A stretch of 64,000 nt of DNA from Aurantiochytrium sp. KH105 (taxonomy: Eukaryota > Sar > Bigyra > Thraustochytrida > Thraustochytriidae): NCBI GenBank assembly GCA_003116975.1, contig BGKB01000037.1:310001-374000 (forward strand), in the 5' to 3' direction. The notes beneath the pieces are model-generated. The model made no database searches. It saw only the letters and a list, made by a program, of their open reading frames with translations, and had not been told where the DNA came from. The translations under genes were made by a program, and so were the position numbers. Shown piece after piece: positions 1-64,000 of this stretch (the stretch's first letter is position 1; every line of letters begins with the position of its first letter).

Positions 1-3000
1 TTGCTAATCAATCAGCGCGACTCGAAAAAGCGCAGAGCGAGACAGACATCGTCTCGCTCTTTGATCTCGAGCCTGGCCAGTTTTTTTCTTTGAGGCGCGG
101 CCTGCGAGGAGGCGGCGCGGTGCCCGCTTCTTGCCGGCCGACCGTTGACCGTTGGCTGGCTATGCTATGCCATGCCATGCCATGCGCGTCGGGCCGGATC
201 TCGCGCACTCGCTCGTAAACTTTTGCTTGCTCGCTCCAGGTCTCGACGCCAGCCACCGTGGCCAGCCTCGACCTTGGTTGGAGAAGAGTTCATTCTTTCC
301 CAACCTCATGGCATCCAGCTTGAACCCAACCGACCCAATCCGATCGACCGAGGCCTAGGCAGACGACTGACTGGGAGCGCAGCCTCGCCGCCGCCACAGT
401 TGGCGCGGTAGGTCGGGCGGCGGCGACCAGCTTTCGCGACAAACTAGCTAGCTTGAGTAACGCCCGTCCTTCCCTCCGGGCTGCATTTGCAGCTTTGACC
501 TTCACTGTCAAGCATCAGCGATACGTTGGATTTGGGCAGCGAGAAGAAATGAAGTGTGCTTCACAGGCAGTCCACCGGGCGGCCGCGACCGACCCGGCCT
601 GCGTGGAATGGAATGCCGACGATCGATCGAGCGAGAAATTCATTGCAGCGCACGGGAAGGAGGCTCGCGCAGCGCAGCGCAGCCCAGACGTGCGAATGGA
701 GAGGCGTGAGACGGACGGGAGGTGGTCGACTCGAAGTCGTTCAATGTGGCTAGCTGGCCGCGACGCGCAGGCGAAGGGACGTGCGGGCAAACAGCCGGTG
801 CGCCTCTCGCCTGGCCTCCTCGATTGCCACCGTCGCGCCGAATCGACAATTTCGTCTTGCGTTCGGTTTTTTTGGCTGCAGCTTGTGGCTTCTTTACTGC
901 GCTGGCTAGGTTGGTGCGATGCTCACGCATCGAATCAAACAAAAAATTATTTACCCATAAATAAAAAACGCGCTCCCTTTTTTTCATTCTCGCACACACG
1001 GCACAGTTCGGACGGCCCGTCCGACGCGTGGCGATTGGCGGGCGGAGGGGCGAGTTGGAAAAACCAAATCTCGGCGCGGCGCGCAGCCGAACGCGCTGCA
1101 GATGCAAACGCGCGCTGCACTACCGCCGCTGCGCTCGTCGCAGCCGCCTTTGTTTCTTCACCCTCCCACTTGAGCGATGCAGGTCGCAGTCCGCCCGCCC
1201 CCCTCCCTTCTTCACTTATTCCCACAGTCGCTGATCGCACCTCGCCCACAGCAGATAGGAGGCGGCCGGCCCTGCTTGGAAGGGGTAAATAAAACAATGC
1301 GTGGAGCGAATCGAGGCCATCGACGAGGCAGGCGCCTGCCTGCCTGCCCTTTCGAGACCTGGCCGCCTGCAGCTGCTGCTGGCCGCCTGGCTCGGGCGGA
1401 GCGGCTGCTTTTTCGCTTGTCTGTCTCGCTCGGGCGCAGACCTGGCAGCTTTAACGCTCAGCTGACCGCCGCCGCGGCGCTGAGCCTGCAAGTGCCGCCT
1501 CTAGGTGCGGTGTTCGTATTCAGATAACCTAACCTAAGCAGCCGGATTTGGTCAATTTATTTGTTGCCTTTGGTTGGTTGATTTGCCAATGGTTGGTTTT
1601 CTAGTTGTGAGCTGAAAGAAGAAGTGGTGGTATAGCGAGAAAGCTGCTACTGAGCGAGAAAAGGGGAACAAAACGAAGCAGCAGCTGCAGGTGTGCTGAG
1701 CTGAGCCAAGCTGAGCGGAGCGGAGTAGGCCGCGGCGGCTTGGTCGGAGAGAGAGGAAAACACGCGCCGCGCCAGCAGCACGATGCGCGACGCGCCGACA
1801 ATACTTCGTTCGACCGTGGGCGAGTGAGTGGAGCAGGCAGGCAGGCGGGCGAGCGAGCGAGCGAGCAAGGCCCAACAGGGGGGGAACGATGGGAGGGAGG
1901 AAAGAACAAGCGCACAACGAAACAGCCTGAGCCCAACCTGCTTGTTTTTAGTTTCCCCCTTTTTCTTTTTAATCCATGCCTTACCTCATGCGATCGTGCG
2001 CTCGTGCGTTCTAGCGGCAGGCGGGGAGAGGATCACTCCGCTCGTACGGCCGCGGCGCGGCGAGAGAGCAAGCGAGATTTAACCGCCGCATGGCCGCACG
2101 CAGGCATGCAAACGGGCGGGGCGGGAGCGAGTTTCTCATTTTTTGATCAAATTGAAAAACTTTCTCTCCCCCAGCTTTGCCGCGGAAGCTCCGCGCCGCT
2201 CACCTTTGCGCCATCGCTGTCACACACATACTTACACACTCGAAGAGTGCGAGGGAGACAGACTCCATGGCTGGCAACAGGAAGGGAAGATACATGAATG
2301 CATGCATGCATGCTTGTACGCATACAAGTGCAGGCAGCGGCAGCAAGCAAAAACAGCGCCGAGAGAAATCGAGCACGAGAGCAACCTGCGCTGCAGCCTC
2401 TTTAATGAGCAACAATCACGCTTGAGGGGAGCAGAAGCTCTTTCTACGCCCCATGTGCCATGCCATGCGCCATGTTGTGTCAAACCTTATCGACCGATTC
2501 GACGATAGCAGGCTGAAAAAAAAAGGTCCAACACGAGTGAACTAACCTTTCTTTTCACGCAAAATCGGACAAAGGCAGCCTCGATGGTGGCGTCGCTCGT
2601 ACCTACCGATCATCACCTGCCTGGCTGGCTGGGCGGCCACAGGAATTCGCCCCTTCGCTGCTTTCTTTCCTCCGCGATCGTCCCCTCCTTTTGTTGTTGC
2701 AGCAGGGTCGGTCAATTCGCCGGTCCATCAGCGAGGCGCGCCCCGCCCGCTCGAGACTCTGCTCCGCCTCGAGGCGAGGCGAGGCGAAGCGAGGCGAAGC
2801 GACTCGAATCGAATTGTCCGCAGGCCGCACCACCAGAAGCGCGGTTGCCAGCTCGCCCCGCGCGTCCATCCATCCACCTCACATCCCGGCCGGCCGCCAT
2901 TGCCGTCGCCCCGCTCGCCCATGTGCGGCTTGGTGCAGTGAACGAAGGCGTTCTCTCGCACCACTTTCAAATTTCCCGTTCTTTCCCTTCGCTCCCCCCC

Positions 3001-4242
3001 TCTTTCTCCTCTGCAAACAGAGAGGAAACTTTCTCTCTCGCCGCCGCCGCGCCAAGCAGCCTGGCTGTTCTTTCCCTTTTTCCTTTTGACATTGGTTTTT
3101 TGAATTTTGAATTTTTTCGATTTTTTTATTTTTTTAGAAATGCCTGCCTTCGGTTGCGCGTGCATTCACGCGCGGAGCGGGGACGCCATGCCATTGTCTG
3201 CACTGGTCGACGCGACGCGGCGCGGAGGTCGCTCTGCCGAGGCCGCCGGGCGGGAGAGGCCGCAGCCGGCAGCCAGCAGGCAGCAGGGCGCAGCCGTCTG
3301 CAGCTAGCTAGCTCTCTCCCGCCACCAAGGCGCTCCCTTGCGAGCTCCGCGCCGCGCCGCGCCGCGCCCTTCGAGGGGCGAGGCTTCTGCTTTTCTGGCC
3401 GCCTTGCTTGGATCGAACCGCGCCGACCTGACCCGCCTGCGCGGATCGGCTCGGTCTGCCGGCCTCTGGCTCGGCTCCACCCGCTGGCCGCCGGACTCTG
3501 CGCGCAGCGATCCGACGCGACTCGCGCGACGCGGCTCGGCTCAACCCGCCCGACCAACGAACTCGACTCGATTCGACTCGACTCGACTCGACTCGACTCA
3601 GACTGCCCGCGGCCGGGGGGGCGATCGAAGTCTTTCTCCGGGGGGGGGAAGGGATAGAACGCCCGCCCTCTCGCGCCCGCCCTGGCCGGCCGCTCGAGAG
3701 GAACAAGGGAGAAGGGGAGGGACGGAGAGCAAGCAGGCAGCAGGGCAGCCGCGCTGGCAGTGGGCAGAGAGTGGATGGCTTGGTTTGGCGTTTTTATTTC
3801 TTTCTTCCTTTCTTTCGTTGGTTGGTGTTCCATTCTCACTGGCTGGTTGAGAATTTTTTTGTTTCCTTTTTCTGTTTAAATTTTTTCGTTTTCTTTTTAA
3901 CTTTTTGTTTGTTTTATTTTGTTTTGTTTTTGCGCCCCGCGCCGTAGCGAGAGAGCAAAAGAAGAACGCAAGCAAGCAAGCGAACGAGCAGACACGGCCG
4001 TGGTCCATCGACCGGGCGGGCGGGCGGGTAGGCAACCAAAACCCAAACGCGGCGCACAGCCGAAGCGAGCAGCTTGCTCGCAACAAAGCAAAGACAAGAA
4101 ACGAAGCAAGCAAGGAGTCCTTGGCTCACAGTCTCGAACAGAGTTCTGACCTGGGCGAGCATCAGCACCAGCAGCAGAACGAAGAACTCCAAGACGCAAC
4201 AAGCAAACAACAAATCAAAACAGCACAAAAGAAAACAACAAC
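1..4242. other. Long low-complexity region upstream of the first metalloprotease, no gene supported
   Basis: This 4.2 kb stretch is GC-rich and full of short simple repeats: (atgcc) near 160-185, (gagc) near 1850, (catg) near 2290, (gaggc) near 2770 and (gactc) near 3560. Open frames exist on both strands in several frames at once, but their translations are Arg/Ala/Ser/Pro-rich, overlap each other and match no family I know. The last ~350 bases (3880-4242) turn A-rich and lead into the ATG at 4243, so they may be 5' UTR. I see no tRNA or rRNA. Confidence 0.6.
3558..3600. repeat. Pentanucleotide (actcg)n microsatellite
   Basis: About eight copies of a five-base unit (actcg, with one attcg variant) lie in the region upstream of the first metalloprotease. 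The tract is a simple repeat with no coding signal. Confidence 0.8.
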
Positions 4243-6813
4243 ATGCGGACAACCCCCGCCGCAATTGTGCTGGCTGCGACCCTCGCGGCCAGCATCCTCG
4301 GACAGAGCCAGGTCTCGGCCCTCGATAGCGACAGGCAGGCTATCCACTTCCACGACGACGAGAATGAGGAGGACCGCCTCTTCCATCCCGTCGAGCACTT
4401 CTCCGTGCGCCGTCTTGATGAAGACAAAATTCAGGTCGATGTCCGCGCTGGCGATCACGTTTTCGTCTCGCACGAGCTCTCGCGCGTGCGCAATTTGTAC
4501 TCCAAGAACGGCAAGCTCCGCATTGGGTCCCCCGACGGCCAGCACGTTGTCAAGACTCGGGAAGACAGGCACGCAAAGTTCATCTTTGAAGGCGAGCACG
4601 AATTTGGCTGGTTTACCTGCTCCTACCGCCCCGAGGAAAACCGCGCCCACCTCTTCGTGCACAACGGCACCAAGTCGTTCGAGGTGACTCATCGTGAGCG
4701 CTTTCTCATGGACATCAACAGCCGCGACCTCGCAACCCTTCCCGAGTCTGAGTTTTGGCTCGAGGTCACCGGAGCCGACGACACGCTCCTGCCTCCCAAC
4801 GTCGACGACAGCGCCGCCGAAAGCTCTCGAGACCTCCGTCGCAATCTTGATGCTGATGACGAGGACGAGGAGGATGACGACACGGACTGCAGCGAGCGCA
4901 CTGCCCCCAATGATGTGATCCTTAAGAGCAAGAATCTCAAGGACCTCAACATTCTTCCCGGCGATGAGACCTCTGAGATCAACCGTCTCGTCAAGGCTGG
5001 CTATGAATCGAGGAACGCAACCAGGACCAAAAAGTCTGCAGTCGTCAAGACTGCCGACTTGAGCAGCGATGAGCTCTCGCCTGCGGGTCGCCGTCTCGCC
5101 GATGCCTACGCCTTCACCCCGGACTGCTACACGGACGATGACCGCGTCCACGAGGTCCTGGTGAACGTCATCTCTGATGCCGCATTCTACAGCATCTATG
5201 GTTCAGAGGACGACGTCCAAGAGGCCTTTGAGACGGCAATCGCCCGGGCGTCCCAGGTGTACACGATCCAGATGAACATTAAGCTCGTTATTCAGGATAC
5301 GTGGATTGCGACCGATACCGCGAGCCCGAGCAGTTGGCCTGACTTTGCCGACTACACGGAGAGCGATGGGTGCCCTTATGATCTCTCCGACCAGCTTGAT
5401 GACCTCACCACCTGGGTGCGAACCCTTGATGACGACGAGGAGCAAGCCGCGCACTTTCATCTCTTCACTGGCTGCAGCGCCAGCTCTTCTGGTGTCGCCT
5501 ACGTCGGTACGCTTTGCAACCTTAACTACAACACCGGTGTGACCAAGAAGACGAGCAGGACATGGAAGACCTTTGCCCACGAACTCGGCCACGGCTTTGC
5601 TGCCACGCACTCCTTTGAGAACGGAATGTACACCACGGGTGGCATCATGGACTATGGCGACGGAACTATTCTTGGAACGAGTCTGTACCGGTTCCGCCTT
5701 GCGCGCCGCGATCAAATGTGCGGAGAGTTCGAGACAGCCCTTTCTGGCTCTTGCGCTTTCATCAACGTTTACGACGATGAGTCGGGCTGTGGCAACACTG
5801 TCATTAGTGACGATGAGGAGTGCGAGTGTGTCGATGGCTCCACCAGCTGCAACGGTTGCAAGAACTGCAAGCTTACCGACGACACGGTCGAATGCAGTAC
5901 TTCGAAGTTCTATATGATTGCCTCTGGATCTCCTTACTCCACGGGCGCTCTCTCGGACGAGGAGTGCTGCGTTGACAACAAGCTTCTTACGGCTGACACT
6001 GCGTGTGATGATGGTTACTGCGGTGGCGGCGGTCTGTGCACTAACCCGTGCACGAGCGACTCCTTGTCTCCGTGTGGCTACAAGAACAGTGGCTGCCGCG
6101 TCAAGTGCACGGACGGTAGCACCTGCAGCTATAACTGGAGGGTAAACAGCGTATACGTTGGCTATGCCGACTACGGAACGCCTTGCACGACCGACGATGG
6201 CGCCGAGGGCATTTGTGGCGATGGCACGGGTGTCTGCACCTACTCGGGCCCGCCCACCCCAAAACCAACAAAGTCCCCCACGAAAGCTCCCACGAGTTTC
6301 CCAACCAAGGCTCCTACCAGCTCTCCGACGTCCTTTCCTACGAGTTTCCCAACCGATTACCCCACGGTATCCCCTACCGCGGCGCCTTCAGTGCTTAAGG
6401 GCGTCTCGTTTCCCTCGAAAAAGTGTGCCAAGAAGAACAGGAAGTGCAAGATCACCGAGGATGGCCTCGCCCGCTTCGGCAACAATGATAACTACGCTTT
6501 TTACGCTTTCGAGGACATCACCAAGAAGACCAAGTTCAAGTGCAATGACAAGACTTTTGGCTTCGACCCCATCCCGGACCAGAAGAAGAAGTTTTGCTGG
6601 TTTGCCCCCATGACTTTCGATTTCGAACTCCTCGCCAAGAACGGCAAGTCGGGCACCGTGACCAAGGCCGGTATCGTCCGCTACGGAGTTGAGGACAAGT
6701 ACGTCTTTAAGACTTACGAGTCCAAGACATCAATCAAGTGCAATGAAGACGAGTTCGGCGTCGATCCTGCGCCGAATTCGAGTTCCAAGAAGTGCCACGT
6801 CAGCTACTTTTAG
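4243..6813 (+). CDS. Secreted metzincin-like zinc metalloprotease with Cys-rich and Pro-Thr linker regions (copy A)
   Basis: The frame is 856 codons without an intron. It opens with a signal peptide (about residues 1-26, hydrophobic core then ...QVSA). A pro-like region with an acidic patch (about 205-215) follows, and a basic GRR site near 283 could be where the pro part is cut. The zinc motif HELGHGFAATH starts at His446, with a GGIMDYG Met-turn about 25 residues on. A Cys-rich, disintegrin-like stretch (about 510-665), a linker of PTxxPT repeats (about 669-715), and two tandem ~65-residue modules ending in a CHVSYF tail complete the protein. The domain order resembles ADAM/reprolysin-type proteases. 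The usual metzincin Gly (HExxHxxGxxH) is Ala here. I infer an extracellular, probably zymogen-activated protease; the substrate is unknown. Copy B at 13585 is collinear and keeps the same motifs. Confidence 0.88.
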   Translation: MRTTPAAIVLAATLAASILGQSQVSALDSDRQAIHFHDDENEEDRLFHPVEHFSVRRLDEDKIQVDVRAGDHVFVSHELSRVRNLYSKNGKLRIGSPDGQHVVKTREDRHAKFIFEGEHEFGWFTCSYRPEENRAHLFVHNGTKSFEVTHRERFLMDINSRDLATLPESEFWLEVTGADDTLLPPNVDDSAAESSRDLRRNLDADDEDEEDDDTDCSERTAPNDVILKSKNLKDLNILPGDETSEINRLVKAGYESRNATRTKKSAVVKTADLSSDELSPAGRRLADAYAFTPDCYTDDDRVHEVLVNVISDAAFYSIYGSEDDVQEAFETAIARASQVYTIQMNIKLVIQDTWIATDTASPSSWPDFADYTESDGCPYDLSDQLDDLTTWVRTLDDDEEQAAHFHLFTGCSASSSGVAYVGTLCNLNYNTGVTKKTSRTWKTFAHELGHGFAATHSFENGMYTTGGIMDYGDGTILGTSLYRFRLARRDQMCGEFETALSGSCAFINVYDDESGCGNTVISDDEECECVDGSTSCNGCKNCKLTDDTVECSTSKFYMIASGSPYSTGALSDEECCVDNKLLTADTACDDGYCGGGGLCTNPCTSDSLSPCGYKNSGCRVKCTDGSTCSYNWRVNSVYVGYADYGTPCTTDDGAEGICGDGTGVCTYSGPPTPKPTKSPTKAPTSFPTKAPTSSPTSFPTSFPTDYPTVSPTAAPSVLKGVSFPSKKCAKKNRKCKITEDGLARFGNNDNYAFYAFEDITKKTKFKCNDKTFGFDPIPDQKKKFCWFAPMTFDFELLAKNGKSGTVTKAGIVRYGVEDKYVFKTYESKTSIKCNEDEFGVDPAPNSSSKKCHVSYF

Positions 6814-8760
6814 ACTGCTGCTGCTTGGCTTGTGCTGCAATGGCTCTCGCTCGCCCCATTGTGAATTTTATGATTTGACTGAACGCCTCAAGGTCGTTCT
6901 GACTACTTTGCGCCGACCTCTTTTCTTTTTACCAAGAACATGACACGACATGACCCTAGTTCATGACAAGAGCGCGCCGGGCGTCTGATTGATTCATCAT
7001 TTGTGTGTGACTCTCTGACCCCCATGACTGACGACACCCGGCCGCTCGCTCGTGCTCGTATTGAGCTTTCTGACATCTCTCTGGTAGAGATCCTATTCTC
7101 CGTCTTTTTGTCAATCTGTGACTGCCCCCGCGCGCGACGCTCGCGCGCATTGACCCTTCGGAGATCTGTGTTTGTGATTGCCCCATTTTGTGTCTATTCT
7201 GATTTAACCGATACAAGAAACATCGATGCATTGATTCATTGATTGATTGTTGAGTGCAACGATGCCATGCCATGCATGATTCACTGTCCATTGGAAACTT
7301 CCTGAAAAAAAGTACTTTGCTGTTACTAGAATTGTAATCTTCAATACGTTACCAAGCTCACCCATCTCCTGAATTTGCGCACATCTTTTTCAAAGGGAAG
7401 AGGCGATGTCTTCTTCGTTTTGCTTCCCGTATGGAGCAAAGTTCGTTAGGCTTTTTACCACTCTTCTCTTTTCAGAGAAAAAGCGAACCGCTGACATTTC
7501 TACATCCGAATTGCCCAAAAGAAAAGTACTCATTCTCCTGAGTTTGGACTACCCGGATTCCAGTCAGCTGCAGCGCAGAAGAGTATTGCGCCAAGACTTT
7601 GTTCAGATGGCCTCGCGATATAGAATGGAAAGATACAGAGCTTTTCATTGTGAAAAGCCATGTTGACAAGGAAACAAAAGAGGATCAAGACACAAAGGTA
7701 AAGTAAGCTGCTGCCGAGCGCTTTCAAAAGTTCACAGTCAAGTTCCTGCCCTGCGTCTCCTTGGCCAAGTCCCGTAAGCTGTTGTGCAAATTGCGCACAA
7801 CCTTCGAACGCACCAGGCACTCGTTCCACCAGCGAACGCGCATTCCTCGCTTCGCTCGTTGATTTCGTATACCTCCCAGCCGGTTGTTGATAACACGAGC
7901 GTTCCCGGCAGATCGGCTCGCGCGCTTGCGCATGCGAGTGCTTGGAAGGGTCCGCCGGCCGGAAGCGGGCCAGGCACTCAAAGCCGAGGTCCGCTCGCAC
8001 TCATCGCTGCACTGCTGTCATCGCTCCGCAACATCCACGACGTCATACTACTTGGCCTCTCGCTCCAGAAAACCGGCCACTGCCACTTGCACGCCATACG
8101 TGCATGCGTGCGTGCGTGCGTGCGTCGATGGTGCCGATCTTCGCTGCTTCGGCGGCAGCAGCGCCTTGCTTCTCCCTGCCTCTTTCGCATTGTTGCTGCA
8201 AGCTCAGCGGCACGCGCCGTCGGTCGGCCGCGCCGCCACGGGGATCGCCTGCGTCGGCGCCGCATTTCGATCCCTCGATCGGCCGGTTGGGTGGGCGGTC
8301 GCGTCGCGCCATGCCAGCAGCTGCAGCCAGCTGCAGCAGGAGCTGCAGCTTCTGCCTCAGCCCCGTTCTCGGGACTTGCTTCTGCACGTGCAAGCACTGC
8401 CGGGCGCGCGAAGTGAAGTGAAGTGAAGGGAAAGGAATGAAGTGAGCGAGTGATCTCACCCGCGAGAGCTCCGAGGCGGCGCGAGCGGGTGCGGCGCGAC
8501 TCGGCGGTCCCACCGCTTCCTGGCGGGCGGCAGCGGCAGTGGCGGGTGGCAGGGGGGCGGCGCGAAGCGTCCGGGACGGTCTGCGGCTGCTGCGAGGGGA
8601 GTGGTTGGTTAGACATGGATGGAGATGTGAAGCGAGGTTCGTTTCGTTTCCGTGGAGCTCCGAGCGCTGCCGGTAACGGCGTCGGAGGCGTGCACACGAA
8701 GCTTGCCAACGGAAGGCTTGCAAGGCTAGGCCAGAAAGAGCAAGTCGATGCAAGAGAAAT

Positions 8761-8936
8761 GCAGACCAGTGCAGTGCAGTGCAGTGCAGTGCTTTGCAGA
8801 CCAGTGCAGTGCAATGCAGTGCAGTGCAGTGCCGTACCATGTGCAGTGCAGTGCTTTGCAGACCAGTGCAGTGCAGTACAACGCCGCTGTGTATTGCAGC
8901 ACAGCATAGTGCAGTGCAGTGCAGTAGAGTGCAGCG
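8761..8936. repeat. (gcagt)n array with a higher-order unit
   Basis: Runs of the pentamer gcagt are interrupted by the longer phrase gctttgcagaccagt, which occurs twice about 60-65 bases apart. The array therefore has both a 5-bp unit and a longer composite unit. It lies in the region between the two proteases and has no coding signal. Confidence 0.85.
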
Positions 8937-11900
8937 GTGACTCCCTTTCTTCGTCTTGAGAGCCACAGCCACCTGGGACTTCATCGACGAGTATTGTGCA
9001 AATAAACGAACAGAAACGTATGGGGGCTCGATCGAGGCAAGGTGAGAAAACCGGCAAGACAATGCCAGTGGGCGACACGGGACAGTTTTTGGTCACGGAA
9101 GTACTTTCTAAAATCGACCCCAGGACAAGCTTTTAATTTTATCATTTCGTGCAAATTGATCACGGAATTCAAGCCGCCAGCCAAGCAAGCCTTGGAGAAA
9201 AGCTTGTTTGTGCAAGCTTCAATGGGGCAAACGATAGAACGTTCGAACGAACGGTAATGGTCAGGCGGCTGATTCTTGTGGACCGGGATTGTCCCAAAGA
9301 AAAGGAGGAAAATGAGACACGGAACTCTTGTTGAGTGAACGCTAGGACCTTGATAGGTTTACCATGATTGTGCCACCAGCTGCAGCTAGCTGCTGGTTGC
9401 AGCAAGCTCCCAGAGACGGGGCAGATAAAGCGTCCGGCTGTTATAAATTATCGTGGGTACCTCTCTCGTGACCTCACGCCAGCCAGTGGGGGGAAAAACC
9501 GCACCGCGATCAAAGTGAATCAGCGCCAACCAACGAAGATCGCTTCGGCGTATATCCCACTCTACTGCTTACTTTGCCTCGAAAAACGATACCGACACTT
9601 CCGTCCGATTCATAAATTCCATCTGCAAAAGCTGCTTGTAGCAGCGACGCGACCAGCCAGCTTCAACAGCAGCAGCAGCAGCAGCAGTAGGCTCCAAAAA
9701 GAAAAGTTTGGCGTGCACCCGCTTTTCGGACCGTCCCTGCTTGTTCGTAGCCGCGCGGCCAACCGACCGACATGAAGCACGCACGCATGCAGAGCAGACA
9801 GCTAGGCTCTTCTTGGCAACACTCTTCGTTTTCCATCACTATTTACCGTCGATTTCTTCGTCCTCAATTCGTGGTCCTCGCCTTGCCCCGAAGTCGCCTG
9901 CGCCGCGTCCGCGTCCGCGTCCGCGGGCCCGGCCCACCCTCCCTCCCTCCCTCCTTCCTCCGTCCCTCCCTTGGCCGCTTTTCTTTCCGCAGAGGACCTT
10001 GCTCGCCTCGCTTACTCACATGGGGAGCCGCTGCACGCGCCGCGCCGTGACCAAGCGGACACCCCCGGCGCGGACCGGCCTCTGGAGGAAGAGAGCAAAC
10101 GAGTTCCGACGCTTTGCCCTCGCATGCAGTGCCGTGGCCAGCCCAGCGCCGGCGCGGAGCACGGCGGGCTCGCGCTGGCATGGCCGCTGCTGCGCAAGAC
10201 GAGACGCGGAGGCGAGCGCGCGAGCAAGGACGGGGACGAGCACGGCGAACGCGAGGGATGGACGGGGGTCGGATGGGTGGCTACTGGAGGGCGATCACGA
10301 CGACGAGGAGGACGATACTGCGGCGACTGACCAGGACCCGCTGCTGCCGCGTAGACGCACACTCTTGTCGAGATTTGAGAGTGACGGCAATGAAGCCGGG
10401 CCGGCCTGTACGTCGAAGGGCTAATGAAGTCGAGGGCGAAGCGGCCGCCGTGGCAGCCAGCCAGTCAGCCAGCCAGCCAATAATAAAGGTGGCCTCTACC
10501 GATGCACCTTTCGTCCTGTCGACCACACCATTTGATCGCAACTTAGTTAAGAGGTATGACTTGCCATGGTTGCTGTCGCTGCTGCCTGCCTGGCAATGAC
10601 AACAAAGTGACAAAAGGGCATCATTTGTTTCGGGTCAGCTTTGGGAGCAAAAAGATGCTGGCCGTGGCAGTGGCTGGCGAAGCAGCATTTTTGTTCACCG
10701 CGCAGATGTGCTTGCACTCGCCGCCTCCCTCGATTTACGTGAGCGTATGGTGCTATTTCGAAACTCTGGAACTTGAAGAAAGATGAGAAAAGAGGTTGAT
10801 GAGAAAAGAGGTTGAAAGAGAAAGTCCAAGTTTGCGAGGCGCGAGATAAACTTGTGCTACTTGAAGCCACCTTTCGAAGCCCAAAATCGTCGGACCCGCG
10901 ATGGGACATTCATTAGCAGGCGAGCAGCCATCCATCCAACCAGCTTCTGCTGCTGCTACTGCTGCTTCTACTGCTACTGATGGCGGAACAATTGAAACCG
11001 TGAGAAGAGGAAAGAAAGGGTGGCTTGTTTTTCGTAGGTACGCTCGACAAACGAGCGACGATACAATAGACCCACGCCATGTTTTGCTTTCTTGATGTCG
11101 GAAGCACAGACGTGACGAACGTGAACGTTACACGGCGCAAGCGACGCAAGTGACTGCAATACGACGGTCCGGCGTTTGTTTGCCAGCTGGCAGGGCTGCT
11201 CATGCTTTGCTTGCCAGGCAATTCAACGGAATAGCAGTGCAAAGACCGTCGCACCAGTCGCATCGAGATGGCAGAGTTCCTCTTGAAACCGATAAAGCGG
11301 AATCCGTGGTGGAACGGTCAACTCGGAAGAGCTCGGAAGGGAAAAAACAAATGCTGGAAAAGAAGGAAAGAAAGAAAGGAAGGTGAGAAAGAAAGAATGT
11401 TCACGAGTCCCAAAGCGCGCCAAGTCATCCTTCTGTGCGCCGTGCCGCCGGCAAGGCTACTACCACTCGCCAGTTCGTTCTTCGCATGCAGTGCGGCGGC
11501 AGCGGCTGCGGCTCCTTCTCCGGTCGAAAATTCTCTGCTTGCACACGCGCGCACCGCACGGAGTCCGTCAGTAGCCGAAAGACAGTCAGGCCGCAGCTGG
11601 TCGAACGATCGACCGACCATCAATCAACGGTTATCTTCAAAATACGTTCGTTCGGATGACCGTTCTTTTCTCCGCACGAAAACAATTTTTTGGATGTTCG
11701 AACAAAACTGAAAACCGTAAAAGAAAGGAAAGAAAAGGACCGACTCAGGGCGTCTGTCGGTATACTGCCATAGTATGTGCTTCTTCCTTCTGTTTCTCCT
11801 CCCCCTGCGCACAGAGCCCTCATCCCCGCCCCTCCTTTCAGACACCTGCCGTGACGGTAGCTGCAGCAGCTGCACCTGCACTGCAGCAGCGCCGGCCGGG

Positions 11901-13359
11901 TGCGCCACGCAGCGCAGCGCAGCGGCCGTGGACTTCGAAGCAAGCTAGCTCGCGCCGCCGGGCCTCGGAGGCGGCGCCAGGTAGGCACGCGAGGGAGAGC
12001 GGCAGGCACCACAGCTGCTGGCGGCCACAGTGCGGCGCGCGGCGAAACGACTCTCTCTCTCTCTCGCTCTTGGCATTCGTTCTCTCCTTCTTTCTCTCTC
12101 CCTGTGCACGCGCCTCCCTGTCTCGCTGTGCCCCCGGGAGATTGCCCGCCTCGGAGAAAAGAACAGCTGGCAGAAGAAAGAAAGAATGAAAGTAGGGGCG
12201 CCGCCGCTTTTGCGTTGCGCAGGCTGCACGCGCGGCGCCGCCGCTGCCGTAACTGTGACGCGGGCGCCGCTCCGATGACACGCCGCCGCCGCCGCTCCTG
12301 CCTGCGCTTGCTGGCGCTGCCGCCAGCAACAGCAACTGCAAGCTGCGCTGCCGCTCCTACTGCCCTGCGCTGCCGCTCTTGCCGCCGCCGCGCGTGCCGG
12401 CGCGAGGGCGGGAGCCGGGGCGAAGCCATCCGAGGCGCGGCGCGCGCGCGGAAGGAGCAGGCACGTGTCGCGCGCTGCCGCTGCGAGACCAGCGAGCGAC
12501 CTAAACAGACCTGCGTTGCGTTGTCTCGTGCCGCTCGCTGCGGAGCCTCTGCTGTGCACAGCGACCTGCCGCGCGCGCCCTCGCCCGCCGCCTGTGCAGC
12601 GCCGGCCTCGGTACCGCCCGCCCGCGACCAGCCCTCCGCGCCGCCGCGCGTTGCAGGCGGGCGAGGCGGAGCAAGCGAGCGGCGGCGGTCGTTAGTGGCG
12701 CGAGTGTGGCCGAGAAGACTCGGAGAGGGAGAAAAGAAAGAGTGAAGTGACAGTGGTGGAGAGCAAAGCAAAGCAGAGCACAGCACAGCACAGCAGCGCA
12801 GAGCGCCGAGCCGAGCCGAGCTGCACGTGGCGGGAGAGAGAGAGAGAGAGGGACCAGAGGCGGCTTCGCAGCTGGCAGAGTGGCTGGCCGCACCGCCACC
12901 GCTACCAACGGCGCGCGCGGCGGCGCAGCTAGGCAGGTCGAGCCGGGCAAACCAACCCGGATTCAGCCAGCCAGGGAGGACTAGTTTCACAAACATACTA
13001 CAAACAAGCAAACAAACTGCACGACTCGCGCACAGAAGCGGCACAAGGCTTTCTTTCCTTCGTCTTCCTTCCTTCTCTCCCTACCGTCCATACATACATC
13101 CATCCGTCCATACGCACATCGCAGCACGCGCGGTTCGGCTTCTTGCGCGACCTGACCGGGCCTGACCCGGCTCGGCTCGCGCGCCCTTGGCTCGACTCCA
13201 CGCGCCTTGACTGGCGCAGAGAAGAGGGAGAGAGGGAGAGAGAGAGAGGGAGGGAGGGAGAGGGAGGTGGCGGGAGCACTCGAGCGGCGCCGCGCGAGGC
13301 AAGCAAATCCAAAAAGGGCGAGCCGCGGCGAGGCCAGCCTTTGAGCAGCCAACGCTCAC

Positions 13360-13360
<1 letters not shown>

Positions 13361-13393
<33 letters not shown>
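13361..13393. repeat. CAG trinucleotide array upstream of metalloprotease copy B
   Basis: Eleven perfect CAG repeats lie about 190 bases before the ATG at 13585, probably in the promoter or 5' UTR of copy B. Shorter CAG clusters also precede copy A (around 4165-4180). Confidence 0.85.
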
Positions 13394-13394
<1 letters not shown>

Positions 13395-13584
13395 CTGCAA
13401 AGGACTTGCTACTCGTCGAGCAAGCGAGCGAGCTCCGCGTAGCTTGGACCGGGAGCAGCAGCCTTTGGCGAGCTCGCACATTGGCTGGGAGCCTTGGCTG
13501 ATTGATTGATTGAGCCATTGAACGCCAACCAAGGTGGCCGCCCGAAGCAGAGCCAAAGCAAAAGCAGCGAGATAGCAAGGCACA

Positions 13585-16143
13585 ATGCGATCAACAACCG
13601 CAGCGCTAGTCCTGGCTGCGAGCCTCGCAGCCAGCATCCTCGGCCAGAGCCCAGTCTCAGCGCTTGAGAGCAGCAAGCAGGCCATCCACCTTCACCACGA
13701 CGAAAACGAGGAGGACCGCTTCTTCCACCCCGTCGAGCACTTCTCCGTGCGTCGCCTCGACGAAGACAGAATTCAGATTGACGTCCGCGCCGGTGAACAC
13801 GTCTACGTCTCGCACGAGCTCTCGCGCGTACGCCACTTGTACGCCAAGAACGGCAAGCTCCGCATTGGATCGCCCGACGGCCAGCACATTGTAAAGACTC
13901 GGGAAAGCAGGCATGCCAAGTTCATCTTTGAGGGCGAGCACGAATTCGGCTGGTTCACCTGCTCCTACCGCCCCGAAGACAATCGTGCCCATCTCTACGT
14001 GCGCAACGGCACCAAGTCCTTCGAGGTTACCCACCGCGAGCGCTTTCTCAAGGACATCCACAGCCGCGACCTGGCGACCCTTCCCGAGTCCGAGTTCTGG
14101 CTCGAGGTCTCCGGAGCCGGCGACTCGCTCCTGCATCCCGACGTTGATGTCAACGCCAACACCGCCGAGAGCCCTCGCCACCTCCGTCGTAGCGCTGCTA
14201 GCGACGATGACGAGGAAGAGGACACGGACTGCAGCCAACGCACTGCCCCCGATGATGTGATCCTCAAGAGCCAGGATCTCGAGGACCTCACCATTCTTCC
14301 CGGCGATGAGACCAAGAAGATCAACCGTCTCGTAAAGGCTGGTTACGAGTCGAGGAACGCAACTCGAACCAAAAAGTCTGCTCTTGTCAAGACCGCAGAT
14401 CTGACGACGAACGAGATCTCGCCTGCGGGTCGCCGTCTTGCCGACGCCTACGCCTTCACCCCGAACTGCTACACGAACGATGACCGCGTCCACCAGGTCT
14501 CGGTCAACGCCATCGCTGATGCTGCATTCTACAGCATCTATGGGTCCGAAGATGACGTTCAAGAGGCCATCGAAACGGCTGTCGCCAAGGCGTCCCAGGT
14601 GTACACGATCCAGATGAACATCAAGCTCGTCATTCAGGATACGTGGATTGCGACTGATGGATCGATCCCTAGCAGCTGGCCCGATTTTGCTAGTAACAAA
14701 GAGGGCAGCGGCTGCCCTTATGATCTCTCGACGCAGCTCGATGATCTCACCACCTGGGTGCGCAAGCTTGACGACGACGAGGAGCAAGCCGCGCACTTTC
14801 ACCTATTCACTGGCTGCAGCGCCAGCTCTTCTGGTGTCGCCTACGTTGGTACGCTCTGCAACCTCAACTACAACACTGGTGTAACCAAGAAGACGAGCAG
14901 GACATGGAAAACCTTTGCCCACGAACTCGGCCACGGCTTCGCTGCCACGCACTCCTTTGAGAACGGGATGTACAACACGGGTGGCATCATGGACTACGGC
15001 AATGGGCAAATCCTCGGAACGAGTCTGTACCGGTTCCGCCTTGCGCGCCGCGATCAAATGTGCGGAGAATTCGAGACGGCCCGTTCCAGCTCTTGCGCTT
15101 TCATCAACGTTTACGACGATGAGTCGGGTTGCGGCAATGGCGTCATCGCTGATGGGGAAGAATGCGAGTGCGCCGATGGATCCACCAACTGCAACGGTTG
15201 CAAGAACTGCAAGCTCACTGACGACACGGTCGAATGCAGTACCTCCAAGTTCTACATGGTTGCCGCTGGATCTCCTTACACCACAGGCGGATACTCGGAC
15301 AAGGAGTGTTGCGTTAAGAACAAGCTCCTCACAGCCGATACTGCGTGCAGCGATGGCTATTGCGGTGGCGGTGGGTTGTGCACCAACCCGTGCGAGAGCG
15401 ACTCCTTGTCTCCGTGTGGCTACAAGAACGGCGGCTGCCGCGTTCAGTGCACGGACGGCAATACCTGCAGCTATAACTGGAGGGTGAACAATGCGTACGT
15501 TGGCTATGCCGACTACGGAACGCCTTGCACGACTGACGATGGCGCCGAAGGCATCTGTGGCGATGGCACGGGTGTTTGCAAGTACTCGGGCCCGCCGACC
15601 CCCAAGCCAACAAAGTCCCCCACGGCCTTTCCCACAAAGTACCCCACGTACGCCACGACGAACTACCCTACCAAGTCCCCCACCAAGTCTCCCACCCCTT
15701 TTCCGACCGCGTCTTCGACGGTGCTCAAGGGCATTTCGTTTCCCTCCTCAAAGTGTGCCAAGAAGAACAAAAAGTGCAAGATCACCGAGGCCGGTCTTGC
15801 TCGATTTGGCAAGGACGACGTCTATGCATTTTACGCTTTTGAGGATATCTCTGACACGACCAAGTTCAAGTGCGACGAAGACACTTTTGGCTTCGACCCC
15901 AACCCAGATCAGAACAAAAAGTTCTGCTGGTTCACGCCAATGACTTTCAACTTTAATCAGCTTGCCAAGGACGGAAAGTCGGGCACTGTCAAGAATGCAG
16001 GCATCGTCCGTTACGGAGCTGATGACAAGTATGTCTTCAAGGTCTACGATTCCCGGACCACGATCAAGTGCGAGGCGGACGAATTTGGCGCTGACCCCGC
16101 CCCGAACTCGAATGCGAAAAAGTGCTTTGTCAGCTACTTTTAG
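13585..16143 (+). CDS. Secreted metzincin-like zinc metalloprotease (copy B, tandem paralogue)
   Basis: The frame is 852 codons, intronless, and collinear with copy A from the signal peptide (about 1-26) to the last residues (CFVSYF). The zinc motif HELGHGFAATH again begins at residue 446, with a GGIMDYG Met-turn, and the metzincin Gly is again Ala. Differences cluster in the acidic patch (about 200-215), the Cys-rich region and the Pro-Thr linker (about 671-712), whose repeat number and phrasing differ from copy A. The two C-terminal tandem modules are kept. Both copies keep all residues I can recognise as catalytic, so neither looks like a pseudogene. I infer a local gene duplication giving two extracellular proteases, possibly with different expression because the upstream sequences differ. 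Confidence 0.88.
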   Translation: MRSTTAALVLAASLAASILGQSPVSALESSKQAIHLHHDENEEDRFFHPVEHFSVRRLDEDRIQIDVRAGEHVYVSHELSRVRHLYAKNGKLRIGSPDGQHIVKTRESRHAKFIFEGEHEFGWFTCSYRPEDNRAHLYVRNGTKSFEVTHRERFLKDIHSRDLATLPESEFWLEVSGAGDSLLHPDVDVNANTAESPRHLRRSAASDDDEEEDTDCSQRTAPDDVILKSQDLEDLTILPGDETKKINRLVKAGYESRNATRTKKSALVKTADLTTNEISPAGRRLADAYAFTPNCYTNDDRVHQVSVNAIADAAFYSIYGSEDDVQEAIETAVAKASQVYTIQMNIKLVIQDTWIATDGSIPSSWPDFASNKEGSGCPYDLSTQLDDLTTWVRKLDDDEEQAAHFHLFTGCSASSSGVAYVGTLCNLNYNTGVTKKTSRTWKTFAHELGHGFAATHSFENGMYNTGGIMDYGNGQILGTSLYRFRLARRDQMCGEFETARSSSCAFINVYDDESGCGNGVIADGEECECADGSTNCNGCKNCKLTDDTVECSTSKFYMVAAGSPYTTGGYSDKECCVKNKLLTADTACSDGYCGGGGLCTNPCESDSLSPCGYKNGGCRVQCTDGNTCSYNWRVNNAYVGYADYGTPCTTDDGAEGICGDGTGVCKYSGPPTPKPTKSPTAFPTKYPTYATTNYPTKSPTKSPTPFPTASSTVLKGISFPSSKCAKKNKKCKITEAGLARFGKDDVYAFYAFEDISDTTKFKCDEDTFGFDPNPDQNKKFCWFTPMTFNFNQLAKDGKSGTVKNAGIVRYGADDKYVFKVYDSRTTIKCEADEFGADPAPNSNAKKCFVSYF

Positions 16144-16688
16144 AAAAGAAACTCCGTGGAATGCCCTCGTCCTTTCTCGAGAACAACTGGGATCGCCAAA
16201 AGTAGCTTATTGCGCGCGATACCTAGAAAAAAACGGCGTGAGTCTTTCTCACGTCTTTTGAATTTCTGCCTGGCGTCTGATTCGATTTCACGATACGTGC
16301 GTGCGACCGTGTACGTTCGTGCTTTGTCACTTTCTGACCCATGACCCGACGCCAGGCGGTATATGATCAATTTGAGAGCGAGTTTAGAGCTCGCTGATTT
16401 CGTGCTCACTGAATGCGCGCACAACAATGCAGCCTTTCAGAGAGTGCGACCCCATGAAACTCTGTGCTTCTGAAGAACCATCCACCGGTTTTGGACCCGG
16501 ATTCATGAGAAAATGATTTATTCATGATGATATCTGTCCCTTTTGCATCGTTGTAACTATCTCGGACCTTCGTAAATAGCTAGCTCTCTTCCACAACAAC
16601 AAACCTGACTCAAACTTCTATTCTGGCGGCACCAAGCTAAAAAGAAGTCCTGTCACGCGCTTCCTTCATCTAATTCATTTCTCATCTC
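16144..16688. other. Convergent intergenic region
   Basis: This 545 bp stretch lies between the ends of metalloprotease copy B (plus) and the CASP-like gene (minus). It should hold the two 3' UTRs and is AT-richer than its flanks. I see no gene in it. Confidence 0.6.
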
Positions 16689-17708
16689 TTAGACCTCCGC
16701 AACGGTGCGAGAAATGTCATCGTTCTCTACGCCCTGGCGTGGTGACGAAAGCGGGCTTCCAACTGAACCATCACCGGCCGTTTCTCCATCGACATTCAAT
16801 GGTGCCAAGTATGGCGAGCCCTTGAGGATCGCCACGCCAACACATGCAGAGTATAAGAATGTGGCCCACGTGAGAAAGGTGAATGCTGCCGCGGCACCTG
16901 CTTTTGAAATTCCAAATGAGACATCCCCAGCAAGACCGCCAAATACGAGTTCGTCCATGAGCTTGCTCAATCCACGGAGAGCTTGCGCACTGCTTGCCGT
17001 GGTGGAAAACGCCGAAAATATCAGAAACGCGAGAACAATGTCTCCGACTGCAACAATCCACGAGAACAGCTTGGCCCGGCTTCCAGACACGAAGTTCTTG
17101 CCAAGGACCTTGAATCCAAATACAGCTGTTGCACTCACGTAAAGCCATGTCATGAGCATTAGCACGAGGTCCCAGACAACGCCGGAGATGAAAGTCTGTA
17201 TACTTGCAAACCCTGATTCGTGAAACAGAGAGTTAAAGTTCGAGATGCTTGCCGCCGCACATGCCCAAGCAATCAAGCATAACACAAATTGGGCAATCCG
17301 TGCGTAGAGCAAACAATTTACGGAGTGATGCACCTCGGCTGTCGAGTTGACATCGAAGTTGACGCCTGCACTTCTGGCCCATGAAGGAATGATCCTCACC
17401 GAGTCCTCTGTCATTCGCTGAAGGCCGTCGCGTTGGCCTGTAGAATAATGACCCGAGCGCGGCGACAGGGGAGAGAATCCAGACCTCGGCGATCCGGGGA
17501 ATCCCAAATCTGGCCCGGGAGGCTTGGCTTGGCCTGCTCCACTTTGCATATTTCTGTCGATCTCTTCCGCCTTGATAGCCTCAGCCGTACCAGTCGATGT
17601 TTTCCCATCTTCTTCAGCCTCTTGTTCTTCCTCGCGAACCTGCTGTTCTTCAACTTCGCGCGCAGTCTCCGCGCCCTCGGCCTCATGATTTTGCACATCG
17701 TCGCCCAT
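16689..17708 (-). CDS. CASP-like/MARVEL-type four-helix membrane protein with acidic N-terminal tail
   Basis: The protein is 339 residues from the first in-frame ATG (17708). A long hydrophilic N-terminus, rich in Glu and then in Pro-Arg-Ser (about 1-115), is followed by four membrane segments. The first contains ARIAQFVLCLIAW (Arg and Gln inside the helix). The third contains VGDIVLAFLIFSAFST, closely like the helix-3 signature of CASP-like proteins (Asp in the membrane, then small residues). The C-terminal tail has SP motifs. The family includes MARVEL and plant Casparian-strip membrane proteins, which form membrane scaffolds or fences; the role here is unknown. Two smaller relatives lie at 27602 and 29410. 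The gene ends convergently with metalloprotease copy B. Confidence 0.75.
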   Translation of the reverse strand: MGDDVQNHEAEGAETAREVEEQQVREEEQEAEEDGKTSTGTAEAIKAEEIDRNMQSGAGQAKPPGPDLGFPGSPRSGFSPLSPRSGHYSTGQRDGLQRMTEDSVRIIPSWARSAGVNFDVNSTAEVHHSVNCLLYARIAQFVLCLIAWACAAASISNFNSLFHESGFASIQTFISGVVWDLVLMLMTWLYVSATAVFGFKVLGKNFVSGSRAKLFSWIVAVGDIVLAFLIFSAFSTTASSAQALRGLSKLMDELVFGGLAGDVSFGISKAGAAAAFTFLTWATFLYSACVGVAILKGSPYLAPLNVDGETAGDGSVGSPLSSPRQGVENDDISRTVAEV

Positions 17709-18214
17709 CTTTGCAGCAACGCACGTCTCGTTGTCCACGCCCGCAACTCTTACACAACAAATTCACGCGCTCGTACCGTTTCGATCTCCTGCGCCCGCGC
17801 CCGCTTGGTCCTCGGGCTCCGTCTTCTCGCCTCCTCGCGCGCGCGCGTACGTGCGTGCGTGCAGTTCTATGTGGACGTGCTTTGCTGTCGAGTCTCCTTT
17901 GTTCGAGTCCAATTCCGGGGCCGAAACGAGGGCCAAAAGTTACATTACAGGAGGCCTAGAACTGGACAGACCTCGTATGTGCCGGTCGAAGCAGCCGGCC
18001 CATGCCGGACAAGGATTGCCAAAAGCTGACGCATCAAGTGATGAGAGACATCATGAAGTTTTGCCATTGTCAGTTTTGCCTTGACCCGAACGACTGATCA
18101 CATTGGTCTGGTACCCTCACATTCTCGAATTGACTCTTAGAATCTCGGTGTCCATGCTCGCAATACGTGCGATCTCATTGACAGAGAAGGAATTTAAAAA
18201 AAAAGCAAAGAAAA
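17709..18214. other. Intergenic region upstream of the CASP-like gene
   Basis: This is about 500 bp with no supported gene. It contains the presumed promoter of the minus-strand CASP-like gene, with a (gcgtgcgt)-type stretch around 17845-17865. Confidence 0.5.
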
Positions 18215-18470
18215 GATACCAAACGCAAACGCAAACATTCTACTTGCAAACATTCTACTACTTTCAGACATTCTACTTCTTACAAACATTCTACGTGCAA
18301 ACGTTCCAATTCCACCAGCAGAATGGTATGATTTGCAAGAGGTTTCTTCCCCTTGTCCCAAACGTTCTACTTGCAAATATTCTACTTGCAAACGTTCCAA
18401 TTCCACCAGCAGAATGATTATGATTTGCAAGAGGATTCTTCCCCTTGTCCCAAACGTCCCCAAGAGGCCC
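18215..18470. repeat. Short direct repeats built on 'cattctacttgcaaa' and a ~90 bp unit
   Basis: The 12-15 base phrase attctacttgcaaa recurs several times with variants between 18235 and 18390. A longer unit containing ttccaattccaccagcagaat and cttccccttgtcccaaacg occurs twice, about 90 bases apart (around 18305 and 18393). No frame across it looks like a protein. Confidence 0.8.
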
Positions 18471-18990
18471 ATGCAGAAAAAGTCAGGAACAGGAATGTAT
18501 CGACTTGCAGCGATAGCATGATCGAGACTTGCTAGGGACTTCTCAGTTGTTCAAAAACAGCGAGTATCTCCACTTGCAGTCGTAGGATGGTCATAGTTTG
18601 CAAGAGGTTCCCTCGCTTGTCCAAAACGCCCTGAGAGGCCCATGTAGAATGAGCTAATGACGCAATTATATGGCTCCATCCACTTGAAGCAACAGCATGG
18701 TCATGATAATTTTGCAAGGACTTCTCTACTTGACCGTAAACAACGAGTTTCTCCACTTGCAGTCGTATGGTAGCTAACAATTTGCAAGGGGCTTCATCGC
18801 TGTCCAAAACGCCCCGAGAGGCCCATGTAGGAAAAGCCAGGGACAGGGAATTTATCCACTTGCAGCGATAGCATGGTCATGACTTGCAAGGGACATGTCA
18901 GCTGTTCAAAAACAACGAGTTTCTCCCCACTTGCAGTCGTAGGATGGTTATGATTTGCAGGGGGCCTCTTCGCTTGTCCAATACACTTTG
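18440..18990. repeat. Degenerate ~170-183 bp tandem repeat, about three and a half units
   Basis: The anchor phrase gaggcccatg starts at 18464, 18635 and 18818 (spacings 171 and 183). Each copy is preceded by 'cttgtccaaaacg' and followed by an imperfect unit containing ccacttgcag and catggtcatga. A fourth, truncated copy begins at about 18930 and runs into the last codons of the minus-strand gene at 18948. The units are diverged by substitutions and small indels, so the array is old or under little constraint. Confidence 0.82.
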
Positions 18991-19838
18991 ACGGGTTGAT
19001 GAAGTAAACCTGGTGACGACACTTCTACTTCATTGAGTGCGAAGTATACCAAAGCAAAGATTCCGCCCGCAGCATGATAAGGACGTAAAGCCCCAAGATG
19101 AAGCTTCAAGACTGGTGGCGTCCAATTATTTGGTTTCCAGTTGCGCGCGGCTTGCGCCTGCAGGCGTGAGCATGGCGCGCATTGCGGGAGAAAGACCTGC
19201 TGGACGTCTTGATTTACGAGACGACGCCAAAGTCCCATCTCTGCACTCGCGCGAAGCTTGCTCGGTGGCATGTGGTCTGCGTGGAAGGAGGCATGGCCCT
19301 TTCCATGCCCACCTTTCGTGCCGCACGTGTGGCATCCATGTTTTTTACCCAAGCGCTCAATAGCAGCACGCTGCGCAGGGCGCGCATAGGCTCGCCCTGC
19401 AGGGATACTCTCGCGGGCAAACGCCCCTGGACGCAAGACATCGCTCGGGAGCGTGCTCGCAAATCGACCGCCCATGGCCTTGAAGACGGCAAGAATTCCG
19501 GCCACGCCCCACGCTCGGGCCTCCATAGATTCCAGCAAAACAAACGGACTACCACGACGCGAGCGCCCTGCAGCCCGCGCGGCTTCTTGCGACGCCGTGG
19601 CGGCACCAAGAGTCAGGATCCCGCCCGCAAAGGAGCTCAGGCCGGGAACTGCGCAGCTGAGACCCAGCGCCACGGCTACGAGCTGGCCGCACGCCAGGCT
19701 CACCAGAAACGCATAGCCTCCGGCCAGAGCGCCTGCGCCCACGCGCAAGACCTGCGCCGTCCTCTCGCCCGCGCGACCTGCTTGAGGCGCCTCGGTCGCT
19801 TCGGTCGCCTCGGTTCTGGTCGTAGCCATCCCATTCAT
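18948..19838 (-). CDS. Membrane protein with an HNH-like Cys/His metal site; family not recognised
   Basis: The protein is 296 residues from the ATG at 19838 (a second ATG lies three codons in). Hydrophobic segments span roughly 33-58, 62-82 and 105-122, with another near 265-280 (GGIFALVYFALNE). Between them lies a soluble stretch with CHTCG, then FHADHMPPSKL, then CAPC. This C-x2-C / DH / C-x2-C spacing resembles an HNH or treble-clef zinc site. I know of no characterised function for this combination, and nuclease activity is not established. The last ~12 codons fall inside the tandem repeat, so the C-terminus is probably repeat-derived. An alternative is that the repeat replaced the original 3' end. 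Confidence 0.65.
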   Translation of the reverse strand: MNGMATTRTEATEATEAPQAGRAGERTAQVLRVGAGALAGGYAFLVSLACGQLVAVALGLSCAVPGLSSFAGGILTLGAATASQEAARAAGRSRRGSPFVLLESMEARAWGVAGILAVFKAMGGRFASTLPSDVLRPGAFARESIPAGRAYARPAQRAAIERLGKKHGCHTCGTKGGHGKGHASFHADHMPPSKLRASAEMGLWRRLVNQDVQQVFLPQCAPCSRLQAQAARNWKPNNWTPPVLKLHLGALRPYHAAGGIFALVYFALNEVEVSSPGLLHQPVKVYWTSEEAPCKS

Positions 19839-20289
19839 GCGCGGTATCGAGTCTGGCTGCTCCGAGTCGAATCAACAGCGCGCAGATTTACTTCCCGAGT
19901 CCCACCAGCCAGCCAGACGTCTTCGGCGTCGGTACGTTCGCTCGAGACCAGACCAGACCTGACCTGACCTGACTGACCAGACGTCGAGCGGCAGCGACGG
20001 CGCGCAGGGAGGTCTCCGTTTGCCTGTCTGGCCGTCAAGCTTGGCGCGACGACAAACAAGGCATCGCCGTTACACCTCTCTTCAGGATTGGGACGAATTC
20101 TGTTCTGGGTGTAAAAGGTGGCCGCCGCCGCCATTGACAGGACGTGTGGACTTTAGATCTCTCTATGTAGGTTGCGAAATGGCTCGCTTCATCAAGGTTA
20201 TCTATTTATGTTTTGTATTCTACGCACTGCCGGTGGGCTGGCTAGCTAGCTAGCTGAGTGCCTCTTGTCCGCGTCTTCCTCCGGCGTGA
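19839..20289. other. Intergenic region
   Basis: This 450 bp stretch separates the HNH-like membrane gene (its 5' side) from the 3' end of the first rhodopsin gene. It contains a short (ctgac)n stretch near 19948-19980. No gene is seen. Confidence 0.5.
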
Positions 20290-22613
20290 TCACATGAACG
20301 CATTGCGGAAAAAGTTGCGGCTTGACGGCGCCTGTTGCTGCTGCGGCGGCGGGCCCTGCTGGTACCCGTTGAAGCTCTGGTGCGAGCTGTAGCGGTGCAT
20401 GGGCGAGCCGGGCGGGCCGCCCTGCGCGAAGCGAGGGTCAGGCCCCATCATGGACATGGACTCGGTGCTTTGGGCGCGGTGCATCATATGGCCCTGGTGC
20501 TGCTGCTGGGGGTGGCCCTGTCCGTAGGCGTCAAAGTTGTGGCCGCCGTACTCCGTGGACGCAAAGCTGCCGCTGCGCGGGTAGCTCGCCACGCGCTGAT
20601 TCGGGTCCTCCTGCATGTACGAGCCGGCGCGCGAGCGCGGATCAAATCCCATGTCGCCGTCCACCTGGCCCGGCAGCGTGCCGGGTGAGACCTGACGCGT
20701 AGAAGCTGCGCTGCGGGGAGCAGCGTCATCTTCCGGACCGTAGGCGCCATATGCCGGACCGTCGGCCGGACCCTGGTAGTAAGGTTCCGCGCCGGGCGAG
20801 TGCTCGCGCTGGTCCTCAATCGTGCGGAAAGAACGTTCGCTCTCGTCGTCAGGGTGCGCCGACGGGGACCTGTGCATGCCCTGGACGTTGTCGTACAGCT
20901 TGCGCTCAATGTCCGCAGAAACGTCAATGTCGCGCCAGTGTGCGGCCGCGTCCTTCCAGTGCGAGACAAGCTCGTAAATGTGATTCTCATCCAGGATGTG
21001 GCGAATGACACCGTCGCAGATCGTCCGCTGGCGCTCCTCGCGCTCGAGGACGTCAACCATGTTCTCCTCTTCAAAGGTGTATCCGAGGACGGGCAAGTAA
21101 TACGGCTTGCGGTGGTAGTGCGTGCGGAAGCGCTGGATGTCCACGCGCTTCTCCGCGGAGACGGAAAGGTTAACAAAGATCACGTGGTAGGTGCCGAGGT
21201 GGTCGCGCTTGAGCATGTTCACGGCCATGTTCACGTCAAAAGCGAATTCCGTAATGATTCCTGTCTGGTTGAGCATGAGGCTAAAGAGGCGCTGCATCTC
21301 AATGCGCGGCTCAATGATGAGCACTGCAGGGCTACGGCGACCAATCGTGCGGCGAATGCGACGCTGCTTGAGCGCGTCCTCCGAAATGTCGCCCATCTTG
21401 ATCTGCTTAGCCGTGAGGTTCGAAGCGTACGGGGACACGGCGTGCTGCGCGGCGTAACGTGAAGTGTACGGCTCCAAAACAACAAAGCGCACATACCACA
21501 CCAAAAAGCCGCACATGTTCTTGGCAAAGAGGTCTCCAACAGCGTCTCCGATTTTATCCGTGGCTTCGTCCACGAGATTGAACACAGGAGGTCCAATGAA
21601 GTAAAGGACCGGAAAGAAAGTCCAGGAAACGAAGAACGTCACCAAGGCGAAAATGATCCAGTTCCATGCACCTTCAGAGTGAGCGACAAAGTGCTTCTTG
21701 CGCATCGCGGCGAGCTTGACCACATCGTACGCGAGCCAGAGCTGCGCAATTCAACATTGTCCGTTTCCACCATATTCTCTGGTTGTTAGTGTCACGTGCT
21801 TTGCTTCGCTCTGTTTCCTCAACACATTCAAGCATACAGGCTTGCCTTCTCCAAGGTTTAAGATGCCAAGTTCACGCCTTCTCCTAGGTCATGAGCTCTA
21901 CGATAAAAAAATCGCGCCCTCTCTTTCGTGAGGAACTTACAGCAATCAGCGTCGCGGCGCCAACAAAGACTCCCTTGAGGGCAGGCTCCGTCTGGGCGGC
22001 GCCGAGCATACCAAAGCAAATCATAAAGATGTCCTTCACCATCATGAAGATCGTCTTTCCCATGTCGAGAAGGTCCGGTACGAAAAGATGCAGAAGAACG
22101 CACATGTTCGAAATGATCACCGGGCAGCACACTGTAGAGCGAAGGTCAGCAACCAAAGGGGACGAAGATCATCGTCGATGAACCCGGTCTGTCAGTCTAT
22201 CTTGTTTTGCCCTATCCATTGGCAAGAACTGCTCGAAAATGAGTCCTTCCAAAAGCAAACTTACTCATCCAAAAAATGTAGCGGCCCAAGGCAAATTCAA
22301 AGTGCTCGTCACTGTTAACGTCCACGCGCACATCAAGGTTCATGTAGCTAGTAGTGACAAAAGTGCTCAGGCAGTAGTACACGCAGGTAACCATCTGGAC
22401 AAAGATGGGCGCCAGGTTGCAGCGCTTCGCTTGCCATTGTGCAGAGTAAAAGAGCAGCAGGAATGCGGAGCACACAAAGACGCAGAGACGCGCGCCAAAG
22501 ACTCCCGACGGCAGCTCGTTCGTCGCGAGAAAGCGCGGCTCCTCAAACATCATGTCAGCGTCGTCAATCATGTTCAGCGAGTCGTCCTGCGCCAGGGACA
22601 TCAGGTCCGCCAT
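20290..22613 (-). CDS. Channelrhodopsin-family microbial rhodopsin with C-terminal pseudo-receiver domain (gene 1)
   Basis: Three exons: 22613-22265, 22131-21941 and 21741-20290 (donors GTAAGT in both introns; acceptors CTACAG and GCGCAG), giving 663 residues. The joins align without gaps to the paralogue at 24886. Seven helices span about 35-265. Helix C reads RYIFWMMCCPVIIS: the Schiff-base counterion position (Asp85 of bacteriorhodopsin) is Phe114, and Cys119 sits at the position of ChR2 Cys128. Asp150 pairs as in the ChR2 'DC gate'. Helix F keeps the W..FP pattern (Trp220, Phe223, Pro224). Helix G is GDLFAKN, with Asp250 and the retinal-binding Lys254. Residues ~318-405 form a receiver-like fold in which the phospho-acceptor is Asn371 and the acidic pair is EP. 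A disordered Gly/Gln/Ser tail follows. Channel function is inferred from homology; anion selectivity would fit labyrinthulean relatives but is not proven. Confidence 0.87.
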
Positions 22614-23618
22614 CGTGTCTATCTGTCCGTCCGTCCGTCCGTCTGTTAAACGGGTGTTGCAGGGTCTAATTTGCAAGAAGTAGTCTCCCTACTTGAGCGA
22701 ACGAAGCTTTGCGCGACTTCGGTTCGCTGCGCTGCGCTGCGCTGCGCTGCGCTATGCCTTGATAGGCCAGGCAAGATGTGCTGTGGCTTGGCTTGGCTTG
22801 GCTTGGCTCGATGTACACTCCTTTCCCCCCGCCCCTTCGGCTTTGCTAGGTTCGATGACCTGTCTTGATTTGACGTTGACCACGGCCGAAACACCCGAGT
22901 CGGCTGTGCACAGCCCGAAAGAGGTTTGCCATCGAGATCCTTCCATCCAACGATTTCCGAGCCATGTGCAGACAGCAAAAGAGAGGATAGCTAAGTTTCG
23001 TCCTTTCAACACTTCCGAGGAAGTAGACAACTGCGTCCGTCCATGGAGTCTTACATCCCTTGAAATCCATCAACTGACACTTTATAGCTCGCATACCTCC
23101 GCGGTGGAAGTCCACAACGCCGTGCGCGTCACGAACAGTCGCGCAGCTGCCCTGCATGCGGGGTGCTGGTGAACGGATATGATCCGTTTGCGGTTGATCA
23201 CTGTGAAATGAGGAGGGCCCCACGCGGAAAAACCTATCCGTTGACCGGAACTTGGTGCCACTGTGACCGCGTCCTGGCGCCTTTGTATTCAGGGAAGCAC
23301 CGCAAGTCCTCGCCACTGTGGACGCTGCTAAAGCGACTCGTTCGAAATCTATGCTCAAAGCGGCCTCGCCGAGCGGTTGAAAGCAACGTACACCACGTCT
23401 GTCATTGCTCAAAGGAAAAGGAATCAATCGTGGATGATTCGCGACCTATCGCGCTGAGCCGGCTCAACGCGTTGGATAGGCAACGCGCACAATGTCCGTT
23501 TTTTCTCGTGCGTAAAAGTGATCACCGTTGCGGGCCAGCCTTGCGGTTTAATTTTTTCCCCAATGAAAACTTATTTTGCCTTCGCCTTGCGTCTCCGCGT
23601 AGGCTCATCTTCGGTCAG

Positions 23619-23682
<64 letters not shown>

Positions 23683-24885
23683 TTTCGGGGGCGCGCGGCG
23701 TGGCCAGCCCTGCGCCGTGCGACACGTCAAGGCAAGAAAGAGAGCGGCATAACCAGCGCCGAATGTCAACGGATTGTCGCCAATTGTCTCCGTTTGAGGG
23801 CAACCTATATCCTCTTCCCCCCTTCGTCTGATACGAATCAGCTAGTATCAAGCCAGGCGGACTGTGTTTGCTTGATCCTGTGCGCACGCTGGCTGGCAAG
23901 CGGTGCTTCTTGAAGCGTCCATCCGAACTTCGACTCCAGGATCTTGTGTGGCCGAACGAAGGCCGTCTGAGTAAGAGGCTGCCCGGACGAGAGGCACGTG
24001 AAATCCGGTTTCGTGCCCGATTGGTCGGCCAGGCAGTCGCGCTCTTGTGCGCGCCAAACACTGATAGTGACACAGTGCCACCTGTTCAGAAAGAAATGAG
24101 GTTTTTTCTTTTTATTGCAATTCAACCTGAGCAAAGCTCAGGCGTGTCTTCAAGATGCCTGCCTTTCAACGGCACGCGGTCTGGCAAACAGACAGACGAG
24201 CGGACGCTCGATCAGAGTGTGACGCGGCCGTCGTGAGCCTGGTCGAAAATGGGTACGTTGCGATATGTCCGCTGAGCCGATGTAGTGCCATGTCATGCTC
24301 CACATGCTTCAAGGTCTTTTGATGAACGGGACCTGTACACAGCGATACACAAGTCACCGCAACGGTGTCCGTTGAGCGATCCGGTGAGGGCAGGTGTGTC
24401 GCCGAGCCGACACCTTGACGGTGACGCTCTGTACGCTGCGAGAACAAGAGAAAGAAGCAGGAGAAGAAGAAGAAGAAGAAGGCGATATAGGAAGCGTGAT
24501 ACGGAGCAAACGCTTCCAGTGCGGAAAACGGCTTCGACTCGAGTCGCGCGTCAGGTGCGTCCAAAACCCTTAACGAGCCCTCGAGCGTGGCGGGTTGATC
24601 GAGCTTCGGGCTGAAGGCTGGCTGCCATCTTCGCGCCTTCCTTCATCCAGCTTGTTGGAGACCGACCGACGGACAGTATCAGCTGGCTCATCGATAGATC
24701 AAATTGTTTGGAAGACCAGGACGACGACGACGGCAACGACAACAACGACAACGTACTCTTCATCAACAAATCTTCCCTCGCGAGGGGTTCGGAGACCGAT
24801 ATCGTTAGAAAGACAGCACGAGCAAGGCTGAAATAAGAAGGATAAGAAGAAAACCAAGAAAGAAGGCCTTGACGAGCAAGGCAGA
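22614..24885. other. 2.3 kb divergent intergenic region between the two rhodopsin genes
   Basis: The two rhodopsin genes point away from each other, so this segment should hold both promoters. It carries short (gctgc) and (ttggc) repeats near 22728-22810, a long (TC) tract at 23622-23673 and a purine-rich stretch around 24445-24485. Overlapping frames on both strands give no recognisable product, and I see no RNA gene. Confidence 0.55.
23622..23673. repeat. (TC)n dinucleotide tract of about 26 units
   Basis: This is an uninterrupted TC run between the divergent rhodopsin genes, about 1.0 kb from gene 1 and 1.2 kb from gene 2. It ends in a short (ac) run. Confidence 0.95.
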
Positions 24886-26826
24886 ATGAGCTACAACGAG
24901 TCGGTGTGGCGCGAAGACTTCGCACAGGTTCTTCTTGCTCGGCCCAAAGGCTCTGGCGTGGTCTCGCAGGGCGTCGCAGGTGCTCGTTTGTGCGTGTTTT
25001 CGTGCAGTATCGCACTTCTATGCTTCTATGCCTTTCAGTGGAAAATCGGACGTTGCAATCTGCATCCCATCTACGTGCAGTTTGTCACCTTTTGCGTGTA
25101 TATTCTCTCATGCTTTGGAACCACGGACTTTCTCTACATTCCCGTCGTTGACCATGCCGGCGTGACCTTTGATCTCGCCATTGGTCGCTACCTCTTCTGG
25201 ATGATGACCTGCCCGGTGATCATCTCCAACGTAAACATTCTTCTCAATATTATGACGCCCGATGACATTGAGCTGCCCCAGGTGACATTTATGATGGTCA
25301 AGGACATTGTCATGATTGCCTTTGGTGTGCTGGCAGCCATGCAGCAGAACATCACGCTCAAGTGGATCTTCAACCTTGCGTCGTACTTTGTGTGCTTCTG
25401 GCTGGTGGCGGATCTCATCGTCCTCATGAACGAGAAGAAAAAGTTCTTTATGGTGTACGAGCGCTGCTGGGAGTGGATCTTCGCCGTCATGATTTACTTC
25501 TTTTGCGCGCAAAGTCTTTTCATCTTCCTCTACGCGGTTGGCCCGCCCTGCTTCAACATCATGGGACCGGACGGCGACCGCATTGGTCACTCGGTCGGTG
25601 ATCTCTTTGCCAAGAATCTTTTTGGCTTTTTCGCCTGGTACGTGCGCTTCGTTGTCCTTGACCCGCATGTGAAGCGCATCCGCGGCGCGCGCGCGGTGTC
25701 GCCGTACGCCATGCGCCCCGCGGCTGCCACCGATCAGAACTCGAACAGGGTCTCCTTCCTCGGCCGCAAGACCAACACGAAGAAGACCACGGCCGGCCCC
25801 CGGCCCCCGCGTCTGCTCATCGTGGAGCCTAAGATCGAGCTCCAGCGCCTTTTCATGTTCATCCTGCGCGACGCTGGCATCGAGGGCGAGATCGCCTTCG
25901 ACCTTGAGTCTGCGACCAAGATCATCCGCCGCGATTCGCTCACGCACTACGACGCCATTCTGCTCAACCTAACGGTGGCCTTTGAGCAGCGCATCGCCAC
26001 GCAAAAGTTCCGCATGCAGTTCCGCCGTAAGCCCTTCTACCTTCCCCTGCTCGGCTACTGCTTCGACGACAACTACGCCCCGCTCGCGGAGCGCGAGGAG
26101 GTCGAGCGCAACCTTTCGGACGGCTTCGTGCGCCACGTGCTCGACGAGGCCCATCTCTTCGATGTGGTGTCACACTGGCGCGAGGCCTCGGGCCACTGGC
26201 GCGAGATCGACGACTCTGCGGACATGGAGCGCCGCCTGCACCAGCACGTGCAGGGCGTGCACATGTCGCCCATCGAGGACCACGGTGACATCGGCAGCAT
26301 GAGTCTCGTGGACACCAAGTACAGGGCCGCCGACGAGCAGCCGCACACCACCAACAGCGGCAACTCGAACAACTCCCGGGAGCGTGAGCCGCGCACCGCC
26401 CTGATGGTGGAGTCGCCGACGAGCCCCGGCAGCCCCTCGGACACGCGCTCGGTCTCGGGCCAGGCGCCGCAGCAGCAAAAGTCGGGCGGCGCGCGCATCT
26501 CGCTGCGCCGCAAGAGCTCCTTCGAGACCATGAACGACAACCTGCGCCACCAGCTCAAGGTCGAGGAGGAGCAGGTCGCGCGACTCAAGCAGCAGGGCCA
26601 GGACCGCCAGCAGGTGCAGTCCCCGGTCACCGCCGGCGACGACTACCAGCAGCAGTCTTCGGGCCGCGGCTACTACGAGCCGCCCTCCAGCATCGACTCG
26701 CAGGCCGAGCCGCCCTCAGGCCGCAGCGCCACCAACTCTGCCGCCGGCAAGGACGACGACCTCGCCGACGACGAGCTCGGCCCCAAGCGCCGCACCAGCC
26801 TCATCGTCAAGGGCTCCATGATGTGA
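24886..26826 (+). CDS. Channelrhodopsin-family microbial rhodopsin with C-terminal pseudo-receiver domain (gene 2, intronless)
   Basis: The frame is 646 codons without introns. Helix A carries FYAFQWK, as in algal channelrhodopsins (FYAYQ.WK). Helix B has lost the acidic row seen in ChR2 (the Glu90 position is Ser). Helix C reads RYLFWMMTCPVIIS: the counterion position is Phe104 and Cys109 equals ChR2 Cys128. Asp140 completes the DC pair. In helix F the nearly invariant Trp and Pro of the retinal pocket are Gln209 and Ile213, unlike gene 1. Helix G is GDLFAKN, with Asp239 and retinal-binding Lys243. A receiver-like domain (about 308-395) has EP for the acidic pair and Asn361 at the phospho-acceptor. 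The tail is Gln/Ser-rich with RRKSS and KRRTS sites that suit basophilic kinases. It resembles red-shifted anion channelrhodopsins known from labyrinthuleans; selectivity and colour are inference. Confidence 0.9.
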   Translation: MSYNESVWREDFAQVLLARPKGSGVVSQGVAGARLCVFSCSIALLCFYAFQWKIGRCNLHPIYVQFVTFCVYILSCFGTTDFLYIPVVDHAGVTFDLAIGRYLFWMMTCPVIISNVNILLNIMTPDDIELPQVTFMMVKDIVMIAFGVLAAMQQNITLKWIFNLASYFVCFWLVADLIVLMNEKKKFFMVYERCWEWIFAVMIYFFCAQSLFIFLYAVGPPCFNIMGPDGDRIGHSVGDLFAKNLFGFFAWYVRFVVLDPHVKRIRGARAVSPYAMRPAAATDQNSNRVSFLGRKTNTKKTTAGPRPPRLLIVEPKIELQRLFMFILRDAGIEGEIAFDLESATKIIRRDSLTHYDAILLNLTVAFEQRIATQKFRMQFRRKPFYLPLLGYCFDDNYAPLAEREEVERNLSDGFVRHVLDEAHLFDVVSHWREASGHWREIDDSADMERRLHQHVQGVHMSPIEDHGDIGSMSLVDTKYRAADEQPHTTNSGNSNNSREREPRTALMVESPTSPGSPSDTRSVSGQAPQQQKSGGARISLRRKSSFETMNDNLRHQLKVEEEQVARLKQQGQDRQQVQSPVTAGDDYQQQSSGRGYYEPPSSIDSQAEPPSGRSATNSAAGKDDDLADDELGPKRRTSLIVKGSMM

Positions 26827-26926
26827 TGCGATGCGCTTCGTTCTGCTCCCGAGGAGACACGAGAGATGGATGTCATCAAACAACCGACCCCGTAGCGAGC
26901 GAGCGTGGTATAATAACAATAATAAT

Positions 26927-26932
26927 AATAAA
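26927..26932 (+). terminator. Putative polyadenylation signal AATAAA of rhodopsin gene 2
   Basis: AATAAA ends an (aat)n run about 100 bases after the stop codon of rhodopsin gene 2. The position fits a 3' end signal, but no transcript confirms it. Confidence 0.4.
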
Positions 26933-27601
26933 CAAAATAGGCTTTCAATCGATCGATCTCGATCGTTCCAGCGTCACCGCTGATCAGTGTCACGGCGGCC
27001 CCGTAGTTGCAGTCAATGGGTCATCAAGGCTCGCTCGCTTGCTTGCATGCAAGTACCACCTGGCCGCCGCCTGGTGGTTGGTTGGACGGTTGGTTGATGG
27101 GTCGGCGGTCACGAGGCTGGAGGCCTTATAAACGAGCAGCGACAAGGTCCACAAAGTAAGGCGGACAGTAGGTATAGTAGGATCGATCGACCGCCTACTT
27201 TCTTGCCGCGGGCCGCGGCGCTACCGCCCGTGCATAGGCAAGAAGTAGTGAAACCTTGAAAAGCAATGGAGAGGGTGATGATGGCGTGCGCGCACCGATA
27301 AAGCATTGTGTAGGAGCCCGCCATCGCGTTGTAGGAGAAAGGGGGTGTGCGCTGGCTGTGGATGCCCAATTGCGTAGCACCGTCCTAGGCTAGCCCACTT
27401 TGGCCTACTTGCGCTACCTTCCCTCGTAAAAGTTTCCCTCTCTCGCGCTGGCTTGTGACGCTCGCTCGACGTCCAATTCGAACACGCCAGCTAGGGAGCA
27501 AGGGAGCCATCAAACACGATTGAAGGCAGGTAAGCCAAGCAGACAAGCGAGCAAGCAAGCAAGCAAGCAAGCGTAGCAGAGGCAGCAGGCGAGCAAAGAC
27601 C
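26933..27601. other. Intergenic region
   Basis: About 670 bp between rhodopsin gene 2 and the next CASP-like gene. It contains a TTATAAA at about 27125, too far from the ATG to call with confidence, and an (agca)n run at 27548-27572 just before the gene. No gene is seen. Confidence 0.45.
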
Positions 27602-28153
27602 ATGATGGCAAGCATGTCTTCCCTGTTCCATCCTTCGACGGCCGCGGAGGTGACCAAGGTAATCAAGGTCCTTACCGTTCTTAGAGCTATCCAGGCCGTG
27701 CTCGCGGCTGTCGCATTGGGTCTGGCTGCCGGTGACTCCTTATACACTGGTAGCAATGTGATTTCTTGGTCCATCGCCGCCGCCGTTCTCGGTCTGCTCT
27801 TCGCACTCTTTTCTGGAATCCTGGGCGTCCTCATTTTCATGCAGGTTACTCAGAATGACACTGTTGTTGCAAGTTTCGCTCTCTCCGGCATGCCTGGTGA
27901 CCTCATCCTCTCGTACGCCGCCATCTCAGGGTTCTCCTGCGTTGCCACTCTGTCAACGAACTGCACGTCGTACTCCAGCGTGTACTTTACCTCTTCTTGT
28001 GGAAACATTAGCGCTGCGGCCGCCTTTTACTTTTTCCTCTTCGTCTCCTACTTTGTGGCGCTGCCCTTCTCCCGCGCGATTTACCAAAACAAGGAGCTCT
28101 TGTCCACCGGGGCGCCCAAGGCGCAGAGCAGCCCGGCCGAGGTCCAGGCCTAA
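27602..28153 (+). CDS. Small CASP-like/MARVEL-type four-helix membrane protein
   Basis: The protein is 183 residues, almost all membrane. Helix 1 has LRAIQAVLA (Arg and Gln within the segment). Helix 3 has GDLILSYAAISG, with the membrane Asp typical of CASP-like proteins. The extracellular loop between helices 3 and 4 has three Cys. The tail ends FSRAIYQNKELL and a short Pro/Ser stretch. It is a paralogue of the gene at 29410, which ends in the same YSRAIFLNKELL phrase. The role is unknown; a membrane scaffold function is inferred from the family. It follows rhodopsin gene 2 on the same strand. Confidence 0.75.
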   Translation: MMASMSSLFHPSTAAEVTKVIKVLTVLRAIQAVLAAVALGLAAGDSLYTGSNVISWSIAAAVLGLLFALFSGILGVLIFMQVTQNDTVVASFALSGMPGDLILSYAAISGFSCVATLSTNCTSYSSVYFTSSCGNISAAAAFYFFLFVSYFVALPFSRAIYQNKELLSTGAPKAQSSPAEVQA

Positions 28154-29409
28154 ATCTGAGTACATGCTCCCAAATTCTGAACAAATTGTGGTCCCATGCC
28201 CCATTCGTGGGAAGAGTGGAGAGAAAGAGAAAGAGAGATGGAGAAAGAAAGAACACGACGCAAGTAATCGTCAGGTATCCTCTTGCACTCGTCACTCTCT
28301 CACCTGGACCTGTCGTTACGCGTTGTCTAAAAATCTTCAATAACATTCAACAACATTACTCCGACTTTATTTTCAGGGCAGAGATTGCTATCACATGTGA
28401 AGCTAACTCTTTTGTGCAATTGTTCTGGCCTCGCGCATCATGCTTGCGTGTTTTCTTCACACAGACCCAGATCCTTGAGGCGGTTCACGTGTATGCCCTT
28501 TCACCTCTGACATCTCATTTCCGAATCTTTTTGGCAACTTGAACATCTGGGCCTTTGCGGTTCTGCTGGCTGGGCTCCGGTGCAGTGCCGCGAGGACAGA
28601 GCAATTCGCGGCTGGTCGATCGATCGATCGATCGATCGAGCAACCAAGCTTGAATCTTTGAGCAATTTACACGGGTACCCGCGGCGGGTACGGCGAGTAC
28701 GGATGTTGGCCCGTGGACTGACAGAGCCCTTTTATCGCGCCGCGGCGATTTCTTGATTCAAAACTTCCCTCGCTGGCGTCGGGACGGCTTTCGAGTGAAT
28801 TATGTCAAGGCGCAGTACATCGCACGTAAATTCAAGATGGTTGGGATCTCGCCTTCGGGTTATCACGGTTCACTTTGCCCGACCACGATTCTATGTTTGC
28901 CGCATCCGAGGCCTCGCGGCGGATTTCAAGAGTTCGACGTGCGCTGCCGCTACTTGAAGGTAAAGCAGTTCTCCTTTTGCTGGCTTTTCCGCAGCATCTC
29001 GAGACAAGTTCTCCGCCGGGCAGTGGTATCCTACAGTGTCGTTGCGCGCACACCGCGAATATGCATGGCTCATAATAAAGCAGGTGGGAGTGGGGACGGG
29101 TACTGGGTACCCCCCACCCGGCTCTCCCGCACCGCGGACGAGAACGGGTTACTCTCCCGAAGGAGAACTGGTCGCATGGGCCAGTACCTCCTCCAGCGTG
29201 CCGAGACGCGCGGCGCGTTGACCGCCAGTTTCCCCCTTTTTTCTGTTCGTTTAGTTTCGTCCATAGCCGCGCCGCATCCGGAGCGCAACCACTAAACCGC
29301 AAGCAAGGCAAAACCAAACTATCGCAAGGCAACACATATACAGCAGCAGACATCATTCGCACAAAGCGCGAAGAAGAGGAGGACAAACCTAAAGTATCAG
29401 AGCAAGACA
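28154..29409. other. Intergenic region between the two small CASP-like genes
   Basis: This 1.26 kb stretch has no supported gene. It contains a (cgat)n tract at 28616-28640, and a GC-rich part at 29090-29160 with short inverted repeats (gggtac/gtaccc). The last ~70 bases are A-rich and probably 5' UTR of the next gene. Confidence 0.5.
28616..28640. repeat. (cgat)n tetranucleotide tract
   Basis: About six perfect copies of cgat. Because this unit is self-complementary as GATC/ATCG, the tract is also palindromic. Confidence 0.9.
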
Positions 29410-29973
29410 ATGGAAAATGTGCAGGCACTGCAAGCTCTGAAAGAACCAAAGAATGCCGACGAGATGAAGAAGCTCTTCAAACTTTTTCTCGGCTTCAGAT
29501 TTGTCCAAGCCCTCCTCGCAGGTCTTTCTTCGGGACTTGTTGCGGCTAATTTGGTCAACATGTCAATCTTTAGCGCAGTGTATTGGGCTCTTGCCACCGC
29601 GCTCGCTGCCTTTTTCTTTACAATCGGAAACGGAATTCTCGGAGCTCTGCTTTTCTTTCGCTGCGTCAAAGGCGAGACGGCGTCCAAGCTCTTCTACATG
29701 CCTCTTTGGATCATCGACCTCTTCTTTTCGTACAATTTCATCTCGTCTTTCGCCGTTCTTCTCACGATTTCAACCTTTTGCAGCGCTTTCTCGTCGGAAG
29801 GATACACCGACTCTGCATGCCAGGCCGTAGACGGTGGGGCTGCCGTTCTCTTCATTGCATTCGCTTTGTTCTTCGTCTCGCATCCCTACTCGCGTGCGAT
29901 CTTCCTGAACAAGGAGCTTTTGGCGTCTTCAGACAAGGTGCAGCATGGTGCTGCCGCAGTTGAGCCCGTGTAA
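29410..29973 (+). CDS. Small CASP-like/MARVEL-type four-helix membrane protein (paralogue)
   Basis: The protein is 187 residues with four membrane helices. Helix 1 carries FRFVQALLAG, helix 3 carries WIIDLFFSYNFIS with the membrane Asp, and the 3-4 loop has two to three Cys. The end, YSRAIFLNKELLASS, matches the gene at 27602, so the two are tandem duplicates that have diverged strongly elsewhere. The family suggests membrane organisation rather than catalysis. No intron is apparent. Confidence 0.75.
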   Translation: MENVQALQALKEPKNADEMKKLFKLFLGFRFVQALLAGLSSGLVAANLVNMSIFSAVYWALATALAAFFFTIGNGILGALLFFRCVKGETASKLFYMPLWIIDLFFSYNFISSFAVLLTISTFCSAFSSEGYTDSACQAVDGGAAVLFIAFALFFVSHPYSRAIFLNKELLASSDKVQHGAAAVEPV

Positions 29974-31188
29974 TCTGACCGGCAAGCATTAATCCAGCCT
30001 CAAAAAGTATGACAATGACCAAAGAAAATTATAATTGGAGTTGTCTCTTCAGCCTCTTCAGATCAACTCAACCGCAGCCAATTTCGCTTTTACATGAGGC
30101 TCGTTAATGCTCATCGCATTCAATTACCCCGTCCCTTATGTTTCTTTTTTTTTTTTTTTATTAACACGGAGTTCGCGAGTAAAGTACGTGATCGTCTCCT
30201 CATAATCGAAGGCCTCCTGGGCATCAGACCCATCCGGCTTTGCCTCGATCGGCGCGCGGCCGCGGCAGCGTGCGCGCGACCCCGGGGGAGGACGCCGGCC
30301 GGGAGCGCGCGGGCGTGCGGGGTGTCCCTGCAAAATTGCTTCGGCCCGGCAAAGACCTAATCAGCAGCTAATCATCAGGAAGCATCTTAGGGAACAAGCA
30401 GGCAGAACCGGGACCTGCGAGCCCCTGAGCGTCCGTGCGGGCCTTGCGGGGGCGTAGAAGGCGCGACAAGGCCGGTGGGCGAGCCGCATGAGCGGAGTAG
30501 AANNNNNNNNNNNNNNNNNNNNNNNNNNNNNNNNNNNNNNNNNNNNNNNNNNNNNNNNNNNNNNNNNNNNNNNNNNNNNNNNNNNNNNNNNNNNNNNNNN
30601 NNNNNNNNNNNNNNNNNNNNNNNNNNNNNNNNNNNNNNNNNNNNNNNNNNNNNNNNNNNNNNNNNNNNNNNNNNNNNNNNNNNNNNNNNNNNNNNNNNNN
30701 NNNNNNNNNNNNNNNNNNNNNNNNNNNNNNNNNNNNNNNNNNNNNNNNNNNNNNNNNNNNNNNNNNNNNNNNNNNNNNNNNNNNNNNNNNNNNNNNNNNN
30801 NNNNNNNNNNNNNNNNNNNNNNNNNNNNNNNNNNNNNNNNNNNNNNNNNNNNNNNNNNNNNNNNNNNNNNNNNNNNNNNNNNNNNNNNNNNNNNNNNNNN
30901 NNNNNNNNNNNNNNNNNNNNNNNNNNNNNNNNNNNNNNNNNNNNNNNNNNNNNNNNNNNNNNNNNNNNNNNNNNNNNNNNNNNNNNNNGACGTTTCTCGC
31001 CGGTGGGCGAACGGTCGACCAACCGATTCGAAAAAAAAATCAAAGCCGGAGGGGTCTAGGTGCCGATTGGCCTTCGCAAAATCATGTATTTCTCTCGTGG
31101 ACTCCGTGTTAAAAAAGAATCTTCACTTGGCCTATCATCCACATCCGGCCATAAGCCAGCATCACTACCTTTCTTGACGTCCTAGGTC
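29974..31188. other. Intergenic region containing an assembly gap
   Basis: The left side (29974-30502) holds a poly-T run near 30150 and a GC-rich stretch with no gene. The right side (30989-31188) is the 3' flank of the minus-strand helicase gene. Between them are 486 unknown bases, so content here is incomplete. Confidence 0.6.
30503..30988. other. Assembly gap (486 N)
   Basis: Every base is N. The 12-mer gccggtgggcga occurs just left (about 30473) and just right (about 31000) of the gap in the same orientation. A repeat may therefore have stopped the assembly. Confidence 0.98.
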
Positions 31189-34100
31189 TCAAGTCTTTTT
31201 ATCCAGCACGTAGCGCTCGGGGGCGTCCCCCTTGGCTTGGAGCACAGCCGAAGTCACATTCGTTCGTGGCTTGTTGACGCGCATCATCTCGTCAATGTCA
31301 CGCTGTGTGTAAAAGTGTGGAGCAATCTCAAGCAGCCATTCCGGCTTAATCACGAGTATTTGTCGCATGTATTCGCGCTTCGTGCGCTGCAGCTGGTGGT
31401 AGACAACGAGCTTTGGAAGCGGGTCTCGCTTGTGCAGACTGCTCGATGGGTGAACGTGAACACTGAGCTGATCCTTGACAGTCTTGAACGAGCCATCCTT
31501 TTGCAATTTTGCCGAGTGAAAAAAGTAGCCCGAGGTGATTGCCTTGCGCACTAGCTCCGAATCAGAGTCCGAAGAGCGCTCGAGCTCGATTCGATCGCAC
31601 AAATCGGCCAACTGGTCGCGGACATCGCGTGCTCGTCGCATGCTGCGTACTTGTACGAAATTCTCATAGCACCAACCTGCGCTGTAGTTTGCCGCTGCCC
31701 ACTGATCATAGACCGCTTTCAGCACCATGTGGTCTCCCCAGGCCCCATCACCCTGAGCAAAGGTTTTGCGAGCCGTGTCAGCATGTACGGTTTTGTCTGG
31801 AGGCCGATAAAAAACGGACGCGTTGACGTCGAGCATAGCCGCCACGGTGAGCGCCTCCTCCACACATCCATATCGCTCCGCTGCGAGGAGCATTTTCGAG
31901 AGCATAGGGTCTGCCGGGAACTCGGCCATGCGACGACCGACCTTGGTCAGCTCTCCCTTGTCTGTGAGAGCGCCAAGGGCGTACAGCTGCTGCAAACAGC
32001 GAATGAGCGCTTCCGGAGGGGGAGGGTCCATAAAGTCAAAACCCACAAGGTCGTGAATACCCAGGCTCTTGAGCATCAGCACCACCGATGCGAGGTTGCT
32101 CCTTTGAATCTCAGGCTGCGTCGTTTCCTCGAGCTCGTGCTTGAAGGACCACTCCGTGTACAGGCGGAAACATTTTCCCGGCGCTGTGCGTCCGGCGCGC
32201 CCGGCGCGCTGCTGTGCTCCGGCCTGCGAGATTGGCGTAACCATGAGCGAGTCCATCCCCGAGCGCGCGTCGTAGCTCGTCTGCTTGCAAAATCCAGTGT
32301 CAATGACATAACAAATTCCGTCGATCGTGAGCGAGGTCTCTGCAATGTTGGTGGCCAAAACGACCTTGCGCGCTCCCGGAGGCGCCGGCACAAAGACTTT
32401 GGCTTGCTCTTCGCTCGGCAGCGAAGCGTAAATAGGGCACACAATGAGCTCTTTGATTCGACTTCCCAGGCCACGCGTGCGCTGCACGAGCATCTCGCGC
32501 GCTGCCTCAATTTCCTCCTGTCCCGTCAGGAAAATAAGAATGTCACCCGGCGTCGGCTCGCTAATGTGGATTTGCAGCGTTGTCACCACTGCTGCGTCCA
32601 GATAATCGGCCTCCGGGGCCTTGGTATGCATAATGTCAACGGGATACCTGCGCCCAGGTATGTTGAAGACGGGCGCATTGTCAAAGTACGCCGCAAATTT
32701 TTGCGCGTCAAGCGTGGCACTCGCAACAATGATTCGCAGATCCTTGCGATGCCTTGCAATATCCTTGATCAGCCCAAAGAGAATGTCGGTATTGAGACCT
32801 CGCTCGTGCGCCTCGTCAATCATCATTGCGCTGTAATCGCCCAAGTCTGGCGACGTCATGAACTCTCTCAAAAGCATACCATCAGTCATGTACTTGATGA
32901 GCGTGCCCTCTGACGTATTATCTTCAAAGCGTATCGAGTAACCCACCTCACGCCCCAGCTTTACGTTCATTTCTTGCGCTACGCGCGCGGCCACGCTCAT
33001 TGCAGCCACGCGACGCGGCTGTGTGCACCCAATCTTGCCAAGGGCAGAATATCCGGCTTCGTGAATGTACTGCGGAATCTGTGTGGTTTTACCTGAACCT
33101 GTCTCGCCCACGACGATTAGAATTTGATGGTCTTTGATGGCCCGCAATAGCTCGTCGCGAAATGGAAATACAGGAAGGGCGGCGCGTATCTCGGCCATGG
33201 TCGGCGTTTGCTTAGGGTTTCCAGCGGTATCCTTTTTACCAGCAGAGACTTGAACAGAAGACGAAGACGACGCCGAAGAAGCCTCCGATGCAGATGAGCC
33301 CGACGACGATGATCTCTTTCGTCTGCTCGCGTGCTCCCCCCCCCTTCCCCCCTTTCCCCTTTTTGAACGCTTCTCGCTGGCAGCTTGCTCGCGCTTAGTG
33401 CCCTTGAGGCTTTGACCAGAGACAAAGTCGACCCCGCCAGCGAGAAGAACATCATACGGATCTTCGTAGGGCCCGCCAATGGCCGCTACGCCGTACTTTC
33501 CCTGTAATGCGGCGAGTTTGGTTTGCTGCTCTTCCCAAACCTCTTGATCCGTCTTCATTCGGCCTTCGTCCTCGTACCGCTGCGTCAAGAGCGCCTCGCG
33601 CTTTTTGGCATCGACACGGCCGCGGTCGTCCTCGTACGCATCGGGAAGCTTGTATAATTGGTCCTGTGTTTTGCGTTCAATGTCCTTGCGGCTCTCAATT
33701 AAATTCTTGAGCTCTTTGCGGACTTCAAGGTCGCGCTTTTCTTTTTCCGTCATCTCTTGGCCCTGGAACAGGTCCTCTTCGTCTTGAATGCTTGCCTGCA
33801 AAAGCTTGAGCTCGCGTTCCTCGCGTTTTTTCAGGTATGCAAAACGCGATTCATCCCGAAGTTCCTCGATCGTGAACTCGTTACGCAATCGTTCTCCCTC
33901 GTCCCGAATCTGGCGCAGTTTCAGCTCGTGTTTTTCGCGCTCCTTTTGTGCAGCGCGCTGCTTCATGCGTTCTCCTTCTTCCTTACCATCCTCGCCAGTG
34001 CCTACAAATTCCTGAAACTCGCGAAGTTTGCGCTGGTGCTCCGTCTCGTTGTTTTGGTCATCTTCACCATCATTGTTGCCAGTCTCCTTTTTCCCATTCT

Positions 34101-34767
34101 CGCTTTTGATGTCGTCGTCGTCGTCGTCATCGTCGTCATTTCCATTTACATCGACACTATCGTCGTTGTCAACGTCCTCGTCCTCGTCCTCGTCCTGGCC
34201 AGGAATGACAACAGGCAGATCTTCCTCCAGAAAGCCGTCGGCGGAGGGAGCGTGATTGTGCTCCTGCCGCGCACGCTTGCGCTCTCTCTTGCGATCCTCT
34301 CGTGAATGGTCTTCTTTGCCGTCGCGATGCTCGTCTTTGTCCTTGCGTTTGCTTTTCTTGCTGCGTTTATGTTTCTTTTCCTTGTCGCGATGATGTTTGC
34401 GTCTTCGTTCTTTGGTGTCATCCGCCTTGAATCCGGCTGAAAGATCAATGCCAACGAGGTCATACTTTCGAGATGTTGCATCGGAGCTTACAGCCGGCGC
34501 TTGCGCTGACAAGGATGAAGACGAAGTCGACGAGGTGCCAGCGGGTGCTGATGATTTCACTCTCGACATGACTTCCCGCGCGAATTGACGCGTTCGTTCA
34601 TCTCGGGGAAAATCATATTCATGCAGTCTGCTCACCACATCGGATTCTGACTTGGCAGACTTGCCGAGAGCAATGACATAGTCCACCGCCGAGCTCTCGC
34701 TAAAACCCACGAGCTCGTGCAACTTGTCGCTCGTCCATTGGCGCTCGGCCTCTGATGCTCGCTTCAT
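31189..34767 (-). CDS. DHX16: DEAH-box spliceosomal RNA helicase, DHX16/Prp2
   Basis: The protein is 1192 residues (human DHX16 is about 1040) and has no intron. The start at 34767 is supported because the first ~60 residues (DKLHELVGF...) align with the DHX16 N-terminus. Residues ~90-430 are charged and low-complexity, with a poly-Asp run, and account for the extra length. The helicase core starts at ...[10 protein letters not shown]. It has GETGSGKT at 554, [20 protein letters not shown] at 651, [14 protein letters not shown] and QRAGRAGR, followed by the winged-helix/ratchet and OB-fold region. Prp2-type helicases remodel the spliceosome before the first catalytic step. The specific match to DHX16 over the other DEAH splicing helicases rests on the N-terminus and the DMLLREF/APEADYL stretches. 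It lies 244 bp downstream of BBS5 on the same strand. Confidence 0.93.
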
Positions 34768-35011
34768 CTCTCCTCTTTGCCGGAGCTGCGCACTCTGTCT
34801 GTGTAGCAGGAGCGAGCACGTCGCCTCCCTCTCCTTCTCTTCCCTTGCCTTGCCTTCCCTTGCCGCTCCGTTCCTCTCCTTCTTCGCCTCGCCTCGCTCG
34901 CGACCCGGCGACGAGTCGCGACCAAAGAATGAAAATTCGTCGTTTGGCACACCAGTGGCATCAGTCAACTCAAAAGATGGTTTCTCACAAGGTCGTCGTA
35001 CTGACAGTACA

Positions 35012-36333
35012 CTATTTTGGACGTTGCCCGGAAGCAGCCGCCTGGGAAGATGATGAGGACATGAGACACCACAACGATTGCACCGTAACCCCCTTGGGCA
35101 TCGGCTGCACAGCAAGCCCAAGATGAGCGTTGTAAATCGGACGTTGACGATCAGGTCTCGCTTCACTGGTTTTGCCCTCGTCATCCATGGCATCGTCGTG
35201 GGCGTCTTCAGGTCCGCCTGCGAGGTAAGCTTCTGGCCCGCGAGGAGCTGCAGAAAAGGATGCTGGAATAAAGTCGTCGACGTTTTCTTCAATACTGAGA
35301 TCCTCTTCTGCCGCCTTTTCGACCGTGTTAAACGGATTTTGTGGCGCAGATTCTACGGTCACGCGGACGCCAAAGTCGGGCGACTTGAAAAAAATTGTAT
35401 GTAGATTTGTGATTGTCTCCGCCGTGCGTGCGAGCCGCTCGCGAGGATCGATGCGAAACCCGAGCGTGTATCCACCCCCGCTGGAGGCAGTCCCTACGAC
35501 AAGGGCGTCACCGAATCGCGAGTCGTTGATGGCGACCTTGCTAATCTGAATGTAAGGAATGCTTACGTTAAAGTTGTTCGCAAGATCGGCGAACCAGACA
35601 ATGCGAATGTTTGTCACGACAAAGGTGCCCAAACTGCCCTGCTCAGAGGAAAGGTTCCAGACGCCAGCAAGAGTTTGATATATTTCCTCGCCAGGAAGAA
35701 TCCGTAGTGACTTGTCCTTGACAATGGCGCCTCGCAAGCGCAACTCGCGATACAAAGACGTTGTTTCATAAGCTCTACGGTTGTTGTCAGTGATTTGTGA
35801 TTCTCCATGGATCAGGAAAAACAAATGGCCGGGAGGCGTGCGACTTACTTGTACACTGCGAGGACGGTCGTGAAAAGTCGTGGACTCAAATTGACAAGAG
35901 AGGTGAAAATAAATTCAAAGCGACAGCCGTCATGAGTACACGTGACAAAGAGGGCCCGCGTGGTACCACGAAGCTTGGAGGTTGCTTTCTTGATTCGTAG
36001 TTTCGTGATGTTCTTGAATCCGATACCTTTGACGCGCAAAATGTAAAAGGGAAATGTCAGTCAAGTTTCAATCAATTGATCAATCCTGTGTGGATCGCCC
36101 TCTTTTGGTCACGTACTGAGGTTAGTTCGCTTCGATTTGTGCGAAAGCCATTGCAAGCGCAGGTTCGTGACGACCAAGCTTCCGCGCATGCCATTGTTTC
36201 CCTTGGTATCTTCGACGGAATTGATCGAGTCGAGAACGCGTTCGCCCTTGCGCAGCTCAAACAACCGTCTTGGCGCATCAAACTTGAGCTCGCGGTCCTG
36301 CCAAAGGCAGTTCTCCTCAAACTCAATGCCCAT
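35012..36333 (-). CDS. BBS5: BBSome subunit BBS5
   Basis: Three exons: 36333-36117, 36026-35849 and 35774-35012, giving 385 residues (human 341). Donors are GTACGT and GTAAGT; acceptors end AAAG and GTAG. The first exon carries VEDTKGNNG and LVVTNLRL, the second SKLRG and [16 protein letters not shown], and the third [23 protein letters not shown] and [10 protein letters not shown]. These are the two PH-like (DM16) repeats of BBS5, which bind phosphoinositides. BBS5 is part of the BBSome that carries membrane proteins into and out of cilia. Its presence implies a ciliated or flagellated life stage. The C-terminus is longer than in animals (Ser/Ala-rich). The ATG at 36333 was chosen because upstream in-frame codons lack another ATG and the length before the first conserved block matches. 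Confidence 0.93.
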
Positions 36334-37390
36334 CTGCACGCCCGTTCAGCGTCTTCGACTGATTAAAATGCGTTTTGCTCAATATATATCAGCGACCTTA
36401 TCGACCTCGCGTCCAAAGTCGCGAGCGTGTGCTGCTCTGCCGATCTCCCTCGAACGCTGCTTTGATGCGTCTCGCTCCGCGTCTGCCCAGAGTCCCTTGT
36501 CCCCATTTTTCCTCTTCGTCTGCGCGTAAGACCGTTGGAGCTCTATGACCTTTTCCTCTCGGACTTTCCTCTTCTCGCTCCACTGTATTCGCCGAGTCGA
36601 AAGCGCCTCCCAGTGTTCCCTACCTCTCATCAGCAAAGGGTTGCGCAGACTTCGCGCTACTTTCCCTATTGCGGCCGTGCCAGAGGACGCCGTCGGTGCG
36701 CGACCCAGTGGCGGGAGAATGAGAGGCGGCGCCAGTCGAGAATGGCAAGTGCGCGAAGCAGCATTTCCCACTTGCAAGAGCGCGTTTGCTCCACTTGCGG
36801 CGCGGCGTGTGGGCCAAGGCTTGGCAATGAAGATGAATGCCAAACCACCTGGAGCGGCGCACGCGGGCGCGAGCGGCGCGGCACGAGGCGGAGCGGCGCG
36901 GCGGCGCGCGGCCAGAAGCGGCGGCGGCGCGGGGAAGGCCCCCGGGCCACGGACTCGGTGGACGCAATCTGGCACGGCTCGTCTTCTCCGGCTTGGCTCG
37001 ACTCAAGTCGACTCGATACGACGCGGCCCGAGCCATCTCGACCCAAGTCGCGCCGCTTTTCCACCCACGCGGACGACCGAGCGGCCGGCCTTGCGCCCCT
37101 GCGGCACGGGCACGGACGCTGGCGCGCTGACGCGTAAAAGCGGCGATCGATCCCACGCGTGCGCAAAGGCGGCTTCGCGAAGCGTGGATCAAAGGGAGAG
37201 TCGCGCGAGAGCGGCCCGTCCGCAGGCGTTGCGATATCGCTCTCGAGGCTCCCTTCTTCTGGGGCGAAAATTTTGCCTCGGGCGTGGAGGACGACGCAAA
37301 GACGCTTGTGCGCTCGCTTGACGTATAAGCTTTTTGGTCAAGGTCTTGCAATTTATTTCGCTAACGACGAGCGAGGGCAAGCGGCCGAGA
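36334..37390. other. Divergent intergenic region between BBS5 and CNOT2
   Basis: About 1.06 kb that should contain both promoters. The centre (36830-37100) is extremely GC-rich and gives long open frames on several strands at once, all Arg/Ala/Pro-rich and without family resemblance. I regard them as composition artefacts. Confidence 0.55.
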
Positions 37391-37814
37391 ATGCAGCAGA
37401 GCAGATATCCTGGAGGATCCGGGCCCAGCGGAAATGGGAGTGGGCCTCCCCCAGGACAGCAGCCGTCACAGCAGCAGCAGCAAGGAGGTATGATGTCGAT
37501 GCACTCGCAAGACGGTGGCAGCAATGCGTATGGCTTGCAACGGGCTCTTTCAGGTTCGCATGACGGGCTCAATCTTGGCGGATCAAGTTCGATGTTGCTT
37601 GGGCGATCAAGCGGGCAGTTTGCAGGAAACGCGAGCGGCAATGCGCCATTCGACATGTCTGATTTTCCTGCTCTCGCGCAGAACCGGTCGGGTGCGGGTG
37701 GCATGCCTCCAAGTGAGCTCGCAAGTGGATCATATGCGATGCACATTGCACAGCAGGACCGGACGCAGCATCAGCCAGACTTTGCGATGCAGAGCGAGGA
37801 CTTCCCAGCGCTAG

Positions 37815-37845
<31 letters not shown>

Positions 37846-38928
37846 CGCACCGGATGTTACGTCGAGCCCGAATACTGGGCCAAGGCAGTCCTCGTTGGGT
37901 GCAAACGGTGCCCGAGTCGTGCAACAACCTCAACAGTTTTTCCAACAGCAGCAACAGCAGCAGAATCAAGGTCAGTCGGTCTCGGGTGAGCCGCCAAGAG
38001 GAGCACAGACCGGGTTCCAAGCGCAGCAACAGGCAGCACCGGGCGCGGGAAAACGGTCGAACGGTGCACCACCAGGTGTTCTTGGTGGGTTTGACTCTGC
38101 TAGCATCAATGGATTTTCGTCGGCAGATGGCCCGCTGATGGGCGGGAGCGTCGGATCAACGAGCGGCAACGGAAGCGCCAGCTCCAACGCCAGCAGTGGC
38201 GTTGCCCGTAGTGCAGGCAATGCCAGCGGCGCAGGTGGTAGCGTGGGCAGCTTGGGTTCGATTCCGGACCCTAGCAAAGCTGGTATTCCTCAGGCACCCG
38301 TGAAGAAAGCTCCCGGGCCTGGAAAGAAGCGCTTACCGCCCGAGCAGCACTTTGGGCTGCTCGGACTCTTGAGTGTTATCCGTACGGAGGACGCCGACCG
38401 AAATACACTGGCCTTGGGTACGGATCTGACTTCGCTTGGGCTAAACCTGAACTCGTCAGAGTCGTTGCACACTAGCTTTTCATCACCATGGTCTGATCGA
38501 CAGTCAACGCGAGACCCACCATTTAATCTTCCGGCGTGCTACAACAGTAGCAACAACAGCGCCGGGGCCACGGGTGGCTCCGGCGCCGCTGGGCAGGGGC
38601 GCAACGCGCCGCGACATTTTGCAAAGTACGAGCTGGAGACCTTGTTTTATATCTTCTACGCGATGCCCAGGGATGTTGCTCAGGTACAGGCTGCGCAGGA
38701 GCTCTACAAGCGCAAGTGGCAGTTCCATGTGGAGCACAAGGTGTGGTTCCTGGACTCAAAGGAGATGGCACAGCCGCCTGCACACCAGCTCCCGCCAGGC
38801 GTACCGCAGTACATTTACTTTGACATCCAGGCCTGGGAACGCCGTCTATTCACCAATGCTTCTCTTGCGAGCGGGCTGGACGCCGGTTTCATGCCGAGCA
38901 CCTCAGTCTTTGCCATTGGAAGTGCTCA

Positions 38929-38964
<36 letters not shown>

Positions 38965-39046
38965 GTCGTCATCAGGCACCCCGCCAGGTACTCTCTCGGG
39001 TTCGGCATCCTCGGCGGCGCAACCTGCAGCACAAGCCCAGTCTTGA
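37391..39046 (+). CDS. CNOT2: CCR4-NOT complex subunit 2 (NOT2)
   Basis: The protein is 551 residues from the first ATG of the frame (37391), without introns. The N-terminal half is Gly/Ser/Gln-rich and includes two SDFPAL/EDFPAL motifs (about 95 and 155), as in animal CNOT2, and an 11-Gly run. The NOT-box domain (about 315-490) contains HFGLLGLLSVIR, LALGTDLTSLGL, YELETLFYIFYAMPRD and KRKWQFHVEHKVWFL. CNOT2 pairs with CNOT3 on the CNOT1 scaffold and supports mRNA deadenylation and transcriptional control. The C-terminus has a 12-residue Gln run and a Ser/Ala tail not needed for the domain. It is divergent from BBS5 and convergent with LCMT1. Confidence 0.93.
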
Positions 39047-39262
39047 GTCCTCTTTCGTCAGCTGGAAAGTCACGAATGTCGAACGATCACGTTCAAGTTT
39101 GGGATCGCCAGACGTGCCATACTATTGGAAAATGGCCCAGACATATTCTGTCTGGATTCGTCACGCAGGTTTTATGGTGAACGAGCAGTAACGAAGCAAG
39201 CAAAAAGTAAAGGTGACCTTCCATTCATCCATTCATTCTCCAGTCCTTGTTTTCTTTTGTCC

Positions 39263-40786
39263 TTATTCCGAACTCGCCGAGTTCTCTTGGGGACTGCTAG
39301 GTGCCGCGCTTGGAATCATCGGTGGATTTGCAGGCGCATCGGAAGACGTTGATGTGGCGGGCATGGGAAAAGGAATTGGCCGTGTAGCGCCCTCCAGGGG
39401 CGCGACGAGGTCTGCAGATGTTAGCTTGTTCTCGCCGTCTGGCTGCTGGTCTCCAGACCCCGTGCTCTTGATTTTAATTTGGTCCTGTGACTCCTTTTGA
39501 ACTTCTGGCTTGAGCAAGCGAAGGCCTTCGAGGCGATTATCTTGGGAACGTGACGTGAGGATCACACAATAATGAGCCTGCATCATGTGCCACTCTTCGA
39601 ACTCGTCAAAAATTTCAATGCGCTCCGCATGTCGGACCTGGGAACGTGGAATGCACTTGTAGTAGACGTCGTTCATGTCAAACACCTCAACTTGGGGCCA
39701 TCCCATCGTCTCGAAGCGGCGTGTCTGCGCCTGGATATCAGGAAAGCTTTTAATGGCAAGTAAAGGACATCCGCGACTTTCAAAGTGACCAAGCATTGTG
39801 CGCCCAAAGGCATCATCGGGAAGAATCTGCTCATATGAGGTGAATGCGGCGTGTGGAAACTTGCCGAGCGCCCACCGCAGAAATTGCTCCGAGTCTCGCG
39901 GCTCCACATAGCACAAGACGCACTCAGAGATAAAGAGTGTCGGGGCGCTTTTAGATACATCGGGAGAGAGTGACAGACAGAACAATATTGTCCGAAAGAT
40001 GCATGCGGAACGTTAGATGTCTCGGATCGCTCTCGGCGCAGTGCGCAAAGGAAAAAGTAAGAAAGACAAGGAGCAAGTTGGGCGGAGACTTACGAAAAAT
40101 CAAACCCCTCGAGGCTGGAAAGCACCGTCTCAAAGAGCTCGGGCTGGCGCACGTCCGCACAGGTAAGAACGTAATTTTTGGATCGCAGCAGCCGAGCCGA
40201 GGGCGGGGAGGCCAGCGCGGCATCCACGTCCCCGGCGGTCACGCCAAGTGCTTCCTGAACGTGCTCATAGTGTCGAATGACATCGAGCTTTTTAGCAACG
40301 ACGCCCTCAAGGTCCATCTCAACATAAAGATCGGGCAAAAGGCCGCGTTTTCGCAGGCGAAAGTACGTTGTGTCGCTACCAGCACCAAGGACAACAATTT
40401 GGCGCTGGCCTGATGCTGTGGCCTCCATGAAGCGTTCGATAATCATGTCCATGGCAGCCACACGTGCAAAGTAGCCACGATTAATGAGCGGCGAGCGCCG
40501 GGTTTCCTTGCCAACAAAAATACGCATAAAGTCATCTTCGTAATACCCGAGCAAGCAAGCCGAAAGCTTGCTCACGGCGGCATCGTCGCTGCAGGCGAGA
40601 GAGCAAGCAAGCAAGCAAGCAAGCAAGCGCAAGCGTGCGTTTCGTGTCGCGTCAGTCGTCAGAGCTTCGTCATTCTCGCACCTTTCGTTGGCAGCTCAAG
40701 TCAGAGCCGCTTGCGCGTCTCCGCGCCGTGCGCTGCGCCGCGTCGGCAAACACTCACGAGGTCCCCTGCACGCCGCCGAGCTCCAT
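39263..40786 (-). CDS. LCMT1: Leucine carboxyl methyltransferase 1 (PP2A methyltransferase)
   Basis: Three exons: 40786-40758, 40588-40094 and 39947-39263, giving 402 residues (human 334). The first exon is only 29 bases (nine codons plus two bases), ending in a GTGAGT donor; the next acceptor is CTGCAG. The conserved block DDAAVSK...GYYEDDF starts right after this join. The frame has no ATG upstream of it, which supports the tiny first exon. Further motifs are INRGYFARV, VVLGAGSDTTYFRL (S-adenosylmethionine site), KNYVLTCADVR and SECVLCYVEP. The enzyme methylates the C-terminal Leu of the PP2A catalytic subunit and so favours assembly with B subunits. A Pro/Ser-rich tail of about 60 residues is extra compared with animals. 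Confidence 0.9.
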
Positions 40787-41149
40787 GCTTGCGTCCCGCC
40801 CTTCTGGTGACAATCAATCTTTCTCTCTCTCCTGCCGCAGGGGCTGCGCCTGCCTGGTATCCAATCCAATAAACCGGGTTTGTGCGAGGGTTTGTGTCTC
40901 TTTTTCGCCCTGGCTGTTTGAACAAGCAACAAGCGATCTCGAGACCAACTCGAGACCCGAAAAAGTGGAGTGAGCAGCGGCAAAGCGCCAACGCGACGCG
41001 CGGCTCGGCCACGACGACCGGGCCCTCTCCGCAGCGCAGACCCAAGGGCAGCAGGCAGCGAGCCGCGTCAAAGCAAGGCGAACGAGGCCAAGCCGCAGCA
41101 GGCAAGCCAGCAAGGCTTGGACAGCAACTAGTTGACGTGGACAAGAAAT
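40787..41149. other. Divergent intergenic region between LCMT1 and TMEM208
   Basis: About 360 bp separates the LCMT1 ATG (minus) from the first TMEM208 codon (plus). It is GC-rich toward the TMEM208 side and should hold both promoters. No gene is seen. Confidence 0.5.
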
Positions 41150-42092
41150 ATGGTGCGTGCCGAGATGCGGTGGAGACTCGCACCTGCTGCAGTGCAAGAG
41201 AAAAGGAACTCGAGAGGCTAACGGGACGAGTATTATTTGGTGCGTGCCTGCACTTATGCATGTGGTGCGATGCTTCGTCGCATGACGCCTGTCTTGTTGA
41301 CGGACGGGGAATCATGCCGTGCGATGTTATTGTACTTGAACAGGCGAATGCGTCGGAGAAAAAACGGGCGCAGCGGGCATCCGCTTACATTCGCTACTTG
41401 GCGATGGGACTCTCCATTGTGACGGGCATTCCGCTCGTTGTGCAAGCAGGAGTATTTTCCGAGCCTGAGGAATATTGGCTCTTGTACTTGGCATTGCAGA
41501 CGTTGCTCTCCGTCGCTCTCTGCTACCGTATCGTGAGCATGGAGATCCAAGGCTACAGCAATGAGTACGTTTTTATCACGTGTCTTTCTTCTCCTGGCAA
41601 AAAAGACCAAAGGAAAGGACGCCTCTCTTTCGATCAAGATGCAGTTTGAACAGGCAGAAAATTAACTGACTACCTTGAGCGCCTCCGTCGTTACTTGATG
41701 TGTTGGCGCGCAGATATTCGTTCGACCTTCTCATCCTTAACTGGATCGTGCAAGTTGGTTCCCTTTATTCGCCGCTCGTGTGGAAGCTCTTTTATCTGGT
41801 ACGTTATTTCCGTTCCTTCTTGGCGATGCATTCTTTATAGACTTGCATCGGCATGGAGTACGTATGACATGCAAGGATCGCAGCAAAACTGACCTGTTGG
41901 ATTTATCAAAAATCTTAGATCCCTGCATTTGGGCTCTACAAGGCCGGTTCAATGCTTGCTTCCTACGTATTCACGCCTCAGGCTGGCGAGATTCCGAGCG
42001 GATCGTCCACTGCGGCAGCCGCGTCTACGTCTACCAGTTCGCGGAAGAGTCGCCAGGCAGCACGCGGCAGCACGGTGACACAGCGCTCTTGA
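41150..42092 (+). CDS. TMEM208: TMEM208/SND2-type ER membrane protein
   Basis: Proposed exons: 41150-41152 (the ATG alone), 41344-41564, 41714-41798 and 41919-42092, giving 160 residues (human 173). Donors are GTGCGT, GTACGT and GTACGT; acceptors end AACAG, GCGCAG and TTAG. The product starts MANASEKKRAQRAS and has two hydrophobic hairpins: YIRYLAMGLSIVTGIPLVV with YWLLYLALQTLLSVALCY, then FDLLILNWIVQVGSL with LVWKLFYLIPAFGLY. Hairpin order and spacing match TMEM208, whose yeast counterpart Snd2 takes part in SRP-independent targeting to the ER. An alternative start without the first intron is the ATG at 41313, which would add ten residues (MPCDVIVLEQ) in frame. The C-terminal tail is Ser/Thr/Ala-rich. 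Confidence 0.82.
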
Positions 42093-43414
42093 GGAGTACT
42101 GCTAGACAAGTCGTTGAAGCCGTCAAGCTTTTATTTACAAATTATAGAACAGGGAAGAGTGACCGAGACAGATGCACGGTCGATTTGCTTCCGTTGAACG
42201 CACCGCGCGGGGACGCGCAACACGACTTCCTTTTGCTCGTAGCATTTCTGCCCCTTGACCCAACTCTTCATCGCTTTTTTTTTTTTTTTTCAAGATTTCC
42301 CACAGCTTTACGTGCTTCTTTTTTCCCGCCCTCTAATGACTAGAATTCGGTCCCAGTGTCTCGTGAGACAGAACATTGCAAAAAATCTTTTTATTTGCAA
42401 AAAAAAACTTTTGATCGCTTTTACTTCTACCCTCACTGATGCGTTCTTTGCAAGCCTGGCCCACTGCCCACAGCCTTGGTGGAACTCCACTGGAATAGAA
42501 ATTTGAAATTCGAAATGCGGAACTAACCATGGCTTTGGCAGGAGAGTTTCCACTTGGCGAAAAGGGATAGTTGACTTTGTTGAAAATGTTGCTAATACAG
42601 TATTGAAGTGAGTTTTTTGAATTTGAATTTGAATTCGAATTCGAATTCGAATTCGAATTTGAATTTGAATTTGAAATTGAATCAAAGGCGAATCGAAAAA
42701 GAGACTCGCGCCGCGAACGGCGGCCCGCCCGTCCGCGCTCCACTCCCTGTCGATCGAGAGCCTCTCGAACCCGCGCCGCTTACGCTAGTCGCGACTGCGC
42801 TCCTCCCCGGCCACCCTGCGCGCGGGCCGCGCCCCGCCGACCTGCGCGACGACGGAAGGACCGAGCGAATTTGCGATCGCCGCCTCGCCCGCCTCGCCTC
42901 TCTCTCTGCTGGCAGCCTTCCCCCCCCCCCTCTGCGCCAGCCAGCCAGCCTGCCCGCCCTGCCAGCGCAGGCGCCGCTTGCGCCCGCGTCCGCGCCGCGC
43001 CGCGGAGACCGAGTCCGCTCCGCGCGCGAGGCGCCCGCCTTCCTCGCCTCGCCTTCTCGCGTCGCGGGTCGCGCCGGGCGTGCTGCGCGGAGCGGCCGGT
43101 GACGGAGGCGAACGAGCACCGCCCACCGCGTGCCTTTCTTTCATCCGTGCCCTTCTTTCTTTCCTTCTTCTTTCCTTTTCACCTCCTCCCGGCGACTCGA
43201 GCTCGAGCTCGAGCGGGCGAGCGAGCGACCACGCGGACGAGGCGAGGCTGGTTCTAGAGCAGGTCAGACTGAAGGCCTTGCCCTCGGCGGTGGCGGCGTG
43301 ATTGCCGCTGCCGCCACTCCCGTTTAGCTAGAGAGAAAGCAAGTGCGAGCGAGCGCGCGAGAGAGAGAAAGAGAACCAGGCGAGTCGAGCAGGCCGCGCA
43401 CAGAACGACGAACA
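42093..43414. other. Intergenic region upstream of the CXC-domain gene
   Basis: 1.3 kb. The left part (42250-42620) is AT-rich. A (gaatt) hexamer array lies at 42619-42679. From 42690 the sequence becomes very GC-rich up to the ATG at 43415, with (gagctc) repeats near 43197-43215. I find no gene. Confidence 0.5.
42619..42679. repeat. (gaattc/gaattt)n hexanucleotide array
   Basis: About ten copies of a six-base unit. The central copies are gaattc and the flanking copies gaattt, so the array is symmetric around a perfectly palindromic centre. Confidence 0.93.
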
Positions 43415-45844
43415 ATGACAGCATCTTCACGAAAAGGGGACGAGGACTCCGTGCTTGACAAAAGAAGCGTCGCGCTTGCCCCGAGTCTTGTCAGTGCCAT
43501 CGAACAGGCCCTCGAGCAGTCCATGCGCCGCGGCAATTCTGTATTTCCAGTGCCGGCAGCTTCTTCCTCATCTTCTTCTTCGTCTTCGTCTTCTATGTCG
43601 CATCCTACGCCATCATCATCGTTTACAACGACAACAGCGGTTCCTCCATCGATACTGACATCGTCAGTGCAACCTTCTGGACATAAGAACGGGGCATCCG
43701 CGGCAGCTGCAGCAGGGAGAACCACCAAAAATGGCGCACGGTCTTCTTCAGCCATGTCGTCAGTTTCGTCAATTTCGTCTTCTACTTCGGTCTCAAGTCC
43801 AAACGCTGGCTCGCCCATGGGCCGTAAAACAAAGGCCCCAACACAAAAGATAGATTCGCATCAAAATGCAAAACGGCCCCGGTACACGTCATCCGTAGCC
43901 TCTGCAGCCTCGAAACCCGCTGCCAAGGGTGGGTCAAGGGGAAACAGCGGGCAAGCAAGTCAGAGCCAGGATGCAATTTACGAAAATCCTGAGCAGGTGG
44001 TGCAGCTCTTATCTTCCAATATGATGCTCTCGAACATGAAAGGGTCTCACAGCGAAAGCGTGGGGACGCGGCCCGTTCATGCTCACAAAGCTCTGGAATC
44101 CGAAGCGCGACGCACATTTCCGGCATTGTCTCAAACGCAGTCAGTGCTCAATGCACAGATCTTTGCAACGTTGCAGCGATTGGGTAAAATGGCAGCTCAC
44201 TTCACCATTGTGAAAAATTCATTGAAACGTGAGCGAAACGATGCGGAGGTGCGAGAAGCTCTCGAGGGCATTCATGATGAGATGGACCTTATCCAGATCT
44301 CCCTCAAAGACGATCTCAAGAGACTCAGTGATCTAAAAGAGACTCTTGCCAACGAGCACTTCCATCAGGCATTAAACGAGCACTTTCACCAAGAGTTTGA
44401 CGATGAACTCGTCGCTAGAACCGCACTTCTTGAGATGGGAGCGCGCACCGAATCGCCGACAGCGACCATTCAGTCGCCGACAAATCCTGGAGCCATCGGC
44501 GTTGTTGAGGGTGGATTGATGGGAACGCAGCGAGTGCCTTCCTTTTCCTCCTCCTCCTCATCGTCGTCTTCGTCTTCCTCCTTTCCCTCCTCGTCAATGT
44601 CGTCAGCGTCATCGTCTATGCTTGGTCAACGACCAGGCGCTTCTTCTTTACCAGAAAGCCACGTTTCACCGTCGTTGCGCAGAATTGACACCGGAGAGTT
44701 GTCCGCCCGCTTTCAACACCACATTTCGACGACGTCCGGAGTTCCCCCGCAGGTCGCCCGAGCAGCCGCAGCATCGGCTGCATCGGCCGTCTTGCGCGCC
44801 CAAAACGCAGTTTCTTCTGCGTCGAAGAATGCAGCCTCCACGCCGAACAAAGGGGCAGTTTCTTCAAAGACCCAAACTGCAGAGTTTTCCAGGCCCCAGG
44901 ACGAGACCGAGGTAGGGTCTCGAACCGAGCCCTTGGATGCGATGCACGGGAACAACAAGCGCACGACATCTATCAGTACCGGTGCGAGTAAAGACGACGT
45001 GAACAAAAAGGAGAGTGAAAGTGAGGCCACGACGAAAAGCAACGATGAAGTCAAACCGCCCTCCATGATCGCAGGAGGTCGAAGCGGTCAGGATGGACTC
45101 CCGGTCTTCCAACCGTCGCCCCCTGGCTTCGTGCGGGACAACCGCGGCACTCTGGTTCCTGCAGGCTACACTGGATACCTGCGCAAGCCCAAGAATGCTG
45201 GCGGAGCATCCAACGTGGGCCTTGACTCGAAAACGATAAAGCGAGAGGCGTTCAAGTTGCTTAATGCCAAGCCTGCCCCTGTGCACAAATCCACTCTCTT
45301 CTGCTCCTGTCGCAAGTCAAAGTGCCTCAAACTCTATTGCGACTGTTTTGCGGCAAGCATGATGTGCAGTGGGTCCTGTACGTGCTTTGAGTGCCGAAAT
45401 TCACCTCAATTCTCGCGTGAACGGCTCGTGGCTCTCGAGAACATTCTCAAGCGTAAACCATATGCGTTTCATGTGCAGGGGCGCACGTATTCTACGACGG
45501 AAAGCGCGCGAAAGCTCGAAGTGGGCTGCAATTGCCGTCGCACGCTCTGTCTGAAAAAGTACTGTATTTGCTTCTCCAACGGTGATTACTGCAAGACGTC
45601 GTGCCGCTGCCTTCAGTGCGGCAACAAGCTATCGAACCCCAAGGCCATGGAAAATTTTATGGTGAAAAAGGGGATTTCTCGTCACGACGCGGCTGACAAG
45701 CCCTTACTCGAATATTATTCTTCACAGAGCGCAAGTGGCGAAAAAAGGACTGACACGGATGAAGGTCAGCAGCAAAATTCATCTACTCAGGCCGACGCCA
45801 CTCCTGCCGTGGCTCCTCACGCAGAGTCTGTACGCAAGGCATAA
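43415..45844 (+). CDS. LIN54/tesmin/TSO1-type CXC-domain DNA-binding protein
   Basis: The protein is 809 residues from the ATG at 43415, without introns. The first ~600 residues are Ser-rich and mostly disordered, with several poly-Ser runs. A possibly helical stretch spans about 225-340 (Glu/His-rich, DMDLIQISLKDDLKRL-like). The C-terminus has two Cys-rich CXC modules: the first starts at Cys630 (CSCRKSKCLKLYCDCFA), the second at Cys705 (CNCRRTLCLKKYCICF). An RNSPQF-type linker lies between them. This CRC arrangement binds CHR-type promoter elements in LIN54, part of the DREAM/MuvB cell-cycle complex, and in plant TSO1/TCX proteins. Which branch it belongs to cannot be decided by eye. An AATAAA lies 80 bases after the stop. 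Confidence 0.9.
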   Translation: MTASSRKGDEDSVLDKRSVALAPSLVSAIEQALEQSMRRGNSVFPVPAASSSSSSSSSSSMSHPTPSSSFTTTTAVPPSILTSSVQPSGHKNGASAAAAAGRTTKNGARSSSAMSSVSSISSSTSVSSPNAGSPMGRKTKAPTQKIDSHQNAKRPRYTSSVASAASKPAAKGGSRGNSGQASQSQDAIYENPEQVVQLLSSNMMLSNMKGSHSESVGTRPVHAHKALESEARRTFPALSQTQSVLNAQIFATLQRLGKMAAHFTIVKNSLKRERNDAEVREALEGIHDEMDLIQISLKDDLKRLSDLKETLANEHFHQALNEHFHQEFDDELVARTALLEMGARTESPTATIQSPTNPGAIGVVEGGLMGTQRVPSFSSSSSSSSSSSSFPSSSMSSASSSMLGQRPGASSLPESHVSPSLRRIDTGELSARFQHHISTTSGVPPQVARAAAASAASAVLRAQNAVSSASKNAASTPNKGAVSSKTQTAEFSRPQDETEVGSRTEPLDAMHGNNKRTTSISTGASKDDVNKKESESEATTKSNDEVKPPSMIAGGRSGQDGLPVFQPSPPGFVRDNRGTLVPAGYTGYLRKPKNAGGASNVGLDSKTIKREAFKLLNAKPAPVHKSTLFCSCRKSKCLKLYCDCFAASMMCSGSCTCFECRNSPQFSRERLVALENILKRKPYAFHVQGRTYSTTESARKLEVGCNCRRTLCLKKYCICFSNGDYCKTSCRCLQCGNKLSNPKAMENFMVKKGISRHDAADKPLLEYYSSQSASGEKRTDTDEGQQQNSSTQADATPAVAPHAESVRKA

Positions 45845-45925
45845 GGACGCATTGGATGTGAATGGACGGCGCAGGCTTGCAAATTGCCTCGACGATGGCG
45901 ATGACAAACAACACCAGCAAAAGTG

Positions 45926-45931
45926 AATAAA
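45926..45931 (+). terminator. Putative polyadenylation signal AATAAA of the CXC-domain gene
   Basis: AATAAA lies about 80 bases past the stop codon of the CXC-domain gene, a normal distance for a poly(A) signal. No transcript evidence is available. Confidence 0.4.
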
Positions 45932-46029
45932 AACCTTACAAAGTGAACAAACAGGGTGGCAAACAGGGCGGGAAGGCGGGCGATGATCTGTTGCAATATT
46001 AGAGGCTATAAAGGCCAGTCTAAAAGATC

Positions 46030-46100
46030 CCAGCCCAGCCCAGCCCAGCGTAGCGTAGCGTAGCGTAGCGTAGCGTAGCGTAGCGTAGCGTAGCTTAGGT
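46030..46100. repeat. (cagcc)n then (gtagc)n pentamer arrays
   Basis: About four copies of cagcc run directly into about ten copies of gtagc. The two units differ at two bases, so one array may have arisen from the other. Confidence 0.92.
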
Positions 46101-46311
46101 TAGCCGGCCGGTTTCCCTCCAGGCAGACCTAGCTTGCTCCATTTTTCGTTTGTTTGTACATACATTTTTTTTTTATAAAATAGCCACGCCTCGGTGCTTA
46201 TGTTTTTCACGAGACCTCTTGGGCCGCCTTCTCAATTCAAGTTTTGGCGCCAGGACGAGTCGCCACGTGATGAATGACAGACACCCCCAGGTGCCATTCT
46301 CCAGTGTCTGT

Positions 46312-46331
46312 AGTAGGCCTACTTTATAAAA
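46312..46331 (+). promoter_or_regulatory. Possible core promoter: 12-bp palindrome plus TATA-like box
   Basis: AGTAGGCCTACT is a perfect 12-base palindrome and is followed at once by TTATAAAA, with a related taggcct a few bases further on. It lies about 300 bases before the ATG of the RCC1-HECT gene. The assignment is a guess from position and composition only. Confidence 0.3.
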
Positions 46332-46628
46332 CGTATAGGCCTCCTACCAGTACTACGCCCCTATCAACAAGCCGTCTGAGGGCGAGTCCGCGCGCGCCTT
46401 CGCAAGGCGAGTCCCGAATCCGCGCCGCGCGTGCGAGGCTCGAGTGCTCGCAGCGCGGCAGTACTACTCGCCGGCCCGGCCTGGCGCCAGCGCGGCGTGG
46501 CGGGCGTGGTGCGGACGCCGCGCCGCCCTCCCCCCGCCCCGGCCCGCTCTCCCCGCGCCCGGCGACGACCTCGTGGCCGGACGGACGGAGAGGCCGCAGA
46601 AAGAAAGGAGGCCGGAAGCAGAGCCGCC

Positions 46629-49600
46629 ATGGCAGCAGGCGGCGACGAGGAGCCCAGGCCGCGCGCCGCGACCAGCGCCGAGCACAGGAGCAAGCCGACC
46701 GCGCGCGGGCTCGCGCTCGCGGGCGCGGCGGGCCGGAGGCTCTCGGCGAGGGCGTCTCGCGGCATCCTGGGCGGCGAGGGCAGCACCTTCAGGGCCTTGG
46801 CAAGGAGGCGCAAAGGCCGCCCGGGCGGAAACGAGGACGGCGACGACGACAAGGACCGCGACGGCGACGAGAATGACGTCGACCAGGAGCTCGGGGACCA
46901 AACCAGCGTCAGGAAATCGGCGCGAGCGTCGCGGAAGGGCACGTGGAGGAGTCGCAAATCTGAACGCGGGTCACGCCCCGAATCCACCATGCAGCAGCAG
47001 CAGCAGCAGCAGCAGGAGGAGACTTTTGACGACGGCGACGACAAGTCGACGATCGACGAGGATGAGGAGGACGCCTCCTCGGCGTCAACGGCAATAGAGA
47101 GTCGAGGGAGCAGTCATGCGCGTCGCTCGCACTTGTCTCGTGCACGTGGAGGGCAACTGACGCGTACGAATGCACGCATGTCCCTGCGCGAAGACAGCAA
47201 AGCTGCTCTGCAAGTGCTTGCTCGTGTCAGCAAGCGCGTGCGAGACTCGGCCATGCAGAAATTCGAAAGACGACGCACAATGGACCCAAATGCCAGCAAC
47301 AAGAGAACCAGCAGCAATGGAAAGAGCGTCCGCGGTGCTTTGCGCACTGGTTTCGGAGCCGAAGACGACGAAGAGACTTGCTGTCTTCCAGGTTCTTCTC
47401 CCACCTCGATTCTGGCATGGGGCGACAATAGCGCGGGTCAGCTCATGTTTGAAGGAGGCCGCCATTCAGAAGCGAGTGGATGGGAAGCAACAGCGTGTGC
47501 CTCTGCTCTTGATTCGGCCACTATCGTCTGCGTGGGCACTTCCGGCGCGCACACGGTAGCCGTCACTTCTGATGGCTCTCTTGTCGGGGCAGGAGATAAC
47601 AGCGAGGGCCAGCTCGACCCGAGTTTGGGCCCAGAAGCCTTTCTGGAGGACCCGCTGCCCATCGTTGATGCTTTTCTCCACAAGCAGCACATCGTGCAAG
47701 CCGCATGTGGTGACGCCCACACCGCCGTACTGACATCGAGCGGTCGCGTTGCAACCTGGGGCAACAATGAGTCCGGTCAGCTTGGACACTCGCGCGATCG
47801 CGACATTTACAACGTGGCACCGCGCCTCGTCGAGCGCATGCGAGAGATCGTCATTCAGGTCGCATGCACGGGGAGCTCCACGCTACTCCTCAGTGAACGC
47901 GGACGTGTTTTCTCTTTTGGCCGCAATGTGGATGGCATTCTCGGTCTGGGTGATGAGGAGAACCGCGCCTCGCCCAAGATGGTCCGTGGCGCGCTCGACG
48001 GAAACCCCGTCGTGCAGCTTGCGACGGGCGATAACCACGTTTGCGCCGTTTCCGTCACGGGGCGCGTTTACGCTTGGGGTAGCAACTCCCAGGGACAACT
48101 TGGACTCGCGCGAAAGAACGCCCCGCAGCGCGCTCTTGAGCCGTCCCGTGTTGTTCTCTCTCGCGCCGTGTCCAAGGTCGCGTGCGGCGCAGAGCACTCC
48201 GTCTTTCTCACCGCCTGCGGGGGCATTTATGTTTGCGGGCGCGCAGAGGAGGGCCAGCTCGGTTTTGCGCCTCAAAAGAAACTACGCCGCTTCGTTACTC
48301 CCCCGCGACGGCTCGAAGCCTTGGCAGACCTTGATGTCGCGCCACTGCAGATCGCCGCGTCGCACCATACAACCTTTCTCCTTTTGGAAGATGGCGTCGT
48401 TCTCATGGCTGGCACTCTTGCACTGTCGGAGACTTGGGCATCTCGCGCCGACGATGCGTCGAGCGCAGATGCCGAAGATATCGGCAATGACCATCGTCGC
48501 AGCCGCCGCGGCCGTCCGGGTACGATTGCCGTAGATGCCAACTTGCATCGCCACGGGTCTTCCTCCGAGGAGAACAGCGAACTCACAGTGTCTGACGAGG
48601 ATGAGTCCCCGCGCATGTTGTCTTCACCAAATCACGTGGAATGTGGCGGATTCACGCAGGTATTGGACGCATCAGCAAACGTAATCTCGGTGATGGGAAG
48701 CGGCGGTGCAATCTTTGCCATCCAGTCTGAGCGACACGTTAGCGCGCGGCGGGACGTGCTTGCGCGTGGCTGGCCCCGCGCCAAAGTGACGGCGCTGAGT
48801 GGCGAGGACGTGCAGTTACAGGCCAAGGAAATTCTGGGCCGCTTCGACAAGCTGGGGCGCAAGTCCTCGCGCACTTTTCGAAGTCATGTGAATATGCCTC
48901 TTTTTGATATGTGTACTCTCAACGCGAGCTTTCTCTCGGGCAAGTATTCGTCAGAACACCGATCGAGCCCGGACAAGTTTGACGAGAAGCGCAACTCATG
49001 CATTGATTTCGAGCCGATGCTGCACGGGATGGAGGAGCTTTCCGCTGCTTTTGAGGCGAGTATGGGCCCTGACGATTCTGTCAAGTATTTGCGTGAACGA
49101 GTTGCGCCGATCATCGGCCAATTGGATGAGGCTGCGCCGCATCTCACGGAGCCCGACCAGCTACGACTCTTTCTTGTGCTGCTCATGTCGCCTCTGATGC
49201 GAAACGTGCCAAAAGAGTACGATTTGCTTGTGAGTGTCTTCAAGCGTCTGCCATCACGATCGCGGGATGTTTTGCTCTCGTGGATCAAGTATGACATCAC
49301 ATCAGACATTTTGGCGACTTACCTCGTTGACCCTCTGGTGGCACTCTTTGATCAAGCGGTAGCTTATTCGCGAGATCTCGAATGCACCAAGGACGTGTGT
49401 GCTTTGCTACGCCATCTCCACCGTATCAACCAGGGCCGTTCGCGCGAGAACTCTGCCATGGCGCGAATCGACCACCGACGTTTCTACTCAACGAAGCTGC
49501 GCGAGATGGAGATGGAGGAGCTTGCCATTAACATTCGTGAGTGGCGCTCCATTTTGGACGCCCGTCAAGTGGCGCGCGAGACCGAAGCGGCGCTTGGCGC

Positions 49601-50843
49601 CCCGATCAGCAACGCGCCGGGGCGCCTGCACGAATTCACGATCTTCGATTTCCCCTTTTTATTGAATGCCGGCTACAAGCGACGCGTCTTGCACTTCGAA
49701 GACCAGAGCTCGCAGTTTCGCAACGTGTTGATGAGCCGGCTGTTCAGCAACGAACCCTTTTATACGCTTTCTGTGCGCCGCTCGCACCTTTTGGAGGACA
49801 CCATGGCGCGTATTGGGAGCTCAAAGGGGGGATCGACGGACTTTCGGAAGCCATTGAAAGTCAAATTTGAGGGTGAACAGGGTCTCGACGCCGGCGGCGT
49901 GCGCAAAGAGTTCTTCCAACTCTTGTCTGCACAGCTGTTCCAGCCAGACTGCGGACTTTTCCGCCGCAACGGTGATACCAATACGCTCTGGTTCAACGTT
50001 TTCGATGAGGACATGGCGGACTCAAATCAGCCGTACGTTCTGGTTGGCATTCTCATTGGTCTTGCCATTTACAACTCGACCCTTCTCGACGTTCAGTTCC
50101 CGCTCTTGTTTTGGCGAACTCTGCTCGGAAAAGTGCCCGAGGAGCCGACGATTGAGCATCTTGAGGAGCTCGACAGTCAGTATGCAAGAAATGTGCAGGC
50201 GATGCTCGACTACGACGAGGACGACTTCGAGGACGTTTTCATGCAATCCTTTGAGGTCTCGGTGGACCTCTTTGGCGAGAAAAGACAAGTCGAGCTCGTC
50301 CCTGGGGGTTCTGACCTCGTGGTCACGCGCGAAAACCGCCATGAATATGTTAAGGCGCTGTGCAAGTATCTCGTCATCGATAGCATTGGATCCAATGCGC
50401 GGGATATGCTTGAGGGTTTCCACCGGGTCATCCCGGAGGACTCTCGCTCTCTGCAGCTTTTTGAGCCTGACGAGCTCGAACTTGCCGTCTGCGGTATGCT
50501 CGAGCTCGACTTTGACGAACTGCACCGCATTGCACAGTACGAGGGCGGCTACAGTGAGGATCACGAGACTATCAAGCGTTTCTGGCACATCGTGGGCTCC
50601 TTTTCGTACGAAGAAAAGCAAACTTTTCTCCGCTTTACCACTGGTTCGCCAAAGTCTCCCGTTGGCGGGCTTTCGGCACTGGGCAATTTCACGGTGCAGC
50701 GGGCCGGCCCGGACACGGACAACATGCCCACCTCTTACACGTGCTTCAATACCATCATGCTTCCCGAGTACGCCTCCGAGTCCAAGATGCGTGAGCGTCT
50801 GATGCTCGCCTTGGAGCACTCGATCGGTTTCGGTCTCGAGTAG
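46629..50843 (+). CDS. RCC1-repeat HECT E3 ubiquitin ligase (HERC-like)
   Basis: The protein is 1404 residues, one uninterrupted frame. The ATG at 46629 sits in gccgccATGG context. The N-terminus (about 1-250) is charged and low-complexity, with an 8-Gln run. Six RCC1 repeats occupy about 260-630 (AWGDNSAGQLM, TWGNNESGQLGHS, SFGRNVDGILGLG, AWGSNSQGQLGLA and relatives). A linker with helical segments follows. The HECT domain covers about 1040-1404, with FEGEQGLDAGGVRKEF, the NTLWFN stretch, and the catalytic Cys1372 in SYTCFNTIMLPEY. HECT ligases form a thioester with ubiquitin before transfer. RCC1 repeats with HECT define the HERC group, here closest in layout to the small HERCs. Substrates are unknown. 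Confidence 0.93.
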   Translation: MAAGGDEEPRPRAATSAEHRSKPTARGLALAGAAGRRLSARASRGILGGEGSTFRALARRRKGRPGGNEDGDDDKDRDGDENDVDQELGDQTSVRKSARASRKGTWRSRKSERGSRPESTMQQQQQQQQEETFDDGDDKSTIDEDEEDASSASTAIESRGSSHARRSHLSRARGGQLTRTNARMSLREDSKAALQVLARVSKRVRDSAMQKFERRRTMDPNASNKRTSSNGKSVRGALRTGFGAEDDEETCCLPGSSPTSILAWGDNSAGQLMFEGGRHSEASGWEATACASALDSATIVCVGTSGAHTVAVTSDGSLVGAGDNSEGQLDPSLGPEAFLEDPLPIVDAFLHKQHIVQAACGDAHTAVLTSSGRVATWGNNESGQLGHSRDRDIYNVAPRLVERMREIVIQVACTGSSTLLLSERGRVFSFGRNVDGILGLGDEENRASPKMVRGALDGNPVVQLATGDNHVCAVSVTGRVYAWGSNSQGQLGLARKNAPQRALEPSRVVLSRAVSKVACGAEHSVFLTACGGIYVCGRAEEGQLGFAPQKKLRRFVTPPRRLEALADLDVAPLQIAASHHTTFLLLEDGVVLMAGTLALSETWASRADDASSADAEDIGNDHRRSRRGRPGTIAVDANLHRHGSSSEENSELTVSDEDESPRMLSSPNHVECGGFTQVLDASANVISVMGSGGAIFAIQSERHVSARRDVLARGWPRAKVTALSGEDVQLQAKEILGRFDKLGRKSSRTFRSHVNMPLFDMCTLNASFLSGKYSSEHRSSPDKFDEKRNSCIDFEPMLHGMEELSAAFEASMGPDDSVKYLRERVAPIIGQLDEAAPHLTEPDQLRLFLVLLMSPLMRNVPKEYDLLVSVFKRLPSRSRDVLLSWIKYDITSDILATYLVDPLVALFDQAVAYSRDLECTKDVCALLRHLHRINQGRSRENSAMARIDHRRFYSTKLREMEMEELAINIREWRSILDARQVARETEAALGAPISNAPGRLHEFTIFDFPFLLNAGYKRRVLHFEDQSSQFRNVLMSRLFSNEPFYTLSVRRSHLLEDTMARIGSSKGGSTDFRKPLKVKFEGEQGLDAGGVRKEFFQLLSAQLFQPDCGLFRRNGDTNTLWFNVFDEDMADSNQPYVLVGILIGLAIYNSTLLDVQFPLLFWRTLLGKVPEEPTIEHLEELDSQYARNVQAMLDYDEDDFEDVFMQSFEVSVDLFGEKRQVELVPGGSDLVVTRENRHEYVKALCKYLVIDSIGSNARDMLEGFHRVIPEDSRSLQLFEPDELELAVCGMLELDFDELHRIAQYEGGYSEDHETIKRFWHIVGSFSYEEKQTFLRFTTGSPKSPVGGLSALGNFTVQRAGPDTDNMPTSYTCFNTIMLPEYASESKMRERLMLALEHSIGFGLE

Positions 50844-51435
50844 ACGTTCATGACGACTTTTCCCGACTGCGCGTGATTTAGTCCAGAGCTGGGTGGCTTT
50901 GGCGCACTCTTCTTGTTTTTATTACTCTTCTCCTTCTCCTTCTCTTTCTTCTTCTGTTTGAATCATGTTTTTCTTTGTTATGATCATCTACACCTAGGCT
51001 ATACTCTTTCCTTCCTTCTTTTGTGCGTCGCTTTCGTATTTGCCGTCGCCATTCTCGACGATGCGGGCCACCAGCTGCAGCTTGCAGACTGCCCGACTTG
51101 CATTCGACTGACCGATTTGCATCTGGCGCAGCAGCAGCAGCTTGGCTTGTGAAGGCCGCCAGAAGAACTTCCCTGCTTCCTCCCTTCCTTTGTTCCTTGT
51201 GTGCTGTGAAGAGCGCCAGAGAAAGAGCGACGAGAGAGATGCCGCGGAGGCCCAAACGTAAACGCGACGAACGACGCGACGCGTGAGCGTCCCGAAGGGC
51301 CGCGAGCAGAGCGACGAGAAGGGGCGCCGCTGCGGCGGAGCGTGGCTGTGCACAGCGCAGCGTCTGGGCGTTCGACGACCCTGGTGTCGAAGAAGCGAGG
51401 CAGACTCGGAGCAGCGAGTACCAGCCTTAACGAAG
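50844..51435. other. Intergenic region
   Basis: About 590 bp between the HECT gene and LMBRD2, both on the plus strand. It has a pyrimidine-rich stretch (50920-50960) just after the HECT gene, probably its 3' UTR. The GC-rich right half is probably the LMBRD2 promoter and leader. No gene is seen. Confidence 0.5.
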
Positions 51436-53166
51436 ATGGCGGCAGCAGGCCTCGCCGTGCTGAGTCTTGCCGGCGTAGCGTTCTGCTTCGCGTGGGCCTG
51501 GCGCAAGGTGCGCTTTTATGCACGCGAAGACACCCCCCTTCCGTACATTCTGCTCGTCGGCGGCGTATGGTGGCTTGGCGTCGTGGCGGTAGGTGTGCTT
51601 TTGCCAATGGATGTCGCCACGGCGGGGTCCGGCTCGTCGAAGGCAATGCTCGCGCTGTGGAAGACCAACTACTGGGTGACTTTTATATGCTGCTGGGTTA
51701 TTTGCCCAATCGCTTCTGCGTATTGGACCTCTGGCGCTTTCACTTGGAAGCGAAGACTACGCTCGGCGCTCCTTTCGAACCTCAAATTTTATGCGCGTGT
51801 TCTTGTCGTGCTGGCGCTCATCTTCGCGCTCGTGCTGATGCACCAAGGATTTCAATTTTCCAAGGTGACTGGCTTTCTCATTGCCGCCGCGAATGCCTAC
51901 GGTCTTTTTCTCGTCGTGGTCATGCTCGGCTACGGCCTGGTGGAGATGCCCCGAGAAATTTGGGAAAAGACTTGCCCCCGACGAATGCTCGACTACCATT
52001 ATTGCTCTGCGCCTCAAACCGAAGAAGCCCTCATGGACGCGCAGGCTGATCTTCTCGATGTGCTCGATGCCGTGGAGCGCTTCGAGTGCCCGCAGGATCT
52101 CATGTTACAGGCTCATTATGATGAGGTGCGCTCCAAGGCCAAAAATGCGCGAGAGACCTGTCTCGATGAGCGCACGTCAATGTCCCATAGGACGCGAAGG
52201 ACCTCTGTTGATAGTACAGGCGGGCGTGGGTCCATGTCGGCCCTTGAGCACTTGCACTCGAGGCTCAAGAATGCCATTATCAAAGCGGAGCGAGCCAAGT
52301 TTCAATGGCAGTCTCTGCTTGACGTTACGGAGCAGCTCGAGGCTGAAGTCAAGCTGCTCGAGACACCGGCAAGCTCTCTCTACCAGCGCCTCGATGGCGG
52401 TGGTCTGGATGCTAGCATCGAAGAAGCGCAGGGAGGCATTGACGCGAGCGGGCTTGGCGTTGACGAGACTGGAGCGTCCTCACGGGGTCCCCCGCGTCGT
52501 CTCACTCTCTACTACAAGGCTCTCAAGGCTCTCTACGCGGTCATGGTCCTGCTCTCTGTGATTCTCATTTGGAATGAGTGCGCGTCGGCCATCTCCAGCG
52601 AAGCGTCCGTTTTTGGTCTAATGGTCCGTTTTGCCGGAAACTTTTTCACGCGCTGGCTGTGCTGCGTACTTCCATTGTCGTACATTGCGGCCTGCGTGTA
52701 CGTTGCTCTTTTCAAGTTCAAGCTTCTCGACCAACTGACACTGTACGGCAACCGGCAAACGGATGTTTCGAACTTGCTCTTCAACGCATCGTATGTGGGT
52801 CGCGTACAATTTTCCCTGGGCGTTAACTACACAACACAGCTCGTGACAGAGGACAGACAGTCGCTTGCGTTTTACTCTCTGATTGGAGACATGGATGTTG
52901 TTCCTTTTCTGGGCAGCGCTTTCAACTTTTATCTCCCGGTGCTCATTTTGTTGCTTTCGGCATGTACATACTTTCGTGTTTTTGATCGCCTTCTCAACGT
53001 GGTGGGCATTGAGACACACACGGAACCGGGCGAGGGTGGGCAGAGCCAGGATCTCGTTGCGCAAGGCCAGCAGCTCGTCGCGCGCCATCGGGCGCGACTC
53101 GAGCGGCGCAGAGGCCGCGACGCAGAGGCCGCGGAAGAGCGATCCTTTTCGCTGCGCCAATTCTGA
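51436..53166 (+). CDS. LMBRD2: LMBR1-domain membrane protein, LMBRD2-like
   Basis: The protein is 576 residues from the ATG at 51436 (gaagATGGCGG); the open frame extends upstream but without ATG. It has about nine membrane segments, with a soluble, partly coiled-coil loop between about 180 and 360. Shared landmarks with animal LMBRD2 are LLPMDVATA after the second helix, IAAANAYGLFLVVVMLGYGL then VEMPREIW, KFQWQSLLD in the loop, LIWNECAS, and QTDVSNLLFNASYVGR. LMBRD2 has been linked to receptor signalling at the plasma membrane; the exact role here is unknown. It is convergent with TBCA, 185 bp apart. Confidence 0.88.
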   Translation: MAAAGLAVLSLAGVAFCFAWAWRKVRFYAREDTPLPYILLVGGVWWLGVVAVGVLLPMDVATAGSGSSKAMLALWKTNYWVTFICCWVICPIASAYWTSGAFTWKRRLRSALLSNLKFYARVLVVLALIFALVLMHQGFQFSKVTGFLIAAANAYGLFLVVVMLGYGLVEMPREIWEKTCPRRMLDYHYCSAPQTEEALMDAQADLLDVLDAVERFECPQDLMLQAHYDEVRSKAKNARETCLDERTSMSHRTRRTSVDSTGGRGSMSALEHLHSRLKNAIIKAERAKFQWQSLLDVTEQLEAEVKLLETPASSLYQRLDGGGLDASIEEAQGGIDASGLGVDETGASSRGPPRRLTLYYKALKALYAVMVLLSVILIWNECASAISSEASVFGLMVRFAGNFFTRWLCCVLPLSYIAACVYVALFKFKLLDQLTLYGNRQTDVSNLLFNASYVGRVQFSLGVNYTTQLVTEDRQSLAFYSLIGDMDVVPFLGSAFNFYLPVLILLLSACTYFRVFDRLLNVVGIETHTEPGEGGQSQDLVAQGQQLVARHRARLERRRGRDAEAAEERSFSLRQF

Positions 53167-53351
53167 TGCGCACGCAAGCTCACCTATCTCCTTCTTCCCT
53201 TTTACGAAACAGAGATCGTGTTATCCTCGCATGCTGCGGGGCGACACGCTGCTCGTCTCGTAACCCTACGTGATACATTCACCGACGATAGATTCATTTT
53301 TAATAACTTTGTTTTTGGTGTGTGTGTATGTTTGAATTACTCTTCTAGGTT

Positions 53352-53669
53352 CTACCTGACCTCGGTGGCTTGCTGCACAAAGTCTTTGGCCTGGACGCAG
53401 AGCTCGGCGTCCTCTGGGACTGTGTTATCCTCGAGAAAGCTTTGCACAGTGCTGCAAGCATCAGCCACGCGGCTCTTGGCGTCGGCAAGCATGGCCTTTG
53501 ATTCGTCAAGAGCGTCCGAAATCTGGCGGTACCTGTCGTGCTCGGTGCCCATACTCTCAAGCTGTGCCTCGGTCTTTTGGACCTCCTCGGCGTACATGTT
53601 GTGCTCCTTGATGGCGCGCTTCAACACGCCGACCTTGACCCTGAGCTGCTGCTCCAACGCCTTGTCCAT
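53352..53669 (-). CDS. TBCA: Tubulin-specific chaperone A (tubulin-folding cofactor A)
   Basis: The protein is 105 residues (human 108). The ATG at 53669 was chosen because the sequence after it, MDKALEQQLRVKVGVLKRA, aligns with the family start (RQIKIKTGVVKRL). The ~35 codons upstream in frame have no ATG and no similarity. The whole protein is predicted helical (three-helix bundle), with KEHNMYAEEV and the DESKAMLADAKSRVADA stretch in the expected order. TBCA captures beta-tubulin released from the CCT chaperonin and hands it on for heterodimer assembly. No intron is needed. Confidence 0.9.
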   Translation of the reverse strand: MDKALEQQLRVKVGVLKRAIKEHNMYAEEVQKTEAQLESMGTEHDRYRQISDALDESKAMLADAKSRVADACSTVQSFLEDNTVPEDAELCVQAKDFVQQATEVR

Positions 53670-54646
53670 GATTCCAGAAAACCAAAAGTTGATCTGAAGC
53701 GAGCACGCGAGCAGCGACGCTGCGACAGCCCCTTTCTTCGCAGACCAAGCACGCTTCGTGCCGTCTTCGATCAACGCGAGGGAGCGAGGGAGCGAGCGAG
53801 CGAGCTCCTCAGCAATGCGGGCCCGGACGTTAGCGCCTGCTCGGCTTGCTTCTTTGCTACGCTGCTTTTCTCCCCTTCAGTGTCTGACAGACTGACTGAC
53901 TGTCCACTCGCGAACGTTATAAGTTTCCGGGCCCGAGCTTAAACTTTGGTTCCTTCTCCGCGGCCGTATCCGGCCAATTCTCGTTCCTTGACGCCCAAAT
54001 CTTGCGCGCGCGCGCGCTTCCCCTCGCGCCTCGCGCACTCGCGCTCGCGGGGCCGGCGTCGCGCGAGTTCTTCGCGCGCGCGGGCGCCGCGCCGTCTTCG
54101 CGCGGGCCCAAACCCGGGCGCACGCGACGCCCTGCACGCCCCCCCCCGGCGCGCCGGGCCCTCTCTTGCCGGCCGGCCGGAACGCGCCTGGGAGGGGGCA
54201 CGCAGGACGTCCCGCCTCGCAGCGCGCCGTTCTCCGTTTCCACGGTACCACCCCGCGGTACTACGCCGTGGGCCCGGTGGCGGTACATGATGCTGAAGGC
54301 GGCGTCCGAGAGCGAGAAGAAGAGGCCGAGCGGCAAAGCGCAATCGATCGATCGCGACAGACACACACAGGCAGGCAGGCAGGCAGACAGACAGCCGCCC
54401 GCCGCCCGCCGCGCCCGAGCGAGCCCGGAAGGCCAGGCAGCCCAGCCCGCGCCCGCCCGCCCGCGCAGACGCCGACCGTCTCCGCGCGCAGGGCCGAGGC
54501 CGAGTGTGCAGGCGGGATTGATTGACTCAGCGAGCGCGAAGAAAGCGCGGAAGCGGCTCCCAGAGGGAACAAGGCCACGTCACCGGGGGGGAGAGCGCGA
54601 GCGAGGCGCAGGCTCCGGCGGAGGCCGCGCGGAGGTACGCGAAGGA

Positions 54647-54677
<31 letters not shown>

Positions 54678-54695
54678 GCGAGAAGCGAAGTGACG
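53670..54695. other. Divergent intergenic region between TBCA and YKT6
   Basis: About 1.03 kb, GC-rich (CGCG-rich around 54000-54130), with a (ggca)n run near 54370 and a CAG array (54651-54677) just before the YKT6 ATG. It should hold both promoters. No gene is supported. Confidence 0.5.
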
Positions 54696-55298
54696 ATGAA
54701 GATCACCGGCATCTCGATTCTCAAGTGGAAGGAGGACACGGCGGAGCCGGTGTTCCTCGCGTCGGCCACGGAGCTCTCGAGCTTTGGGTTCTTCCAGCGG
54801 GGGACCGCCGCGCAGTTTGTCAAGTTCATCTCGCGCACGCTCATCAAGCGCACGCCGGCAGGCAAACGCCAGACCGTGGAGCACGAAGGCAACAATGTTC
54901 ACACGTACTTGAGGTCGGATGGCCTCGGCTGTGCAGTCGTGGCTGACGCTGAGTACCCCGAGCGCGTCGCCTTCACCATTATGTCCAAGCTCATCGAGCA
55001 GTTCCATTCGCAGTATGCGCAACAGTGGCCAACCGTGATGGAGGATGCCACACTCTCGTTCGAGCCCCTGGACCAGGCCATCATCGAGTACCAGGACCCG
55101 TCCAAGGCTGACAAGATTTCGAAAATTCAGAAAGATCTCGATGCGACGATGGAGGTCATGCACAAGACGATCGACTCGGTCTTGGAGCGACAGGTCAAGC
55201 TCGACAAACTTGTCGAAACAAGTGAGGATCTCAGCATGCAGTCCAAGGCCTTTTACACCACCGCAAAATCGCACAATCAGTGCTGCACGATTTGCTAA
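54696..55298 (+). CDS. YKT6: R-SNARE YKT6
   Basis: The protein is 200 residues (human 198), intronless. A longin domain covers about 1-125 (MKITGISILKW, FFQRGTAAQFVKFISRT, VVADAEYPERVAFTIMSKL). The SNARE helix follows (about 140-190: KIQKDLDATMEVMHKTIDSVLER), with the central Arg of R-SNAREs. The protein ends CCTIC: two Cys with the second in a CaaX box, as in YKT6, which is both palmitoylated and prenylated instead of having a membrane helix. YKT6 acts in ER-Golgi, endosomal and autophagosome fusion. A CAG array sits in the leader. Confidence 0.96.
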   Translation: MKITGISILKWKEDTAEPVFLASATELSSFGFFQRGTAAQFVKFISRTLIKRTPAGKRQTVEHEGNNVHTYLRSDGLGCAVVADAEYPERVAFTIMSKLIEQFHSQYAQQWPTVMEDATLSFEPLDQAIIEYQDPSKADKISKIQKDLDATMEVMHKTIDSVLERQVKLDKLVETSEDLSMQSKAFYTTAKSHNQCCTIC

Positions 55299-55834
55299 GT
55301 GGTGAATATGAGTCTTGTCCGCGGCAAGGTCTTCTCTTCCATGTTTATCCTTCGCTTCTTCTTCTTCTGGGCTGCGAAATGTACTCGTTTTTTCGTCGTC
55401 TTCTTTTCCATCTTTTTCTACTAAGCGGCGAAGCTCTTTGTTTTCACACGTCACGGTCGGTCACGGTCCCTAACTGATCACAAGGACAAATCAGCAAACG
55501 AGATAAGCTGGTGAAAGTGAATGAATTGAGGCGGCCAGGCAGGCAGCATACTTTTTAAGCACGCTAGCAAGGAGGGAGGAACTGGGTCGATTCAATCAAA
55601 GAGACGGAGTGGAGCAAGACTCTCGAGCATCGAACCGTGGAGAATCGTATTCTGTTCCTCTCCTTTTCCCTCTTTTTTCTTTACTTCTCTTTCTCATCCC
55701 TTCTTCTCCTTGTCTCGTTTCGGCTCCTTTCGTCTCGTTTCGTCTCGTCTCGTCTCCAAGTACACAATCGCCTCTCAGCTTCTATCGATCATATTTCATC
55801 GCTTTTTCCTAAGAAAAAGGCCTCGCGCCACTGT
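55299..55834. other. Convergent intergenic region
   Basis: About 535 bp between the ends of YKT6 (plus) and the C2-like gene (minus). It contains T/C-rich stretches (55660-55760) consistent with 3' UTRs. No gene is seen. Confidence 0.5.
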
Positions 55835-56518
55835 TTACAGAATTTGACACGTTTTTGCCTTTTGTTTCGCTAGTTCTTCGCGGAGTCGCTCATTTTCTGC
55901 ACGCAGCTCAGCCTCGTTGCCCGTTGCCCCGACGCTCGTGCCACCCCCGACCCCAGGAGGGGCTGCTGTCCCTGCCCCCCAGAGCTCAAGCTCAAGAGAG
56001 TTGGAACTGAGCCATGTTTGCAAGTCCTTGTTAAGGGGCGGTTCGCTGAGCTTGGTGAAATCGAAGTTGAGCTTTATTTCCGGGCCACGAACACCGCCGA
56101 TGGGCTCGATAATAATAGGCTTTACTCCCTCAGCGCGCATTTTCTCAATGTCGGTGAGACACCGCAAGAACACGCCACCTTGAGCCGCAGCACCCGAAAG
56201 TCCATGCGCCTCGGTAATCTTCATCGTGATCTGCATCTTCTCGCCTTTGTGCTCGTCAAAGTTCACCGCCGCCCACTGCTCTTCCCCGGACTCGCCATCC
56301 TTGGGAACCACCCGCGTTGAGCTCTTTTGTTCAAAGTTGGCCACTGGCATGGCGCCCACGTAGCCGAGCTCGAGTTTGATGTGCAACTTGCCAATCTGTT
56401 GTCCCGAGAGATCCATGATGGGCGCGTCATCCTCAACATTGAGCAACATCGACAATGGTTGCAAAAATACTTCGCAAACCCCAAGAAGTGCTCCCGGGGG
56501 CTGTTTGACGTCTCCCAT
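55835..56518 (-). CDS. Free-standing kinesin-type C2-like domain protein with a C-terminal CaaX box
   Basis: The protein is 227 residues from the ATG at 56518. Residues ~12-185 resemble the C2-like region found after the motor in kinesin-3/KIF28-type proteins ([20 protein letters not shown], then [14 protein letters not shown], then [13 protein letters not shown]). No motor domain or P-loop is present in or next to the gene. A short coiled coil ([17 protein letters not shown]) precedes the end, CQIL. That is a CaaX motif ending in Leu, which in known systems favours geranylgeranylation. I infer a membrane-anchored adaptor. The alternative is the 3' part of a split kinesin gene, but the start has an ATG at a natural domain border. 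Confidence 0.7.
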
Positions 56519-56520
56519 GA

Positions 56521-56591
56521 TGGCTGGCTGGCTAGCTAGCTGGCTGGCTGGCTGGCTGGATGGATGGATGGATGGATGGATGGATGGATGG
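56521..56591. repeat. (ggct)n and (ggat)n tetranucleotide arrays
   Basis: A ggct array interrupted by two gcta copies changes directly into about ten ggat copies. It lies just upstream of the ATG of the C2-like gene, probably in its 5' UTR or promoter. Confidence 0.93.
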
Positions 56592-57306
56592 AAATAAGAA
56601 TGTAGAGGTAGATGCACAGATGGACAAATAGATGGCCTTGCTTCGGAACGTTATGTGTCGGTCTTGAACGATGCTCGTTCGAAAGAGCACAGTACAGATC
56701 ACGGCCTTTGTTGTTGTCCTTTGGTTTTCTTCGTTACAGCCGGCGACCTACTCCACGCACACGCTTTCACACTGTCCGAGTGTTGGGCAACGCGGCGTCC
56801 GCGCGTACTTCTGCGCGGTGACCAAACACGCAGCGAGTGAGACGAATCGCCTGCCACAAGCTGTTCCTGCGCACGATCAGACTCTGGGGAGATTGAATGC
56901 TTGCCCACGCTATGCCTCGGCGCGCTCTTGCGTTCTCGCGCTCTTCGTGTCCACACCGTTTGTCCAGACCCAATTGCAATGCATTAAAAAAAGCAAGCAT
57001 CCTCGCAGTTTTTCTCCGCTGGCCAGGTGAAAAGGTTGGCGAGCAGACGGGTGACGCTCAAAATTAAATGGCTCTCTGTGTGTGTGTCTCTCTCTCTCCC
57101 CCTCTCCTCATTGACAAACTATCATTTTGGACACAGTGCTGCTGTGGAAGTTCATTGAGACAATTCGGACAACTTCGAAGAAAATAATGACAAAATTGAA
57201 TCGTAACGGATCATTCCTTGTATCGGCGAGTACTACAATAATTTCCTTTATATTTCCAGAGATTGCAATGCGAGCCCATGCGCAAGCGCGGCAAGAAGCC
57301 AGCAAG
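56592..57306. other. Intergenic region
   Basis: About 715 bp between the start of the C2-like gene and the 3' end of the DDX24 gene (both minus). It contains a (gt)/(ct) tract at 57077-57104. I see no gene. Confidence 0.5.
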
Positions 57307-59679
57307 CTAGCGACGGCGGCGGCGCTTGGTTTTTTCCTTGGGCGCAGAAGCGAGCGCTGCATCGGCCTTGCGAGAGACCCCAGAAAGAACCAGCTCGCGA
57401 TCAGGGCCGGAGTTCGTCGATACGTATTTTGACGAGACGCCGGCGCCAAGTATGCGCTCTTCAAGTAAATCTGAAAGGCGATTGCGAAGAGACGCGGCTT
57501 CCTTGGCATTGCTGTGCTGGACGTCAAGCAAGTGATTCTCGCCGTTTTTAATGGCTTCGTCCAGCTCAATGTCTGCCTCCTTGGCACTCTGACGAAACCA
57601 TTTGCGGCTATCGGCCTTTTCCTGGAGTTTGTTCTCCAAATATTGAATGCGGCGCGCCAGCGTGACGCGTTCGCGCATGCGAGACAAGGTGGCCATTCGT
57701 ACGGGAAATTTGAGAATAGCACGATCCCCGAGCGCTCGCGTCAGCTCGCCAAAGACCGTGGCCTCCGAAGGGTCAACCAACGACAGACACACGCCCGAGC
57801 ACGCCGCACGTGCCGTACGACCAGATCGATGCACAAAGGTGTCGAGACGCTTGGGAAGCGCGTAATGCACGACGTGATCAATCCCAGGAATGTCGAGACC
57901 ACGCGCAGCGACGTCGGTCGCGACCAAAACGCCGCGCTCAGACTTGGTGAAGCGCTCGAGATGACGAAGACGAAGCTTTTGCTGCATGTTTGCGTGCAAT
58001 GTTGTAACGTTGTCAATGTCAAGCAGCTTCAAAGTACCTGCAACGCGCCGCAACGAGCTAATGGTATTGACAAAGACCAGCGTTCTCCCGCTGTGTTCCA
58101 TTACAAAGTAGTAGAGGAAGAGATCCTTGTCTTTGGGGACACACTCCACGGAGCATAGCTGCAAGTTTTCTGGAAGTTGAACCTTGCCATTGGCAGTCGA
58201 GGCTGCTTTCGAATCGTCTTCTCCAGTGCTCTCCTCAGGTGCTGCTACGAGGGATAGGTCACACAGGGCAGTCTTGCGCACGCCAATGTGGTCCATGAGC
58301 TCCACGAGGGGCGAAACGCTGGGACCGCCACTACCTCGGCGTTTGCGCTTCAGCTTCTTTTGCAGATCGACCGCCGCGCCTTCAGTCATGAGCGTTGCGG
58401 AAAAGAGAAAAGTTTGACGCTTGTGTTTGGCACCCGAGTTACTCTCGGCAAGCTGCTTCACGAGCGGCTGCAGGTCCGGAAAATGGCCCCTGTCGAACAT
58501 ACGGTCTGCTTCATCGACGGCCAGATACCGCAAAGATGAGGCCAGATCGGCAAGGTGATCATTGCCCTCGTCGATCATAGCCCACAAACGGCCCGGGGTT
58601 GCTACAATCACTGGCGGGCGCGACGCGAGCACGCGCTCTTGCTTGGCTTGCGACATGCCGCCAACGAGAGTCTCCACGCGAATGTGATTGAGGCGACCGA
58701 CAATGACGCTTCGAAGGTGTTTGGCCACCTGGACAGCCAGCTCGCGGGTCGGGGTAAGAATCAGTGCAGCGAGGCCATCGTCGGGTCCTGGAGGTGAGGA
58801 AATGAGACCATTCAGGATTGGCAAACCAAACGCGAGAGTCTTACCGGAACCCGTCTCTGCTGCGCCCAGAATGTCCATACCTCGCTGCATGGCTTTGGGC
58901 AGACACGTGCGCTGGATTGGTGTCGGGCTTGAGAATTTGCACTTTGCAATGCCTTCGAGAAGATCTTCCTCGAATCCAAACTCGAGCCATTCCCCGACGA
59001 CGCGTTGAAGAGCCTCCAGGGTCATGGGAGTGTCCTTCTTTTGGGCTTTCTTAGAGTTCTTGTTCTTGTTCTTGTTTTGGTCATTCTGGCTACTTTGCGT
59101 CTTAGATTCTTCTTCGAGAAGTGTTGCCGAGGTAGATGCCAGCGTCGGAGAAAGGGAATCGGACTCTTTTTTCTCGGTTTTGTTGGTCTCGCCTTCGTTG
59201 GTCTCGGTTTCAGGGCTGGTGTCCTTCGTGTCGGCCTCGCCAGCGCTTCCAGTGGTCTCTTGCGCCTGCTCCTGTCTGCGTTTCTTCGCTTGCATCTTTT
59301 TCCGACGAAGAGCGCGCTTTGAGGGTTTTTTGGCGCCTACATCCTCTTGTTCTTCTGTGTCCTGAGCGGTTTCTTTCCTGGCGCCGGAGGCCTGCTCGCG
59401 ATCGTTTCCAGACAGGTCTGCACCAGGGACCACATCGATGACATTGTTGAGCGATACCACAGCTCCGTTCTCTCCCAGGGTATACGAGTTGGCAGGAATT
59501 TCTTCTAGCATGAACATGCCCGCCATGTTGTCCTCGGCGTCGTTCGCGTCGCCATCGTCAATGTCAGTTGCTTCGGTCGCGACCTTGCGCCAGGGCAAGG
59601 CGTCCAGTCCTTGATCCCCATCCGCCATGGCCTGCTTCTCTCGGTTGGCTTTGGGGCCGCGTTTCTGTTTCCGCGCCAT
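57307..59679 (-). CDS. DDX24: DEAD-box RNA helicase, DDX24/Mak5 type
   Basis: The protein is 790 residues from the ATG at 59679, intronless. It begins basic (MARKQKRGPK), and has the DALPWRKV motif near residue 26 typical of Mak5/DDX24. A charged region (about 60-210) follows. The core has the Q motif region ending PTPIQRTCLPKAM, AETGSGKT near 272, PTRELAVQV, VDEADRMFDRGHF near 385, SATLMTEGA, VATDVAARGLDIPG and HRSGRTARA. The C-terminus is basic (KTKRRRRR), suiting a nucleolar protein. Mak5/DDX24 acts in 60S ribosomal subunit assembly. The assignment within DEAD-box proteins rests on the W-containing N-terminal motif and the MFDRGHF stretch. Confidence 0.9.
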   Translation of the reverse strand: MARKQKRGPKANREKQAMADGDQGLDALPWRKVATEATDIDDGDANDAEDNMAGMFMLEEIPANSYTLGENGAVVSLNNVIDVVPGADLSGNDREQASGARKETAQDTEEQEDVGAKKPSKRALRRKKMQAKKRRQEQAQETTGSAGEADTKDTSPETETNEGETNKTEKKESDSLSPTLASTSATLLEEESKTQSSQNDQNKNKNKNSKKAQKKDTPMTLEALQRVVGEWLEFGFEEDLLEGIAKCKFSSPTPIQRTCLPKAMQRGMDILGAAETGSGKTLAFGLPILNGLISSPPGPDDGLAALILTPTRELAVQVAKHLRSVIVGRLNHIRVETLVGGMSQAKQERVLASRPPVIVATPGRLWAMIDEGNDHLADLASSLRYLAVDEADRMFDRGHFPDLQPLVKQLAESNSGAKHKRQTFLFSATLMTEGAAVDLQKKLKRKRRGSGGPSVSPLVELMDHIGVRKTALCDLSLVAAPEESTGEDDSKAASTANGKVQLPENLQLCSVECVPKDKDLFLYYFVMEHSGRTLVFVNTISSLRRVAGTLKLLDIDNVTTLHANMQQKLRLRHLERFTKSERGVLVATDVAARGLDIPGIDHVVHYALPKRLDTFVHRSGRTARAACSGVCLSLVDPSEATVFGELTRALGDRAILKFPVRMATLSRMRERVTLARRIQYLENKLQEKADSRKWFRQSAKEADIELDEAIKNGENHLLDVQHSNAKEAASLRNRLSDLLEERILGAGVSSKYVSTNSGPDRELVLSGVSRKADAALASAPKEKTKRRRRR

Positions 59680-60061
59680 CCTGTCTCGGCTGTCTGCGCG
59701 CCTCTCCCGCTTCGCTCCGGCCTGGACTGGTCTGACCTAATTGCGTCAAGCGCGTCTATGCTCCCGCACGCGCGCACCAAGCCTTTGGCCACCGGTCTGC
59801 GACGAGTGGTTCTTGAGGCCCAAGTTTTTTTTTTAACTTTTTTTCTTTACTTTTGTCAAGTTTGATGTTCAGGTGTTGGGTCACCACTGCATTCACCCGA
59901 AGACTATGTTCTCACGCAAGATAGCAAAGTGCGCGTTGCGTGCCACTGCTTCTCCAAGCGATGCACACATAGCAGTGATGTAAGGGTGCGGCTGACGCGG
60001 GTGGTGATGGTCATTTGGGCGGGGGGAGAAACGCGAAAAAACTATAACAATAACATCATCT
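59680..60061. other. Intergenic region
   Basis: About 380 bp between the start of DDX24 and the stop of cysteinyl-tRNA synthetase, both on the minus strand. It has a poly-T run at 59825-59840. No gene is seen. Confidence 0.5.
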
Positions 60062-62131
60062 TCAAGACTTTTGTCTCGCCAGCCAGCGTTCGTACTTGTC
60101 TGTATGGATCTTCATGCGCTTGAGGAGTTTCTTGCGCGCATTTTTACTGAGCTCCTCGCCGTTGGCACCATGCGTCGGAACGCCGTCGGCGTCAAAGTCA
60201 CTGTAATCTGGAGAGCCCCGGAAGAGTTCTTGCGGAGCAACTGGAGCCTCCGGCTCATCGCGAGGCGGTGACGGCGAAGGCTGACTTGAAGTCTCTGTGG
60301 GAGACGGCGATACAGGGGCACATGGTGACCAGGTAGAGGCCTTTTCATGATCAACGAGACGTACGCCAAGTGAGGGCAAAACTACATCCCGAAGCTGGTC
60401 GCACGCAGCAAAAAGCGCCGGAAAGTCTTTGCCCTGAGCCGCCTCTCGAATAGCGCTTCGAAAGTCCACAAGTGCATTGGTGAGTTCTTCGGATGATGGC
60501 CCTGATGCAACATCCTGCCCGCGAGACGATCCTGAGGCCCCATACCCAGGGAGCGCGTAATTATCTGAAGCTCCAATACCAAGAATACTCAGCGCCGAAC
60601 GAAGCTCCTGGAGGGCCTGCTGGGCAACATTGGGTTGCGGAGCGGTTTCTCCGGAAAGGTAGGCGTGGATGCTCGCAGCAAACTCATGGGCCAAGCGAAG
60701 GCCCGAGGCCGTGTCGAAGTCGGAGCGAAGCGCAGCCCGGAAAGCGTGTTGAAAGCGATCTGCTTCGGCAAGAAGCTGCGTGTCGTGCTGAGCCCAAGAT
60801 CTCGATGGTGCAAGTGCGTCCTGCGCCTCCGCGGCGAGACGTACTCTGGCAAAGGTGTCCTCGAGTCTCGCATCGAGTTTGAGCGTTGACTGCACGGCCT
60901 CAGCAGTGAGTTCCATGGGAGCATTGTACCGCACATTGAGGAAGAGCAGACGCATCTGCCTTGCCGTCAGAGGCTGAAATCCTGGGGGAAGAGCCTCGAC
61001 CGGGCCGTCGAGGAGCTCGCCAATGGTAATAAAGTTTTTCAAAGACTTGGACATTTTACGACCAGCAATATGTAAATGACCAGTGTGGAGAAAGTGCGAG
61101 GTCCATGGATCCGGTCCACAGCACGTCTGGCTTTGCGCACGTTCGTTTTCATGATGCGGGAACCGCAGATCGATGCCGCCACCATGAATGTCTAGACGTC
61201 CATCTTGACGAATTGTACCGGCCGTGTGCTTGATCATGACTGCGCATTCTGCGTGCCAGCCAGGACGGCCCGGTCCCCAGGGGCTGTCCCATGACTCGTC
61301 CGCCGGTGCGTCTGGAATGCACTTCCACAGAGCAAAGTCCTTGGCGCTGCGTTTTTCGCCCGACACACCGCTCGCGAGATCGGAAGATCCAAAGGGACCG
61401 GCGTCAGGATCACTTTCCACGGCCGCTAGTGCAGCGGCGGAAGCTGCAGCGCTGTCGACACCGGTTGGCGCAGCACGACTTGGGTCGAGGGCGCCATAAC
61501 GAAATTGCGGATGCTGCTCCACGCTCTTGTCGAAGTCAGCAGTGGAAAAATACACAGATCCCGTATTCGTACCGACATAAGCGAGATCCTGCGCCACAAG
61601 GTCTTCGATGTGAGCGACCATGGGTTCAATACTCTCTGTCGCGCGCGGCGCCAGTGTTGGCGGCTGCACGCCGAGTCTACGCATGTCGCGAAAGAAAGTG
61701 CTTTCGTGCTTTTGGGCGAGGTCACGCCATGGTGTTCCTGACGTGCGCGCACGCTCGAGGATCTTGTCATCCACGTCGGTGATATTCATAAAGAAAGCTA
61801 CCTGCCAGCCGTAGACCTCGCGCAGAATGCGGCGGATTGCATCAAATTGTACATATGTGCGTGCATGGCCAAGATGCGCCGCGTCATACACGGTTGGTCC
61901 GCAAACGTACATGCTCACCACTCCGGGCTCGCTCCTCCCAAGGTCGAGCCCATGGTTCTCTCGCCGTGACCCGCTTTTGTTCCTCGTTGAGCAGCTATCG
62001 CTCTTGCTCTCGCTGCTGCTGCTGCTGCTGCTGCTCGAGCTCGCGTATCTCACGACGTCCCCTCCGAGCGCGAGTGGTTTCGCGACGAGGCTCGACTTGC
62101 CTCGGACTGCTCTGAGCGGCCCGCGCAACAT
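60062..62131 (-). CDS. CARS: Cysteinyl-tRNA synthetase, possibly organelle-targeted
   Basis: The protein is 689 residues from the first in-frame ATG (62131), no intron. The first ~35 residues are rich in Arg, Ala, Ser and Leu and lack acidic residues (MLRGPLRAVRGKSSLVAK), followed by a poly-Ser run. This suits a mitochondrial presequence. The class I core has YVCGPTVYDAAHLGH (HIGH-type motif HLGH at 86; the Cys is a zinc ligand), FMNITDVDDKI, GWHAECAVMIKH and HHENE (the other zinc ligands), and KMSKSLKNF near 358. An Ala/Ser-rich insertion lies between the catalytic halves (about 235-275). The family charges tRNA-Cys. Whether it also serves the cytosol cannot be told here. The C-terminal tail (about 600-689) is Pro/Ser-rich, then basic. 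Confidence 0.92.
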   Translation of the reverse strand: MLRGPLRAVRGKSSLVAKPLALGGDVVRYASSSSSSSSSSESKSDSCSTRNKSGSRRENHGLDLGRSEPGVVSMYVCGPTVYDAAHLGHARTYVQFDAIRRILREVYGWQVAFFMNITDVDDKILERARTSGTPWRDLAQKHESTFFRDMRRLGVQPPTLAPRATESIEPMVAHIEDLVAQDLAYVGTNTGSVYFSTADFDKSVEQHPQFRYGALDPSRAAPTGVDSAAASAAALAAVESDPDAGPFGSSDLASGVSGEKRSAKDFALWKCIPDAPADESWDSPWGPGRPGWHAECAVMIKHTAGTIRQDGRLDIHGGGIDLRFPHHENERAQSQTCCGPDPWTSHFLHTGHLHIAGRKMSKSLKNFITIGELLDGPVEALPPGFQPLTARQMRLLFLNVRYNAPMELTAEAVQSTLKLDARLEDTFARVRLAAEAQDALAPSRSWAQHDTQLLAEADRFQHAFRAALRSDFDTASGLRLAHEFAASIHAYLSGETAPQPNVAQQALQELRSALSILGIGASDNYALPGYGASGSSRGQDVASGPSSEELTNALVDFRSAIREAAQGKDFPALFAACDQLRDVVLPSLGVRLVDHEKASTWSPCAPVSPSPTETSSQPSPSPPRDEPEAPVAPQELFRGSPDYSDFDADGVPTHGANGEELSKNARKKLLKRMKIHTDKYERWLARQKS

Positions 62132-62629
62132 CGTCGCCCAACCCAACCCGCTCGCGTCCGAAGCGTGCTCGGCCTGGCGCTTTGGCTTGGCTTCTCCCTC
62201 CCAGAAGTGGCTGCGGCTCACTGATCGCAACAACAATCATTCGTGTCGTGGCTGCAGTGCTTGTCTTGTCTTTCTTGCCTTGCCTCATCTTGCCTTGCCT
62301 TGCCTTGCCTTGCCTTGTCCCGCGCAAGTGCAACAAAGCGCGGCCTCCGAGTGGGACGCGGCGCGGCGTCAGTAGGGCGAGAGCGCCATTGTGCACTTGC
62401 ACTTGCGCGGCCTTTTCTGAAAACGCAGCGCTTTGGTGCTTCTGCTTGGCCCTCACGCAAGAGCAGCAGACCGCGAGCGAGCGAGCGAGCGTGCGGCGAA
62501 GAAGAGCATCCACGGAGGAGGTCGGGCAGAGCGAGCAGCCGAGCTTCTAGGCGACGTGGCCATCTCCGCTCCTCTGGCAGACGTCAGAGCCCGAGAGAGT
62601 TAGTTGGTTGGACAAGCGAAGAAGCGAAG
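62132..62629. other. Divergent intergenic region between cysteinyl-tRNA synthetase and COA3
   Basis: About 500 bp that should hold both promoters. It includes a (ttgcc)n array and a (gcga)n run near 62472-62490. No gene is supported. Confidence 0.5.
62289..62328. repeat. (ttgcc)n pentamer array
   Basis: About six copies of ttgcc within a pyrimidine-rich stretch between two divergent genes. Confidence 0.88.
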
Positions 62630-63080
62630 ATGCAGCGCTTGAGTCTTGCGGCATCGCGGGCACCGCTCGTGCAGCAGCGCGCTCCGGCAGTGCTGGCGAC
62701 GCAGTCGGCGGCGCAGAGGCGAAACGCTCGCATGCTTTCTCAACGGGCGGTCAAGCAGGAATTTGAGGCGCCCGTGCCCGTGACGAGGAATATCATCATG
62801 GCTGCCGCTCTTGCCAGCTTTGTCGGTGGCGTCTACTGGTATACTGTGCAACGCATCCAGAAGGTAAGTTGGTGCATGATTTGGAGTTGCTTGTGTCTTG
62901 GCTCCTTCGCTCCGCAACGTATCGATCGTGTGAGGATTTGAGGATCAAGCAAGTGATTGGCTAACTTGATTCTGCGAACTTGATTTTTTTCTGTGTCCGT
63001 AGAACACCGAGCTCGGCGCCGAGTTCGAGGAGATCTTCAAGGAGGAGGAGCTCGAAGCGGAAGAGAAGGCAAAGAAGTAG
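62630..63080 (+). CDS. COA3: Cytochrome c oxidase assembly factor 3 (COA3)-like mitochondrial protein
   Basis: Two exons: 62630-62863 and 63003-63080 (donor GTAAGT, acceptor CCGTAG), giving 103 residues. The N-terminus (about 1-45) is Arg/Ala/Gln-rich without acids, as in a mitochondrial presequence. After it, VTRNIIMAAALASFVGGVYW forms one membrane helix. The second exon adds an acidic-basic tail (FEEIFKEEELEAEEKAKK). The TRNI start of the helix, the YWYT at its end and the charged tail match COA3/CCDC56, which binds newly made COX1 during cytochrome oxidase assembly. The protein is short, so the family call is less secure than the gene itself. It is convergent with GrpE. Confidence 0.75.
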
Positions 63081-63497
63081 ATGAATCGCATACATGCTTT
63101 CGGAAGGCTCGTTTTCTATCATGCACGAGGATGACACGCATTCTCACAATAACATGGAAAGTTTTGTCAACGAGCAATCAAGCTGATGAAAAACGAGTCA
63201 AGACGAGGCGAAGCCAGCCAAATCAAATCAAGGTCGCCTCCCTTTTCTTGAAAAGAGAAGGAATTAAGGAAGGGTGAACTCTTGCTTTACTTTATTTTGA
63301 TGAGAGTAGATGACGACAATGGTCGACCAGAATAACATCCTTCAAACCAAGCTTTTGCTCTTTTGACCAAGATATTTTTCAACGTTTCGAGGTTCTATTT
63401 TACCAACGCAGGCTTTTGCTCTTTTGTCTGTGATCAAGCTAAGCTAAAGACTGCAGAGAGAAGAAGAGAGAGTGAGAGAGTGAGATAAAAGTATACT
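63081..63497. other. Convergent intergenic region
   Basis: About 415 bp between the ends of COA3 (plus) and GrpE (minus). It is AT-richer than average, with the phrase 'ttttgctcttttg' repeated (63351 and 63413). It presumably contains both 3' UTRs. Confidence 0.5.
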
Positions 63498-64000
63498 TTA
63501 AGAGGATGGGTTGTTGACGGTACCGACCTGAGCGGGGCGCAGAACGCGCTCCTTGAACTTGTAGCCCTTCTTGAGGACCTGAGCGATGGAGTTGTGCTTG
63601 AGCTCAGGGTTGGGCATCTGAAAAAAGGCCTCGTGCATGTGCGGGTCAAAGGGCTCGCCGGCCTCGCCAAAGCTAGAAATTCCGTTTGCAGCAAAGACTT
63701 TCGAAAGCTCCTTCTCGGTCATGCTAATGCCCTCGTAGAGCGACTTGAGGTGCGCGTTGGCGTCCTCGCCTTCGAGTGCCTCTTGTGGCACCGACTCGAG
63801 GGCGCGAGTGAGGTTGTCAGCCACGTCGAGCAGCGACTTTGCGAACTTGGAGTTGGCGTAGGTCGTCCTGCTCTCAATGTCCTTTTGCGTGCGCTGACGG
63901 ACGTTCTCCATCTCAGCAAGGGTGCGCAGCGTCTGGTCCTTGGCATCCTTGAGCTCCTCCTGCAGGGCGCTGACCTTGCCCTGGAGCTCCTCGAGCTCGG
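63498..64000 (-). CDS. GrpE-type nucleotide exchange factor, mitochondrial (partial; 5' end outside the window)
   Basis: 166 C-terminal residues are visible; the start lies beyond 64000. The visible part begins in a long coiled coil (ELEELQGKVSALQEELKDAK), followed by TLAEMENVRQRTQKDIE, FAKSLLDVADNLTRALES, then the beta-domain with FDPHMHEAFFQMPNP and the end stretch VLKKGYKFKERVLRPAQVGTV. These are the hallmarks of GrpE/Mge1. It exchanges ADP on Hsp70 (DnaK). In a eukaryote without a plastid it would act in the mitochondrial matrix with mtHsp70. The targeting sequence is not in view. Confidence 0.93.
   Translation of the reverse strand, partial: ELEELQGKVSALQEELKDAKDQTLRTLAEMENVRQRTQKDIESRTTYANSKFAKSLLDVADNLTRALESVPQEALEGEDANAHLKSLYEGISMTEKELSKVFAANGISSFGEAGEPFDPHMHEAFFQMPNPELKHNSIAQVLKKGYKFKERVLRPAQVGTVNNPSS

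Follow-up and report, generated by a model that had tools for sequence, protein, structure and literature searches.

Two rhodopsin genes lie head to head at this locus, and the question is what kind of light-driven protein each of them encodes and what the receiver-like tail behind each opsin does. While the kind of channel and the red-light-gated anion channel of the plus-strand gene are already known, the pairing and the receiver-like tails are less explored. The window is a stretch of 64,000 nucleotides of contig BGKB01000037.1 from Aurantiochytrium sp. KH105.

Layout of the locus

The original prediction of a divergent rhodopsin gene pair was right in that both genes are present head to head at 20290-26826 of the window, the minus-strand gene before the plus-strand gene (Table 1). 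The extent given for the plus-strand gene was borne out, but the 471-aa open reading frame given for the minus-strand gene (20290-21705) is only most of its last exon. Both introns of this gene are GT-AG, and the head-to-head order is kept on the sister contig. The shared region, predicted at 2.3 kb and proposed as one that may co-regulate the pair, is the 2272 bp between the start codons, and its identity to the sister contig is 92.7%, no higher than that of its surroundings. For this reason, inferring a promoter from conservation was rejected. A gene within the region was also rejected, since its longest open reading frame, of 207 aa (23208-23831), is not among the longest of the C105 copy, where the maximum is 98 aa.

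Table 1. Features of the paired rhodopsin locus, in window coordinates
Feature	Position	Strand	Description
HfACR1-type RubyACR gene	24886..26826	+	single exon, 646 aa
Second ACR gene (putative)	20290..22613	-	three exons 22613-22265, 22131-21941, 21741-20290; 663 aa
Intron 1 of minus-strand gene	22132..22264	-	133 nt, GTAAGT...CAG
Intron 2 of minus-strand gene	21742..21940	-	199 nt, GTAAGT...CAG
Parts of plus protein			opsin ~residues 29-262; pseudo-receiver ~310-430, then helix; low-complexity tail
Pseudo-receiver plus long helix, plus protein	25783..26250	+	residues 300-455 = modelled stretch
Pseudo-receiver plus long helix, minus protein	20863..21357	-	aligned stretch
Region between both start codons	22614..24885	.	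2272 bp; candidate divergent promoter; CT microsatellite near 23618-23680

Channelrhodopsin family and probable anion selectivity

Pfam Bac_rhodopsin (PF01036) was matched above its cut-off by the plus protein (61.4 bits) and by the last exon of the minus-strand gene (33.2 bits). When solved structures were searched, the top match was a channelrhodopsin for the plus protein (E 1.8e-15) and for the minus protein (E 8.4e-14), in agreement with the predicted family. For the plus protein, chlorophyte-type channelrhodopsins together with KnChR fill the nine top rows (E 1.8e-15 to 4.5e-10), the first non-channel structure follows at E 0.0023, and the match to GtACR1 is poor by sequence (E 0.44). For the minus protein, there are eight chlorophyte-type rows (E 8.4e-14 to 5.2e-9), and KnChR (E 1.3e-6) scores about the same as a pump (2e-6). 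Rhodopsins appeared among the 60 rows listed when solved structures were searched with profiles, the A2 profile being dominated by full-length rows. By score only, pumps and sensory rhodopsins are more distant from both proteins than channelrhodopsins are. Protein searches, which scored the 7,995-7,998 candidates with the most shared words, yielded ten relatives (P0001-P0010), two of which, P0003 and P0007, seemingly lie together on a contig of 136,917 bases. The tree of relatives has one outgroup fragment and a warning of long branches. Viral relatives were dismissed, as none of the 25 pattern matches in viral contigs from a scan with alignment A1 encodes a relative.

Seven helices are seen in the model of P0005, which is identical to the minus protein at 657 of 663 residues. 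The retinal lysine of the last helix is Lys243 in the plus protein and Lys254 in the minus protein, and the Cys128/Asp156 pair of ChR2 is present as Cys109/Asp140 and Cys119/Asp150, respectively. All of these residues had been named beforehand, and those of the minus protein are correct for its spliced form. The acidic row of helix B is lost as claimed, with ChR2 glutamates 82, 83, 90, 97 and 101 replaced in both proteins.

A missing carboxylate at the BR Asp85 site has been used as a criterion for ACRs (PMC8818676). This site is occupied by Phe104 in the plus protein and Phe114 in the minus protein and lacks a carboxylate in all 11 ACR rows, which include the near-duplicates plus protein/P0001 and minus protein/P0005. 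While PMC8818676 warns against taking this position as the only mark of an anion channel, the two phenylalanines support the anion selectivity that had been thought probable, and the minus protein is probably an anion channel, judging from its residues. No photocurrent recording of it was found in the channelrhodopsin literature searched. Glu at the ChR2 Glu82 and Glu90 sites, the criterion for cryptophyte ACRs and MerMAIDs (PMC8406140), is replaced by H60/T68 in the plus protein and A68/T76 in the minus protein.

Identity and colour of the two channels

The plus protein is identical to FCC1311_007872 at 631 of 646 residues (98%), with 15 residues different. HfACR1 is the RubyACR of Hondaea fermentalgiana (GenBank MT002469, cited in PMC10147648), and F104, M143 and A242 of the plus protein match its numbering in PMC12448745. 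Because numbering and species agree, we take the plus-strand gene to be HfACR1 or an allele of it. HfACR1 is an ACR with a maximum at 610 nm (PMC8818676), and action maxima of RubyACRs are 590-610 nm (PMC10147648). The proposed link to red-shifted labyrinthulean ACRs is supported. Of the two proteins, anion channel function and colour have been published for HfACR1 only. Tyr, Gln and Ile were called unique to the RubyACR pocket and are mirrored by W142Y, W182Q and G186I (PMC11473104). The plus protein carries this pocket as Y167, Q209 and I213 and has N163 at the position of F138N; the Tyr and Asn sites were matched by spacing. The four residues occur together in three of the 11 ACR rows (plus protein, P0001 and P0002).

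In the minus protein, which shares 657 of 663 residues with FCC1311_007882, the RubyACR residues give way to V and T (helix E), W220 and P224. Because its retinal pocket is the ordinary Trp/Pro one, the minus channel should respond at shorter wavelengths. Mutation of HfACR1 at the F104, M143 and A242 sites leads to a blue shift (PMC12448745). F, M and A are also found at these sites in the minus protein, and because they are common to both, it could also be rather red. Different colours, as had been suggested, are favoured indirectly by the differing pocket residues but not by these three shared ones. The ACRs of A. limacinum reportedly have colours of 485, 545 and 590 nm, and on this ground the maximum of the minus channel is probably in the green. 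The name 'HfACR2' is absent from the channelrhodopsin literature searched, and the original RubyACR paper, outside that search, may describe the minus-strand gene.

Pseudo-receiver domains

The receiver-like domains of the original prediction proved real as a fold, since the receiver fold and its strand-helix order were found in the modelled domain, but not as Pfam matches or in their phosphorylation residues. Pfam Response_reg gave no significant match, with one of seven domain members matched (E 0.017) and P0004 reaching 12 bits, below the cut-off of 30.2. The ACR loci are not among the receiver matches of the genome, which number at least 36. One source names P0006 'Response regulatory dom...'. 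Receiver residues were counted in 11 rows, P0007 being left out as its sequence is cut off. The phospho-acceptor Asp is lost in 10 rows and retained in P0003, and Thr/Ser is kept in eight. In all 11 rows, the first acid of the acidic pair is kept as Glu, the second is lost, and the conserved Lys is replaced, although the alignment of the Lys loop is doubtful. Because phosphorylation residues are lost, these domains are not ordinary phosphorelay receivers.

Between the two copies, dN/dS is 0.040 and 0 for the pseudo-receivers, a constraint resting on few substitutions, and 0.057 and 0.049 for the opsins; both are under purifying selection. The role of the large channelrhodopsin C-terminal domain 'remains unclear' (PMC12448745). 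No receiver domain joined to labyrinthulean ACRs was found in the literature searched, and the original RubyACR paper may treat their C-terminal domains. Considering that the receiver chemistry is lost and the domain is constrained, we infer a docking role. A third paralog carries a MYND zinc finger, which hints at a different intracellular partner. One heart paper was the only result for 'channelrhodopsin' with 'MYND', and the original RubyACR paper may mention the finger.

Function of the pair

We consider it likely that a Hondaea-like thraustochytrid has a channelrhodopsin gene pair at this locus, for the red channel HfACR1 and a greener anion channel, each with its own pseudo-receiver, and that the two steer zoospores. 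Red light (~610 nm) would act on retinal at Lys243 of HfACR1 and open the anion pore, and the minus-strand product would be a second, anciently diverged anion channelrhodopsin. The light-driven change in membrane potential probably steers zoospore swimming. The pseudo-receiver would not be phosphorylated in the usual way and, together with the long helix, probably assembles the channel or docks partners. In A. limacinum, AlACR1 drops significantly once zoospores settle, and AlACR2 and AlACR3 fell too, without significance (PMC12221091). Retinal supply is represented by open frames of 1318 aa that match phytoene synthase, located on two contigs, and by two pairs of carotenoid-oxygenase matches, four in all.

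The two proteins might instead co-assemble through opsin, pseudo-receiver and long-helix contacts into a two-colour heteromeric channel, co-transcribed from the shared region. The head-to-head order on both contigs fits, as do the combination of a red-type with an ordinary pocket and the similarity between the two proteins, about the same in the pseudo-receivers (49%) and the opsins (50%). Channelrhodopsins make dimers or trimers (PMC12448745), and both co-assembly and co-transcription have been proposed for NeoR and RGC1/2 of chytrid zoospores (PMC8815786). However, RubyACRs expressed alone give large currents (PMC8818676), unlike obligate RGC heterodimers, and we regard a heteromer as unlikely. 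If true, it would let the zoospore compare one wavelength with another.

Also unlikely is a minus protein that serves as a photosensor beside the real channel, signalling via its cytoplasmic domain with no channel of its own. In favour of this reading, the receiver-fold domain of the minus protein is under the same constraint as the opsin, and of the 11 rows only the minus protein and P0005 show changes such as Cys118 at the BR Thr89 site. Against it, the minus protein has the channel-type Cys/Asp pair, has lost the helix-B glutamates like the plus protein, matches channelrhodopsins best, and has a sister of the same domain layout that is a channel. That histidine kinases tune the channels through working phosphorelay receivers is highly improbable, given the residue losses counted above, despite the receiver fold and the canonical hybrid kinases in the genome (at least 36 receiver and at least 38 ATPase matches, mostly pairs).

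Constrained pseudo-receivers in a head-to-head diverged pair offer a handle on the role of the C-terminal domain of channelrhodopsins, and the pair makes a two-colour or heteromeric zoospore channel directly testable.

Comparison with known systems

Chlorophyte channelrhodopsins (C1C2, ChR2 and Chrimson) and KnChR are the best solved-structure matches by sequence, and by fold for P0005, but their helix-B glutamates and BR Asp85-site carboxylate are absent in this pair. HfACR1 is like the plus-strand gene in its F104/M143/A242 numbering and RubyACR pocket residues. The thraustochytrid A. limacinum has three named ACRs, AlACR1, AlACR2 and AlACR3, one of them a RubyACR (PMC12221091), and three rhodopsin loci are present here. 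REC domains of response regulators share the fold and strand-helix order of the pseudo-receivers, in which the second acid, phospho-Asp and Lys are replaced. In the chytrid Rhizoclosmatium globosum, likewise a zoospore-former, the NeoR/RGC heterodimers join far-red with ordinary rhodopsins, whose genes share a cluster but lie on opposite strands. While those are guanylyl cyclases whose heterodimer has been shown, the pair here would be channels whose heteromer is conjecture; if true, the heteromer would parallel NeoR/RGC among channels and have arisen independently.

The gene pair and its identity

Contig C37, which holds the window, belongs to a eukaryotic assembly of 76 Mb in 367 contigs. 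As the original prediction had it, two rhodopsin genes stand head to head, their start codons separated by 2272 bp. The minus-strand (-) gene is likewise present, although the 471-aa ORF predicted for it covers only most of the last of three exons.

Features of the window and the third anion channelrhodopsin (ACR) paralog
Feature	Position	Strand	Description
+ gene	24886-26826	+	single exon, 646 codons
gene	exons 22613-22265, 22131-21941, 21741-20290	-	663 aa spliced; H. fermentalgiana protein as guide
gene introns		-	133 and 199 nt, both GT-AG
Third paralog, contig C99	L001:184-2223	-	opsin, pseudo-receiver, C-terminal MYND finger
Third paralog, contig C102	L002:1414-3453	+	opsin, pseudo-receiver, C-terminal MYND finger
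Metallopeptidase gene	4243-6810	+	M12B reprolysin-type match
Metallopeptidase gene	13585-16140	+	M12B reprolysin-type match, same protein position
Small membrane-protein ORF flanking ACR pair	16692-17708	-	MARVEL match below curated cut-off
Small membrane-protein ORF flanking ACR pair	27602-28150	+	MARVEL match below curated cut-off
Small membrane-protein ORF flanking ACR pair	29410-29970	+	no Pfam match; resembles 27602-28150 ORF by eye

In the thraustochytrid Hondaea fermentalgiana, FCC1311_007872 is identical to the + protein at 631 of 646 residues and FCC1311_007882 to the - protein at 657 of 663, and each is recorded on a contig of 535,287 bases. The ACR HfACR1 is reported to have its action maximum at 610 nm (PMC8818676), and its named sites include F104, M143 and A242 (PMC12448745). 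All three, followed by Lys243, are present in the + protein, the homologous sites of the - protein being 114, 153 and 253. Because of this fit and the near-identity to H. fermentalgiana, we assign the + gene as HfACR1 or an allele of it, judging from site numbering and species rather than the deposited HfACR1 letters. No published recording of the - protein was found in a literature search whose reach did not extend to the original RubyACR paper.

Channel signatures and retinal pockets

Alignment with a fragment of C1C2 shows the ChR2 Cys128/Asp156 pair, the retinal Lys and the Asp of the bacteriorhodopsin (BR) Asp212 site to be conserved in both proteins, which have lost the five helix-B glutamates and carry Phe at the BR Asp85 site; the predicted Cys/Asp pair, retinal Lys and helix-B acidic loss are thus seen in both. 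Labyrinthulean ACRs are described as lacking a Glu90 homolog (PMC8406140), and a carboxylate at the Asp85 site is reported as absent from known ACRs, which alone does not decide selectivity (PMC8818676). In a sequence search of solved structures, chlorophyte channelrhodopsins ranked first for both proteins, in agreement with the predicted family membership, while KnChR (1.3e-6) was no better than a pump (2e-6) for the - protein and GtACR1 was poor for the + protein (0.44). A fold search with the predicted model of P0005, a near-duplicate of the - protein, placed KnChR, ChR2 and C1C2 first and GtACR1 and pumps later; this model has a mean pLDDT of 60 and a pTM of 0.40, the tail (467-663), the N-terminus and two loops accounting for most of the low confidence.

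The replacements W142Y, W182Q and G186I are said to mirror residues unique to RubyACRs, with F138N named beside them (PMC11473104). The + protein has N163, Y167, Q209 and I213, and the same four occur in P0001 and P0002 (3 of 11 aligned ACRs), whereas V, T, W220 and P224 occupy these positions in the - protein; the helix-E pair (Asn/Tyr sites) was matched by spacing, C1C2 being gapped there. Mutation of F104, M143 and A242 is reported to blue-shift HfACR1 (PMC12448745), and the - protein also has F, M and A there. We infer that the - protein absorbs at a shorter wavelength than the + protein, not necessarily in the blue.

Evolution and constraint

A tree of the opsins joins the + gene to P0002 with support of 100/98 and the - gene to P0004 with 100/100; the two genes therefore diverged before these relatives did. 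P0003 and P0007 are each recorded on a contig of 136,917 bases, which suggests linked ACR genes elsewhere. Among the 11 ACRs, P0003 alone has Asp at the phospho-acceptor site, though it lacks both the second acid and the Lys. P0006 (SCF082_LOCUS50377), a labyrinthulean-type ACR with pseudo-receiver, is recorded under the dinoflagellate Durusdinium trenchii, where its contig measures 12,438 bases; contamination or transfer may explain this.

Genome-wide, six rhodopsin matches represent three loci, each on two contigs. The MYND fingers of the third paralog score 29.9 and 30.7 bits (cut-off 22.7), and all three relatives found carry one: P0008, an H. fermentalgiana homolog annotated as 'Programmed cell death protein 2'; P0009, an Aurantiochytrium transcriptome sequence truncated at the N-terminus; and P0010 (24.0 bits).

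The pair recurs, likewise oriented, on contig C105 at ~93% DNA identity. Window 15317-35366 is collinear with C105:101000-120800 (main blocks 88.6-95.8% identical), identity to H. fermentalgiana is 98% (+) and 99% (-) for both copies, and paired returns, receiver and kinase ATPase matches among them, are common in genome searches. The two-contig pattern resembles that of a diploid that is highly heterozygous or a hybrid.

Between the copies, whole-protein dN/dS is 0.112 (+) and 0.028 (-). By domain, from small counts, it is 0.057 and 0.049 for the opsins, 0.334 and 0.020 for the tails, and 0.040 (one nonsynonymous, seven synonymous) and 0 (none and seven) for the pseudo-receivers, receiver-fold domains with the usual phosphorylation residues replaced. 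The paralogs share 50% identity in opsins, 49% in pseudo-receivers and 22% in tails. The low pseudo-receiver dN/dS and an identity near that of the opsins argue that this domain is kept for a role other than ordinary phosphorylation.

Proposed function

Since phytoene-synthase matches lie in 1318-aa open frames on two contigs and the genome has four carotenoid-oxygenase matches, as two pairs, the organism can probably make retinal. In A. limacinum, the RubyACR AlACR1 is reported to fall significantly once zoospores settle, AlACR2 and AlACR3 also falling, not significantly (PMC12221091), and phototaxis has been inferred for thraustochytrid channelrhodopsins (PMC8818676). The best reading of the locus is that two channels of different colour would serve the light sense of zoospores, while the constrained cytoplasmic domains of both may act in docking or assembly.

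In chytrid zoospores, far-red NeoR is described on the strand opposite RGC1 and RGC2, with concerted bidirectional transcription suggested and function only as a heterodimer with RGC1/RGC2 (PMC8815786). That the red-type and ordinary rhodopsins here form a channel counterpart of this heterodimer seems improbable, however, as RubyACRs expressed alone reportedly give large currents (PMC8818676) and channel activity is described as needing no more than the 7TM domain (PMC12448745). The predicted pair is confirmed and belongs for the most part to a known type: a published channel and its same-family sister. More unusual are the pseudo-receiver and the fact that two pocket types are paired head to head. 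Like the NeoR/RGC locus, that of KH105 has its red-type rhodopsin on one strand and its ordinary one on the other.
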